DNA from: Candidatus Nitrosotenuis sp. | Lineage (GTDB): Archaea > Thermoproteota > Nitrososphaeria > Nitrososphaerales > Nitrosopumilaceae | Assembly (NCBI GenBank): GCA_004322465.1 | Contig: SCVO01000002.1 | Span: 1-47,023, forward strand | Direction: 5' to 3' | DNA: 47,023 nt | Shown here: piece by piece, positions 1-47,023 of the stretch | How the letters are laid out: every line of letters begins with the position of its first letter | Position numbering within the stretch: the stretch's first letter is position 1 | Notes under the pieces: generated by a model | Told to the model about the DNA's origin: nothing | The model's input: the letters and a program-made list of their open reading frames with translations, nothing else | Databases searched by the model: none | Translations under genes and position numbers: made by a program

Positions 1-61
1 TTGATTTACCGTTATCAATGTGTCCAGTTACGATCAAGTTCAAGTGTGGTTTTGTTGCCAT
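1..61 (-). CDS. tuf: Translation elongation factor 1-alpha, N-terminal end (partial)
   Basis: Only the first 20 codons are in the window; the gene runs off the left edge. The reverse strand from ATG at 61 reads MATKPHLNLIVTGHIDNGKS, the start of the GTPase that carries aminoacyl-tRNA to the ribosome. The last residues are the P-loop, G-H-I-D-N-G-K-S, the archaeal/eukaryotic EF-1alpha variant. A TATA-like stretch (GTTTATTACC on the plus strand near 83-92) lies about 27 nt before the ATG. Divergent from the FBP aldolase/phosphatase gene. The family is clear although only the end is visible. Confidence 0.9.
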   Translation of the reverse strand, partial: MATKPHLNLIVTGHIDNGKS

Positions 62-171
62 AGTGATGTGCTGCTGAGAGGGGTTTATTACCGTTGCGAT
101 TTTTTCAATACTTTTTCTCAATTATTGAATTTTTTTTGATCAGAAAAAACTTTGGAACATTTTCAACATAC

Positions 172-177
172 TATAAA
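172..177 (+). promoter_or_regulatory. TATA-like box for fbp
   Basis: TATAAA at 172-177, about 29 nt before ATG 204. This fits an archaeal TATA element feeding a leaderless or nearly leaderless transcript, and it argues against the ATG at 192 as the start. Confidence 0.55.
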
Positions 178-203
178 TCAAAGTAAACAATATGAGAAAA
201 ATA

Positions 204-1334
204 ATGAAAGTCACTGTTTCTGCAATAAAGGCCGATGTTGGAGGAATCGGCGGCCATACAAGACCAAGTGACGGTCTGATTGAGGCAGTAAGAAAAACGG
301 TGAAGGGCGCAGGCAATCTCTTGCTTGATTACTATATCGGTTATTCCGGTGACGATGTCCACATCATAATGTCCCACACAAAAGGTGTTGACAATGCTGA
401 GATCCACGGACTTGCATGGAAAGCGTTTGAGGCTGGAACCGAGGTTGCAAAAAACGAGGGATTGTACGGCGCAGGTCAAGATCTGCTAAAGGACTCATTT
501 TCTGGAAATGTGAAAGGAATGGGCCCTGGAGTCGCAGAGATGGAGTTTGAGGAGAGACCAAACGAAGCATTTACAGTTTTGGCAGCAGACAAAACAGAAC
601 CGGGAGCTTTCAATTATCCGTTTTATCGATTATTTGTTGACGCACTGAGCAATACAGGTCTAATAGTAAACAAATCTCTTGCATCAGGAGTAAAGTTCAA
701 CATAATGGATGTCGAGGCAGGAGAAATTGCTGAACTAGAGTTGTGGCAAGACAAGCCGACACTGGAAGCAGCCCTGATGTATCCTGGAAGATACGTTGTG
801 TCTTCAGTATATACAAAATCAGGCGAGCCAATTCTTGCAGCGTCTACAGACAGACTACACAACATTGCTGGAACTTATGTCGGAAAGGATGATCCAATCG
901 CAGTTGTCAGAACACAAAAGAATTTTCCTGCCACGGAAGAACTTGGAAGCGTCTTTAACAATCCTCACTACGTAGCAGGCAATACGCGCGGAAGTCACCA
1001 CATGCCGCTAATGCCAGTCAAACTCAACACGGCAGCATCAATTGATTTTTGCATTCCAATCATAGAGGCTTTGGTATTTTCCATGCACAATGGCAAGTTC
1101 ACAGGACCGTTTGACGGGTTCTCAACTCCCGACTGGGACTACATACGAGAAATTGCAACCAAAAAGGCACTCGCAATGAGAAGCCAGGGATTCATCCACC
1201 CAGCAACACTTGTTCCAGCAGAACTTGAATATGCAGAGGGTTACAAGGCAGCACTTGAAGGACTTAAGAAAAAGATGAAACCCCTAGAAGAGGCAAAATC
1301 CTACGGCAACAAAAAATACGAAGATCCAGATTAG
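204..1334 (+). CDS. fbp: Fructose-1,6-bisphosphate aldolase/phosphatase (bifunctional, archaeal)
   Basis: Gluconeogenic enzyme that joins glyceraldehyde-3-phosphate and DHAP and then dephosphorylates the product to fructose-6-phosphate, so it drives the pathway one way. About 376 residues, the normal family length. Visible family landmarks: MKVTVSAIKAD start with D11, Mg-binding G-D-D (D50, D51), A-D-K-T-E-P-G (K130), the SFSGNV loop, and Y225 followed by G-K-D-D with K228 as the Schiff-base lysine and D229/D230 as metal ligands. ATG 204 is preferred over ATG 192 because the family begins MK-T/V-T-V/I-S and the TATA-like box at 172-177 sits about 29 nt upstream of 204 but only 17 nt from 192. 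For an autotroph this is the expected sugar-forming step. Confidence 0.96.
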   Translation: MKVTVSAIKADVGGIGGHTRPSDGLIEAVRKTVKGAGNLLLDYYIGYSGDDVHIIMSHTKGVDNAEIHGLAWKAFEAGTEVAKNEGLYGAGQDLLKDSFSGNVKGMGPGVAEMEFEERPNEAFTVLAADKTEPGAFNYPFYRLFVDALSNTGLIVNKSLASGVKFNIMDVEAGEIAELELWQDKPTLEAALMYPGRYVVSSVYTKSGEPILAASTDRLHNIAGTYVGKDDPIAVVRTQKNFPATEELGSVFNNPHYVAGNTRGSHHMPLMPVKLNTAASIDFCIPIIEALVFSMHNGKFTGPFDGFSTPDWDYIREIATKKALAMRSQGFIHPATLVPAELEYAEGYKAALEGLKKKMKPLEEAKSYGNKKYEDPD

Positions 1335-1389
1335 GTGTCATCAACAAATACAGCAATAAGGTTAAGTGCAAGAATCACAAATTGTTAAC

Positions 1390-1794
1390 ATGAGGTCTAG
1401 TACCCTCGATGTTGTAAAGTCTGTCCTGTTTGGATTTTGGATAGGTTCGGTATCGCACATAATTTTCACAATATTTAGCCAAACGATACCAAGCGCAGTC
1501 ACGGGATTTTTCAAAGATGTCGGTGCGGCGTTCATTTTGGTGATGGTTTTTGCATTTGCGTTTACGTGGTTTCTAAAAGCAAGGCCCCACAACAGACCAA
1601 AAAAATACGCAGTTGTGATTTTTGACGTATATGGAAATCAGACGAAGATAGATGGCTTGAGAACCGACTTTAAGAATCACGACGTGGCATGGAGCTTCAT
1701 GAAGCAATACAAGAACGACTATCCATTGCACAACTTTGCAATGGTCTCTGACGCCCCAAACAGTGACAAAAAAACAATTTTCAGGTACATCTAG
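1390..1794 (+). CDS. Small membrane protein of unknown function
   Basis: About 134 residues from ATG 1390. Two hydrophobic segments near residues 8-30 and 38-60 (SVLFGFWIGSVSHIIFTIF and an alanine/phenylalanine/valine-rich second one) are followed by a soluble tail with a charged, aromatic-rich pattern (KKYAVVIFDVYGNQTKI and later WSFMKQYKNDYP). I do not recognise the family. The reading frame also opens at GTG 1366, but that codon lies in the presumed TATA region (GGTTAAG near 1360-1366), about 27 nt before ATG 1390, so ATG is preferred. Likely a lineage-specific inner-membrane protein. Confidence 0.65.
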   Translation: MRSSTLDVVKSVLFGFWIGSVSHIIFTIFSQTIPSAVTGFFKDVGAAFILVMVFAFAFTWFLKARPHNRPKKYAVVIFDVYGNQTKIDGLRTDFKNHDVAWSFMKQYKNDYPLHNFAMVSDAPNSDKKTIFRYI

Positions 1795-1843
1795 AATCAC
1801 AAATCATAAGCGCTAAATACCAAGCAGATTCCATTTTAATAAA

Positions 1844-2134
1844 ATGCCATTAGACGTAATCCAAGAAAAAAACCTCACAGAGATAATCGATTATGCATTA
1901 GAATATCCAAGCATGGTGCTTGCAGCATCAAAGAGCAACAACATTGGAGGCTCCCTGATTGACTTTTCGTATGGGCTTTACATAGGATACATATCGGGTG
2001 TATTCTTTGACAAATTCCTTTTGCAGAACAATCGGTTCCTAAACGACGACGAGCTTGGCGACTATTATTCCAAATTGGCAAACCGAAATTCCGAAATCAT
2101 GCTAAAGATAAAGACTCACTTGAAACTAAAATAG
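1844..2134 (+). CDS. Hypothetical protein, 96 aa
   Basis: Starts MPLDVIQEKNL. Mostly alpha-helical by composition, with a semi-hydrophobic middle around residues 30-60 (GGSLIDFSYGLYIGYISGVFF) and a lysine-rich C-terminus. No catalytic or metal motif is evident. It is a free-standing gene between the small membrane protein and DNA ligase, on the same strand as both. The hydrophobic middle could be amphipathic or a single membrane helix. Function unknown. Confidence 0.6.
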   Translation: MPLDVIQEKNLTEIIDYALEYPSMVLAASKSNNIGGSLIDFSYGLYIGYISGVFFDKFLLQNNRFLNDDELGDYYSKLANRNSEIMLKIKTHLKLK

Positions 2135-2241
2135 CAAGAATGCCAATCAACGCCAAAGTATTTACAAAAGAATCGCCCAAGTAGCGCAAATTAGCATTTT
2201 ACCTACTCAGACTTTTATTCAAGAATAATTAAAAAAATCCA

Positions 2242-4008
2242 GTGCAATTTTCGTTAATATCAGATACCTTTGAGAAGATGGAGGCCACTACAAAAAGACT
2301 TGAGCTTACGCAGCATTTGGTGGACTTGTTCAAGGTAACTCCGAGGGAAAGCATTTCAAAAATAGTTTATTTGATTCAGGGCAAGTTACGGCCGGATTTT
2401 GAGGGGGTTGAGCTCGGAGTAGCTGAAAAACTTGCGATTAGAGCAATCGCAAAATCGTCTGGCAGCTCAGTTAGAAAAATCCAGGATCTCTTTTTCGAAG
2501 ATGGCGACTTGGGACACGCTGCATCAAAAGCACTTGAGCAAAAAACGCAGACGACGTTTCTCATGCAGCAAATAACTGCAGAAAGAGTATACGATACTTT
2601 GTTCAAAATTGCAAAGCTGGAAGGCGCAAGATCACAGGACATGAAGATGAAGTACATTTCCAGTCTCCTAAACGACGCCACCCCGCAAGAGGCAAAGTTC
2701 ATTCTCAAAATAGCAATGGGTACGCTAAGACTCGGCATTGCGGACAATACGGTAATGGACGCGCTTGCAATCGCATACACCGGTTCTCGTGCGAATCGCG
2801 AAAAACTTGAAGCTGCGTACAATGTTTCATCAGACCTTGGAAGAGTTGCAGAAATTGTAGCAGAAAAAAACTTGGATGGGCTGGATGAGTTTCATGTTTC
2901 GTTGTTCAGTCCGATTCGACCAATGCTTGCAGAACGCGTCAAAAGCGCAGCGGAGGCAAGTGAGAAGCTAGGCAAAGAGTTTGCAGCAGAGTACAAGCTT
3001 GACGGAGAGAGGGTCCAGATTCACCTAGGGGAGGACAGAGTGATATTATTCTCAAGAAGGCTCGAAAACATCACCAGCCATTATCCGGACATTGTCGAAA
3101 ACATTCCAAAGGCGTTAAAGACGCAGGAAATAATTTTGGAGGCAGAGGCAGTCGCGATAAACGAGAACACCGGTGAGTTTCTTCCGTTCCAGGAATTGAT
3201 GCACAGGCGAAGAAAATACAACATCGATAGAATCGTATCCCAGTATCCAATAACGGTCAATCTCTTTGACATCATGTATCTGAACGGAAAAGATCTGCTA
3301 AACTCGACATATGTGGAAAGAAGAAAGAAACTAGAGGACATTACAACTGAAAACGAATTTGTAAAACTTGTTCCGAAAATAATCGTAAGATCGGAAAACG
3401 AAGTCGAAGATTTTTTGGAAAATGGAATCAATGCTGGGTGCGAGGGGCTGATGCTGAAGGTACTTGATGCGCCATACAGGGCAGGCGCAAGAGGAAGCAA
3501 CTGGCTTAAGCTAAAGCGGGAATACAGAAACGAGCTTGGGGACAGCCTTGATCTGGTCGTAATTGGTGCGTTCTTTGGAAAGGGCAGAAGGACTGGAAAA
3601 TACGGGACTCTGCTGCTTGCCACATACAACCAAGAAAATGACGCCTTTGAGAGCATCTGTAAGGTCGGCACAGGATTTACAGACGAGAATTTGGATCAGC
3701 TGTATCAGATTCTTTCTAACAAGGTTACCCTAAAGAAAAATCCAAGAATCGAGAGCGGCATGGAGCCAGATGTGTGGTTTGAGCCGGAATTGGTAATTGA
3801 GATAGTGGCGTCAGAGATAACCCTAAGCCCAGTACACACGTGTGCAAAAGATATAGTACGAAAGGGAAGCGGTCTTGCACTCAGGTTTCCAAAGTTCACA
3901 GGCAAGATCAGAGATGAAAAAGCGCCAGAAGATGCATCGACAGATCAAGAAGTAGTTACACTTTACAGAAATCAGAAAAAAGTAACACAGAATGTTTCAG
4001 AGGTTTGA
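2242..4008 (+). CDS. lig: ATP-dependent DNA ligase
   Basis: Seals nicks during replication and repair, using ATP to form a ligase-AMP intermediate. 588 residues, typical for archaeal LigI-type enzymes. The N-terminal DNA-binding region covers about 1-215. The nucleotidyltransferase domain has motif I Y-K-L-D-G-E-R with K252 as the adenylated lysine, then SRRLENIT (motif III region) and EGLMLK (motif IV region). A C-terminal OB-fold begins around 420 and includes the WLKLKREY motif V. The start is GTG 2242, which gives MQFSLISDTFEKME as in family members; no better in-frame ATG exists before M13. It stands alone upstream of the DUF47 gene. Confidence 0.96.
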   Translation: MQFSLISDTFEKMEATTKRLELTQHLVDLFKVTPRESISKIVYLIQGKLRPDFEGVELGVAEKLAIRAIAKSSGSSVRKIQDLFFEDGDLGHAASKALEQKTQTTFLMQQITAERVYDTLFKIAKLEGARSQDMKMKYISSLLNDATPQEAKFILKIAMGTLRLGIADNTVMDALAIAYTGSRANREKLEAAYNVSSDLGRVAEIVAEKNLDGLDEFHVSLFSPIRPMLAERVKSAAEASEKLGKEFAAEYKLDGERVQIHLGEDRVILFSRRLENITSHYPDIVENIPKALKTQEIILEAEAVAINENTGEFLPFQELMHRRRKYNIDRIVSQYPITVNLFDIMYLNGKDLLNSTYVERRKKLEDITTENEFVKLVPKIIVRSENEVEDFLENGINAGCEGLMLKVLDAPYRAGARGSNWLKLKREYRNELGDSLDLVVIGAFFGKGRRTGKYGTLLLATYNQENDAFESICKVGTGFTDENLDQLYQILSNKVTLKKNPRIESGMEPDVWFEPELVIEIVASEITLSPVHTCAKDIVRKGSGLALRFPKFTGKIRDEKAPEDASTDQEVVTLYRNQKKVTQNVSEV

Positions 4009-4056
4009 GCGCATTCTGTGCAAGATTAATTAAGACCAAGACAAGTCTAAAAAAGG

Positions 4057-4710
4057 ATGTATAGTGGGGAGCTAGAGGTCCAAGCAAAGCGAAAAGCAAT
4101 CGCGGTTTTACAAGACGAAATAAACAGAATCTTAAATGCTGCAAGAGAACTTGCAACGCTGCCAGACCTCCTTATGAAAAAAGACAAGGCGGGAGTAAAA
4201 GCTGCAAACGAGCAGATCTCAAGCATTGAGGAAGAAGTTGAAAACCTTCGACGAAAAATCACTCGTGAGGTCGCAGATGTTGGCGGACTCATCATGAACA
4301 GGGAAAATCTTTTGAACACGGCATACACGATGGACGAAATTGCAGGCTACATAACAGGAATTGCTTTCAAATTATCAAACATCAAGCCAGCTACACTAAA
4401 GAATGCCAAGCTAGATGGAGACATTTCAGTGCTAATCGAGCTTGTAGTAGATGAGGTGTACAAACTCAACGAGATAGTCCGCGGACTCAACACGAACGCC
4501 GCAAATGCAATTGAGCTTGCGCAAGAGACCCAAAAAATAGAACGCGAAATTGACAAAAAATACAGAATGGCAATAGTCAAGGCATTAGACGAAATCACAA
4601 ACATCAAAGAACTAATGCTTGTCAAGGACGTCATTCAAGGAATTGAGGAAATGTCAGACAAGTGCCAACAGGTATCAGACTCATTTATCTTACTTGCACT
4701 GAGTCTATAA
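4057..4710 (+). CDS. DUF47/PhoU-like helical protein
   Basis: 217 residues, almost entirely alpha-helical with heptad-like patterns (QISSIEEEVENLRRKI; QKIEREIDKKYRMAIVKALD). This is the layout of the DUF47/PhoU-like three-helix-bundle family, often paired with low-affinity phosphate transporters of the Pit type. The C-terminal part (VKDVIQGIEEMSDKCQQVSD) matches the family's usual end with a metal-binding E-x-x-x-D-like pattern. No Pit gene is adjacent, so the partner must be elsewhere. A phosphate-uptake role is inference from the family. It is followed by a T-rich stretch that may end transcription. Confidence 0.75.
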   Translation: MYSGELEVQAKRKAIAVLQDEINRILNAARELATLPDLLMKKDKAGVKAANEQISSIEEEVENLRRKITREVADVGGLIMNRENLLNTAYTMDEIAGYITGIAFKLSNIKPATLKNAKLDGDISVLIELVVDEVYKLNEIVRGLNTNAANAIELAQETQKIEREIDKKYRMAIVKALDEITNIKELMLVKDVIQGIEEMSDKCQQVSDSFILLALSL

Positions 4711-4711
4711 C

Positions 4712-4731
4712 CATTATTTTTCTATTTTTAC
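4712..4731 (+). terminator. T-rich terminator-like stretch
   Basis: Just after the DUF47 stop codon, a run containing ATTATTTTTCTATTTTTA. Archaeal RNA polymerase can terminate at oligo-T without a hairpin, so this is a plausible 3' end. Confidence 0.4.
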
Positions 4732-4763
4732 TAGAAACATCCACATCTGGCGAATCGCAATAA

Positions 4764-4771
4764 TTTTTAAT
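4764..4771 (+). promoter_or_regulatory. TATA-like box for tRNA endonuclease gene
   Basis: TTTTTAAT, centred about 25 nt upstream of ATG 4793. It supports that ATG over the in-frame TTG at 4781. Confidence 0.5.
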
Positions 4772-4792
4772 GCTGCTAATTTGTCCCATATC

Positions 4793-5326
4793 ATGAAAGG
4801 CGACATCATAGAAAACAGAATCATCGTGTGGGATTCGGACGACGCGCGTGAGCTTTTCACAGACACGTATTATGGGAAGCCAATCGGCATGGCAAAGCCA
4901 AAGCCTGAAGAAATCAACGTGCCGCTAATCTTAGACCTAATCGAGGGATGCTACTTGCAGGAAAAATCAAAACTTGCAATTTTCCGGGCAAAAAAGAAAA
5001 TAACAATAGATCAGATGATGGAAATTTGCAGAAACGAGTATCATAATTTTGATAAGAAATATCTCGTCTACAAGGAATTCAGAGACAAGAAATACATTGT
5101 GAATCCAGGAATAAAATTTGGATGCGATTTTGCAGTGTACCAGAGGGGGCCGGGAATTGATCACGCACCATATTTGGTTCATGTATACAATAGAAACGAC
5201 ACCATATCATCAACTGGAGTGGTGCTTGCAGGAAGACTCGCAACGAGTGTAAAGAAAAATTTCATACTTGCGATACCGCACGGCGAAAAAACAGATTATC
5301 TTGCACTAGATTGGTGGAGAGCCTAG
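4793..5326 (+). CDS. endA: tRNA-splicing endonuclease (EndA)
   Basis: Cuts introns from pre-tRNA at bulge-helix-bulge sites. About 177 residues, the size of the one-domain homotetrameric type. The catalytic triad is visible: Y116 in AVYQRGPGIDH, H124 in the same block, and K154/K155 in TSVKKNFILAI. The N-terminal half (to about 80) is the typical poorly conserved subdomain. The gene converges on, and overlaps by 4 nt, the small leftward gene ending at 5323. Start ATG 4793 was chosen from the TATA spacing. Confidence 0.93.
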   Translation: MKGDIIENRIIVWDSDDARELFTDTYYGKPIGMAKPKPEEINVPLILDLIEGCYLQEKSKLAIFRAKKKITIDQMMEICRNEYHNFDKKYLVYKEFRDKKYIVNPGIKFGCDFAVYQRGPGIDHAPYLVHVYNRNDTISSTGVVLAGRLATSVKKNFILAIPHGEKTDYLALDWWRA

Positions 5327-5694
5327 ATTTTCTTTACACATTCTGCAATTTTATCATAAATCGCATACATGTCTTTTGTAATCTTAAAGTCATAGCTGTT
5401 TTCCCACTTGCCGTATATCCGAACTCCGTTATCGGACGGGTCGACAAAGATAGTCGCATCCTTTACGCTTTGCTTTGCAATTAGATCATTTAGTTGAGAA
5501 TCTTTGTTGAGTTCATCTGCAAGCATTCCGCCATCCCACCTTACTGACTCTACTTTTTTTGTGGCAAAGTGTCCTTTTGTTTTCAGCATAGTCCTTGCCA
5601 CATATTTGGAAGGGCTAGCAACATTTACTTTGACAATAAAATGAGCCTGAAATCTGTCCTGTGCGCCCCACGGAGAAATAGTAGAATCTTGCAT
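5323..5694 (-). CDS. Hypothetical protein, 123 aa
   Basis: Soluble-looking protein starting MQDSTISPWGAQDRFQAHF. It has mixed alpha/beta character (HFIVKVNVASPSKYVARTML; ATIFVDPSDNGVRIYGKW) and ends in a helix with C-V-K-K-I. No recognised motif. It is the second gene of a leftward pair, 3 nt after the stop of the 78-residue gene, so the two are probably co-transcribed. Its last codons overlap those of the convergent tRNA endonuclease. I see nothing that ties it to the neighbouring integrase. Confidence 0.6.
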   Translation of the reverse strand: MQDSTISPWGAQDRFQAHFIVKVNVASPSKYVARTMLKTKGHFATKKVESVRWDGGMLADELNKDSQLNDLIAKQSVKDATIFVDPSDNGVRIYGKWENSYDFKITKDMYAIYDKIAECVKKI

Positions 5695-5697
5695 GTG

Positions 5698-5934
5698 TTA
5701 CCCTTTTTGAATTATCTGAATTACGTCAATATTAGAATTTTTTAGTTCAACGCAGCCTTGGTTTGTAACCATTCGCGGCGTTTGTGAGAAAGATCGTCCA
5801 TAATAATCGCCTTTTTCTACAGAGTCAGTACCCCTTTCCTTTGGAACCGAGTCCACTCCGATCTCCTTTAGCATGTGTGAGACCTTTTCTGGCCAAGTGT
5901 GTCGCACAAAAGTATCAGATTCGGAATCGTGCAT
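5698..5934 (-). CDS. Hypothetical protein, 78 aa
   Basis: Starts MHDSESDTFVRHTWPEKV, rich in charged and polar residues, with a C-terminal hydrophobic strand-like stretch (NIDVIQIIQ). It is the first gene of a leftward two-gene unit with the 123-residue protein. No family is recognised. It is the last gene before the accessory insertion, so its upstream region may have been changed by that insertion. Confidence 0.5.
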   Translation of the reverse strand: MHDSESDTFVRHTWPEKVSHMLKEIGVDSVPKERGTDSVEKGDYYGRSFSQTPRMVTNQGCVELKNSNIDVIQIIQKG

Positions 5935-5958
5935 GAAGATATTGATTTTGTACCCACA

Positions 5959-5969
5959 AATAAAGATTC
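5959..5969 (+). repeat. Candidate left att-like direct repeat (11 bp)
   Basis: AATAAAGATTC occurs here, about 47 nt before the integrase start, and again at 12299-12309 just before the Ehr operon. The two copies bracket all the accessory genes. At 11 bp and AT-rich it could be chance. No tRNA gene is present at either end. Confidence 0.3.
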
Positions 5970-5986
5970 TAGATTTGTCTAGTACC

Positions 5987-5995
5987 CTTAAATTA
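5987..5995 (+). promoter_or_regulatory. TATA-like box for integrase
   Basis: CTTAAATTA, centred about 25 nt before ATG 6016. It supports a leaderless start at that ATG rather than the in-frame TTG 5998. Confidence 0.45.
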
Positions 5996-6015
5996 TTTTG
6001 GCACTATTTACCACC

Positions 6016-7272
6016 ATGACAGAATCTAGGGCTTTGGAGATGTTCTTCGAGTCCATCAAATCTCCAGCCACAAGAAAGGCGTATGATTATCAGTTAAACG
6101 CCTTCAAGAAATATTTCAAATTCAGATCCATTGAATCGATCTTAGAAATAGAGCCAAAGCAGATCCAGATCTACATTGAGGATTACATTATCCACCTAAA
6201 ACGAAAAGGGCTAAGCAGGGCATACATCAATCAGGGCGTTTGTGCCATCCAGTTGTTTCTAGTGATGAATGACATTGTGCTCAACTGGAAAAAACTAAAG
6301 AAGCTATTAACCAACATTGAAACCCCCAAGTCCACAGATACACCTTATTCAACGGACAATATCAAAAGGATGCTTGAAGTTGCTCGCGCGTTACGAGACA
6401 AGTCAATTATTCATTTTTTGGCATCTTCTGGGGTAAGGATTGGCGCACTACCAGAACTAAAGCTTAAACACTTGGCAGAAATGCCCAACGGGTGCAAATC
6501 AATTCTAGTCTACGCTGGAGAAAGGGAAGAATATCTAACATTTCTAACGACGGAGGCAAGTGCAACACTTGACAATTATTTTAACCAAAGGCGAAATAAT
6601 GAAGAAACACTTACCCCAGAAAGTCCCGTTTTTAGAGCCAGATACAGCATAGGATCAGCCAAAGCGCAACCAATGACAATAAACAGCCTAACTGGAATGA
6701 TGAAAGGCATACTAAAAGACGCCAACATAAGAAAACCAAAAGGTAAAAGGTTTGAGCAGATGCGTTTTCACGGTCTGCGTAAGAGATTTGCCACCATACT
6801 CAAACTAAACAAGAACATTAACCAAAACGCAGTCGAGAGGCTCCTAGGACATAAGAACGGGTTAGATAGTTCGTATTACAAGCCAACCAAGCAAGAACTG
6901 TTTTCAGAATACATTTTGGCTATGAGAGACCTAATCGTAGATGATACCTTGATGGTAAAAGCACAGTTAGAATCTGAAAAAGCAGAGCATGAAGCCAAGA
7001 TTGCCGAATTAAAATCCCAGCACGAGAAGATGGAGAATGAAAGATTTGCAGAACTCAAAAAAGATATGGAAAACCTCAAAATCAGCATAGCAGTAGGGCA
7101 TGAATGGGATCGAATCCAAAATGAAAAGGATTCAGAAAAACGCAAGGAATTGACAAGAAAGTTTGCCCAGAGATACAACCTGAATCCGAATCAGCCGATC
7201 GGTGTAGATTTTGTCACCATGTCTCCGGAATCGATAAAGTCGTTCATTGAGATATTCAGCGAATCAAAATAA
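6016..7272 (+). CDS. Tyrosine recombinase/integrase with C-terminal coiled coil
   Basis: Site-specific recombinase expected to integrate or excise the surrounding element. From ATG 6016 (418 residues): SAM-like N-terminal core-binding domain about 1-100; catalytic domain about 105-295 with R141 (SSGVRIGAL), H252-x-x-R255 (FHGLRKRF), H279 (LLGHKNG) and the nucleophile Y288 nine residues later, all in the canonical order. After the catalytic domain, about 110 extra residues form a charged helix (KAEHEAKIAELKSQHEKMEN) and a short tail. This coiled coil is not part of the minimal Xer fold and may serve oligomerisation. It lies at the left end of an AT-rich insertion, as integrases usually do. All catalytic residues are intact, so it could be active. 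Confidence 0.9.
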   Translation: MTESRALEMFFESIKSPATRKAYDYQLNAFKKYFKFRSIESILEIEPKQIQIYIEDYIIHLKRKGLSRAYINQGVCAIQLFLVMNDIVLNWKKLKKLLTNIETPKSTDTPYSTDNIKRMLEVARALRDKSIIHFLASSGVRIGALPELKLKHLAEMPNGCKSILVYAGEREEYLTFLTTEASATLDNYFNQRRNNEETLTPESPVFRARYSIGSAKAQPMTINSLTGMMKGILKDANIRKPKGKRFEQMRFHGLRKRFATILKLNKNINQNAVERLLGHKNGLDSSYYKPTKQELFSEYILAMRDLIVDDTLMVKAQLESEKAEHEAKIAELKSQHEKMENERFAELKKDMENLKISIAVGHEWDRIQNEKDSEKRKELTRKFAQRYNLNPNQPIGVDFVTMSPESIKSFIEIFSESK

Positions 7273-7288
7273 TCGCTACAGTGATGCC

Positions 7289-7358
7289 TTTTACAGGGCT
7301 CATAACACGTTTTAGATGACTTATAACTCGTTCAGGAGTTTTACAGGGATTATAACTC
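7289..7358. repeat. Short interspersed direct repeats after integrase
   Basis: TTTTACAGGG occurs at 7289-7298 and 7339-7348 (50 bp apart), and TTATAACTC at 7321-7329 and 7350-7358. A related CATAAC lies near 7301. No open reading frame covers them. They belong to the repeat-rich non-coding block between the integrase and the membrane protein (7273-7675). Confidence 0.5.
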
Positions 7359-7421
7359 CACTGACGGGGGCTGATTTTTCAAAAATCGGAATTTTAATCA
7401 AATCTGACTACCCCAGATTCA

Positions 7422-7463
7422 CTGGAGACCCCTCCAGCTAGGGGCAGTGATTTTGGTGCCCCT
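7422..7463. other. Overlapping alternative hairpins
   Basis: Three inverted repeats share bases: CTGGAG/CTCCAG (7422-7427 with 7432-7437), CCCCT/AGGGG (7429-7433 with 7440-7444), and AGGGGCA/TGCCCCT (7440-7446 with 7457-7463). They cannot all form at once. This fits a structured RNA, a replication-origin-like region or a switching leader. No function can be assigned from sequence alone. Confidence 0.45.
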
Positions 7464-7502
7464 ACCAGTATGAATGCAGTGCTGGGGCTGAGGCTGGCTC
7501 TT

Positions 7503-7514
7503 CATTTTAAAATG
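7503..7514. repeat. Palindrome CATTTTAAAATG, copy 1
   Basis: Perfect 12-bp palindrome, sitting 17 nt before the tandem repeats. The same 12-mer recurs at 8645-8656 in the next intergenic region of the element, and a diverged form occurs at about 12161-12172. It may be a binding site for an element-encoded or host dimeric protein. Confidence 0.5.
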
Positions 7515-7530
7515 CAGGCACAAAACCAGT

Positions 7531-7640
7531 GCAGCCTAGTACCAGTGAGTTTGCAGCCTAGTACCAGTGAGTTTGCAGCCTAGTACCAGTGAGTTTGCAG
7601 CCTAGTACCAGTGAGTTTGCAGCCTAGTACCAGTGAGTTT
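7531..7640. repeat. Five perfect 22-bp tandem repeats (iteron-like)
   Basis: Five head-to-tail identical 22-bp units occupy 7531-7552, 7553-7574, 7575-7596, 7597-7618 and 7619-7640, each carrying the core CCTAGTACCAGTGAG. A partial ACCAGT precedes the first. There are no spacers, so this is not CRISPR. The unit length equals two helical turns, as in plasmid iterons or protein-binding arrays. It lies just downstream of the leftward membrane-protein gene and next to the structured region. No Rep-like gene is seen in the window. Confidence 0.9.
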
Positions 7641-7675
7641 GAATTATTCCTTAGCAAATCGAATTTAATATTGGA

Positions 7676-8479
7676 TTATGAGGCAGCATGTTTTCTTTGT
7701 TCTAGTAATTTTTCTTTTATAGATGCATTAAGCTGTTCAAGGATTTTTTCTTCATTTGAAAGACTCCTCACAAAAGAGAAAAACTGTCTTTTGGTTGAAA
7801 GATAGCTTTCTAGTGTTTCCATTGCAGCCGACATTCTACTCTCATGTGAGTACCAACTATGTATAAAATTGCATATTCCAACTACAATTCCAATTACTAG
7901 AAAATAAAATACACCAAGATTAGGTTCGACCATATTTGCTACAGTCCAAGCAAAAATAATTGTGAATGGGAAAGAATGTAGAAAAAACGAAAGAATTGTG
8001 TCTTTTGGATATTTGCGTATCAAAGAAGAAAATCCTTGTAACGCATCAATAACTCCTTTAGTGGCATTTTCACAGTCTATGAAATTTTTTTTTATTGTTC
8101 CCAATTCATTTGATATATTATGAGCCTCTTTTGGGTTAATTGTAGAAATTAGCGATTTGTACGATTGATTAATTTGAGATTTTTCTTCAAAATTTGAACT
8201 AAGTTTTTCTTTTATTATGGCAAACGATTCCAATACTTGATCTTCATGAAATATTATTTCTTTACAATAATCATGAAATTTACCTAGATAGAACATGCTG
8301 ACTACCAATATTAATCCCAAGATTATTCCTATTGAGGTAGTCAATGGCTGAAAATAAACAGAATATTGTTCATATTGTTGATTTGAATATGTATTGAATA
8401 GTGCATATCCAATTCCCAATCCTGCAACATTAACGATAAGGATGATTACCGTAGAAATTGTTTCTTTTAACCAGGTCAT
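7676..8479 (-). CDS. Four-helix membrane protein of the accessory element
   Basis: 267 residues, function not recognised. Hydrophobic helices are visible near 9-28, 46-66, 161-183 and 189-210. Between the two hairpins lies a soluble helical region of about 95 residues (KEIIFHEDQVLESFAIIKEK and onward), and the C-terminal 55 residues are charged and helical. This is two transmembrane hairpins flanking a coiled cytoplasmic or external domain. No transporter or enzyme motif is seen. The gene is divergent from the NLR-like STAND gene across about 400 bp, in the same AT-rich insertion. A role as membrane effector or partner of the STAND protein is only a hypothesis. The base composition is more AT-rich than the core genes. 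Confidence 0.7.
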   Translation of the reverse strand: MTWLKETISTVIILIVNVAGLGIGYALFNTYSNQQYEQYSVYFQPLTTSIGIILGLILVVSMFYLGKFHDYCKEIIFHEDQVLESFAIIKEKLSSNFEEKSQINQSYKSLISTINPKEAHNISNELGTIKKNFIDCENATKGVIDALQGFSSLIRKYPKDTILSFFLHSFPFTIIFAWTVANMVEPNLGVFYFLVIGIVVGICNFIHSWYSHESRMSAAMETLESYLSTKRQFFSFVRSLSNEEKILEQLNASIKEKLLEQRKHAAS

Positions 8480-8624
8480 AATTTTACGTTCTAATTTTTA
8501 ACACATTCTTATCTTCTATTAGGTTTTCTCCATTAACCCCAATTCAATGAACATGGCTAAAGGGAAAATTGAGATCAGATAGAAGAAACGAGGAGATCCC
8601 ATTTACCACTAGACAAAGGCTGTA

Positions 8625-8735
8625 GGACGCTGATTTTCCATTTTCATTTTAAAATGGAAAATGAAACGCCAAAGCCAGCGTATGAGTAGCCCGTGAGGGT
8701 TATTCACATATTGTATATTATATGAATAACGGTCA
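8625..8735. repeat. Diverged direct repeat, left copy (about 110 bp)
   Basis: This stretch before the STAND gene aligns over its whole length, with few indels, to 12149-12255 after it. Shared blocks include GGACG, TTTCAT-TTAA, GAAAAT-AAA, AAAGCCA, TGAGTA and a perfect 19-mer ending in GAATAACGGTCA (8717-8735). I estimate roughly 70 percent identity by hand alignment. It contains the palindrome CATTTTAAAATG (8645-8656) and an inverted repeat GTTATTC (8699-8705) / GAATAAC (8724-8730). It lies in the 8480-8878 stretch, which has no convincing gene. Confidence 0.7.
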
Positions 8736-8878
8736 TAATCACAAAATCTATCATTATACAAACAAAAGATTACGAGCGTACAAAAATAGATAAATAAAAT
8801 GTGAACATCATTAATCGGTCTTATATTCGCTAGTTAGTACCCCACAATATTACGTAATTCGCATAAAACAATTTTAAC

Positions 8879-11800
8879 TTGAGTTTAGATGATAAATTAT
8901 TGAAAAAGCTTGATATTTTCATAAGTTCTCGAACTCACGAGTTACATAATGAACGAATTGAGATCAAGAATGTTCTTACCAATTTAGACTTCAATACATT
9001 TATTTTTGAAAAAGACTCCGGATCACGAACCGAATCTTCTGAAGAAGTATTTAGTGAAGAAGTTTCCAGTTGCCACATCTACGTCGGAATTTTTAGAGAA
9101 GAATATAGTGAGGCGACAGAAAAAGAATATCGAATTGCATTAGAAAGTAAAAAAGAAATTTTGATCTATGTGAGCGACTACAATATCACAGGTCGTCATT
9201 CTAATCTTAGAAATTTATTACGTGAATTTAAACAAAAACATACCATTCAGTATTTTGACAATTCCGGGGATTTAGGAAGAAAAGTGAAAAAAGACATTAC
9301 AGATATACTAGTCAGGTCATTTTTAAATCAAAAAGAAGGAAGATTTTCAACAGTTCCAACATTAAATGATCAAGACACACTTAAACATTATTTGCAAAAA
9401 ATTACACCTGAGAGTCCAGATGCGTTACAGAATATCAACCCAGTGGCAAGTGAAATAATGTCAGTCTGGCGTAAAATGGGTTACGCGATTCACAACTGTG
9501 TTTTTAATAGTGACACTGCTGACTTTCAAGCTACCATCTCACATTGGTCGGGTAAAACCAAAGTATTTGTCAGATGCGTAAATGGTGAAATTACCAGTAA
9601 TGATGTAAATTACGCGGTGAAACACATAACAGAAATTGATGCCGCAAGAGCATTTTTATTTACATATAATAGAATATCCCCCGCAGCCAGCACGTTAGCA
9701 TTAGAAAACAATGTAGTCATACAGACACAAGCTCAGTTTTATAGAAGTATATTAAAACCCGAAAAATATTTTGATAAACTAAGAAATGAATACGATAAAC
9801 AAGAAATTTCAAAATATTATGTACCCTTAAAATGTTATAAAAAAAGTAATGTTGAAGACGAAGTCCAATTTATCAATGAACAGTTAGGAGATGTGGATTC
9901 GTATGTATTACGATGGCTGTCAGATAGATCCCAAAAACACTTAGCATTACTTGGCGATTTTGGCTCAGGTAAAACTTGGTTTTCTCGACGCTTCGCAAAA
10001 ATCTGTTTGGATAAGTATATTGAGGATCCTGATAATAACAAACTCCCAATTTTTATTTCATTAAGAGATTATGCAAAATCATATAGCATACAGCAACTAA
10101 TTACTGATTTATTATTAAATGAGTATAATTTTGAATTGCAGGGAGGGTATGAAACATTTGTAGAACTAAATAATCAAGGTAAGTTTCTATTGATTTTTGA
10201 CGGTTTTGATGAAATGGCACAAAAAGTAGACTTTAACGTTGTAACTGAAAACTTCAAAGAACTGGCAAAAGTGGCTAATTTAAAAAGTAAGGTACTATTA
10301 ACGTGCAGAACTACATATTTCAGATACGAAATAGAATCGCACAGAATACTAAGCGGTAAGACAAAAACATCGTCGACACTACCTACCACTCAAGCAGGAT
10401 TTGAGATTATTCAACTAGAAGAATTATCTGATGAGCAAATTGTAGAAGTAATGACAAAAAGAATAGGTGATCCACAGAAAGCAAAAGGATATTGGGAAAA
10501 ACTGCGATCGGTCTATGACATTCCAAGCTTGGCACATAAGCCAGTTTTGATACCCATGTTAATTGAAATAATGCAAGATATTGTTGACAGCAGCAGTATT
10601 GACGCATCTACGATCTATCATATTTATACAGACAGATGGTTAGGTCAAGCGCATTCAGAAGGTAGAACATATCTTAGTAACAAATGGCAATCATTATTTT
10701 TTGTCATAGCACTTGCTTGGTACATGTTAAAATCTCAAGAATTAAAAATCCATTGGAAAAAAATCCCAGATTTTATCAATAATTACTATAATGTAGACAC
10801 CAGCGAAATTGATTATTATGCTAACGATTTGAGAACCAATACATTTCTTAAACGAGATGAGCGTGGATTCTTTGAATTTTCTCATAAATCAATGACGGAA
10901 TTTTTTGTAGCATATAAATTTGCCATTGAGCTTGGTGCAGCCAAACCGGCATATCGAAGAAACATACCAGAGGAAGAAACAAGACAAAAATCAATACAGG
11001 AGTTAGCAGCTTCATTCGGAGCAATTATCTTAAATCCAGAAATAATTCTATTTTTGAAAGAAATGATAGGACAAAAGCAATTTCTAAAAGATTTGTTCAA
11101 TAAATGTAAACAAGGTAGTACCGAGAACCTCGGATATTTGTTAAGTAATTTAATTACACTATTAGTTGTTCTGAAAGAACCGTTTGATTCAGAAGATATA
11201 TCCAATGCAAATATGCCAAGCGCAGATTTACAAGGATCAACGTTAACAAATTGCACATTTGACGGTGGGAATCTCTCACAAGTAATTATGAACAACGGTA
11301 AATTCACAAATTCATCTTTCAATAACTGCAATATGTCACAGAGTAGCTTAGTTCATGCAAATCTCCATGAAATTAAAGCTCAAAATGCTAATTTAACTAA
11401 CTGTAATGGAAGATTTTCTAATTTTTCAGATTCAGTTTTCACTACATCTAATCTTTCTAATTCAAAATTTCAGAGATCGAAATTTCTTGGCTGCAATCTA
11501 GATAATGTTATTGCAAGTTCGGTGGATTTTAGTGATAGTGATCTAACGGACTCATCAATAACTAACGCCGTACTAGACGGATGCAATTTTGATAATTCTA
11601 TTTTAACAAATACAACATTTAAAAACTCCCAATTAACCAGTTGTTCATTTTATTTGGCTGAAACTACAGATACTGAATTTACGAATTGCAACCTACAAAA
11701 TTCCAAATTAGAAGATCTTAATCTACCTAGGAGAAAATTCGGGGCTATAAATCTGACAAACGCGATACTCTCAAACAGTGATCTTTCTGGAAGTCGTTTT

Positions 11801-12100
11801 CTCAAAGCTGTTCTTCGTAACTGCTCTCTAGTAAACACGAATCTTACAAAATGTGTTTGCGAAGAAGTAGATTTTACCGAAGCATCATTAGAAAAAGCGA
11901 CTCTTAATGAAATAATCTTACGAAAATGTAATCTAAGGGATGTAAGATTATACGACATTAAAATAGATAAAATTACAATTGATACAGATACAAAAACTAA
12001 TGGAGTCAAGATAGATCGAAAAACATTTGAACGTCTGCCTAAAGATTTTCAAAATATTATCATTCGTGATAATGATGAATATGCCATCTGGCAGGAATAG
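8879..12100 (+). CDS. NLR-like STAND protein: DUF4062 - degenerate nuclease-like - NACHT - pentapeptide repeats
   Basis: 1073 residues. About 10-150: DUF4062-type domain with the signature FISSRTHELHNER. About 190-295: an Mrr/PD-(D/E)XK-like region in which the expected Q-x-K core appears as F-V-R-C, so it is probably not catalytic. About 350-690: NACHT NTPase with Walker A G359-D-F-G-S-G-K365-T366, Walker B FLLIFDGFDEM (D441, D444, E445), R477 in LLTCRT, and the family's C-terminal FSHKSMTEFFVAY motif (667-679). About 772-1027: some 50 pentapeptide repeats (A/S-N/D-L/F type), a right-handed beta helix. This is the plan of bacterial/archaeal NLR-like antiviral ATPases: N-terminal effector, switch, C-terminal sensor or scaffold. 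The start is TTG 8879, because an in-frame stop lies at 8864-8866 and no ATG follows early. Its strong AT bias against neighbours suggests transfer. Confidence 0.88.
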   Translation: MSLDDKLLKKLDIFISSRTHELHNERIEIKNVLTNLDFNTFIFEKDSGSRTESSEEVFSEEVSSCHIYVGIFREEYSEATEKEYRIALESKKEILIYVSDYNITGRHSNLRNLLREFKQKHTIQYFDNSGDLGRKVKKDITDILVRSFLNQKEGRFSTVPTLNDQDTLKHYLQKITPESPDALQNINPVASEIMSVWRKMGYAIHNCVFNSDTADFQATISHWSGKTKVFVRCVNGEITSNDVNYAVKHITEIDAARAFLFTYNRISPAASTLALENNVVIQTQAQFYRSILKPEKYFDKLRNEYDKQEISKYYVPLKCYKKSNVEDEVQFINEQLGDVDSYVLRWLSDRSQKHLALLGDFGSGKTWFSRRFAKICLDKYIEDPDNNKLPIFISLRDYAKSYSIQQLITDLLLNEYNFELQGGYETFVELNNQGKFLLIFDGFDEMAQKVDFNVVTENFKELAKVANLKSKVLLTCRTTYFRYEIESHRILSGKTKTSSTLPTTQAGFEIIQLEELSDEQIVEVMTKRIGDPQKAKGYWEKLRSVYDIPSLAHKPVLIPMLIEIMQDIVDSSSIDASTIYHIYTDRWLGQAHSEGRTYLSNKWQSLFFVIALAWYMLKSQELKIHWKKIPDFINNYYNVDTSEIDYYANDLRTNTFLKRDERGFFEFSHKSMTEFFVAYKFAIELGAAKPAYRRNIPEEETRQKSIQELAASFGAIILNPEIILFLKEMIGQKQFLKDLFNKCKQGSTENLGYLLSNLITLLVVLKEPFDSEDISNANMPSADLQGSTLTNCTFDGGNLSQVIMNNGKFTNSSFNNCNMSQSSLVHANLHEIKAQNANLTNCNGRFSNFSDSVFTTSNLSNSKFQRSKFLGCNLDNVIASSVDFSDSDLTDSSITNAVLDGCNFDNSILTNTTFKNSQLTSCSFYLAETTDTEFTNCNLQNSKLEDLNLPRRKFGAINLTNAILSNSDLSGSRFLKAVLRNCSLVNTNLTKCVCEEVDFTEASLEKATLNEIILRKCNLRDVRLYDIKIDKITIDTDTKTNGVKIDRKTFERLPKDFQNIIIRDNDEYAIWQE

Positions 12101-12148
12101 CAAGTCACTTTTAGAAATTTGTAAGGATATATTTTCTAATTTTATGAC

Positions 12149-12255
12149 GGACGTGCTCCATGTTTCATGTTAAGATTGAAAATCAAATGATAAAGCCAAT
12201 TCGTGAGTATTTGTTCAGGTTAATCATGTAATGGCAATTATATGAATAACGGTCA
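12149..12255. repeat. Diverged direct repeat, right copy (about 107 bp)
   Basis: Partner of 8625-8735. Together they bracket the STAND gene. The perfect 19-mer is at 12237-12255. The inner inverted repeat of the left copy is weakened here (GTTAATC against GAATAAC). The rest of 12101-12349 shows no gene. Confidence 0.7.
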
Positions 12256-12298
12256 CAGATACAAAACCAAACTGTTCATGGGTCTAAGAAAATTAACC

Positions 12299-12309
12299 AA
12301 TAAAGATTC
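12299..12309 (+). repeat. Candidate right att-like direct repeat (11 bp)
   Basis: AATAAAGATTC, identical to 5959-5969. It lies between the right repeat copy and the end of the Ehr operon, where the accessory region gives way to core-like sequence. Confidence 0.3.
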
Positions 12310-12349
12310 AATTCAAAGCAAGAAATAGACGGCGCATTTTTCGTTCTAA

Positions 12350-13156
12350 TTACAGGTTAGATTTTGCGGCTAGCTTTTTATCGATTGCAAGAAGTATTCC
12401 ATAGATCAGTGCTTGAGGTCGCGGCGGGCACCCTGGAATGTAGACATCGACCGGCACGATTCTGTCAATCCCTCCAGTAGTGGCATACGTGTCTCCAAAA
12501 ATGCCTCCACTGCATGCGCATGCCCCTACTGCAACCACTAATTTTGGATTTGGGGTTGCGTCGTATGTTCGCTTTAGCGCAATCTCCATGTTTCTAGAAG
12601 AGGGCCCTGTAACTAGCAAAAGATCCGCATGACGTGGCGATGCGACAAAATGAATGCCAAATCGTTCAATGTCATAAATTGGATTGTTTAGCGCGGTGAT
12701 TTCTACTTCGCATCCATTACATGAGCCCGCATCAACTTCACGTATCGCAAGCGAACGCCCGTACAGATTGTGGATTTTTTCTTTTAATTCTTTACCAAGT
12801 TCGTCGTAGGATCTTTCAGCAGTTCCAACGTCAAAAGACTCGACAAGTCCTGCCTTATTTTTAGACGCAGGTGCAAAATTACTTTTAATTTTGATTAACG
12901 TAGGAGACAGTACACGACATTTGTCGCACGTTATACATTTTCCATGATCCACAGATAACGCCTGACTTTTCTTGTCAAAATCAAAAGAGTGCGTCGGACA
13001 AGTTTTATCAAGATTTTCAAAGTCGATTTCAGAGACTTTATCGTGCGCTATGACAACCTTTCCCCGATACCCGGATGAGACACCAGTCATGTCGGTCGGG
13101 TTCTGAACAGTTACAATCTTGTCATCCATTATGGAATTTTTATCAGAGTTTGTCAT
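12350..13156 (-). CDS. Ehr-type complex small subunit (NuoB/hydrogenase-small-subunit-like) with ferredoxin domain
   Basis: 268 residues, last gene of a six-gene leftward operon. The N-terminal part holds one 4Fe-4S site made of C53-P and C74-x2-C77-x2-C80. The C-terminal NuoB-like domain keeps the proximal cluster ligands: C146-N-G-C149, the GACACSGG loop (C213/C215) and C243 in PGCPPRPQ. It would pass electrons between a soluble donor or acceptor and the large subunit at the membrane surface. Fusion of a ferredoxin domain to the NuoB module is the main feature. The start overlaps the large-subunit stop by 4 nt, so translation is likely coupled. Confidence 0.88.
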   Translation of the reverse strand: MTNSDKNSIMDDKIVTVQNPTDMTGVSSGYRGKVVIAHDKVSEIDFENLDKTCPTHSFDFDKKSQALSVDHGKCITCDKCRVLSPTLIKIKSNFAPASKNKAGLVESFDVGTAERSYDELGKELKEKIHNLYGRSLAIREVDAGSCNGCEVEITALNNPIYDIERFGIHFVASPRHADLLLVTGPSSRNMEIALKRTYDATPNPKLVVAVGACACSGGIFGDTYATTGGIDRIVPVDVYIPGCPPRPQALIYGILLAIDKKLAAKSNL

Positions 13157-14778
13157 AGATCATTACCTGAATATGAAAGATCGAGGCTTTTGTTGACAAG
13201 TGGGAAATCTGCAACTATGTCATTTAGTACTGCCTGCTCTATGATTTTCCAATTGCAAAATGACGCAGTCCTTATCTTATATCGGTAAATCGAATTGTTT
13301 TTCCCAATCATAACCCAATGCATGGTTTGTCCCCTGTGTGATTCAGAATAACCAAGTGCATGCAGATGCGGTTCAAGTGGCCCAACATCACACCAAATAG
13401 GTTGCTCATTTTCCAAGTCACGTAGTGTTTGATGTATTAGCATAATCGAGTTTTGGATTTCCTCTGCGCGAAGCACAAATCTTGACAGGGCGTCCCCATT
13501 TCGTTTTTGTAGCTCAACTTCGTACTTCATTTTGTGATACGGCGTGTCATGGTGTTTGTCCAGATGCAGTGATGGATAGTTTGCATATGGATGATCTTTT
13601 CTGGTGTCGACGTCTATTCCGACACTGCGCGCTGCAACGCCAACTATGCCAAAGCCAGCCGCATCTTCCTTTGTGATTGTTCCAGTGTTTTTGAGTCTGT
13701 CAATAAATGAAGATTTTTTTCTTAAAAACTCAAAAACTTTGTAAAATTCGTTTCCGAGTGATTCTGTCTCACTGATGATCATTTTTTTATTTGCATCTGT
13801 CAGATCAATTTTGACTCCGCCTATTCGGTTTACGCCAAACAGTAGGCGGCTACCGCTTGTTTTTTCATTTAGATTCATCATCATTTCCTTTAGAATGTTC
13901 AGCCTAGCAGCCCCAAACGCAAATCCGGCGTCAGTTGACAGTCCTGCCAGCGTTCCAAGATGATTATAGATTCTTTCCATTTCGGCGCAAATTGTTCTTG
14001 TCTGAGCTGCTTTTGTTGGAATCTTTGCCTTGGCAATTTTTTCTATCGCTTGGCACAGGGCAGTAGAGTTTGCAACTGACTCATCTCCGGCAATTCGCTC
14101 AGACAGCAACACTACGTCTTCCATTGGCATTTGTTCTGCTAGCTTTTCAACTCCTTTGTGGGTGTAGAAAAGACGAGTTTCCAGATTTATGATGCTCTCC
14201 CCCAGCGTGCTGAATCGAAAATGGCCAGGCTCGATTATTCCGGCATGGACTGGTCCTACAGGTATTTCGCAGACTCCGTCCCCAGCGACTTTGAGAAATT
14301 GGTACTCGTCTTTGCTCTTTTGGACTTTGGTTTTGATGTCAAAGTCTTTCCTTAGCGGATAGTTGCCCTCAGGCCAGCTGTGCAGCAAGAGGGGTCTCTG
14401 ATCAGAACTTCCTTTCGGAATCAGCCCAAACATGTCTTTGATCTCCCGCTCATAAAGTGACGCAGACGGAATGTATCGAGTCAGGGTCGGAAAGCAGATG
14501 TCTTTTCCGTCAATGCTCGATGTGGCTACAAAGAAAACGTCTTCGCCGCTTTCCTTCCCAAATACATATCGAAAGACGAACATTCCGCTGATCTGGCGCT
14601 CATCATTGCAAATTACGGATAACAGTCGGCACCCAAGATTGGAATGAATGAAGTGGCACAGTTCGATTATGTTGTCGGCGTCGGCAAAAATGTGAATTTC
14701 GTTACCGTTGATCAATTCAGTTTTTACATCTTCTCCAAACTTGGCAGCTATGTCTAGACCGTATTCAGATAATTCCAT
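13153..14778 (-). CDS. Ehr-type complex large subunit (NuoC-NuoD/HyfG-like fusion) lacking NiFe cysteines
   Basis: 541 residues. About 1-150 is a NuoC-like domain (LYEREIKDMFGL signature). The remainder is the NuoD/hydrogenase-large-subunit fold. In group-4 hydrogenases the NiFe centre is bound by C-G-x-C near the start of this domain and D-P-C-x-x-C at the C-terminus. Here the first reads E-R-I-A-G-D-E-S (227-234) and the last reads L-D-L-S-Y-S-G-N-D-L (532-541), so all four cysteines are missing. The protein therefore cannot hold NiFe and fits the energy-converting hydrogenase-related (Ehr) group. The real substrate is unknown. It lies 9 nt downstream of the HyfF-like gene. Confidence 0.9.
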   Translation of the reverse strand: MELSEYGLDIAAKFGEDVKTELINGNEIHIFADADNIIELCHFIHSNLGCRLLSVICNDERQISGMFVFRYVFGKESGEDVFFVATSSIDGKDICFPTLTRYIPSASLYEREIKDMFGLIPKGSSDQRPLLLHSWPEGNYPLRKDFDIKTKVQKSKDEYQFLKVAGDGVCEIPVGPVHAGIIEPGHFRFSTLGESIINLETRLFYTHKGVEKLAEQMPMEDVVLLSERIAGDESVANSTALCQAIEKIAKAKIPTKAAQTRTICAEMERIYNHLGTLAGLSTDAGFAFGAARLNILKEMMMNLNEKTSGSRLLFGVNRIGGVKIDLTDANKKMIISETESLGNEFYKVFEFLRKKSSFIDRLKNTGTITKEDAAGFGIVGVAARSVGIDVDTRKDHPYANYPSLHLDKHHDTPYHKMKYEVELQKRNGDALSRFVLRAEEIQNSIMLIHQTLRDLENEQPIWCDVGPLEPHLHALGYSESHRGQTMHWVMIGKNNSIYRYKIRTASFCNWKIIEQAVLNDIVADFPLVNKSLDLSYSGNDL

Positions 14779-14787
14779 TTATCGCAC

Positions 14788-16269
14788 CTACTTTCCTCCA
14801 ATTATGCGTGAAGCGTCATTTGTCAGTTCTTTGAGATGGTCAGGTAGATAGATCCCAAGAACTATTGTCAGTACGCCCAATATTATCATCGGGATTATGG
14901 ACAACTTTCCAAGCTCTCCTTTTTTCATCTCTTTTTCCGGAGTTCCAAATATCATGCTGACTAGATGTTTGATAAAGCCTGCAAAAATTACAACGAGAAA
15001 CACCAGCATGAATAAAATGGCGACAAACTGGCCGTTATCAAAACCAGAGCTCAGTACAAAGAACTCGCTCAAGAAGATTCCAAACGGAGGCAGCCCGATG
15101 ATTGCCAACCCTCCAATCAGAAACAATGCGCCGGTAAGCGGCATTGTTTTGATGATGCCTCTGATTTTTGAGATTGCCTTTGTTTCGTATTTTTGGCTGA
15201 TGGTTCCGCTGGCAAAAAACATCAGCGGCTTTGCGACGGAGTGATTAATCATGTGCAGCATGCCTCCATAGATTCCCAAAAATCCGCCAAATCCTATTGC
15301 AACGGAAATTATTCCCATGTGCTCGATGCTTGAGAAGGCAAGCAGTCTTTTCATGTCCTTTTGGAAATAAATTGACACTGCGGCAATGCCCATCGATATG
15401 ACTCCAAGTATTATCAGCAATTCCCCTGAGAACCCGCTACCCATTCCCGCACTGCTAATCATGTGAAATCTGATTATTCCGTATATGGCACAGTTTAGCA
15501 AGACTCCAGACAACAGCGCGCTCACCGGGGTCGGCGCCTCGCTGTGGGCGTCAGGCAGCCACGTATGCATGGGTGCAAGGCCCGCCTTTGTGCCAAGCCC
15601 CACTAAAACAAAAACAAACGCAATTTTGATTATGTTTGGATCAAGAGATTTGGCGTTTCTCAGCAGACTAGTCCAGTTTGTCGCATCGTCCGGACTTGTT
15701 GAGCCAATGTTTGCATAGTTGAATAAAATTATTCCAAAAAGGGCAAACGATAATCCGACGGTGGCCACTATCAAATACTTCCAAGACGCCTCAATCGCAC
15801 TTTCTTTGACATACAGCATTATGAGAAGGACTGAAACAAGCGTGGTTGCCTCAATTGCCACCCACATTATTCCGATATTGTTCGACAGCGGGACCAGAAG
15901 CATTGTAAAAATAAACGCATTAAATCCCTGATAGTACCTTACAAGACGCTTTTGATCCAAGACGCCAGTGTCGTACTGTCGGCCTATGTAGTTAATCGAG
16001 TACAGTGACGTGATAAACCCAACTCCGGCTATTGGCAGAATTACAAACGCGCTTACGGCATCGGCATAGAAAAACTCGCCAAACGCAGAAATCGATTTTT
16101 TGCTGGATATTTCATATACCAAAAACAAGCACTGAATCAGAACCAAGCCCATCGAAGTTGCAGTTATTACCTCGATTGTCCTTTTTTTTCGCAACACTGT
16201 GACCAGAACGCCGCTAATTACTGGCGTCAGTAGCAAGGATATCACGAAATAATCAAAATTTCCGTTCAT
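14788..16269 (-). CDS. Proton-translocating membrane subunit, HyfF/NuoN-like
   Basis: 493 residues and about 14 hydrophobic helices; member of the Mrp-antiporter/NuoL-M-N family. The diagnostic central block GTKAGLAPMHTWLPDAHSEA (about 224-243) is intact, including the lysine and histidine of the proton path, followed by PTPVSALLSG. A further KDMKRLLAFSSIEHMG block is also typical. It would move H+ or Na+ in response to redox chemistry in the NuoB/D-like subunits. Start and stop codons touch those of the HyfE-like gene (shared base 16269), showing one operon. Confidence 0.9.
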   Translation of the reverse strand: MNGNFDYFVISLLLTPVISGVLVTVLRKKRTIEVITATSMGLVLIQCLFLVYEISSKKSISAFGEFFYADAVSAFVILPIAGVGFITSLYSINYIGRQYDTGVLDQKRLVRYYQGFNAFIFTMLLVPLSNNIGIMWVAIEATTLVSVLLIMLYVKESAIEASWKYLIVATVGLSFALFGIILFNYANIGSTSPDDATNWTSLLRNAKSLDPNIIKIAFVFVLVGLGTKAGLAPMHTWLPDAHSEAPTPVSALLSGVLLNCAIYGIIRFHMISSAGMGSGFSGELLIILGVISMGIAAVSIYFQKDMKRLLAFSSIEHMGIISVAIGFGGFLGIYGGMLHMINHSVAKPLMFFASGTISQKYETKAISKIRGIIKTMPLTGALFLIGGLAIIGLPPFGIFLSEFFVLSSGFDNGQFVAILFMLVFLVVIFAGFIKHLVSMIFGTPEKEMKKGELGKLSIIPMIILGVLTIVLGIYLPDHLKELTNDASRIIGGK

Positions 16270-16931
16270 CAGTCATCCCTCAGGCTTTCAAGATTCTCGA
16301 CACTTAGGCTATCAAACGTGTAGTTGATTCTGGACATCAGAATTGCAGAAATTATTATTCCGACCAAAATGTCTACAAAGATTCCAATCTCAATAACAAG
16401 AGAAAGCCCATGCGTCAATGCGGTTGCAAATAGGAACAGGCCATTCTCAAGAATCAGCAGCCCCACGACCTGACTCAGCGCTTTCTTTCTCACCACCATT
16501 ACAAACAGCCCAATCAGAAACAAGGATACGGAAACCGGCAGAAACGTGCTCACGATGCTGTCGGTTTTAATTGAGATCTGCTGCGTCAGAAAATACGACA
16601 GTGCCACCAGCATTGCCGAGATCAGCACAGACGCGCGGATGCTAATGTATGGGCTTATCTCCGTTCTAACTTCCAGTGTAAGCTTGCCAGTGATTCGCAA
16701 GAGAATTTTCGGGATGATGATTGCCTTTATCAGCAAAGTCAGTCCGGCAGCGATATAGATTTCCCAGATTCCAGTAATTGACGCAATGAGCGCAGTGATT
16801 GCGGCAAGCACTATGGACTGATAGCGGTACGCGTTAAGCCAGTCCATGAATCCCCTTCTTGAGACTACTGCAAAGGTAGCTATGAGCAAAACCGCGGCGG
16901 AAATTTGAAGAACGTTGTTGTCTGCCATCAC
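16269..16931 (-). CDS. Membrane subunit, HyfE-like (NuoK-related)
   Basis: 220 residues with about seven hydrophobic segments and few charges until the C-terminal tail (NLESLRDD). The length and place in the operon, between the NuoH-like and HyfF-like genes, match HyfE, the subunit of hydrogenase-4-type and Ehr complexes that contains a NuoK-like part. The glutamates LILENGLFLF (about 159-168) and EIGIFVDIL are consistent with NuoK-type proton-path acids. The call rests partly on gene order. Confidence 0.82.
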   Translation of the reverse strand: MMADNNVLQISAAVLLIATFAVVSRRGFMDWLNAYRYQSIVLAAITALIASITGIWEIYIAAGLTLLIKAIIIPKILLRITGKLTLEVRTEISPYISIRASVLISAMLVALSYFLTQQISIKTDSIVSTFLPVSVSLFLIGLFVMVVRKKALSQVVGLLILENGLFLFATALTHGLSLVIEIGIFVDILVGIIISAILMSRINYTFDSLSVENLESLRDD

Positions 16932-16935
16932 ATCA

Positions 16936-17883
16936 TCACTTTAGATAAAAGAAAATCACTCCAATTATTGAGCTTGCAACTGCCATGGAAATCAGATCCG
17001 GTACACGGAACAGACGCCATTTTGCAACTTTAGTTTCAATGAACGCAATGAAGATAGAAAGAAACGCAGTCTTGGCAACAAAAAACATCAGCCCAATGCC
17101 TAGAATCGCAAATGATTCCGCGGTGGATATTCCAAACGGGACAAACAGGTTTACAAAGAGGCCAAACAGCACTATCTGTTTTATTGACTGCGACCATTCA
17201 ACGAGTGCCAGGCCTTTTCCAGAATACTCTAGGATGGTTGCCTCATGCATCATGGTTAGCTCAAGATGTGTTGCGGGGTTGTCAAACGGCAGTCGTCCAG
17301 TTTCGGCAAGGATTATGATGAAAAGCGAAATCGCCGCAAATATTATGCTCGGAGCAAGGACTGTCGAATGAGTGGCAGATTCAACCATTGTGGAAAGATT
17401 TGTCCCGCCCAAGGTCAGCGACAGCGCAAAAACGGTAATGAATAAAGCCGGTTCAATCAACGCAGACACCATCATCTCCCGGCTGCTACCCAATCCGCCA
17501 AAGGAGCTTGCAACGTCCAGTCCTGCCAAAAGTGTGAAAAACCTGCCCAATCCAAAAAGCCCTATGACAACCAATAGGTCTCCTGCAAGGCCAAACGGGG
17601 AATAGAAAATCATCACCGGGACAAAGCATGCGGCGGCAACAACTGACACAAAATTGATCCAGGGACTTGCTCTGAATATCCAGGAGCTGCTCTCGGAGAC
17701 CACTTCGTCTTTTTTCATCAGTTTTATCATGTCATAGTACGGTTGGAGTATGCTGCTTCCGATTCTTTTTTGCGTTCTTGCCTTGGTTTTTCTCATAATT
17801 CCCGTTAGAAGCGGAGCCAGAACAACTAGAACCAGAGTTTGAATGATTCCAATCGCAACTGAGATTAGGTCCAATGTCATCAC
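16936..17883 (-). CDS. Membrane subunit, HyfC/NuoH-like
   Basis: 315 residues, about eight hydrophobic helices. NuoH/HyfC signatures: QPYYDMIKLMKKDEV near 48-62 and the acidic block RLPFDNPATHLELTMMHEA (about 197-215), the loop that couples the redox arm to the membrane arm. The latter has the expected D-N-P-x-T-H-x-E-L-T form. The first codons overlap the stop of the HyfB-like gene by 4 nt. It would anchor the NuoB/D-like subunits to the membrane. Confidence 0.9.
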   Translation of the reverse strand: MMTLDLISVAIGIIQTLVLVVLAPLLTGIMRKTKARTQKRIGSSILQPYYDMIKLMKKDEVVSESSSWIFRASPWINFVSVVAAACFVPVMIFYSPFGLAGDLLVVIGLFGLGRFFTLLAGLDVASSFGGLGSSREMMVSALIEPALFITVFALSLTLGGTNLSTMVESATHSTVLAPSIIFAAISLFIIILAETGRLPFDNPATHLELTMMHEATILEYSGKGLALVEWSQSIKQIVLFGLFVNLFVPFGISTAESFAILGIGLMFFVAKTAFLSIFIAFIETKVAKWRLFRVPDLISMAVASSIIGVIFFYLK

Positions 17884-19901
17884 TGAAGCCTCACGTAAAT
17901 CAAAAGAACCACCAGGATCAGCATCACATATAGCACGTAGGCATTTACCTTGCCTGTCTGAACCAGGCGAATTTTGCCAAAAAATGCAATGCTTGCAGAT
18001 ATAATCGAACGGTATAATTTTTGCTCAAAGATGTCCTCTGTGGACTGGGTTAGGGCAACAGATCTTTTTTCATAGTTGGACGAACTATGCTCCAGTTCTT
18101 TTTGGATTTGCAGTGTAGGCCTGAAAAGAAACCGGAAAATAATTCTCAGCGGATAAGAAACGGATGACGCGGTGTACTGCATGCGCTCACTTAGACTTCC
18201 AAATCCGCAGTCCCACGTGCTGCTTGTAATTTTTTGTGTCTTGCCGCCTATTGCCCTGACAAATCCAAACGCTCCGACAGACACGCATCCAAGCAAAATC
18301 AGAACTGTTGGCATGGAAATGCTGGCATAGATTGGGTCGTGCGTGTCAGAGACCAGCGGTGCAAACGGATTTGCCTGCACACCTGAAAGACCAAAGGAGA
18401 TTGAAACAAGATTTATTCCAACAAATGGCATTATTCCAAGAATTATCGCAAGGGCGGCAACAATCGACTTTCCTGCCAGCATTGAACGCGGCACTTCACG
18501 TATGTGAGCGGCAAGTTCAGATCGTGGCTTTGAGAGAAACGAAATTCCAAAGAGCCTGACAAATGTTGCAACCGAAATTCCAATGGTCAGTGCAAAGGCA
18601 AGGCTAGCAATCGCAATCGATATCTGCAGTAAGGTGTCAGGTACCTGAGATGTCAGCAGAAAAGACTGCAATAGCATCCACTCGCTTACAAATCCATTAA
18701 ACGGCGGAAGCCCAGATATTGCCAGGCAGCCAATCAAAAACAACAGTGCAGTCCATGGCATTTTTTTGATGAGGCCCCCCAACTTTTCCATATCCTTGGT
18801 ATGGGTGGCAAACTGAACTGATCCGGCGCCCATGAAGAGAAGGCTCTTGAATATTGCGTGGTTTATCACGTGATACATTGTTGCCATCAGTGCAAATGCA
18901 GACAAGGCACGCAGATCATAGGATGCGAAAACTACGGTCAGGCCAAGCCCCATGAATATCAAGCCCACGTTCTCAATGCTGCTAAATGCCAAGCCTCGCT
19001 TGATATCCTTTTCAACAACTGCGTACAAGATTCCAAATACTGATGATACTGCCCCAAATGCAATCATCAGCAGTCCCCACCATGCGTTATCCGGACTTGA
19101 AATATTGTTAAAATCAAAAAGGAATCTCATCATCCCATAAATTGCAATCTTTAGCATTACTGCAGACATCAGCGCCGAAACATTGCTTGGGGCGGCAGGA
19201 TGTGCCTGTGGCAACCACGTATGAAAAGGCATCATGCCAGCCTTTGTGCCAAACCCAATCAGCGCAAATACAAAAATTGCGTCTTTGAAAATAGAGTTCG
19301 AACCAAGCTGACGAAATGAGTCGAACGAAAAGCTGCCAGTCTGTACGAATGATAAAAGAAACGCAGTGGCAATAAACGCAGTTCCAAAGTGCGTCATCAC
19401 AAGATAGTTTATCGCCGCTTTGCGGTTATTTTGTGATTCATGCTCATAAATCACCAAGAAAAATGAAGTCAGCGACATGAGTTCCCAGAAAATCAAAAAT
19501 GAAAAAACATTATTTGAAACTGTAACTAAAATCATCGACACGATGAAAAAATTAAATAAAAATCCAAAGGATGAAATTTTTCCATATTTCTTGGCATAGC
19601 CAATCGAGTATACCGAGACTGCAAGCGATATCACACCAATCAGAAAAATAAAAAATGCGCAAGTGTTGTCAACCAAAACATCGAATCCCACCAATGGAAA
19701 GATTTCTTTAAAAGAAAATCGAGTCGGACCGTCACTTAGGAATTGATTAGATGCAAAAGCGATTGCGCAAAGCGATGCGGCTGCAGAAAGCGAGAAAATC
19801 ACAAGGCTTGCGTGTTTCTTCCCGCCAAGTATCAGGCTAACAGCAGACCCTCCCAAAAAGAGGGTAATCGTCATTTGCAATAGTAACAAAGCATAGTTCA
19901 T
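17880..19901 (-). CDS. Proton-translocating membrane subunit, HyfB/NuoL-like; first gene of the Ehr-type operon
   Basis: 673 residues, about 16 hydrophobic segments. It carries the antiporter-family block GTKAGMMPFHTWLPQAHPAA (about 221-240), WELMSLTSFFLVIYEHE (about 135-151) and the KDIKRGLAFSSIENVG block. The long C-terminal part after about 480 includes a soluble loop (SSNYEKRSVALTQSTEDIF) and a final helix, as in HyfB. ATG 19901 starts the leftward operon. The 220-nt gap to the divergent winged-helix regulator holds the promoter, with GATTATAGC at 19918-19926 as a weak candidate element. Confidence 0.9.
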   Translation of the reverse strand: MNYALLLLQMTITLFLGGSAVSLILGGKKHASLVIFSLSAAASLCAIAFASNQFLSDGPTRFSFKEIFPLVGFDVLVDNTCAFFIFLIGVISLAVSVYSIGYAKKYGKISSFGFLFNFFIVSMILVTVSNNVFSFLIFWELMSLTSFFLVIYEHESQNNRKAAINYLVMTHFGTAFIATAFLLSFVQTGSFSFDSFRQLGSNSIFKDAIFVFALIGFGTKAGMMPFHTWLPQAHPAAPSNVSALMSAVMLKIAIYGMMRFLFDFNNISSPDNAWWGLLMIAFGAVSSVFGILYAVVEKDIKRGLAFSSIENVGLIFMGLGLTVVFASYDLRALSAFALMATMYHVINHAIFKSLLFMGAGSVQFATHTKDMEKLGGLIKKMPWTALLFLIGCLAISGLPPFNGFVSEWMLLQSFLLTSQVPDTLLQISIAIASLAFALTIGISVATFVRLFGISFLSKPRSELAAHIREVPRSMLAGKSIVAALAIILGIMPFVGINLVSISFGLSGVQANPFAPLVSDTHDPIYASISMPTVLILLGCVSVGAFGFVRAIGGKTQKITSSTWDCGFGSLSERMQYTASSVSYPLRIIFRFLFRPTLQIQKELEHSSSNYEKRSVALTQSTEDIFEQKLYRSIISASIAFFGKIRLVQTGKVNAYVLYVMLILVVLLIYVRLQ

Positions 19902-20041
19902 TTAACGTCACGAAAATGATTATAGCATCAAAATTGAAAACTTGTAAGCCATGTGGATCATATAGTAATATGAATTGGATTCGTCCGGGTTTTCATTCAC
20001 GTTTGGCGTCCTTTTCATGCGGAACTTAAACTATTCTAGTG

Positions 20042-20075
20042 AAATTCCGCAAATTCCTGTAATTCCAGAATTCTG
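20042..20075. promoter_or_regulatory. Operator-like AATTCC repeat upstream of winged-helix gene
   Basis: AATTCC recurs with a step of about 9 bp (20043-20048, 20052-20057, 20061-20066), followed by the perfect palindrome CAGAATTCTG at 20066-20075. It lies about 10 nt upstream of a TATA-like TTTATTAAATA (20086-20096). A similar block is at 20834-20851. Possibly an autoregulatory site. Confidence 0.4.
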
Positions 20076-20122
20076 AGAAATTAGGTTTATTAAATAACAC
20101 ACAATTACAGAAATTGCCAGAA

Positions 20123-20752
20123 ATGTTTCAAAACCAGAAATCAAAAAACATCAAAACGTACCTGACGCATTTTCCAATCAAATCATACCAAGAAGCAGAC
20201 ATTCTTTCAAAGGACATAACTTGGAAGATAATGGATTACATGCGACAAGCAGGAGCCAAGGGCATTACTGCGGAGGAGATAATCACAAAGGAGAGCCTCC
20301 CATCGAGCGTGGTTTATTCCGCATTAAAAGAATTGTACCGATTGAATTACATCTTTCTGTATCCGCGAGACAAAAAAAGCAAGGGTGAACGCAAAAAAAG
20401 ATACGTCTGTGAGAGAGGGACGTGGGGAAAATATGCCATTGATGAAGAATTTGATGCGGCCCTAAAGGTCGAGGGCTTGCTTGAAGGCATCACAGAAGAT
20501 CTGCGCATGCCAATCATGAAGACGTTCAAGTCTGTTTTTGATGAGTTTAGCAGCAAGAGGGGCCTGCAAAAATTTTTGCCCACAAAAAATACAAACATTT
20601 GCCCCCATTGCCAACGAAGCCATGAAGCAATGGAGTTCTTTTACGCAATACTGCTAAGAACTATTGATCTTATGATAACAGAGTCAGACGAGTTTTCAAA
20701 GTTCCTAAAAGAAAGAGGCTATGCGTCTGACGAGACAACACTAGCAAAATAA
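20123..20752 (+). CDS. Winged-helix DNA-binding protein with CxxC-H zinc-type motif
   Basis: About 209 residues from ATG 20123 (an in-frame TTG lies at 20114). Residues about 20-95 form a winged helix: SKDITWKIMDYMRQ, recognition segment SLPSSVVYSALKELYRLNYI, and a basic wing KKSKGERKKRYVC. The C-terminal half is helical and contains CPHCQRSHEAMEFF, a short C-x2-C-x3-H type motif. It is probably a transcription regulator, but the family name is not certain. It is divergent from the Ehr-type operon and near two AATTC-type palindromes, so control of either neighbour is plausible. Confidence 0.75.
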   Translation: MFQNQKSKNIKTYLTHFPIKSYQEADILSKDITWKIMDYMRQAGAKGITAEEIITKESLPSSVVYSALKELYRLNYIFLYPRDKKSKGERKKRYVCERGTWGKYAIDEEFDAALKVEGLLEGITEDLRMPIMKTFKSVFDEFSSKRGLQKFLPTKNTNICPHCQRSHEAMEFFYAILLRTIDLMITESDEFSKFLKERGYASDETTLAK

Positions 20753-20773
20753 ACGATCGAGTGCAATCATCTT

Positions 20774-20791
20774 ATCAAACACGCGTTTGAT
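20774..20791. other. Hairpin after winged-helix gene
   Basis: ATCAAAC-ACGC-GTTTGAT, a 7-bp stem with a 4-nt loop 22 nt after the regulator stop. There is no T-run after it, so it is either a dimeric protein site or an RNA 3' structure. Confidence 0.35.
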
Positions 20792-20833
20792 CACATCGAA
20801 TCCGTACGGTGTGAGATTTGCTTCTTAATTTTT

Positions 20834-20851
20834 TGTAATTCTTGGAATTCC
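20834..20851. promoter_or_regulatory. Second AATTC-type operator-like site
   Basis: TGTAATTCTTGGAATTCC, ending in the palindrome GGAATTCC, located about 20 nt upstream of the TATA-like TTTATTAT (20871-20878) of the small zinc-finger gene. It resembles the site before the winged-helix gene (TGTAATTCCAGAATTC). Confidence 0.4.
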
Positions 20852-20899
20852 AGAAAACATGCAGATCATGTTTATTATGTTACAATCAACGGTGAGACC

Positions 20900-21022
20900 A
20901 TGAACGCAAAGTCATGGAAATGTCCTAGATGCAACCTAGTTTTTAATGACGAAGCCATTGCAAATCTTCACGTGAGGCTCACAAAACATCCCCTAAAAAA
21001 GACAGAGTTCACAGTCAGTTAA
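20900..21022 (+). CDS. 40-residue C2H2 zinc-finger micro-protein
   Basis: Translated directly: starts MNAKSWKCPRCNLVF and ends EFTVS. The cysteines C8-x2-C11 and histidines H24-x5-H30 make a complete C2H2-type zinc finger, with F15 and L23 as the usual hydrophobic core. A TATA-like box TTTATTAT is centred about 25 nt before ATG 20900, which fits a leaderless mRNA. Tiny single-finger proteins of this kind are common in Nitrososphaerota. DNA, RNA or protein binding cannot be told apart here. Confidence 0.75.
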   Translation: MNAKSWKCPRCNLVFNDEAIANLHVRLTKHPLKKTEFTVS

Positions 21023-21137
21023 ACTCTGACACCACAACATGACAAAAATCATGACCAACTTAGGCACGAATTATGAGGGTATGAAGTTAAAGACCCTAGA
21101 CATTAAAAACACGCATCATCAATCGGACAAATCAAAC

Positions 21138-21146
21138 TAATTAAAC
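21138..21146 (+). promoter_or_regulatory. TATA-like box for the 50-residue zinc protein
   Basis: TAATTAAAC, centred 26 nt upstream of TTG 21168. Confidence 0.45.
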
Positions 21147-21167
21147 AGAAACAAGCAGGGATCACGA

Positions 21168-21320
21168 TTGAACGATTTTATCGCACAGTGCAGGGCATGT
21201 AAGACTAGAATTACAATTCCAGATCAAGGACCATGCACGGACTTGGAGTACATGCAATACATCAACGCATACAACAAACAATGCAAATGCGGCAAAAACG
21301 ACTGGGAGCTTTTGTCCTAG
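21168..21320 (+). CDS. 50-residue zinc-ribbon-like micro-protein
   Basis: Translated directly from TTG 21168: starts MNDFIAQCRACKTRITIP and ends NDWELLS. Cysteines C8-x2-C11 and a distal C39-x-C41 (KQCKCGKND) could bind one zinc ion; C23 is a further cysteine. No ATG start exists, but the TATA-like box at 21138-21146 is exactly placed for leaderless initiation at this TTG, and a clean cysteine pattern makes a chance frame unlikely. Function unknown. Confidence 0.65.
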   Translation: MNDFIAQCRACKTRITIPDQGPCTDLEYMQYINAYNKQCKCGKNDWELLS

Positions 21321-21376
21321 ACGAATCACGGGCCTATTTTTAAGAGCAATGGATTGTAAAACGCTAATTTCCGCCA

Positions 21377-21396
21377 TGGCGAGAGTGATCTCGCCA
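21377..21396. other. Strong hairpin in the gap before the SDR gene
   Basis: TGGCGAGA-GTGA-TCTCGCCA, a perfect 8-bp stem with a 4-nt loop. A TATA-like TATTTTTAAG (21335-21344) lies about 27 nt before position 21366, so a short transcript starting just before the hairpin is possible. The 21321-21566 gap has no convincing gene otherwise. Confidence 0.4.
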
Positions 21397-21537
21397 CATG
21401 CGGTCAGCCAATTCTATGATATCATCCGTTAGAAACACTAGCAAAAAAAGATTGAGTTTACTTCAAAACCGCCAGAACGTGATAGGTTTGGGAAGGGATG
21501 CAGTCAAGGTCAAGTTTTGCAGACGGGATTGATCCAA

Positions 21538-21545
21538 ATAAATAT
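21538..21545 (+). promoter_or_regulatory. TATA-like box for SDR/MCR-like gene
   Basis: ATAAATAT, centred about 25 nt before ATG 21567. It supports that start, although the frame is open back to ATG 21498. Confidence 0.45.
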
Positions 21546-21566
21546 TACAAAAAGGCTGGCAAATCC

Positions 21567-23345
21567 ATGTTAAAGTTTCAAAATAAAGTTGTTCTAGTTA
21601 CCGGCAGTGGGACCGGAATAGGCCAGACGATCGCCAAGTTGTTTGCCGAAAACGGGGCAAGCATAATCATTCTGGGAAGGCGCAGGGAGCCACTCGAGGA
21701 TACAAAAAAAATACTTGACGAGATAATTGCCAGAGTAGGCAGCAATGCAAAGGTCTGGCTGTTTCCAGGAGTCGATGTGAGCGACGAGGCGGGCGTTTCA
21801 CAGATGTACGAAGACTTGAAAAAGGTAAACGCTACTGTCGATATCGTAATAAACAATGCGGGAGTCTCAGGCCCAGTCACCTGTTTTTCAAATGCGCCGC
21901 TAGAGGAATTCAAAAGTGCAGTCGCAATCCACCTGACAGGCACGTTCTGGACATCGTCTCAGGCACTCAAAGTAATGAAAGCCGGCGGAAAAATAATTAC
22001 AATTTCAACATTCTTCACCGAAGAAAGGCCGTTTGAACAAAGGCCTTACAGATTTCGCAGTCCATACACTGCGGCGCAGGGTGCAAAAAACAGACTTGCG
22101 GAGGCAATGTCGTGGGAGCTAACCGAAAAGGGAATAGTCTCAATTGCAACAAACCCAGGTCCAGTTCACTCTGATAGAATTTACAAGACGGTTTATCCAA
22201 AAGCGGCTGCCGAGTTCTTGAGAGTTAGCGGTTTTGAGGATCTCAGTCCATCTGAAGTTGATTTGGCAAACAAGGAGATTGTCGGACTGCTTGGAGAAAG
22301 CGAGCAGACAGTAAAGGACGGAATTAGAAAAGCAGCACAGGCAGTTGCAAAAATAAAAAATTCAGATGTTGAAAAAATTGCCCAGACACTTACAAAACAA
22401 TTAGCAAAGATTCAGGAAATTGCGGAAAAAGTGCAAAAGAACACATCGTTTATGATTGCAGACAGACAGTTCCTATCGCAGGGACAGGTAGCCCAGACAG
22501 TACTCACTTTGGCAGACGACGACATTTCGAAAACACTAAACGGCAAGGTGATCCCCGGTGACAGGGTATTCTATCCGGTAAAGCCGCACATTGCGTCAGA
22601 CGCGCCAATGGTTCATCAGCCAGACTTTGCGTCCCAGGTGTTTGTGTTCACCATAGATGCCACCGACAAGTCGGATGCAGACAGAGTTGTGTTTTTGGGC
22701 CAGCACGTGGAGAAAAACGGAGGCAAGGCAGTCTGCTTTATTTCAGAAAATACGCCAAAAGAATACCAAGAGCAGATCAGCTCAAAATTCCATTCTCATG
22801 TTGTGAATCTGAAAAAGCCTGAAGAAATGCAAAGATGGCTAAACGCTGCAAAAAACATGGGCAAAGTATCCACCATAATTCACATCACAGGCAAAGTTCC
22901 GCAAAATCTCAAGATAATGGAATCGTCCAGAAAGGAATGGGACGATTTGGTTGACAAGTTCATAAACACTCCGGCAACAGCGCTACAGGCTGCACTAGAG
23001 TTGTTTGTTCCAGGAGGAGGCAAAGACCCAAGATTATACAAGAATGGATCCGGAACCGCAGTGATAATAGGCCCCGACTTGCCAACTGGACCAAAGGTAT
23101 CAGGCGCAGACAGGGCAAGAGTAGAGGTGTTCCGAGGCGCCCTCAGACCGTTTACTACAACCATAAATCAAGAGTTTAGTGATGTGTTAAAATCAAAAAT
23201 CAGGTCATTTTTGATACTGCCTGGAAGCATAGACGGAAAAGAGTCAAGCAATGAGAAAATTGCGCAGGCGGTGAACTACTTTGTCACAGATTCGGCAAGG
23301 GGATCGTCCGAAGTAACATTCTGTGTCGATGAGACAAGGGAATAA
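21567..23345 (+). CDS. Two-domain SDR protein resembling half of Chloroflexus-type malonyl-CoA reductase
   Basis: About 592 residues from ATG 21567 (615 if ATG 21498 is used). The N-terminal SDR domain has T-G-S-G-T-G-I-G for NAD(P) binding, N-N-A-G, and ISTFF as the serine strand. The catalytic tyrosine is in SPYTAAQGAK, where Y-x3-K has become Y-x3-Q, so the usual lysine is missing. After a helical linker rich in K/A comes a second Rossmann-like domain without clear active-site residues. The order SDR - extension - degenerate SDR mirrors one half of bifunctional malonyl-CoA reductase. It overlaps by one base (TAATG) a hotdog-fold gene, so a CoA-thioester or hydroxyacid pathway is likely. 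Exact reaction unknown. Confidence 0.75.
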   Translation: MLKFQNKVVLVTGSGTGIGQTIAKLFAENGASIIILGRRREPLEDTKKILDEIIARVGSNAKVWLFPGVDVSDEAGVSQMYEDLKKVNATVDIVINNAGVSGPVTCFSNAPLEEFKSAVAIHLTGTFWTSSQALKVMKAGGKIITISTFFTEERPFEQRPYRFRSPYTAAQGAKNRLAEAMSWELTEKGIVSIATNPGPVHSDRIYKTVYPKAAAEFLRVSGFEDLSPSEVDLANKEIVGLLGESEQTVKDGIRKAAQAVAKIKNSDVEKIAQTLTKQLAKIQEIAEKVQKNTSFMIADRQFLSQGQVAQTVLTLADDDISKTLNGKVIPGDRVFYPVKPHIASDAPMVHQPDFASQVFVFTIDATDKSDADRVVFLGQHVEKNGGKAVCFISENTPKEYQEQISSKFHSHVVNLKKPEEMQRWLNAAKNMGKVSTIIHITGKVPQNLKIMESSRKEWDDLVDKFINTPATALQAALELFVPGGGKDPRLYKNGSGTAVIIGPDLPTGPKVSGADRARVEVFRGALRPFTTTINQEFSDVLKSKIRSFLILPGSIDGKESSNEKIAQAVNYFVTDSARGSSEVTFCVDETRE

Positions 23346-23791
23346 TGAAGAAGTTTACCGACCTAAAGGTAGGGGAGGAATTCTTTTCCACGTGTACGTT
23401 TTCAAAAAAAGAGCTAGAGGGGTATCTTGCATTTTCAAGAATCAAAAACACAATTTTTGACGATGATGAGTACAGTACCATTGTGTCAGGTCGTGCAATC
23501 ATTGCAAGAATGGAGGGCGAGTTTACCAGACTGAGCCAAATTTATGGTAACATGATACTGCTGTACGGAATGGACGGAGATGCGAGCTGGGAAAACAGAA
23601 ACACCAGATTTCTCAAGCCCTTGCACGTAGACGAAATCCTAAAAATAAAATTCACTATTTCAGACAAGAAAGACACAGATGGAGATTTCGGCATGATTGC
23701 GATTGATTTTGAGGGAAAGAAGGAAAATGGCGAACTTGTCGTAGTATCAAAGAAAAATCTTTACAGAATTAAAAAAGAGCCTCCGAAATAA
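23345..23791 (+). CDS. MaoC-like hotdog-fold protein
   Basis: 148 residues beginning MKKFTDLKVGEEF, the usual MaoC/hotdog opening (strand-L-x-V-G-D/E). The next part contains FSRIKNTIFDDDEY where dehydratases carry the active D and H. I see the aspartates but not the classic H in the expected DxxxxH, so activity is uncertain. The later RNTRFLKPLHVDEILKIKF block is typical hotdog. Translationally coupled to the SDR protein, it could act on the same hydroxyacyl-CoA or hold the complex together. Confidence 0.75.
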   Translation: MKKFTDLKVGEEFFSTCTFSKKELEGYLAFSRIKNTIFDDDEYSTIVSGRAIIARMEGEFTRLSQIYGNMILLYGMDGDASWENRNTRFLKPLHVDEILKIKFTISDKKDTDGDFGMIAIDFEGKKENGELVVVSKKNLYRIKKEPPK

Positions 23792-23826
23792 AACCCCCCA
23801 CGCACAATGATGCGAGATTATGAGAA

Positions 23827-23979
23827 CTATTCAGGAGTAGATACGGTCTCTAGTTTTCCGTCCTTGATTCGGATTTGCAGATACCGATTATCCTGAAATA
23901 CAAGCGTTATTCCCCCGTCCTTATCTGGGTCTTGCACTGAAACTAGCTCTTGCATTCGGATTCCATCAAATTTTACCAT
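23827..23979 (-). CDS. Small conserved-type protein, 50 aa
   Basis: Translated on the reverse strand from ATG 23979: MVKFDGIRMQELVSVQDP, then DKDGGITLVFQDNRYLQIRI and a KDGKLETVS end. This is a small all-beta pattern. The frame also opens at ATG 24000 (57 residues), but the A/T-rich TATA-like run on the minus strand (24003-24013) is only 8 nt from that ATG and about 29 nt from 23979. No family is recognised. Confidence 0.6.
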   Translation of the reverse strand: MVKFDGIRMQELVSVQDPDKDGGITLVFQDNRYLQIRIKDGKLETVSTPE

Positions 23980-24026
23980 GTGTGGTGTTAATACGACCAT
24001 GTTATATTTTTAATTGGTTTAGTCGA

Positions 24027-24779
24027 CTATGATTCCAGTGCGTCGATGAACAGCTTGACTGCAGCTGCAAGCATTGCCACACAGATCAGAATTTTGATGC
24101 TGTTTTCTTTTAGATCAACTGACAGTTTGGCTCCAACCAGCCCTCCGCCAAACGCGCCTATCCCAAGCAGCAGAGCATATGAGAAATCAGCATGGCCAAG
24201 TAATGAGTGTGCAATCATTCCGGATGCTGACGAAAACATCAGTATTAGCTGAGACGTTGCAGTTGCGTGTTTTACCGATATTCCTATTCCGAGAATCATA
24301 AGTGGTACAAAGACAATTCCTCCGCCAATTCCAAAAAAGCTTGACAGTATTCCAGCAATGAAGCTGATTCCTGACGAGAACACCAGCATTTTCGCAGTCA
24401 TGTTGGCAGATTTTGAATCCATGCTTCTTTTCAGAAAAAGATACACGCATGATGCAATCATCACCATTCCAAACAGTATTTTGAACAGTGAGGGAGAGGC
24501 TTCGGAAGAAATGAACGCGCCCAATATGGTGCCAGGAATCGACATCAATCCAAGCTTAAGACCAAGTTTGTATTCGATTCTTTTTTGCTTTGCGTAAGAT
24601 ACGGAAGATGCAACGGAATTGCTAAACGCTGCAAAAAGGCTACTGCTGGACGCAATGGTATGCGAAAAACCTAGAATTGTCAACACAGGAACTACGATTA
24701 TGCCGCCCCCAAGCCCGATTATGGAACCTACCACTCCGGCTGCAAATCCAAGTGCGATTAGCCACAGATTTTCAAACAT
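24027..24779 (-). CDS. TauE/SafE-type membrane permease
   Basis: About 250 residues from ATG 24779, eight hydrophobic helices in two repeats. The family glycine signature appears twice: G-S-I-I-G-L-G-G-G in the first half and S-S-F-F-G-I-G-G-G in the second. Members export or import small sulfur-containing or other organic anions (sulfite, sulfoacetate), and the substrate cannot be told here. The frame opens further upstream (24893), but that would overlap the histidine kinase, and the family starts near MFENLWLIALGF, so 24779 is used. Confidence 0.85.
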   Translation of the reverse strand: MFENLWLIALGFAAGVVGSIIGLGGGIIVVPVLTILGFSHTIASSSSLFAAFSNSVASSVSYAKQKRIEYKLGLKLGLMSIPGTILGAFISSEASPSLFKILFGMVMIASCVYLFLKRSMDSKSANMTAKMLVFSSGISFIAGILSSFFGIGGGIVFVPLMILGIGISVKHATATSQLILMFSSASGMIAHSLLGHADFSYALLLGIGAFGGGLVGAKLSVDLKENSIKILICVAMLAAAVKLFIDALES

Positions 24780-24822
24780 TTTTGCTATAACACTTGATTT
24801 GCTATTGAATCTTGCCTTGGGT

Positions 24823-25713
24823 TTAGGATTCCATTCTTTTTGGAATAAAGATCGAAAATACAGTAGGCTTGTTTGTGACTTGGATGGTGCCACAGTGTTG
24901 CTGGATGATTGTTTTTACAGTAGGTAGCCCAAGGCCCGTTCCGTGGGATTTTGTCGTAAACAGCGGCTCAAATATTTTATCAAGAACATTCTCCGAAATT
25001 CCAAGCCCGGAATCCTCGACTTCGATGGTAACAAGATCATTATTTTGGAAAAATCTCACCGTTATATCGCCGGAATTTTCCATGGCCTGTATTGCGTTCA
25101 TCAGCAGATTTGTAAAGACCGCTTCGATTTTTTCCATGTCACAGAAAAGACGCACGTCATTTTGCGGCCGATTGATTCGAATTTTATCTGGGATAACGAT
25201 TTTGGCAATCGCAGAATCAAGTATTGATGACAAGGAATATTCGTCGCATTCAAGCGGCGAGATTCGAACAAAGTTGAGAACCTCGTCAAGCTGAAATGCG
25301 ATTCTTGATGAGGCATTATCAATTGCCCTAAACATGTGCATCAGATCGGTTGGAATTTTGGATGAGTGTTTTAGTTTGACTACCTCGATTGTGTTTTTGA
25401 TGATTGCCAATGGGTTACGCATGTCGTGTGCAAGTCTTGCTGACAGCTCCCCAATTGTTGAGAATCGCTCTGCCCTAAACAGATCAGTCTGAAAGCGGCT
25501 CAGATCACTTATCTTTTTTGTCAGAGTATCCAGGAGCCAGTCCCGCTGTTGTGTAATTTCGTCTAATTGTGCCATCTTTCTTTCCAGGCCAACAATTGTT
25601 TTGTGTTGGAAATTATTTTCCTGCTTGAGTGTTTGTTTTTCCAGTTCCAGCAGTCTTATTTTTTCTAATAATGAGTCATACGAGAGATCGTTTACGTTCA
25701 GTACACTAGTCAC
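24823..25713 (-). CDS. Soluble sensor histidine kinase
   Basis: 296 residues, no membrane helix. An N-terminal coiled coil of about 15-80 (EKIRLLELEKQTLKQEN) replaces a classical sensor domain. HisKA has H96 in ARLAHDMRNPLAII. HATPase_c has N-box NLLMNAIQAM, G1 DSGLGI and G2 GTGLGLPTV, all intact. It phosphorylates an unknown receiver; the free CheY-like and HPt proteins at about 31 kb are candidates in the same neighbourhood. It lies upstream of and in line with the TauE/SafE gene. Confidence 0.9.
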   Translation of the reverse strand: MTSVLNVNDLSYDSLLEKIRLLELEKQTLKQENNFQHKTIVGLERKMAQLDEITQQRDWLLDTLTKKISDLSRFQTDLFRAERFSTIGELSARLAHDMRNPLAIIKNTIEVVKLKHSSKIPTDLMHMFRAIDNASSRIAFQLDEVLNFVRISPLECDEYSLSSILDSAIAKIVIPDKIRINRPQNDVRLFCDMEKIEAVFTNLLMNAIQAMENSGDITVRFFQNNDLVTIEVEDSGLGISENVLDKIFEPLFTTKSHGTGLGLPTVKTIIQQHCGTIQVTNKPTVFSIFIPKRMES

Positions 25714-25781
25714 GCCATTATCCCCAGAAATCGTGCCTAAGGCGTTCTATTAACAGCCTGTTTGTGTAAAACGGACAGACG

Positions 25782-26408
25782 CTAAGTATAGATGTAGAGC
25801 TGCCAGAGATAGCCTTCAGTGTTTGTCGTAAGTTCAAGCTGCAGCGTCTTTCCTTCCAAGACTATCTGTTTTGATTTGCTGTGAGGCTTTGTGTCCGAGG
25901 TGTGAAAGTGGCGCAGGCCTTCAATCCAGTCGCCAATATTTGCAAAACTATCCGGCTTGTTGGCGTCCCAGCAGTTGCAAACAAGCTCCTGAGTGGTAGT
26001 GTCAAAGACCTTCTTGACGGAATCGATTTGGGACATGTACGGATCAGTTTGGATCAGAACCAGGACCATCTGCGGGACATCCTTTAGTCCAACCATGTGT
26101 ATGTTTCCAAGAAATTTACCATTGCTGTCTTTTAGTTCTGTCGACGTGCAGTATTCAACAAGTTTCTGTTTTTCGCTATCTGCAAAAAAAGAACAGTATT
26201 TCTGTATCTCGTCCTTGGTCTGCAGCCGGATGGGTGACGACATTGATATTCCTTGCTCGGAGAGTTTTTGTTTTAAAATGAGATTATTTTCAATGTATTT
26301 AGAGGTAGAAGCGCTTGGTGGAACAGTCATTGTATTATACAGTACGGCAGATATTGATGCAATTACAATCGCGATTGCGATTCCGACATAGAGAATCTTT
26401 TTGTTCAT
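25782..26408 (-). CDS. Membrane-anchored or secreted protein of unknown function
   Basis: 208 residues. One N-terminal hydrophobic helix (KILYVGIAIAIVIASISAVLY, about 4-24) with K-K before it suggests a signal anchor and an external domain. Four cysteines occur in the exported part (two in KYCSFFADSEKQKLVEYC, two in LVCNCWD), so disulfides are possible. The ending ELTTNTEGYLWQLYIYT is beta-like. It sits between two other leftward genes and is near a DUF192 protein that is also exported. Confidence 0.65.
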   Translation of the reverse strand: MNKKILYVGIAIAIVIASISAVLYNTMTVPPSASTSKYIENNLILKQKLSEQGISMSSPIRLQTKDEIQKYCSFFADSEKQKLVEYCTSTELKDSNGKFLGNIHMVGLKDVPQMVLVLIQTDPYMSQIDSVKKVFDTTTQELVCNCWDANKPDSFANIGDWIEGLRHFHTSDTKPHSKSKQIVLEGKTLQLELTTNTEGYLWQLYIYT

Positions 26409-26451
26409 TTTTTGTTGGCGTCACATTCTACAGATAAGCCTTTCCAACAAA

Positions 26452-26940
26452 TCAAATTGAAATTATTTCCAACTTTGAATTTTCTGTTATGTTATATTTG
26501 TCCACAAAACCAGAGGTCACTTCAAGAACATATTTTGCATTCTTTCCATTTGTAAACGTGCAGGCGGCAGTTTCAATCGCAGACTTGCACGGTTGCGCAT
26601 CTTTTTGAATGTATACCACTTTGCCGTTTGCATCAAGCCATAGAACGTCCAGTGCAAACTGCATGTTCAGCATCCACATAGAGCGGACGCTTTCATCATC
26701 AAAAACAAACAGCATGCCCTGATCATACGGCAGTTTTTCTTGGAACATCAGGCCCCTAGTCTGTAGCGGGCGCGTGTCAGCAATTTGGACTTGTAACGGA
26801 ATGTTGTCTATTTTTATCAGTCCCCTCGGAAACTGGGTTTGCTCAAGTTTGGCATCCTTTGGAATCGACATGATTCCGACTACGCCAATTATTATCGCTG
26901 CAATCCCTATTGGTATCAGAATTTGGGCGCGCGTTGCCAT
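26452..26940 (-). CDS. DUF192 family exported protein
   Basis: 162 residues. N-terminal hydrophobic helix (about 8-27, PIGIAAIIIGVVGIMSIP), then the DUF192 domain: Q-I-A-D-T-R-P-L-Q-T-R-G-L-M-F, the MLFVFDD strand, the MWMLNM strand and the ending Y-V-L-E-V-T-S-G-F. This is the complete motif order of the family, which is small, exported and without a settled biochemical role. It shares strand and spacing with the preceding exported protein. Confidence 0.85.
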   Translation of the reverse strand: MATRAQILIPIGIAAIIIGVVGIMSIPKDAKLEQTQFPRGLIKIDNIPLQVQIADTRPLQTRGLMFQEKLPYDQGMLFVFDDESVRSMWMLNMQFALDVLWLDANGKVVYIQKDAQPCKSAIETAACTFTNGKNAKYVLEVTSGFVDKYNITENSKLEIISI

Positions 26941-26981
26941 TGAGAGTAAAAAATTATCAGGTATTAAAAACCAAGTGTAGC

Positions 26982-27350
26982 CTAAAACACGGCATCCTTA
27001 AAGCTTGAAATTGTATGAGCGTTGCTTTTAGTAGCTTTTCCTATGTCTGGCAGGGTTGAGCCGTTGTATCTCTTCTCAAGGTATTTGCCGGCAAGTATCA
27101 TTGGGGCACCAATTGCGTTTGTTATGCCAAACGGCTCTGGAATCCAAAATATGATAAAGCCTACTTTTTGCATCTTTCCGCCAGGATCCGGGGCCTTGCG
27201 CAGAACTGACATTGACTTTGCGGTGTGCTTTTTGTCAATATCGGATATTTCCGAATAAATCCCGGTACGCCGTTTGACGGATTCCGACGCTAGCTTCAAT
27301 TTGCGCAGTCGCTCCTTATACTCATCCATTCCCAGCATCACTTTAGACAT
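26982..27350 (-). CDS. Hypothetical protein, 122 aa
   Basis: Starts MSKVMLGMDEYKERLRKL. A charged helical N-terminus of about 50 residues is followed by a hydrophobic glycine/proline-rich stretch (VGFIIFWIPEPFGITNAIGA, about 63-82) that may insert in the membrane, and a basic tail. An alternative start is M8. It is divergent from a DtxR-type regulator across a short gap, which hints at metal-linked control, but nothing in the protein shows this. Confidence 0.6.
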   Translation of the reverse strand: MSKVMLGMDEYKERLRKLKLASESVKRRTGIYSEISDIDKKHTAKSMSVLRKAPDPGGKMQKVGFIIFWIPEPFGITNAIGAPMILAGKYLEKRYNGSTLPDIGKATKSNAHTISSFKDAVF

Positions 27351-27467
27351 TGTTAGTTAAGTTCAGAGCCAAAAGATCAGTTACATGTAAGTCAAGATCA
27401 AATAACAATGCACTACCCATGCGATATCAGACTAGATTATAAGACACGCATCTACTTACAAACCAAT

Positions 27468-27929
27468 TTGGAGAAAAAGGGAGAAATCAGGCTCGAGTCC
27501 ATAAAGGCAGCTCATAAATCAACCAAGCCAAAATCGGCACGAATCGAGGACTATCTCGAGGTCATTTCAGAACTAGTTGAGCTAAAGGGATACGCCACAA
27601 CGCTTGACGTATCAAGATACCTCAATGTCAGTGCTCCAAGCGTCACAAAGATGCTCCACAGGCTAGACGAGGGCGGCTTTCTGAACTATGAGAAATATCG
27701 AGGAGTCAGCCTCACCGCGAAGGGAAACAGCGTGGCAGATACGGTAAGACAAAAGCACAGCATACTGCTGGAATTTTTCGAGATACTTGGAATCGAGCAT
27801 GAAACCGCAAACCAAGACGCTGAGGGAATTGAGCACCACCTGAACCCAAAAACGATTAAACAGTTACGGAAGTTCATTACCCATCTGAAGTCAAACCAGA
27901 AATTCCTTGAGAGTTTTAAGAATCTTTAA
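27468..27929 (+). CDS. DtxR/MntR-type metal-dependent transcription regulator
   Basis: About 153 residues from TTG 27468 (173 if ATG 27408 is used). An N-terminal winged helix (IEDYLEVISELVELKGYATT, recognition helix NVSAPSVTKMLHRL) is followed by the DtxR dimerisation/metal region (QKHSILLEFFEILG and GIEHHLNP). The family senses Mn or Fe by His/Glu/Asp side chains; H, E and D residues are present at the usual points. There is no FeoA/SH3 domain. A TATA-like TATAA at 27438-27442 is about 28 nt before TTG 27468, while ATG 27408 has no clear box. Its 3' end overlaps the convergent PIN-ATPase gene by 14 nt. Confidence 0.82.
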   Translation: MEKKGEIRLESIKAAHKSTKPKSARIEDYLEVISELVELKGYATTLDVSRYLNVSAPSVTKMLHRLDEGGFLNYEKYRGVSLTAKGNSVADTVRQKHSILLEFFEILGIEHETANQDAEGIEHHLNPKTIKQLRKFITHLKSNQKFLESFKNL

Positions 27930-29757
27930 GAATTATTTCGATGTCATTTTTTGAAAAAGCCGACCTCGCTATGCGCCTTCCTGCGTCGGAGCGCTTTGAA
28001 ATTTTTATTTTCCCATGCCTTGCGACGCGGGTAGTTGCAGCATAGTCACCCTTTACGTAAATGTCTGCAAACAAGCCATTGTTTTTCTTGTCTACCTGAA
28101 ATAGCAAAGAGTTGCCAGACTCAGAAAAATCAAACGAGGTTGAGCCCCGACTGGAATGATACGAGTCCGATGAGTCCTCAGACTCTTTTTGCTCCTTTGG
28201 CTCTACGTTAATGTGAACATGCAGTATTTTTTCAAGGTCGTTAATGGTTGCCCCTCCTTTCCCAATTATAGAAGGCATCGAGTCCTTCCTCACGCGGACT
28301 CTGATTCCGCTATCAGACAGTATTTCGATTTCAGGATTCGGATCAAATCTTCGAAGCGTCTCTCGGATTTTTTCTTCTGCCAATTTGTAAACGCCAGACT
28401 TTGCCTCTTGTTGCGAAACTGGCACGATTACATTTTCTTCTCCAAAGGTGTAGATTTCATATTCCAGTGTTCCTGTTTCAAAATCGCGAATCTCTATTAC
28501 GGGCCTTGCCAAGTCCTGCTCCACCATTCCGGATGGCACCTTTACTTTGAGGTCCAAATCATAGACTTTGGAGACAAAGCCGTCCTTTACAAAGACAACA
28601 GTGTCGATTACGCTCGGAATCATGCCTAGCTCGATTTTCCCAATGAATCTTTGAATTGCGTCAAGCGGCATGTTTGCGTGTATCACCCCAATCATTCCGA
28701 CACCGGCAAGCCTCAGATCCGCATACACTCTAAAATCATCGCGCTGCCTTACCTCGTCAAAGACGGTGTAATCGGGTCGCACGAGCAACAAAATATCGGC
28801 TGAATTTTCAAATTTACCATCAAGTTTTGTGTACTGGGTGATTCCCTTATCCACCTGCAGATCACGTGGAGACTCGAATGTTTTTACAATATTCCCAAGT
28901 GACGCATAGAAATTTGCAAGGCTTGACGCAAGCGTGCTTTTTCCAGAGCCGGGAGGGCCTGAGATCAGTATTCCTTCCGCTTTTTCGGATAATCGACTCA
29001 TCAGTTTTTTTGATAATCCGTATTGATCAAGCGACATCTTTGTGATTGGATGAACTATCGTGATTTCATGCGACTCTGAAAACGGAGGTCGCGTGATGGC
29101 AATTCTATAATCACCAAACTGCACTACCAGTGCTCCTGGCTTTGAGATTTCAATTGTTCCGGCATTTGAGATTTTAGATGCCTCAAGTATCTGGGTAGTG
29201 ATAAGCTCCAGATAACCTTCATCCAACAGCTTGTCTTCGATTTTTACTAGTTCAAAACTACCGGGTTTTCCCCTTTTGGCAAGCGGTGGATTTTGGTCCT
29301 TCAAGTGAACACTCATCGTGACGGGATCAAAGAACCTCAAAAACTCCAGATCGGTTGTGAGTTTTTCTGATTTTTGGTAGTTTACTTGGACTCCTTCCGC
29401 CTCGGCAGTAAGCCCTTGCACATAATCTGCAGTATACAGTATTGCGCCGTTTTGCTTTGCAATGTCCTTGATTATCGCATCAATGCGGCCGTGTTTTGCA
29501 AGCCTAATATCATCAAGACTCGGCCTTTGCCCAACAAATTGCACCTGTATGTTGTTTTCATGGCACAGTTTTTGGATTTTCTTTATTTCCTCAAGACCAA
29601 CAAAGCCTTGCTCTTTTCCCTGTGACGCCTGAGACTGCAATTCGTCCAACCCTGCGACAGGTATGATTATCTCAACATTCTGAAGGCTTTTTGATTCAAT
29701 CTGTCTTGTAATGTGGCCGCTAACTATAACACTGGTATCGATTACTATTTTTGGCAT
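27916..29757 (-). CDS. PIN - PilT/VirB11-like ATPase - KH protein (PINA type)
   Basis: 613 residues. PIN domain about 1-130 with D7 (VIDTSV) and later acids (D94, D111). ATPase core has Walker A ISGPPGSGKST (267-274) and DEVRQRDDF and HANMP blocks like secretion-type ATPases. KH domain at about 480-545 with the G-K-G-G loop. The acidic/serine linker (SEDSSDSYHSS) lies inside the C-terminal part. Archaeal homologues (PINA in Sulfolobus) form hexamers that migrate Holliday junctions and interact with the Hjc resolvase, so a recombination/repair role is inferred. All key motifs are complete. Confidence 0.9.
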   Translation of the reverse strand: MPKIVIDTSVIVSGHITRQIESKSLQNVEIIIPVAGLDELQSQASQGKEQGFVGLEEIKKIQKLCHENNIQVQFVGQRPSLDDIRLAKHGRIDAIIKDIAKQNGAILYTADYVQGLTAEAEGVQVNYQKSEKLTTDLEFLRFFDPVTMSVHLKDQNPPLAKRGKPGSFELVKIEDKLLDEGYLELITTQILEASKISNAGTIEISKPGALVVQFGDYRIAITRPPFSESHEITIVHPITKMSLDQYGLSKKLMSRLSEKAEGILISGPPGSGKSTLASSLANFYASLGNIVKTFESPRDLQVDKGITQYTKLDGKFENSADILLLVRPDYTVFDEVRQRDDFRVYADLRLAGVGMIGVIHANMPLDAIQRFIGKIELGMIPSVIDTVVFVKDGFVSKVYDLDLKVKVPSGMVEQDLARPVIEIRDFETGTLEYEIYTFGEENVIVPVSQQEAKSGVYKLAEEKIRETLRRFDPNPEIEILSDSGIRVRVRKDSMPSIIGKGGATINDLEKILHVHINVEPKEQKESEDSSDSYHSSRGSTSFDFSESGNSLLFQVDKKNNGLFADIYVKGDYAATTRVARHGKIKISKRSDAGRRIARSAFSKNDIEIILKDS

Positions 29758-29845
29758 GATTCAAAGGTCTCGTCGGGGCTTTTAATCATAACTCAACGAC
29801 AGGATTCAGACTAAACTTTTCATATCAGATGTGAAAAGATGGCAT

Positions 29846-30754
29846 GTGCCACTGTTAGAAGAAAAAGAGGTCCTAATCATAGAAGATAGTCAGGCAGTGG
29901 GCATTCTGCTCAAAGACTTTCTAAATAGACTAGGTTTTAAAAAAATACGCAGTTGCCAAAACGGAAAGGCTGGAATCGAGGCATTTAAGGAAATCACCGC
30001 AACTGGCACAGTCCCGCTTGTTTTTTTGGACTATAATCTGCCAGACATGAATGCGTTTTCGATTATGACGCAGTTGCTAAACATGAAGCCCGAGGTCAAG
30101 GTGATAATTGAGACTGCGCGGGAAAAGACAGAAGAGTCAATCAAGGACGTGATTGCCCAGGGCGCATACCAATATTTGGCAAAACCAATCAGACTAGAAA
30201 AAATAAAAGAAATCATTGAAACGCTAAAAAATGAGGAGTCCATCATCACAAAGGAAATTTTCGACAGCGTGGTAAATCTAATGTCCGGCGCAACTCAGTT
30301 TAGTCTTTTGAGGCTATCACAGTATTTGGATAAGACAGACGAGGAAATTACCCCAATAATCAATCAGCTCATGTCCAACAAAAAGATCACCCAGATAAAC
30401 ACCATAAAAGAAATCGCCTGTCCTAGGTGCAATAACGTTCGGGTCGCACAAATGTTTCACTGCCCAAAATGTAGGGGGGCTGACTTTAAGCAGGAAAAGA
30501 TCATAGAGCACTACAAGTGCGGCAACGTTTCCACTGAATCGTCGTATGCAGAAGACAAATGTCCAAAGTGCCATCAAGTAATCAAGGTGTTCGGAGTCGA
30601 CTACAGAACGCAGGATAACTTTTACGCGTGTAATGAATGCAAAGAAATCTTTGCAGAGATTCTGTCCGACTATCTCTGTTTAAAGTGCAATGAAAAATTC
30701 ACACTAGAGCACGCAAAATTATTGTCAAGCAAGGGGTATGCTTGGCTAAGATAG
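29846..30754 (+). CDS. Response regulator with winged-helix-like and multiple zinc-ribbon domains
   Basis: About 302 residues from GTG 29846 (307 from GTG 29831; a TATA-like box near 29813-29823 favours the former). Receiver domain about 5-125 with E/D pocket IIEDS, phospho-acceptor aspartate in FLDYNLPDM and lysine in AKPI. A helical linker of about 60 residues has a winged-helix-like pattern. Then come at least three CxxC-type pairs: CPRCNN with CPKC, YKCGN with CPKC, and YACNEC with CLKC. Such stacked zinc ribbons are unusual as an output domain and suggest nucleic-acid or polymerase binding. Confidence 0.85.
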   Translation: MPLLEEKEVLIIEDSQAVGILLKDFLNRLGFKKIRSCQNGKAGIEAFKEITATGTVPLVFLDYNLPDMNAFSIMTQLLNMKPEVKVIIETAREKTEESIKDVIAQGAYQYLAKPIRLEKIKEIIETLKNEESIITKEIFDSVVNLMSGATQFSLLRLSQYLDKTDEEITPIINQLMSNKKITQINTIKEIACPRCNNVRVAQMFHCPKCRGADFKQEKIIEHYKCGNVSTESSYAEDKCPKCHQVIKVFGVDYRTQDNFYACNECKEIFAEILSDYLCLKCNEKFTLEHAKLLSSKGYAWLR

Positions 30755-31117
30755 TTATTTTGACGAAACTTCGGTTATCAGCTTCAAAACATGATCAAAG
30801 TCAAATGGTTTTGAGATAAACGCGTAAGCTCCGGCGGCAAGACACTCGTTGATTACGTTCTGGTTGTCGCTTGCAGTAATTAGAATTATTTTTGCAGACG
30901 GGTACTTGGCAATCACTTCTTTGACCACAGTAAGCCCGTCTTTTTTCGGCATTGCCAGATCAAGCAGCAGCACGTCAGGGTTTGTCTGTGAAAACTTTTC
31001 CACTGCGTCCGAGCCGTTAACTGCTTCTGCCACAATTTCATGACTTCCAATGGTCAGAATGTCATTAAGTACAAAACGGATTGCGTCAGAGTCGTCCGCA
31101 ATCATTACCCTAGCCAT
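30755..31117 (-). CDS. CheY-like single-domain response regulator
   Basis: 120 residues, one receiver domain only. The acid pocket is MIADDSD (D8, D9), phospho-acceptor D53 in LLLDLAMPKKDG, the switch threonine in ILITAS, and lysine in FISKPFD. It has no output domain, so it acts by docking to another protein or as a relay step. It converges on the zinc-ribbon regulator and is 35 nt downstream of the HPt gene on the same strand, so HPt and CheY-like protein are probably one operon. Confidence 0.92.
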   Translation of the reverse strand: MARVMIADDSDAIRFVLNDILTIGSHEIVAEAVNGSDAVEKFSQTNPDVLLLDLAMPKKDGLTVVKEVIAKYPSAKIILITASDNQNVINECLAAGAYAFISKPFDFDHVLKLITEVSSK

Positions 31118-31152
31118 ATGAATTAGCTAAACGACATAACTTATGAAAATTT

Positions 31153-31521
31153 CTATTTTTTACCAAGAAATTCAGAGTATTTTTTGCTTAAATCATTTTT
31201 TAATTGGACGTAACCGGATTTGTCGTCATGGATTGCATCAAGCATGAACTGATTGGATTTTTTTATTGCTTGGAAAATATCAGGTAATGCTTTTCCTGAG
31301 ATCACTGCCTTGAGCATGACGTCAAGAATAGCTGCGATGTCCCCAATTTCAGACTGTCCCATCATCGGAGCCAATCCCTTTAGTTTGTGTGTGTGCTTTT
31401 CAATGTCAGATGCGTTTTTTGCAACATCGTGGTCTCCAGAACATCTTTCCAATAGACTGCCAATCTTGGCAATGTCGTCTGAAACTTCTTCTTTGGCAAC
31501 ACGTAAGAATTCGTCTGACAA
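31153..31521 (-). CDS. Free-standing HPt histidine phosphotransfer protein
   Basis: 122 residues, all helical. Phospho-histidine site H45 in HTHKLKGLAPMMG, matching the HPt H-x-L-K-G core. The start is TTG 31521 (MSDEFLRVAKEEV). Free-standing HPt proteins are uncommon in archaea. With the adjacent CheY-like gene and the divergent HAMP kinase this gives the parts of a phosphorelay (kinase, relay, receivers). Specific wiring is inferred from position only. Confidence 0.85.
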   Translation of the reverse strand: MSDEFLRVAKEEVSDDIAKIGSLLERCSGDHDVAKNASDIEKHTHKLKGLAPMMGQSEIGDIAAILDVMLKAVISGKALPDIFQAIKKSNQFMLDAIHDDKSGYVQLKNDLSKKYSEFLGKK

Positions 31522-31545
31522 GCACTAACAATAATTTGATCGAGA

Positions 31546-31554
31546 TTTTTATAC
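31546..31554. promoter_or_regulatory. Apparent bidirectional TATA element
   Basis: TTTTTATAC reads as a TATA-like box for the rightward kinase (TTG 31580, about 29 nt away). Its complement GTATAAAAA reads as one for the leftward HPt gene (TTG 31521, about 29 nt away). No other comparable box lies in the 58-nt gap. Confidence 0.45.
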
Positions 31555-31579
31555 TCTATGAAAGAGTAAATAACTAAAA

Positions 31580-33460
31580 TTGAAAATCATCAGCAAGACA
31601 TACGTACTAATTGGAATACTAGTAGCGGTAGCACTTTTCAATTTGTTTATCCTGTATAACACTCAAACCAGTGCCACTAACGACTCATACGCCATCATCC
31701 GTGCAGGAGACCTCAAGACCAAAGTTGAGACAATCGCAAGCCTTGCCAGCTCAATTGCAGGAGGAAACGAGGACGACAGAAAGAATCTGGAAAACGAGAT
31801 AAGAGATTTCGATAATGTCGTTGACACCCTAAAAAACGGCGGAGTTATCAGAGGGCAGGCAATACCGCAGCTGTCACCAGATCTATCTTCAGACTATGAT
31901 CTGGTTAAGAAAAACTGGGAGTCATACAAAAAAGAGGCATCCCAGATTCGCGTGTCGTCAGTACACAACCCCGAGACCGTTTCCGCGCTAAACTACGTAC
32001 TTGACAAAAACACAGAGATGATACTCACTACTTCATCGCTTGTAAAAGATCTAACAGAGCTAAACAGAGACTACAACAGGCATAAAGAAATAGCAAAAGA
32101 ATTACACGAGACTGCAAAAACCATAGGACAGGACGCGTTATTGATTTCGATTGGGCGTGAAAACGACACGAGAAATGGCCTGCGCAGTGCACAGTTAACT
32201 TTTGACGTAGGGATCAGAAATCTATTACAGGTACCGATAACAGGTTTAGATTTATCCGGGACAAACCTCAAAGCAGAAACGTTAGCGCCAATACCAAGAG
32301 AGAACTCAAAGTCGCTTGATCAGATTGACGCATTATGGGAAGCGGTGTCGTTAAGAGTCAAGATACTTGAGAAAAATTCCTTGTTTTCCGAAGAATTCAG
32401 CAAGTCATTTTCAAGCCTAAACAAGCAAAGAAAGTCATTGCTAGATTCAATCGACAACATGCTGGACATGTGGAACGAAAACAGGCTCAACAAGCGCAAT
32501 GAGGGACAGATGGTAATACAGGCAATAATTGGAGTCGACATCATAATTTTCATAATAGTGTTATTTGTCATACGAAAATCATTATTGCCGCTTCAGACAA
32601 TCACAAACGCATTATCACGCATAAAGGAAGGCGTCTACGGAGAAAAAATAAAGTACAGCTCAAGAGACGAAATTGGCGAACTCGCGTCAACGTTTAACAT
32701 AATGTCAGACACCATCAAGACAAAAGAAGAGGAGACCCGAAGAATGAGCGTCGCAAAAGACGAGTTCCTTACAATGATCACTCATGAGCTCAAGACGCCG
32801 CTTGTTCCAATTCAGGGATATGCAGACATGCTGCTTGGGGGGCACCTAGGCAGCCTGACAGATAAGCAAAAAGAAAGAATGGGAATAATAAAATCAAGTG
32901 CGACATCGTTGCTCCAGATTATTTCTGATTTGCTAGACGCGCAAAAACTCGAACTGGGGCAGCTGAGGATGAAAAAGGAGGTCTCGCCAATTCAAAACAC
33001 AGTCTTAAGATCAATTCAAACGCTGCAGCCGCAGATAGATGAAAACAAGATCACAGTGTCAAACGAAGTCAGTCCAAAGACACTAGTCCCGCACGACGCG
33101 GACAGAATAACCCAGGTTTTGACAAACTTGATTAAAAATAGCATAAAAGCAGTAAAGCCAAACGTCGGCACAATTAAGATCACGTCATCCGAAGACGCAA
33201 ACGAGGTAAGAATCACGGTTAGCGACAACGGAGGCGGAATCCCCCCAGAAAAGCAGACGAAGCTTTTCACAAAATTCTACCAGGCAGATGCGTCACTCAC
33301 TAGAGAGAAAGGAGGGAGCGGTCTTGGTTTGTCAATCTGCCGAGGAATTGTCGGGGCGCACGGAGGCAAGATCATGCTAGAGAGTGCACCTGAAGTAGGA
33401 ACGAGTGTCACCTTTTCTCTGCCAAAAGACGCGTCTAAAGACGCCAAGGCAGCAGTCTAA
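31580..33460 (+). CDS. Membrane sensor histidine kinase with HAMP domain
   Basis: 626 residues. TM1 about 7-26, extracytoplasmic helical sensor region about 27-310 (no known domain recognised, rich in coiled segments), TM2 about 311-331, HAMP about 332-385, HisKA with H402 in MITHELKTPL, and HATPase_c with SDNGGGIPPEK and GGSGLGLSICRG. The layout resembles a four-helix-bundle ligand receptor. The start is TTG 31580, required by the open frame and the TATA spacing. Divergent from the HPt/CheY operon, so these are likely partners. Confidence 0.93.
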   Translation: MKIISKTYVLIGILVAVALFNLFILYNTQTSATNDSYAIIRAGDLKTKVETIASLASSIAGGNEDDRKNLENEIRDFDNVVDTLKNGGVIRGQAIPQLSPDLSSDYDLVKKNWESYKKEASQIRVSSVHNPETVSALNYVLDKNTEMILTTSSLVKDLTELNRDYNRHKEIAKELHETAKTIGQDALLISIGRENDTRNGLRSAQLTFDVGIRNLLQVPITGLDLSGTNLKAETLAPIPRENSKSLDQIDALWEAVSLRVKILEKNSLFSEEFSKSFSSLNKQRKSLLDSIDNMLDMWNENRLNKRNEGQMVIQAIIGVDIIIFIIVLFVIRKSLLPLQTITNALSRIKEGVYGEKIKYSSRDEIGELASTFNIMSDTIKTKEEETRRMSVAKDEFLTMITHELKTPLVPIQGYADMLLGGHLGSLTDKQKERMGIIKSSATSLLQIISDLLDAQKLELGQLRMKKEVSPIQNTVLRSIQTLQPQIDENKITVSNEVSPKTLVPHDADRITQVLTNLIKNSIKAVKPNVGTIKITSSEDANEVRITVSDNGGGIPPEKQTKLFTKFYQADASLTREKGGSGLGLSICRGIVGAHGGKIMLESAPEVGTSVTFSLPKDASKDAKAAV

Positions 33461-33534
33461 GTTAAAGAAATCAAACTTGAAAAGCTAAATTGGCTAACAT
33501 GCCCCAAATTAACTGAAAATTTTTACACGTAGCC

Positions 33535-33681
33535 ATGGAAGAGAGCAGCACTGCAAAAAACGGCGAATTTTATGCAAACTGTACTGAGTATTTTACTGCG
33601 TTACGCAAGCAGGGCAGAAACGATGACGGATTTGAAGACGAGTTCTTTTACACGATGCCGGTAATCTCTGGAAACAAATAA
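33535..33681 (+). CDS. Small hypothetical protein, 48 aa
   Basis: Read directly: MEESSTAKNGEFYANCTE and on to TMPVISGNK. Polar, acidic, with aromatic residues (Y, F) and one cysteine; no family recognised. A TATA-like AAATTAAC near 33504-33511 is about 27 nt upstream of ATG 33535. It sits between the histidine kinase and the TldD gene on the same strand. Accepted because of promoter spacing and a full frame without interruption; coding status is moderate. Confidence 0.5.
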   Translation: MEESSTAKNGEFYANCTEYFTALRKQGRNDDGFEDEFFYTMPVISGNK

Positions 33682-33715
33682 CAATAAAAGAACACAGTCC
33701 AATTCAGCAGATGAC

Positions 33716-35122
33716 GTGTTAAACGAGCGTGCTGAAAAAGCAATACTGTTTGCCCAAAGTCAAGGGTGCACGTACTGCGACGCAAGATCAGAGACAATTG
33801 AAAAACACGGATTTGTAATCGAGAATGGCCATATTGAGCACAGTATAACACGCCACGAATCAGGAATCGGCATCAGGGTATTATGCGACGGGGCTTGGGG
33901 GTTTTACTCTACATCCAATGTAACCGACATGGATGACGGCATCACAAATGCCATAAAGGCCGCAAAGCATTATTCTCAAAAAAAGAAAAGTAGGGTAATC
34001 CTAGCAGAGATCCCATCAGCTACACAAAGCATCAAATACAAAATAAAAAAAGAGGCCACACCGGATTCGTTAAGCAGCGTTGCGTTTGACTGCGACAGGA
34101 TAATTCGAGACAATAAAAAAATAACCAAAAGTATTGTGAGTGCGTCATCAAGCACTACATCAAAATATTTTGTAAGCAGTGAGGGAGCAAAAATAATGCA
34201 AGAGTTTTCAGACACCATAATGGATTTGACTGCAATCGCGCATCAAGACGGGTTGACCCAGGCCATAAATACGACAGAGGGCGGAAGAGGAGGTCTGGAA
34301 AAGATTACAGATGATGCAGGGATATTTTCAATAGCAAAAGAAACGTCAGACAGGGCAGCAAAGATGCTTGGCGCAAAACCTGCAAAAGAAGAAAAAGCGA
34401 CAGTCGTGATGAACCCAGATTTTGTTGCGCTTTTGACGCATGAAATTTTGGGCCACCCGTCGGAAGCAGACAGGGTTTTGGGAAAAGAGATGGCATGGGC
34501 AGGAGGGGCATGGTGGTCAGGAATGCTAGGGAGGCAAATTGGCTCAGAGAACCTCAACGTCATAGACGACCCCACAATAGAGGGGAATCTAGGATGGTAT
34601 GATTACGACGATGAGGGTACAAAATCACAGAGGAAGCAAATTGTGAAGGACGGCAAGCTGGTGGACCACATGTACAGCCGAGAGACGGCAAGCGTTTTCA
34701 ATAAAAAGCCAAACGCGAGCATGCGTGCAACGTCATATCGGTTTATGCCACTAATCAGGATGGCCTGCACGTGCATAGAAAAAGGTGACTGGGATCCACA
34801 AGAAATGATAAGGGATGTTAAAAATGGCTATCTCATCTCAAACATGAAGATACCGTCAATAGACATGAGGAGGTACAATTGGAGCATATCGTGCCAATAC
34901 GCAAACAAGATTGAAAACGGCGAAGTGACGGATCTTTTAAGAGACGTGATTGTTGTTGGGACCGCTCCGGAATTTTTTAATTCGATTGATGCGTGTGGAA
35001 AGGATTTTACGGTAAGACCAATCACCAATTGCGGTAAAGGAGATCCAATGCAACAAATGATGATGGGGAACGGCGGCCCGTCAATACGCGGAGTTGCCAC
35101 AGTAAAAAGCGTGGGCGCATAA
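33716..35122 (+). CDS. tldD: TldD-type zinc metalloprotease
   Basis: 468 residues. The metal motif H-E-I-L-G-H (HExxxH) followed by PSEADR marks the catalytic TldD subunit and not the inactive TldE/PmbA. The C-terminal FTVRPITNCGKGDPMQQM block is also typical of the family. TldD normally works as a TldD/TldE heterodimer that degrades small unfolded peptides; no TldE gene follows here, so the partner would be elsewhere. The start is GTG 33716, with a TATA-like AATAAAAG about 29 nt before. It is followed after 1 nt by uracil-DNA glycosylase. Confidence 0.9.
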   Translation: MLNERAEKAILFAQSQGCTYCDARSETIEKHGFVIENGHIEHSITRHESGIGIRVLCDGAWGFYSTSNVTDMDDGITNAIKAAKHYSQKKKSRVILAEIPSATQSIKYKIKKEATPDSLSSVAFDCDRIIRDNKKITKSIVSASSSTTSKYFVSSEGAKIMQEFSDTIMDLTAIAHQDGLTQAINTTEGGRGGLEKITDDAGIFSIAKETSDRAAKMLGAKPAKEEKATVVMNPDFVALLTHEILGHPSEADRVLGKEMAWAGGAWWSGMLGRQIGSENLNVIDDPTIEGNLGWYDYDDEGTKSQRKQIVKDGKLVDHMYSRETASVFNKKPNASMRATSYRFMPLIRMACTCIEKGDWDPQEMIRDVKNGYLISNMKIPSIDMRRYNWSISCQYANKIENGEVTDLLRDVIVVGTAPEFFNSIDACGKDFTVRPITNCGKGDPMQQMMMGNGGPSIRGVATVKSVGA

Positions 35123-35123
35123 A

Positions 35124-35681
35124 ATGACAGAGCTTGACAACATTCACAGCCAAGTTATTTCTTGCACAAAATGCGACTTGTGCAAGACGAGGACCAAGGC
35201 AGTTCCAGGAAAGGGAAACAGAAATGCAGACATAGTATTTGTCGGTGAGGCACCAGGCAGAAGCGAAGATCTCAGAGGAGAGCCATTTGTCGGAGCAGCT
35301 GGGAAAAAACTCTCAGACATGCTAGAAAAGGCAGGGCTCTCGCGGGAGTCAGTGTACATAACTAACGTCGTAAAATGCAGACCTCCAAACAATCGCGTTC
35401 CAACAGAACTAGAACGTAGTTCATGCATCGAATATCTCAACAACGAAATCAAACTAATAAATCCAAAAATAATTTGCATCATGGGAAACACCGCAAGCAA
35501 TTCAATCCTGGGCAAGGGAGAAATAACAAAAAACCGCGGAAAGACAATAAAAAAAGACGGCAGGGTTTACTTTTTGACTTTTCATCCAGCAGCTACAATA
35601 TACAACCAGGAACTCATACCGGTATTAGAAAAGGACATACAGAACTTGGTAAAAGCACTTGACGAAATTAAAAATGTCTAA
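35124..35681 (+). CDS. udg: Family 4 uracil-DNA glycosylase (4Fe-4S)
   Basis: Removes uracil from DNA in base excision repair. 185 residues. Iron-sulfur cysteines C14, C17, C85 and C101 are at the same numbers as in the Thermus family-4 enzyme. The active-site motif is GEAPGRSEDLRGEPFVG, and HPAA near the C-terminus is the second motif. It starts right after the TldD stop and its last 8 nt overlap the AAG-type glycosylase start, forming a small repair pair. Confidence 0.95.
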   Translation: MTELDNIHSQVISCTKCDLCKTRTKAVPGKGNRNADIVFVGEAPGRSEDLRGEPFVGAAGKKLSDMLEKAGLSRESVYITNVVKCRPPNNRVPTELERSSCIEYLNNEIKLINPKIICIMGNTASNSILGKGEITKNRGKTIKKDGRVYFLTFHPAATIYNQELIPVLEKDIQNLVKALDEIKNV

Positions 35682-36240
35682 AACGAGGCTCGCCAGGGAG
35701 TTTTACGCCCGAAATACGGTCCAAGTCGCAAAGGACCTGCTTGGAAAAACACTAGTTCGCAAAATTGGAAAAAAGACAATATCTGGAATAATAACTGAAA
35801 CTGAGGCATATAGGCACCGCGATGACCCTGCAAGTCATGCCTTTAGAAGCATGACAGAGCGCAACAAGGCAATGTTTGGCGAGGTAGGCCACGCATATGT
35901 CTATTTTACATATGGAATGTATTACTGCGTAAACGCAGTAGCCAAGAGTAGGAATTTTCAGGCAGGTGCAGTTCTGATAAGAGCACTTGAGCCAAAAGAT
36001 GGAATCGATGCCATGATCCAGAACAGAAAGACGGATAACATTTCAAACCTTACAAACGGTCCTGCAAAAATCACAATCGCACTTGGAATTACAAAAAATC
36101 ATTACGGTGAGGACCTTGTCAGTTCGCCGCACCTGTACATTACAGACGAAGACAAGATGGATGGAAAGGTAATCGCTGGTTCGCGAGTCGGCATAAAACA
36201 CGGAACTGAAAAACTGTGGAATTTTAAGATCAGAGCCTAG
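35674..36240 (+). CDS. 3-methyladenine DNA glycosylase (AAG/MPG family)
   Basis: Excises alkylated purines. About 188 residues from ATG 35674, overlapping the UDG gene by 8 nt. Family landmarks: ARNTVQVAKDLLGK opening, catalytic glutamate in ETEAYRHRDDPASHAF, the YVYFTYGMYYCVN intercalating-residue block, and RALEP. AAG-type enzymes are scarce in archaea but known in this phylum. Overlap and co-orientation with UDG point to one base-excision-repair transcript. Convergent overlap of 4 nt with the DedA-like gene. Confidence 0.93.
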   Translation: MSKTRLAREFYARNTVQVAKDLLGKTLVRKIGKKTISGIITETEAYRHRDDPASHAFRSMTERNKAMFGEVGHAYVYFTYGMYYCVNAVAKSRNFQAGAVLIRALEPKDGIDAMIQNRKTDNISNLTNGPAKITIALGITKNHYGEDLVSSPHLYITDEDKMDGKVIAGSRVGIKHGTEKLWNFKIRA

Positions 36241-36869
36241 TTTTCGTCGTCTCTTTGCACTGTCCATGGCGCAAATCGCCCAAGAATCTTTTCCCAGTTC
36301 AATCGCAGCAGCAACAGTATTGCAACAGTCATCATCACGGCAAAAGCTACAAATCCCACATACACTACCATCGGATCTTTGATGTTTTCAAGAAACGGTT
36401 CAACATACGTCATTCCAAAGAAATGAGACAGCAGCACAACCACGTAGCCTAAGACGATTTTTCCAAGGAAAGTAGATATGAAAAACCTCACAGGATTGTA
36501 CCTCGCTAGTCCCAACGGGACATAAATCAAATCGTCCGGAATTGGAGTTGCGGCAGCCACAAATGCGGCAGCTGCGCCATATCTTTTCACCAGGCGCTCA
36601 AATGGCTTCATTCGGGTACGGGTTTTATCATTCATCATTTTTCTGCCGCCATAGCTTATGAGAAATATTATTTGCTTTGCAACAGTCGCAGTTATTGCCG
36701 AAATTAGTACCAAATAATGAATGTTGAATTTTTCGCCCGCAGCCATTGTGGCCAGAAAGATGAATGAGGGCAACGGTACAAACGGGATTAATGAACCAAA
36801 AAAGCTCACAAGTGCAAGGCCGATATAGCCAATGTCATCAGCAAAAGGAAAAATCGCTGAAATGTCCAC
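36237..36869 (-). CDS. DedA/VTT-domain membrane protein
   Basis: 210 residues with about five hydrophobic segments. The VTT/DedA pattern is present: a re-entrant-like SLIPFVPLPSFIFLATMA, then AAAAFVAAATPIPDDLIYVP with the conserved P-x-P-D-D element, and FFISTFLGKIVLGY. The family is linked to lipid scrambling and undecaprenyl or polyprenyl-phosphate flipping in bacteria; the archaeal role is not settled. The start lies about 90 nt from the divergent DUF-type gene. Confidence 0.82.
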   Translation of the reverse strand: MDISAIFPFADDIGYIGLALVSFFGSLIPFVPLPSFIFLATMAAGEKFNIHYLVLISAITATVAKQIIFLISYGGRKMMNDKTRTRMKPFERLVKRYGAAAAFVAAATPIPDDLIYVPLGLARYNPVRFFISTFLGKIVLGYVVVLLSHFFGMTYVEPFLENIKDPMVVYVGFVAFAVMMTVAILLLLRLNWEKILGRFAPWTVQRDDEN

Positions 36870-36922
36870 ATCCTGACGATTTGATTTAGACTATTAAACC
36901 ATAGAAAATTGCAATGTACCAC

Positions 36923-36936
36923 GATATTAAAATATC
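36923..36936. promoter_or_regulatory. Symmetric TATA-like element GATATT-AA-AATATC
   Basis: A perfect inverted repeat around AA, centred about 28 nt before TTG 36958. Suitable TATA element for that gene. Confidence 0.45.
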
Positions 36937-36957
36937 ATCATTTAGAGAGAAAGGCAA

Positions 36958-37332
36958 TTGGCAAAAAAAGAACTTCAAGAAATTTGTTTTAAGATTTCAA
37001 CCATCAGTCCATACATTAGATTTGTAGGAGTCATAGGTAAGAACGGCAAATTGCTTGCATACAAAAGAAAAGAGGGAATAAAGCCGTTTTTGAATGCAAA
37101 AAACACGACAAGCCAGTTTTCTCACATTGCAATCAAGACAGGTATGGAGCGGGAATTCGACAAGAGCCTGGGCCAAGTCGAATTTGTCTGGGAGGAAAGA
37201 AAAAAAGTTCAGACAATATCATTTGCGATAGGAAAACACAAAGTTTGGGTATCAATTGACAAAAAAGTCATCCGCTCCGAGATGCTCAGAATTATCGACT
37301 CGTGTCTTCCACTGGTAAGAAATTACTCGTAA
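36958..37332 (+). CDS. Lineage-specific protein, 124 aa (DUF6659-like)
   Basis: Starts at TTG 36958 (MAKKELQEICFKIS). The alternating pattern YIRFVGVIGKNGKLLAYKRK followed by helices and QTISFAIGKHKVWVSID resembles small roadblock/profilin-like sensory folds common in Nitrososphaerota, where many paralogues exist. The family name DUF6659 is my best match from memory and is tentative. The TATA-like box gives leaderless spacing to the TTG. It overlaps the 3' end of the convergent ABC ATPase by 10 nt. Confidence 0.65.
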   Translation: MAKKELQEICFKISTISPYIRFVGVIGKNGKLLAYKRKEGIKPFLNAKNTTSQFSHIAIKTGMEREFDKSLGQVEFVWEERKKVQTISFAIGKHKVWVSIDKKVIRSEMLRIIDSCLPLVRNYS

Positions 37333-38261
37333 AGCCAGCACAGCACGTAGCCAGAGTCAGTTTTGAATTTGGGCGGATCCTGTTTGCATTTTTCCATTAC
37401 ATGTGGGCACCGGTCAATGAATCGACACCCATGCTTTGGATCAAGCAGGTTAGGCGGGCTTCCTGGGATGTATTTTGGCTTTTCATTGCCGTGCAACCTT
37501 GGAATCGATTGAATCAGAGCCTGCGTATACGGATGCTTTGGTTTTTCAAATATTTCGCGTGATGTGCCAAACTCGATCATTTTGCCGCCATACATTATTC
37601 CGACTCGCTCACAAATCTCAGAAATGGTTGACAAATCATGTGAAATTAGCATTATTGACATTCCTTCTTTTTTCAGAGTTTTGAGCAGGTTGAGAATTTG
37701 TGCCTGAACCAGCACATCCAAGGCAGTTGTCGGCTCATCCGCAATCATGATTTTTGGTCTAAGCAACAGCGCCATCGCAATAACTATACGCTGTTTCATT
37801 CCGCCACTCAGTTCGTGGGGGTATTTTTGCAGAACATCTTCTTTGAGACCGACAGAACGCACTGCCCATCCCATCACATCAGAATAATCCCCATCATAGC
37901 CATGCTGCTTTAGAACGTCGGAGAGCTGCTGAGATATCGTAAATACAGGATCAAGCGAATTCATGGCACCCTGAAATACCATTGAGATTTTTTTCCAGCG
38001 TTGTTTTTTATCAAACTCTTCTTCTGACATTTCCAGTATCGAGTCCCCGTCCACTAGAATCTTGCCGGAGATTATTTTGCCGCCCGGAATCGCCCGCAGC
38101 ATAGATAATCCAAGTGTGCTCTTGCCGCATGCGCTCTCTCCTGCAATTCCAATTGATTCGCCATCCTCCAAATTGAAACTAACGTCTTCGACTGCGTGCA
38201 CGTGTCCTTTTTCCGTAATATAGTGCGTGTTCAAGTCTTCAACTATCAAAAATTGCGCCAT
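37323..38261 (-). CDS. Peptide-type ABC transporter ATPase (OppD/DppD-like), orphan
   Basis: 312 residues. Walker A GESACGKST, Q-loop MVFQGAMNSLDP, signature LSGGMKQR, Walker B IMIADEPTTALD and the switch H in LISHDLS. The C-terminal oligopeptide-family tail carries CRFIDRCPHVMEKC and a last cysteine (VLCWLYE), the pattern thought to bind an iron-sulfur cluster. No permease, binding protein or second ATPase gene is beside it, so the rest of the transporter must be elsewhere. Domains are complete. Confidence 0.92.
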   Translation of the reverse strand: MAQFLIVEDLNTHYITEKGHVHAVEDVSFNLEDGESIGIAGESACGKSTLGLSMLRAIPGGKIISGKILVDGDSILEMSEEEFDKKQRWKKISMVFQGAMNSLDPVFTISQQLSDVLKQHGYDGDYSDVMGWAVRSVGLKEDVLQKYPHELSGGMKQRIVIAMALLLRPKIMIADEPTTALDVLVQAQILNLLKTLKKEGMSIMLISHDLSTISEICERVGIMYGGKMIEFGTSREIFEKPKHPYTQALIQSIPRLHGNEKPKYIPGSPPNLLDPKHGCRFIDRCPHVMEKCKQDPPKFKTDSGYVLCWLYE

Positions 38262-38376
38262 CGATCAAATACTCCTTGCATTGATAGCGTGGAGGAGCAT
38301 TTAACCTTAGATAATTGCGACTGGATCAAAAATGTTAACGCTGTAATTCATTAATAACTAAAACAGTCCTAATAAA

Positions 38377-39453
38377 ATGGGCTTAAGCATTGCACTTGCG
38401 GTCGGCATAGTGGCAATCGCGTTGTTTACAATATTGTTCACGTATAATTTTGTAAATAATTCAATTTACGATTATGTTCTGTCAAGATCCGAAATATCCA
38501 AAATCGACGATTCGATTTCAAAAACCATCATAGACATTCAGTACCCAAACGCAACGGCAGGAAGCAGACTTGTTAGTTTCAGCCTGGTAGAAAACGGGAC
38601 AGAAAAACTGTGGAATTTCGACAAGTTCGTAGTACTGGTCACGTATGATGCCGATATTGGGGGAGTTTCAACACCAACCACTGAAAAACTCACCTTCAAC
38701 GATGCACAGTCTTTTGCGCAAGTTGGAACTAATATCGGCACTGCACAGTTTGCAAGACCGATTTCCGATATTTCAAAGGGAGGGTGGACAGATACTGTGG
38801 GAGGAGACAATGACGGGATACTGTATGACGAGGTCAACGAGACTGCGAGGAGCGACATAAACTATGCAAGATCCGCCAGCCTGACTCTTCTTAGTCCGAC
38901 AGACACATGGACGGCAGGGCTGTCAAGCGTAATTGATCCGCAAGAATCAAGCAACCACATAGTCAGCTACGTATATAGAAAAAGTGCTGCCGGTGGCGTT
39001 ACAATAGATATCACGACCAGGCTCCTGCAGGGAGGAACGCAGATAGCGTCGTGGACGCACAGCGCAGTAGGATCATCTTTCACACTGGCACAGCAAACAC
39101 TGACTGGTGCACAGGCGGACTCTATCACAAACTATTCAGATTTGAGATTAGAGTTTACTGGAACATATGCGAGTGGAATTCTCCCATTAACATCGGCAGA
39201 CATATCTTGGGCCAACTTACAGGTCCCCCCAACACCTGATGGCATGTATGACTGCACAAACACAAGTATTTCTTCTGGTCAGTGGACAATAGATAGAATT
39301 ACTTCGGACAACTTGGATCCTAAAATACTAAACACTGCAGAGCTTGGCAAGATTTGCATAAAATTATCAAACAACGTCATTGCGGGAGGCAGCGTAAAAA
39401 TCGTAGTCTCTACAGATAACGGCAAGACAGATACGCGGTCAATTGTGGCATAG
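38377..39453 (+). CDS. ArlF/FlaG-like archaellum or pilus protein with an inserted beta domain
   Basis: 358 residues. An N-terminal membrane helix (about 2-26, LSIALAVGIVAIALFTILFT) is followed by an ArlF/ArlG-like beta domain that begins about 50-110 and resumes at about 290-358 (WTIDRITSDNLDPKILN and DNGKTDTRSIVA). Between them, about 125-285, lies another domain with RPISDISKGGWTD, a D-E acidic start and SADISWANLQVP at the end. That pattern is common in viral and bacterial surface proteins of jelly-roll type. The insertion is unusual. It is located 150 nt before an archaellin, so a role in the archaellum stator or a surface filament is likely. Confidence 0.7.
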   Translation: MGLSIALAVGIVAIALFTILFTYNFVNNSIYDYVLSRSEISKIDDSISKTIIDIQYPNATAGSRLVSFSLVENGTEKLWNFDKFVVLVTYDADIGGVSTPTTEKLTFNDAQSFAQVGTNIGTAQFARPISDISKGGWTDTVGGDNDGILYDEVNETARSDINYARSASLTLLSPTDTWTAGLSSVIDPQESSNHIVSYVYRKSAAGGVTIDITTRLLQGGTQIASWTHSAVGSSFTLAQQTLTGAQADSITNYSDLRLEFTGTYASGILPLTSADISWANLQVPPTPDGMYDCTNTSISSGQWTIDRITSDNLDPKILNTAELGKICIKLSNNVIAGGSVKIVVSTDNGKTDTRSIVA

Positions 39454-39602
39454 AACAAACTACGGCACAGTTCCTATGTTTTGATACGGCGGATAAAAAT
39501 ATCCATTAAAATCGTAAAAAGAATCGCTTTTTGCCAATATTCAATGTATGTTCATATTGATCATACGTCATGATATGCAATTACATCAAACATACGAAAC
39601 TG

Positions 39603-40316
39603 ATGACATTTAGGAAAAGGCGCAGAAATTCTCACCGAGGAATTTTAGGCATAGAATCCGCCATATTCCTGATAGCAGTTATGATCGTATCTGCAGCTTT
39701 AGCTGTGGTTGTTGTGAACATGGGTTTGTCCACAACACAAAATGTACAGACCACGTCACAGTCAGGTTTGAATGGTGCCGCCAGCGGGTTGCAAATCGCA
39801 GGTATTGTGACAGGAACGGGATGCATATCTAGCTCAAACGGATGTTCAATACATTACCTAAATGCAACTGTGATTCCATTTAAGATCGCATCTGGCGGCA
39901 ATTCGATGAACTTGCAACTCGCAACTGCGTCTGTAAAGTACATTAGCAATTCCAAGTCATTTGACAATATCTACAAAGGGCAGTTGGCAGCAAGCACCAC
40001 ATACGCTAATGCAACAACAGCATTCACTGCGGCAGGAGCAGCTGGGATCACAGGATTCACTAACGGCGTTACAAATCCCATAACCAAGTCACTACCATCT
40101 CAAACGGTCGCAATTATTTATTGGACTGTAAGCAAAAATACGGATTACATGTTAGACGAGGGCGAACGTGCAGAGCTCGCAATCGCATATGGAAACGACG
40201 ATAGGCCCACAACACACGACCAAATCAGAGTAGAAGTTGTCACTCCAACAGGCGCGTCACTTACTGTAGAAAAATATGTTCCAGACATAGTCAACACTGT
40301 GATAAACCTAGGTTAA
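39603..40316 (+). CDS. Archaellin (archaeal flagellin)
   Basis: About 237 residues from ATG 39603 (an in-frame ATG also lies at 39570). Class III signal peptide: basic FRKRRRNSHRG with cleavage after the glycine, then the hydrophobic filament core ILGIESAIFLIAVMIVSAAL. The rest is Ser/Thr/Ala-rich beta domain with two cysteines (G-C-I-S and G-C-S-I), typical of archaellins. It would be processed by the preflagellin peptidase and assembled into the archaellum. The motor genes arlHIJ are not in the window. ATG 39603 gives the normal short leader. Confidence 0.9.
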   Translation: MTFRKRRRNSHRGILGIESAIFLIAVMIVSAALAVVVVNMGLSTTQNVQTTSQSGLNGAASGLQIAGIVTGTGCISSSNGCSIHYLNATVIPFKIASGGNSMNLQLATASVKYISNSKSFDNIYKGQLAASTTYANATTAFTAAGAAGITGFTNGVTNPITKSLPSQTVAIIYWTVSKNTDYMLDEGERAELAIAYGNDDRPTTHDQIRVEVVTPTGASLTVEKYVPDIVNTVINLG

Positions 40317-40516
40317 AAGAAACCAAACAGGCAGGAAAAATTATGAGGTGCTACAGATTTACGGTTCAGTAGGAATGGGTTGCACTCATCATAATTCGCA
40401 TGCTTTCCAAATTATAAAAAATAGATCAAAGAACTAGGATCATATCCAAGGTACAAAGACCGGCCAGAATTACTGCCTAATTTGAGATCGGCGCCCATAA
40501 GTTTATCTTTAGTTTC

Positions 40517-41053
40517 GTGGCGAAATCGATTTACTTGCAAGTTCCAATTTGTAATTTCGATGCAAAAAACGCAATCTTGTGCCCGCAATGCGAATCAAAG
40601 GTAGAATCTGGTCAGCTTACAAAGGCAGATGTGGACGCGTCGATTAAGCTTGCAAGACTCGCAAAGACGCATTCCGAGATAGACAAGTTTTCCTTGTTTT
40701 CATGCAGAGAGGTATCAGGCGATTTTGTGTTGTATTTATCAAAGACTGACATAGACACCATCAGGCAAAGCAGGATTCTCTACAGAACCCTGCAAAACGA
40801 GTTTTCAGGCAAGATTTGGCTTGTAGAGTCAGAAGCAAACGATAGAAAGTTTATCGAAGACTTGTTCTTCCCAACCAAAATCCTGTCAATAAGCGTAGTT
40901 TGGGTTCCAGGAGGGATGCAGAAAACAAAGGTGACAGTGGCTGGGAAATGGACTGTGCGCTTCCCAATTGACACAAAACAGGTCACAAACATTGTAAAGC
41001 AAGTGCGCCAGTTGGATATAGTAATAGAATTTGAGGATGGTCAGCGAAAATGA
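40517..41053 (+). CDS. NusA-like KH-domain protein with zinc finger
   Basis: 178 residues from GTG 40517. N-terminal zinc motif with cysteines in VPICNFDAKN and LCPQCESKVESG, then a helical region and two KH-like folds (GDFVLYLSKTDID; FLLFF-type FIEDLFFPTKILSISVVWVP). This matches the archaeal NusA-like/transcription elongation RNA-binding family. It overlaps AspRS by 4 nt (ATGA), so the two are translated together. The 40317-40516 gap before it has no gene I can support. Confidence 0.82.
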   Translation: MAKSIYLQVPICNFDAKNAILCPQCESKVESGQLTKADVDASIKLARLAKTHSEIDKFSLFSCREVSGDFVLYLSKTDIDTIRQSRILYRTLQNEFSGKIWLVESEANDRKFIEDLFFPTKILSISVVWVPGGMQKTKVTVAGKWTVRFPIDTKQVTNIVKQVRQLDIVIEFEDGQRK

Positions 41054-42333
41054 AGTTCAAGAAAACCCACAACATAGATGAGATATCAAACTCCATGGAG
41101 GGGAGCAGCGTAGTAATTGGCGGCTGGGTAGAAGACCTAAGAAAGCTTGGCAAACTAACGTTTTTGACAGTGCGCGACGTCACGGGTTTGGCGCAAGTGA
41201 TTGTCAAGGATTTGTCCATGGTTCCAGAGGACTTGACTAGACAAAGCGTCATCATGGTGCAAGGCGCAGTACAAAGTACCAAGGCTCGAGATTTTACATT
41301 TGAGATCAAAGCGGATGGCGTAGACATTCTAACAAAGGCAGTCCATCCACTGCCAATTGATCCAATCGGAAGACTGGAGAGCGACATCGACAATAGACTA
41401 AACGCAAGAGCACTTGATCTTCGAAACCAGCGAGTTGCCGCAATTTTTAAAATACGACACCATGTGCTGGCATCACTAAGAAGAATACTGACAGAGAAGA
41501 GATTCATCGAAATAACTACGCCGAAAATAATCGGCAGTGCGAGTGAGGGAGGGGCTAACTTGTTTTCATTGGAATATTTTGGCAAAAAGGCATACCTTGC
41601 TCAAAGCCCGCAGCTATACAAGGAGCAGCTGACCATAGGCCTAGAACGGGTCTTTGAGATTTCATCATTTTATCGCGCAGAAAAGTCCCATACAGGTAGG
41701 CACCTAAGCGAGTTTACAAGCATCGACATAGAGGCGGCGTTCTTTGATTATACTGATGTCATAGAAGTGCTAGAGGATTTGGTGATTGCAGTATTTTCAG
41801 ACGTTGTGCAAAACTGTAAGGCAGAACTTGCCATTCTGGAGAGGAATCTGGAGGTGCCAAAAAAGCCGTTTGATAGAATCACTTACACCCAGGTGCTGTC
41901 CGAACTAGAAAAAGCAGGAATAAATCTGAAGTTTGGTGATGACCTGCTTGATTCGCATTTGAAGATAGTTGGCGAGAACCATCCGGGATTGTTTTTCTTG
42001 CTGGATTGGCCAATGAGTCTCAAGCCATTTTACATTCATGAAAAGGACGAGGATCCCAAACTGTCTCGTTCGTTTGACTTGCAGTACGGCTATTTGGAAC
42101 TCTCATCTGGAGGCAGGCGACTACATGATCCTGCGAAGCTGAAAGCCCGCATTGCAGAGCAAGGACTGGATCCTGCAAGTTTTGAGGATCATCTGAAATC
42201 GTTTGACTGGGGCATGCCACCTCATTCAGGATGGGGGATGGGCCTAGACAGGCTGATGACAGTCATAGTTGGAATAGACAATGTTCGCGAAGTGGTGCTG
42301 TATCCGCGTGACCCAGACAGACTAAGCCCTTAG
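41050..42333 (+). CDS. aspS: Aspartyl-tRNA synthetase
   Basis: 427 residues, class II. Anticodon-binding OB-fold at 1-105 (GGWVEDLRKLGKLTFLTVRD). The catalytic domain has the P-K-I-I-G-S-A-S-E-G-G-A block, motif 2 FYRAEKSHTGRHLSEFTS and motif 3 GWGMGLDRLMTVIVG. Archaeal-type length. Whether it also charges tRNA-Asn cannot be told by eye. Follows the NusA-like gene in one operon and converges on the degraded ORF at 42336. Confidence 0.95.
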   Translation: MKFKKTHNIDEISNSMEGSSVVIGGWVEDLRKLGKLTFLTVRDVTGLAQVIVKDLSMVPEDLTRQSVIMVQGAVQSTKARDFTFEIKADGVDILTKAVHPLPIDPIGRLESDIDNRLNARALDLRNQRVAAIFKIRHHVLASLRRILTEKRFIEITTPKIIGSASEGGANLFSLEYFGKKAYLAQSPQLYKEQLTIGLERVFEISSFYRAEKSHTGRHLSEFTSIDIEAAFFDYTDVIEVLEDLVIAVFSDVVQNCKAELAILERNLEVPKKPFDRITYTQVLSELEKAGINLKFGDDLLDSHLKIVGENHPGLFFLLDWPMSLKPFYIHEKDEDPKLSRSFDLQYGYLELSSGGRRLHDPAKLKARIAEQGLDPASFEDHLKSFDWGMPPHSGWGMGLDRLMTVIVGIDNVREVVLYPRDPDRLSP

Positions 42334-42335
42334 AA

Positions 42336-42671
42336 TTAGTAATATCTGATTACTCCTGATGCCATACATTCAGATTCTAATCGTAAATCAGGTTTGTGCA
42401 TTTGATTTGTACATCCGTTGTGAAAATAGAATTTGAATTTCAACCACATGTCTAGAAAAGCATCGTTGTGAAAGTGAAGTCCAACAGCATCAAAGTCTTT
42501 TGATAGTGTGATGTCAAATAGAGTCTTTTGATGTTTGAATCTGCATACAAGGACGGCAGTAGAGCCAGAATGAACAATCCAGAAATAATCGGGAAATGAT
42601 AATTTAGGAGTTATCTTGATTTTGAGATTCTCAAATGATGCTACAAAATCTTTCTTAATTACTGAAACAGT
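42336..42671 (-). pseudogene. In-frame continuation of the TPR gene after a TGA stop
   Basis: An open frame of 111 codons on the minus strand has no ATG, GTG or TTG near its start. It begins directly after the TGA of the TPR gene and is in the same frame (...FSVIVD-stop-TVSVIKKDF...). The peptide looks like real protein (SFPDYFWIVHSGSTAVLVCR, later FHNDAFLDMWLKF) and ends 2 nt from the convergent aspS stop. The 11-mer TTTCAGTAATT occurs on both sides of the stop. Either a nonsense mutation split a longer TPR-containing gene, or translation starts at a rare ATT codon. No family recognised. Confidence 0.5.
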
Positions 42672-43136
42672 TCAATCAACAATTACTGAAAATCCAGGCA
42701 AGTTTCTGACATATAGGAAATCTTTATCATTTTTTGCAAGTTTGGCCATATCGGGATTTATTTTGATTGCACGTTCAAGGTATGATAGAGATTCATTGAT
42801 TTCGCCCATCAGGGATAGGTAGGCAGCCTTGTTGTATAGCGCGCTGGCCATGAGTGGATCAACAGTCAATGCCTTGTCCAATAACGGTACGGCTTTTTCG
42901 TATTGGCTCATTTCAATAAGAGCGCCTGCCTTGTTGGAAAGGGCGATGGGATCATCAGGAGCAATAGCTAGCGCCTTGTCAAATTCTGAGATCGCTTCAG
43001 GATATTTTCCATCATCATAGAAGCGCGAGCCTGAGCTCAAAAGTCTAACAAGTTCTTTCTTATCATCATTTTTGTATGCAGACTCGTCTTTTGCATACAC
43101 CGCGTCCTTCTTAGAATTTGGCGATTTCTTGGTCAA
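42672..43136 (-). CDS. TPR-repeat protein
   Basis: 154 residues from TTG 43136. After a charged N-terminus of about 35 residues there are three tetratricopeptide repeats (about 34-135), e.g. GKYPEAISEFDKALAIAP and SQYEKAVPLLDKALTVDP. They form a protein-binding scaffold with no enzyme motif. A TATA-like TATTTTTTAT (minus strand, 43161-43170) is about 29 nt upstream. The reading frame continues after the TGA as a long ORF, so this may be the N-terminal part of a once longer protein. Confidence 0.82.
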   Translation of the reverse strand: MTKKSPNSKKDAVYAKDESAYKNDDKKELVRLLSSGSRFYDDGKYPEAISEFDKALAIAPDDPIALSNKAGALIEMSQYEKAVPLLDKALTVDPLMASALYNKAAYLSLMGEINESLSYLERAIKINPDMAKLAKNDKDFLYVRNLPGFSVIVD

Positions 43137-43330
43137 TTAGTCTGATTTTTTGCAGGTGGGATAAAAAATAGGCGGTGGATCAGATCATCATCCATAGCGA
43201 CAGATGATCTTCAATTATGCTTGAGATACAATTGACAAAATCGCCGCCAGATTCCAGAATACAAGATGACAGTAAGGTGCCTACCACATTTGACATGAAA
43301 AGATAAATCCAAAAACGCTGAAAAGAAAAC

Positions 43331-43675
43331 GTGGCAACTTGTGAATTCTGCAGCTCCAGGTTTGGCGATAGGGAGTGTTATTTTTGTCAAAAACACGTGT
43401 GCACATCATGCATGACCGATGACCGCACCAGATGCAAAAAATGCTATGTTTCCAAAAAAAGGCTAAGCTGGAAAGAAATTGTAAAAAAGAACAAGATCAT
43501 TGTCGGCTTTGTGATATTCATCTGGTTTTATGCAGTGTTTCCAGGTCCGCTGATTCCCGGACTGCATGAGGGGTACTATGTGGTGTTTGTGATTGCAGCT
43601 GTTGTGTGCATGATACCATTATGTCTGATGATGTTTTTTTGGTCGATTAACCCGCCGGCATCAGACGTCAAATAG
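43331..43675 (+). CDS. Small membrane protein with N-terminal zinc-finger-like cysteines
   Basis: 114 residues from GTG 43331. The first 40 residues have pairs of cysteines (CEFC, CYFC, CTSC, CKKC with H and D between), which would bind two zinc ions in a B-box-like manner. Then come two hydrophobic helices about 58-75 and 84-105 (IVGFVIFIWFYAVF; VVFVIAAVVCMIPLCLMMFF). A TATA-like ATAAAT at 43303-43308 is about 25 nt before the start. Function unknown. Confidence 0.72.
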   Translation: MATCEFCSSRFGDRECYFCQKHVCTSCMTDDRTRCKKCYVSKKRLSWKEIVKKNKIIVGFVIFIWFYAVFPGPLIPGLHEGYYVVFVIAAVVCMIPLCLMMFFWSINPPASDVK

Positions 43676-43742
43676 ATAGCACTAGTTGCCTGCCCCTGCA
43701 ATGGTTTTTAAGTGAAAAACGCCCTATAGTGCCCGAGGAAAA

Positions 43743-44063
43743 ATGCAAACACAGATTCAAAACAAACTATCACCACGAGCATGGTTTACGATATTAGGAA
43801 TTGCAGTGTTTTCCGTGCTTGTTATGACAACCATCGTCCCAATAGGATACTGGACACCAGTCAATGTGACAGAGACTGCCACAGTGATTGCAGTAACAGA
43901 AAAAGGATGTGTTGTCGAGGGAAGCTATGGATATCCTATGACAGTCGCAGACTGCAACGCAAGGCCTGGCGAGACCATCGAGGTTTCATACAACATGCCG
44001 GCAATAGTAAACAGCCAATACATGCAGCGAGTTCAGGCAAGAGCATCATACGTGGTACCCTAA
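43743..44063 (+). CDS. Small membrane-anchored protein, 106 aa
   Basis: N-terminal hydrophobic helix about 14-34 (WFTILGIAVFSVLVMTTIVPI), followed by a 70-residue beta-rich external domain (TATVIAVTEKGCVVEGSYGY; GETIEVSYNMPAIVNSQY) with two cysteines that may bond. Signal-anchored OB/SH3-like small domains of this kind recur in the phylum. TATA-like GTTTTTAAG near 43705-43713. Function unknown. Confidence 0.7.
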   Translation: MQTQIQNKLSPRAWFTILGIAVFSVLVMTTIVPIGYWTPVNVTETATVIAVTEKGCVVEGSYGYPMTVADCNARPGETIEVSYNMPAIVNSQYMQRVQARASYVVP

Positions 44064-44066
44064 GCT

Positions 44067-44078
44067 CAATTTTTTATT
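44067..44078 (+). terminator. T-rich stretch after small membrane gene
   Basis: CAATTTTTTATT, just after the stop at 44063. Consistent with oligo-T archaeal termination. Confidence 0.35.
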
Positions 44079-44188
44079 AAAGATATAACAATATGAAAGA
44101 CGTCTGTGTTGAAGGAAGGATGTACACAGTATTATGTAAGACCAGTTGCTCAAATTTGAATTAATTTCACATCTGGTTTTAGATCAAA

Positions 44189-45202
44189 TTACAACAATGA
44201 TACGATTTCTTTTGTGAACTCCGATGTGGTCTTTGTCCCGCCAATGTCTCGAGTCTTGATTCCCTTGTTCACCACACCGTATACTGCAGACTCTAATTTC
44301 CTGGCAACTTCAAAACATTTCTGGTCATCGTGTTTGGCACCTAGCCACTCTAGCATCATCTTTGCAGACAAGATAAAGGAAGACGGATTCGCAATTCCCT
44401 TTCCCGCTATATCGAATGCCGCACCATGAACTGGCTCAAATAACGCAAAGTTGTCTCCAATGTTTGCAGCAGGGGCCATTCCCAATCCGCCCACCACCTC
44501 GGATGACTCGTCAGACAAAATGTCGCCAAAGAGATTGGTGGTGACAATGACATCAAAGGTCTCAGGGCGCCTAATCAAATTCATTGCGCATGCGTCTACA
44601 TACATCTGATCAAACGATACGTCAGGGTATGATTTTGCAACATCCGCGCAAACCCTGGAAAACAAGCCGTCTGTCTTTCTCATAACATTTGACTTGTGAA
44701 CGCATGTGACACGTTTTTTTCCGTTTCTTATTCTTGCGGTTTCAAACGCATACTTTGCAATCTTTGAAGACGCCTTTTCAGAAATAATCCTAAATGCGAC
44801 TGCGGCCCCCTGCACCTCAAACTCCTGCCCAGTGTACAAGTCCTCCGTGTTTTCACGAACAATCACCATGTCAATCCCATCCTTTAGGGCATTCATGCCA
44901 GGATAGGATTTTGCAGGCCTGATGTTTGCGTACAAGTCAAGCATCCTCCTCAATACCACAATCACGTCGGCTGCGGATTCGCCGACTGGCGCCTTCATGC
45001 AAACGTCGGACTTTTTGATTGCGTCCAGCGTCTGGTCAGGTAGGGCCTTTCCAAATTTTGATAACGCGATATCGCCCGCAAGCAATTTTTCTATGTTAAA
45101 CTTGACATCCAATTTGTCATGAATTGTATTCAAGACTGAAATCACGGATTCTGATAACTCAGGTCCGATACCATCGCCAGTAATTAATGAAATCTTGTAC
45201 AT
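44189..45202 (-). CDS. leuB: 3-isopropylmalate dehydrogenase family
   Basis: 337 residues, isocitrate/isopropylmalate dehydrogenase superfamily. SLITGDGIGPEL opening; substrate arginines in VVLRRMLDLYANIRP; VIVRENTEDLY; metal aspartates in TTNLFGDILSDESS; and NAD-binding loop EPVHGAAFDIAGKGIANP. The place after leuA makes 3-isopropylmalate (leucine pathway) the likely substrate, although isocitrate or homoisocitrate cannot be excluded by sequence reading. Third gene of the ilvN-leuA-leuB operon, 15 nt after leuA. Confidence 0.85.
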   Translation of the reverse strand: MYKISLITGDGIGPELSESVISVLNTIHDKLDVKFNIEKLLAGDIALSKFGKALPDQTLDAIKKSDVCMKAPVGESAADVIVVLRRMLDLYANIRPAKSYPGMNALKDGIDMVIVRENTEDLYTGQEFEVQGAAVAFRIISEKASSKIAKYAFETARIRNGKKRVTCVHKSNVMRKTDGLFSRVCADVAKSYPDVSFDQMYVDACAMNLIRRPETFDVIVTTNLFGDILSDESSEVVGGLGMAPAANIGDNFALFEPVHGAAFDIAGKGIANPSSFILSAKMMLEWLGAKHDDQKCFEVARKLESAVYGVVNKGIKTRDIGGTKTTSEFTKEIVSLL

Positions 45203-45217
45203 GACTAGTCGTTGAAC

Positions 45218-46741
45218 CTAGTTTCCAATCTTTTTTTGCTTTAGTGTTTTTTTGAACATAATTCGGTTAATTCCTTCAATCACTGCCTGAACACTAGTAG
45301 TTACGATATCCTCACCGATTGATTTTGCAGATGCCACGTTCCCATACGCATCGTCCACCTTTATTGTAACCTCACACAACGCATCTGCGCCGCCTGAAAT
45401 GGAATCAAGCTTGTATTCTTTGACTCGAACCTTTGCAATCTCGCCAGTAATCTTTTGTATGGCATTTAATGCTGCGTCAACTGGACCCACGCCGTAATCG
45501 GTTCCAATGTAATCAGTGCCATCAATGTTTAGCTTGACAAACGCATACGGCATTGTGCCAATTCCAGTAGAGACTGAAAATCCGGTTAGTTGAACTATTC
45601 TTTTTATCGGGTGCTCAGACAATAGTTCGTTCGCTATAGATAACAACTCAACTTCGGTCACCTGCTTTCCCTGATCACCTATTGCCTTTACCTTGTCCAA
45701 GATTAGCTTTAACTGATTCTCACTTGCCTTTACTCCGTATTCTTCAAGCATTGCTGCCACTCCGTGGACGCCGGCGTGCTTTCCTACTTGAAGCCATCGG
45801 GTTCTGCCAACCAACTCAGGGCTGATTGGCTCGTATGTGAGCGGATTATTCAAAATTCCATGCGTGTGAATGCCGGATTCGTGGCCAAATGCATTTTCGC
45901 CAACAATTGCCTTGTTTGGCTGAACCTTGATTCCAACTAGATTCGAGACAAACTTGGAAGTCTCGTATAGTAATTTGGTATTGATTCCAGTCTCCCATTT
46001 TTGTCCATGTCCAAATGGCAAGCATTGTAATGCCATGACAAATTCCTCTAGCGATGCGTTTCCCGCTCGCTCTCCAATCCCATTAATCGTAACGTGTGCA
46101 CATTGTGCGCCGGCTTGAATTCCAGATATGGCGTTTGCAACTGCCAATCCAAAGTCATTGTGACAGTGAACGCTGATTGGCAAATGTGACGCTGCGATTG
46201 CATCCTTTGTAATTTCTGCAATGTACTGCGGTGTAGAGTATCCAACGGTGTCCGGAATGTCTATTCTGTCCGCGCCCGCCTTTGCCACTTCGGCGAATAC
46301 GCGCTTTAGGAATTCTCGGTCGGATCTTGTTGCGTCTTCTGCTGAAAACTCGACTTGCAATCCATGAGATTTTCCGTATTCAACTGCCTCAATTGCTTTA
46401 GCTAATGCCTCGTCTCTAGTCATTTTTAGTTTGTATTGCAAGTGAATATCAGATGTTGCGATGAACGTATGGATGTAGTTTAGACCACAGTCTATTGCGG
46501 CATCTATGTCCTTTTTTGTGGTTCGCGCAAGGCCGCAAATCTCTGCAGAAAGATTCGCCTTTGTTATTAGTCTAATCGCCTGTTGTTCTCCTTCAGATAT
46601 TACTGGAAATCCCGCCTCAATTGCATCCACACCAAGATTGTCTAGCTTTTTTGCAATTTCGAGTTTTTTCTCAGGTGACAATGCGACACCAGGTGTCTGC
46701 TCTCCGTCCCGTAATGTGGTGTCAAATATTCTAACTCTCAA
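45218..46741 (-). CDS. leuA: 2-isopropylmalate synthase
   Basis: 507 residues. Catalytic TIM barrel about 1-290: DTTLRDGEQTPGVALSPEKK opening, metal histidines in SVHCHNDFGLA, and NGIGERAGNASLEE. The C-terminal LeuA regulatory/dimerisation domain (about 370-500) is present, with GIGTMPYAFVKLNIDGTDY and GADALCEVTIKV. This suggests feedback control by leucine. Citramalate synthase is related, but the leuB neighbour favours leucine synthesis. The start overlaps the ilvN stop by 4 nt. Confidence 0.92.
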   Translation of the reverse strand: MRVRIFDTTLRDGEQTPGVALSPEKKLEIAKKLDNLGVDAIEAGFPVISEGEQQAIRLITKANLSAEICGLARTTKKDIDAAIDCGLNYIHTFIATSDIHLQYKLKMTRDEALAKAIEAVEYGKSHGLQVEFSAEDATRSDREFLKRVFAEVAKAGADRIDIPDTVGYSTPQYIAEITKDAIAASHLPISVHCHNDFGLAVANAISGIQAGAQCAHVTINGIGERAGNASLEEFVMALQCLPFGHGQKWETGINTKLLYETSKFVSNLVGIKVQPNKAIVGENAFGHESGIHTHGILNNPLTYEPISPELVGRTRWLQVGKHAGVHGVAAMLEEYGVKASENQLKLILDKVKAIGDQGKQVTEVELLSIANELLSEHPIKRIVQLTGFSVSTGIGTMPYAFVKLNIDGTDYIGTDYGVGPVDAALNAIQKITGEIAKVRVKEYKLDSISGGADALCEVTIKVDDAYGNVASAKSIGEDIVTTSVQAVIEGINRIMFKKTLKQKKIGN

Positions 46742-47023
46742 TCTCCGCCCCTCTGTAATGCCGCGACCCCGGTTTTTGCCATGTCCAAAATTTCGTATTT
46801 GGATAACAATTCCTGAAGGTTCTCTATTTGATCAGGCGTGGCAGTTAGCTCAAGCATGATGGAGTCCTTTCTCGCATCGTGGATTTTTGCCCCAAATGCA
46901 TTTGCAATGTTGTTTATTTCCATGGTGTCTGACGCCTTTGATACTTTGACTCTGAATAACACCAATTCTCTATATACGGTTTTTTTGTCATCTAGGCGCT
47001 TTACCTCTATTGTGTCAATCATT
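46738..47023 (-). CDS. ilvN: Acetolactate synthase small subunit, C-terminal part (partial)
   Basis: About 95 residues of the C-terminal half are visible; the N-terminal ACT domain lies beyond the right edge, so the ATG at 47022 is not the true start. Diagnostic features: T-V-Y-R-E-L-V-L-F-R-V-K-V, AFGAKIHDARKDSIMLELTA, and YEILDMAKTGVAALQRG, which match the IlvN/IlvH C-terminal domain. It regulates acetolactate synthase, the first common step for valine and leucine. Head of the visible ilvN-leuA-leuB unit. Confidence 0.88.
   Translation of the reverse strand, partial: MIDTIEVKRLDDKKTVYRELVLFRVKVSKASDTMEINNIANAFGAKIHDARKDSIMLELTATPDQIENLQELLSKYEILDMAKTGVAALQRGGD

Follow-up and report, generated by a model that had tools for sequence, protein, structure and literature searches.

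The gene at 38377-39453 on the forward strand of the window, i.e. the entire 47,023-nucleotide stretch that was analysed, is a second ArlF of a Nitrosotenuis-type ammonia oxidiser, located outside the archaellum operon. Almost certainly, its architecture is that of an ArlF sandwich interrupted by a separate jelly-roll domain. We assign a probability of about 0.6 to the reading that the product, hereafter ArlF2, is an envelope-anchored display platform, with the jelly-roll as an adhesive or anchoring module.

The features on which the analysis is based are as follows.

38377..39453, + strand: insert-bearing ArlF paralog, ArlF2 (358 aa), coinciding exactly with an open reading frame
38377..38697, + strand: ArlF N-terminal half, residues 1-107 (sequence matches and model)
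38698..39252, + strand: inserted segment including linkers, residues 108-292 (alignments and match boundaries)
38740..39228, + strand: RP..GGW jelly-roll domain proper, about residues 122-284 (sequence family, model and fold matches)
39253..39450, + strand: ArlF C-terminal half, residues 293-358, with loop Cys293 and Trp303 (sequence matches and model)
39603..40316, + strand: companion archaellin with a class III signal, ..SHRG/ILGIES.. (PF01917, E = 1.3e-15); 39603 is a chosen start, the listed reading frame beginning at 39570

Two halves of ArlF around an insertion

When the genome of origin was searched with ArlF2, one further gene was found, a 170-aa ArlF encoded in a single unbroken frame on contig C112. 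The two proteins are similar in both halves (39-43% identity), with 39% identity for ArlF2 residues 1-107 (E = 6.1e-17) and 43% for residues 297-355 (E = 8.5e-9); the C112 protein lacks the insert and, unlike ArlF2, is encoded in the archaellum operon after arlG. When the ArlF of another species (G016) was compared with the window, the matching pieces stopped at 38697 and resumed at 39250. In an alignment of 22 rows (5 insert-bearing proteins and 17 canonical ArlFs), all 17 canonical sequences are continuous where the 5 others carry about 185 residues, and the insertion occupies a single place, flanked on one side by a strand that ends near F107 and on the other by the conserved Trp303, i.e. 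the loop between strands 4 and 5, ahead of the conserved Cys. Given that this loop Cys (C293), which lies just before Trp303 and is nearly invariant in the alignment, is retained, the ~185 residues replace only about 3 loop residues. ArlF2 matched PF22201 with E = 5e-5 and 24.2 bits (cut-off 28.4), and there was no NCBIfam match to ArlF2, the canonical ArlF of the same genome itself reaching only 19.3 of 110 on NF052590. Hydropathy windows of 19 residues starting at ArlF2 residues 1-12 exceed 1.4, and no class III signal motif was found in the first 40 residues.

A full-length AlphaFold model, built from a 10-row alignment, has a mean pLDDT of 63.7, with block means of 81-92 over residues 51-110 and 63-91 over residues 291-358, the insert being weak in this model (26-57 over residues 111-200). 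The N-terminal half is modelled as a helix (3-49) followed by strands 52-59, 65-72, 85-94 and 97-107, and the C-terminal half as strands 302-308, 323-329, 339-345 and 351-357. VIA-align superposed the model on Sulfolobus acidocaldarius FlaF (4zbh) with Z = 18.0 and an rmsd of 1.8 A over 119/119 residues, spanning model residues 40-358 with the insert skipped, compared with Z = 13.5 for chain 5tug_A of the FlaF/FlaG complex and Z = 13.3 for FlaG (5tuh_B). With 4zbh scoring higher than the FlaG-bearing entries, ArlF2 is identified as an ArlF and not as an ArlG, and its two halves form one domain. S. acidocaldarius ArlF/FlaF (4p94, 4zbh) shares with ArlF2 the N-terminal helix and the beta-sandwich (22% identity over 119 residues of 4zbh), whereas ArlF2 differs by the ~185 residues before the loop Cys and by being a second copy outside the archaellum operon. 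Thus, the sequence matches and the 4zbh superposition bear out the preliminary description, in which residues 50-110 and 290-358 were taken for two halves of one archaellum stator-type domain flanking an insertion at 125-285; these limits are correct to within ~15 residues, and the full model is an ArlF sandwich with a separate jelly-roll, not one continuous known fold.

The RP..GGW domain and its relatives

Modelled alone from a 30-row alignment, the insert reached a pLDDT of 92.1 and a pTM of 0.88 and is all-beta except for two short helices. Among solved structures, those closest to it, with Foldseek E from 2.1e-5 and Z about 10-11 in the top rows, are the Fbs1 sugar-binding domain, CBM16, CBM4-2, HpiC1-type cyclases and MAM domains. 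The Foldseek TM-scores are modest (~0.3-0.5), indicative of a shared jelly-roll fold rather than close kinship; CBM16, CBM4-2 and Fbs1, similar as they are in fold (Z about 10-11), are only 6-12% identical to the insert, which matched 0 Pfam families. Among 30 relatives of the insert, 1 matched GH114_assoc (0.0066), comparison with PHROGs gave only weak single matches, and PDB sequence searches yielded nothing convincing (best profile E = 0.19). Because CBM-like jelly-rolls are also found in enzymes such as HpiC1, the fold alone does not give the ligand; a putative ligand- or S-layer-binding role of the insert, as originally proposed, would fit the CBM/Fbs1-like fold.

The motif pattern singled out in the preliminary description (RP.SD.S..GGW ... 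LLQGGTQIA ... SISWA) proved to mark a recognisable domain. It is encoded in 38 IMG/VR loci, with 27-45% identity over the best segment, and forms part of large surface-type proteins in related archaea. Of these, AOA proteins of 953 and 1105 aa combine it with fn3, laminin-G and surface-Ig domains; the domain also occurs in a 255-aa protein of related archaea that has a C-terminal hydrophobic segment. The jelly-roll model and the sharing of the domain with archaeal surface-type proteins agree with the proposal that ArlF2 is split by a surface-type beta domain. The domain belongs to a family that is widespread among proteins of archaea, bacteria and viruses and for which we found no Pfam entry. 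It also opens a protein of 820 aa encoded within a phage-tail-like cluster of genome G067 (L046:5708-8170), on a contig that may be contamination (5% contamination is listed for this genome).

The preliminary description further raised the possibility of domain capture from a virus; an insert acquired directly in this way may serve virus-host interplay. The domain is indeed common in viral contigs (the 38 loci), where it starts <=18 residues from the frame start in 29 of the 31 loci inspected, and the best BFVD fold matches of the insert are phage proteins (best E = 3.3e-9). However, a tblastn search for the domain in 50,697 phage records gave no match, and the IMG/VR proteins, although of the same sequence family, are not nearest to the inserts in the domain tree (38 rows, including 22 of the 38 viral loci). 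In this tree, the six Nitrosotenuis inserts group together (100/99) and nest with AOA surface proteins in clades of nine (96/88) and eleven rows (96/90), and the insert of the G053 paralog pairs with a surface protein of G297 (90/63). In a reduced set of 29 rows, 13 of them viral, an 11-row archaeal clade was recovered (89/87), and forcing the viral locus L069 as sister to the inserts cost 12 log units, a borderline result (p-AU = 0.062). Starred branches in the first tree part the G053 insert from the other inserts, and a single clade of all seven inserts was not rejected (p-AU = 0.12, 29-row reduced set). Surface proteins of the same archaeal family, as opposed to viral proteins, thus appear to be the nearest relatives of the inserts, and one or two captures from host surface proteins are more likely than direct viral capture, which we regard as quite improbable.

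Decorated ArlF paralogs and their genomic context

Within the genus (17 genomes, i.e. 16 relatives and the genome of origin), 11 genomes had an ArlF match and 7 of these an insert-bearing gene. The gene is intact in six (G000, G005, G008, G010, G012 and G013) and broken by a stop and frameshifts in G007; in the other 4 of the 11 ArlF-bearing genomes, no decorated copy was seen (G001, G016, G004 and G009, the last two being 61% and 78% complete). The broken copy in G007 and these four genomes indicate that the insert-bearing copy is dispensable. Among 250 genomes of the family, 48 had an ArlF match and 13 a decorated ArlF paralog, namely, the seven Nitrosotenuis genomes, G037 and G053 with loop inserts, and G367, G361, G085 and G285; a canonical ArlF match was also found in 13/13 of these genomes. 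The insertion examined here is therefore largely specific to one genus (7/17), a question left by the preliminary description, with one larger relative carrying the same domain in another genus. This relative, the 733-aa paralog of G053, contains an RP..GGW domain that is itself split by about 400 nested residues, whereas the 793-aa paralog of G037 has an unrelated-looking insert in the same loop. The G367 (LS_AOA) paralog (864 aa) carries Laminin_G_3 and DUF2341 after the sandwich, and the G361 copy, which is interrupted, is of the same laminin-G/DUF2341 type; the G085 and G285 paralogs are 269 aa long, with PKD at the C-terminus in G085 and near-identity of G285 in the part compared. Taken together, the paralogs of related genera suggest that the same platform may have been fitted with different surface modules.

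The decorated genes of G037, G053 and G367 are each flanked by arlF and arlH. The 733- and 793-aa paralogs (L042:7993-10194 and L043:6623-9004) come from one genus and occupy the same antisense arlF-arlH slot; differing inserts in this slot of two genomes are suggestive of module exchange. Separately, a 126-aa ArlF-like frame without the N-terminal helix (L139:4990-5370, the same as L065:11774-12154) sits between a laminin-G-decorated ArlF and arlH. Three further long frames from a phylum search have no loop insert: G280 encodes a C-terminally longer ArlF, and those of G274 and G296 look like upstream reading-frame extensions. Decorated copies were also set against the presence of ArlF in a Fisher test, which was discarded as circular, these copies having been found with the ArlF profile.

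A 30-row tree of the ArlF core places the eight loop-insert paralogs, together with LS_AOA, apart from the canonical ArlFs (94/86, not starred), and G085 falls outside this group. The eight loop-insert rows as one clade were not rejected (p-AU = 0.274); a single clade of decorated paralogs is not proven. The ratio w was 0.08-0.18 in the ArlF core (5/15 pairs with measurable dS) and 0.10-0.27 in the insert (6/15 pairs), the other pairs being saturated. Wherever dS is unsaturated, core and insert alike show little nonsynonymous change; hence the gene is retained for its protein product.

On C112, archaellin is followed by a gene for a 439-aa protein at the position of ArlCDE and then by arlG and arlF, an order that identifies this contig as the start of an ordinary archaellum operon. 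The 439-aa protein (L004:693-2012), with no Pfam match and NCBIfam matches below cut-off only, could be the motor scaffold of thaumarchaea, which a review (PMC8978795) calls yet to be identified. Of 8 archaellum and chemotaxis queries, those for ArlF and archaellin alone matched the window; ArlF2 is thus not accompanied by arlG and arlH, and the archaellin is the sole match beside it. Lacking an arl operon, the window gene was classified as an ArlF paralog and not as the ArlF of the motor. The synteny with the archaellin, to which the preliminary description had pointed, was found in 3/7 genomes (the genome of origin, G008 and G010), with the opposite gene order in G008 and G010, and the archaellin neighbour is absent in G005, G007, G012 and G013. 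The G008 and G010 companions are identical to the window archaellin at 40/45 helix residues, compared to 22-29/45 for 29 operon archaellins of other loci; the globular part of the companion archaellin is up to 69% identical to that of an operon archaellin. The conserved divergent polymerisation helix suggests a distinct assembly role for the companion archaellin.

Proposed envelope display and alternative functions

Published work describes ArlF as a stator component that is secreted to the pseudoperiplasm, attaches to the S-layer and caps ArlG filaments; S-layer binding is also stated in two reviews (PMC8978795, PMC8667602). By extension, the N-terminal helix of ArlF2 would sit in the membrane and the sandwich would lie in the pseudoperiplasm, docked on the S-layer or ArlG like an ordinary ArlF, while the jelly-roll would bind a glycan or another ligand on the S-layer, on a filament or in the outside world. 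The anchoring part of the archaellum would thereby serve the cell as the holder of an adhesive or anchoring module, in addition to the canonical ArlF that the motor operon encodes. Envelope display is supported by the complete ArlF sandwich, the independently folding insert, the low w, the retention of canonical ArlF and the existence of other decorated paralogs.

The closest competitor to envelope display, which we rank first, is an alternative stator subunit that replaces canonical ArlF in some motors, the insert gripping the S-layer differently, e.g. via glycans. The full ArlF fold, the reported S-layer binding of ArlF and the location of three related paralogs inside archaellum operons are all compatible with such a subunit; nevertheless, we consider it rather unlikely, given that the window gene lies outside the arl operon, that canonical ArlF is always kept, and that a motor would have to accommodate bulky C-terminal decorations of ~100-690 aa. 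Less probable still, and ranked third, is a role within an archaellin filament, either as a minor subunit or at the tip, whereby ArlF2 and the neighbouring archaellin would form a distinct adhesive filament. Here, the adjacency of the two genes in both orders and the shared companion helices have to be set against the four genomes that lack this neighbour and against the N-terminus of ArlF2, which is devoid of the class III signal motif that the archaellin possesses (RGIL). Finally, the interrupted copies in G007 and G361 could be taken to mean that the gene is a relic or an assembly artefact without function, but the six intact copies in separate genomes, single-contig ones among them, and the low w in both core and insert make this highly improbable.

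According to a survey of type IV filament systems in archaea (PMC4858521), FlaF and FlaG are single-copy in every archaellum-bearing archaeon, and in the open literature that we searched, mostly as titles and abstract openings, no title referred to a decorated or duplicated ArlF. Against that survey, decorated second copies indicate reuse of the stator fold, and they provide a handle on the binding partner of ArlF and on a possible link between swimming and attachment in motile ammonia oxidisers. The decorated loop of ArlF2 may tie the swimming gear to surface attachment. A more tentative, wider possibility, to which we give somewhat less than even odds, is that archaellated Nitrosopumilaceae maintain a second ArlF lineage as a modular plug-in platform, the base of the archaellum doubling as a site of attachment or ligand sensing. 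If so, lectin- or adhesin-type modules would be exchanged at one and the same loop or at the C-terminus, and the platform would have a dedicated archaellin partner in Nitrosotenuis.
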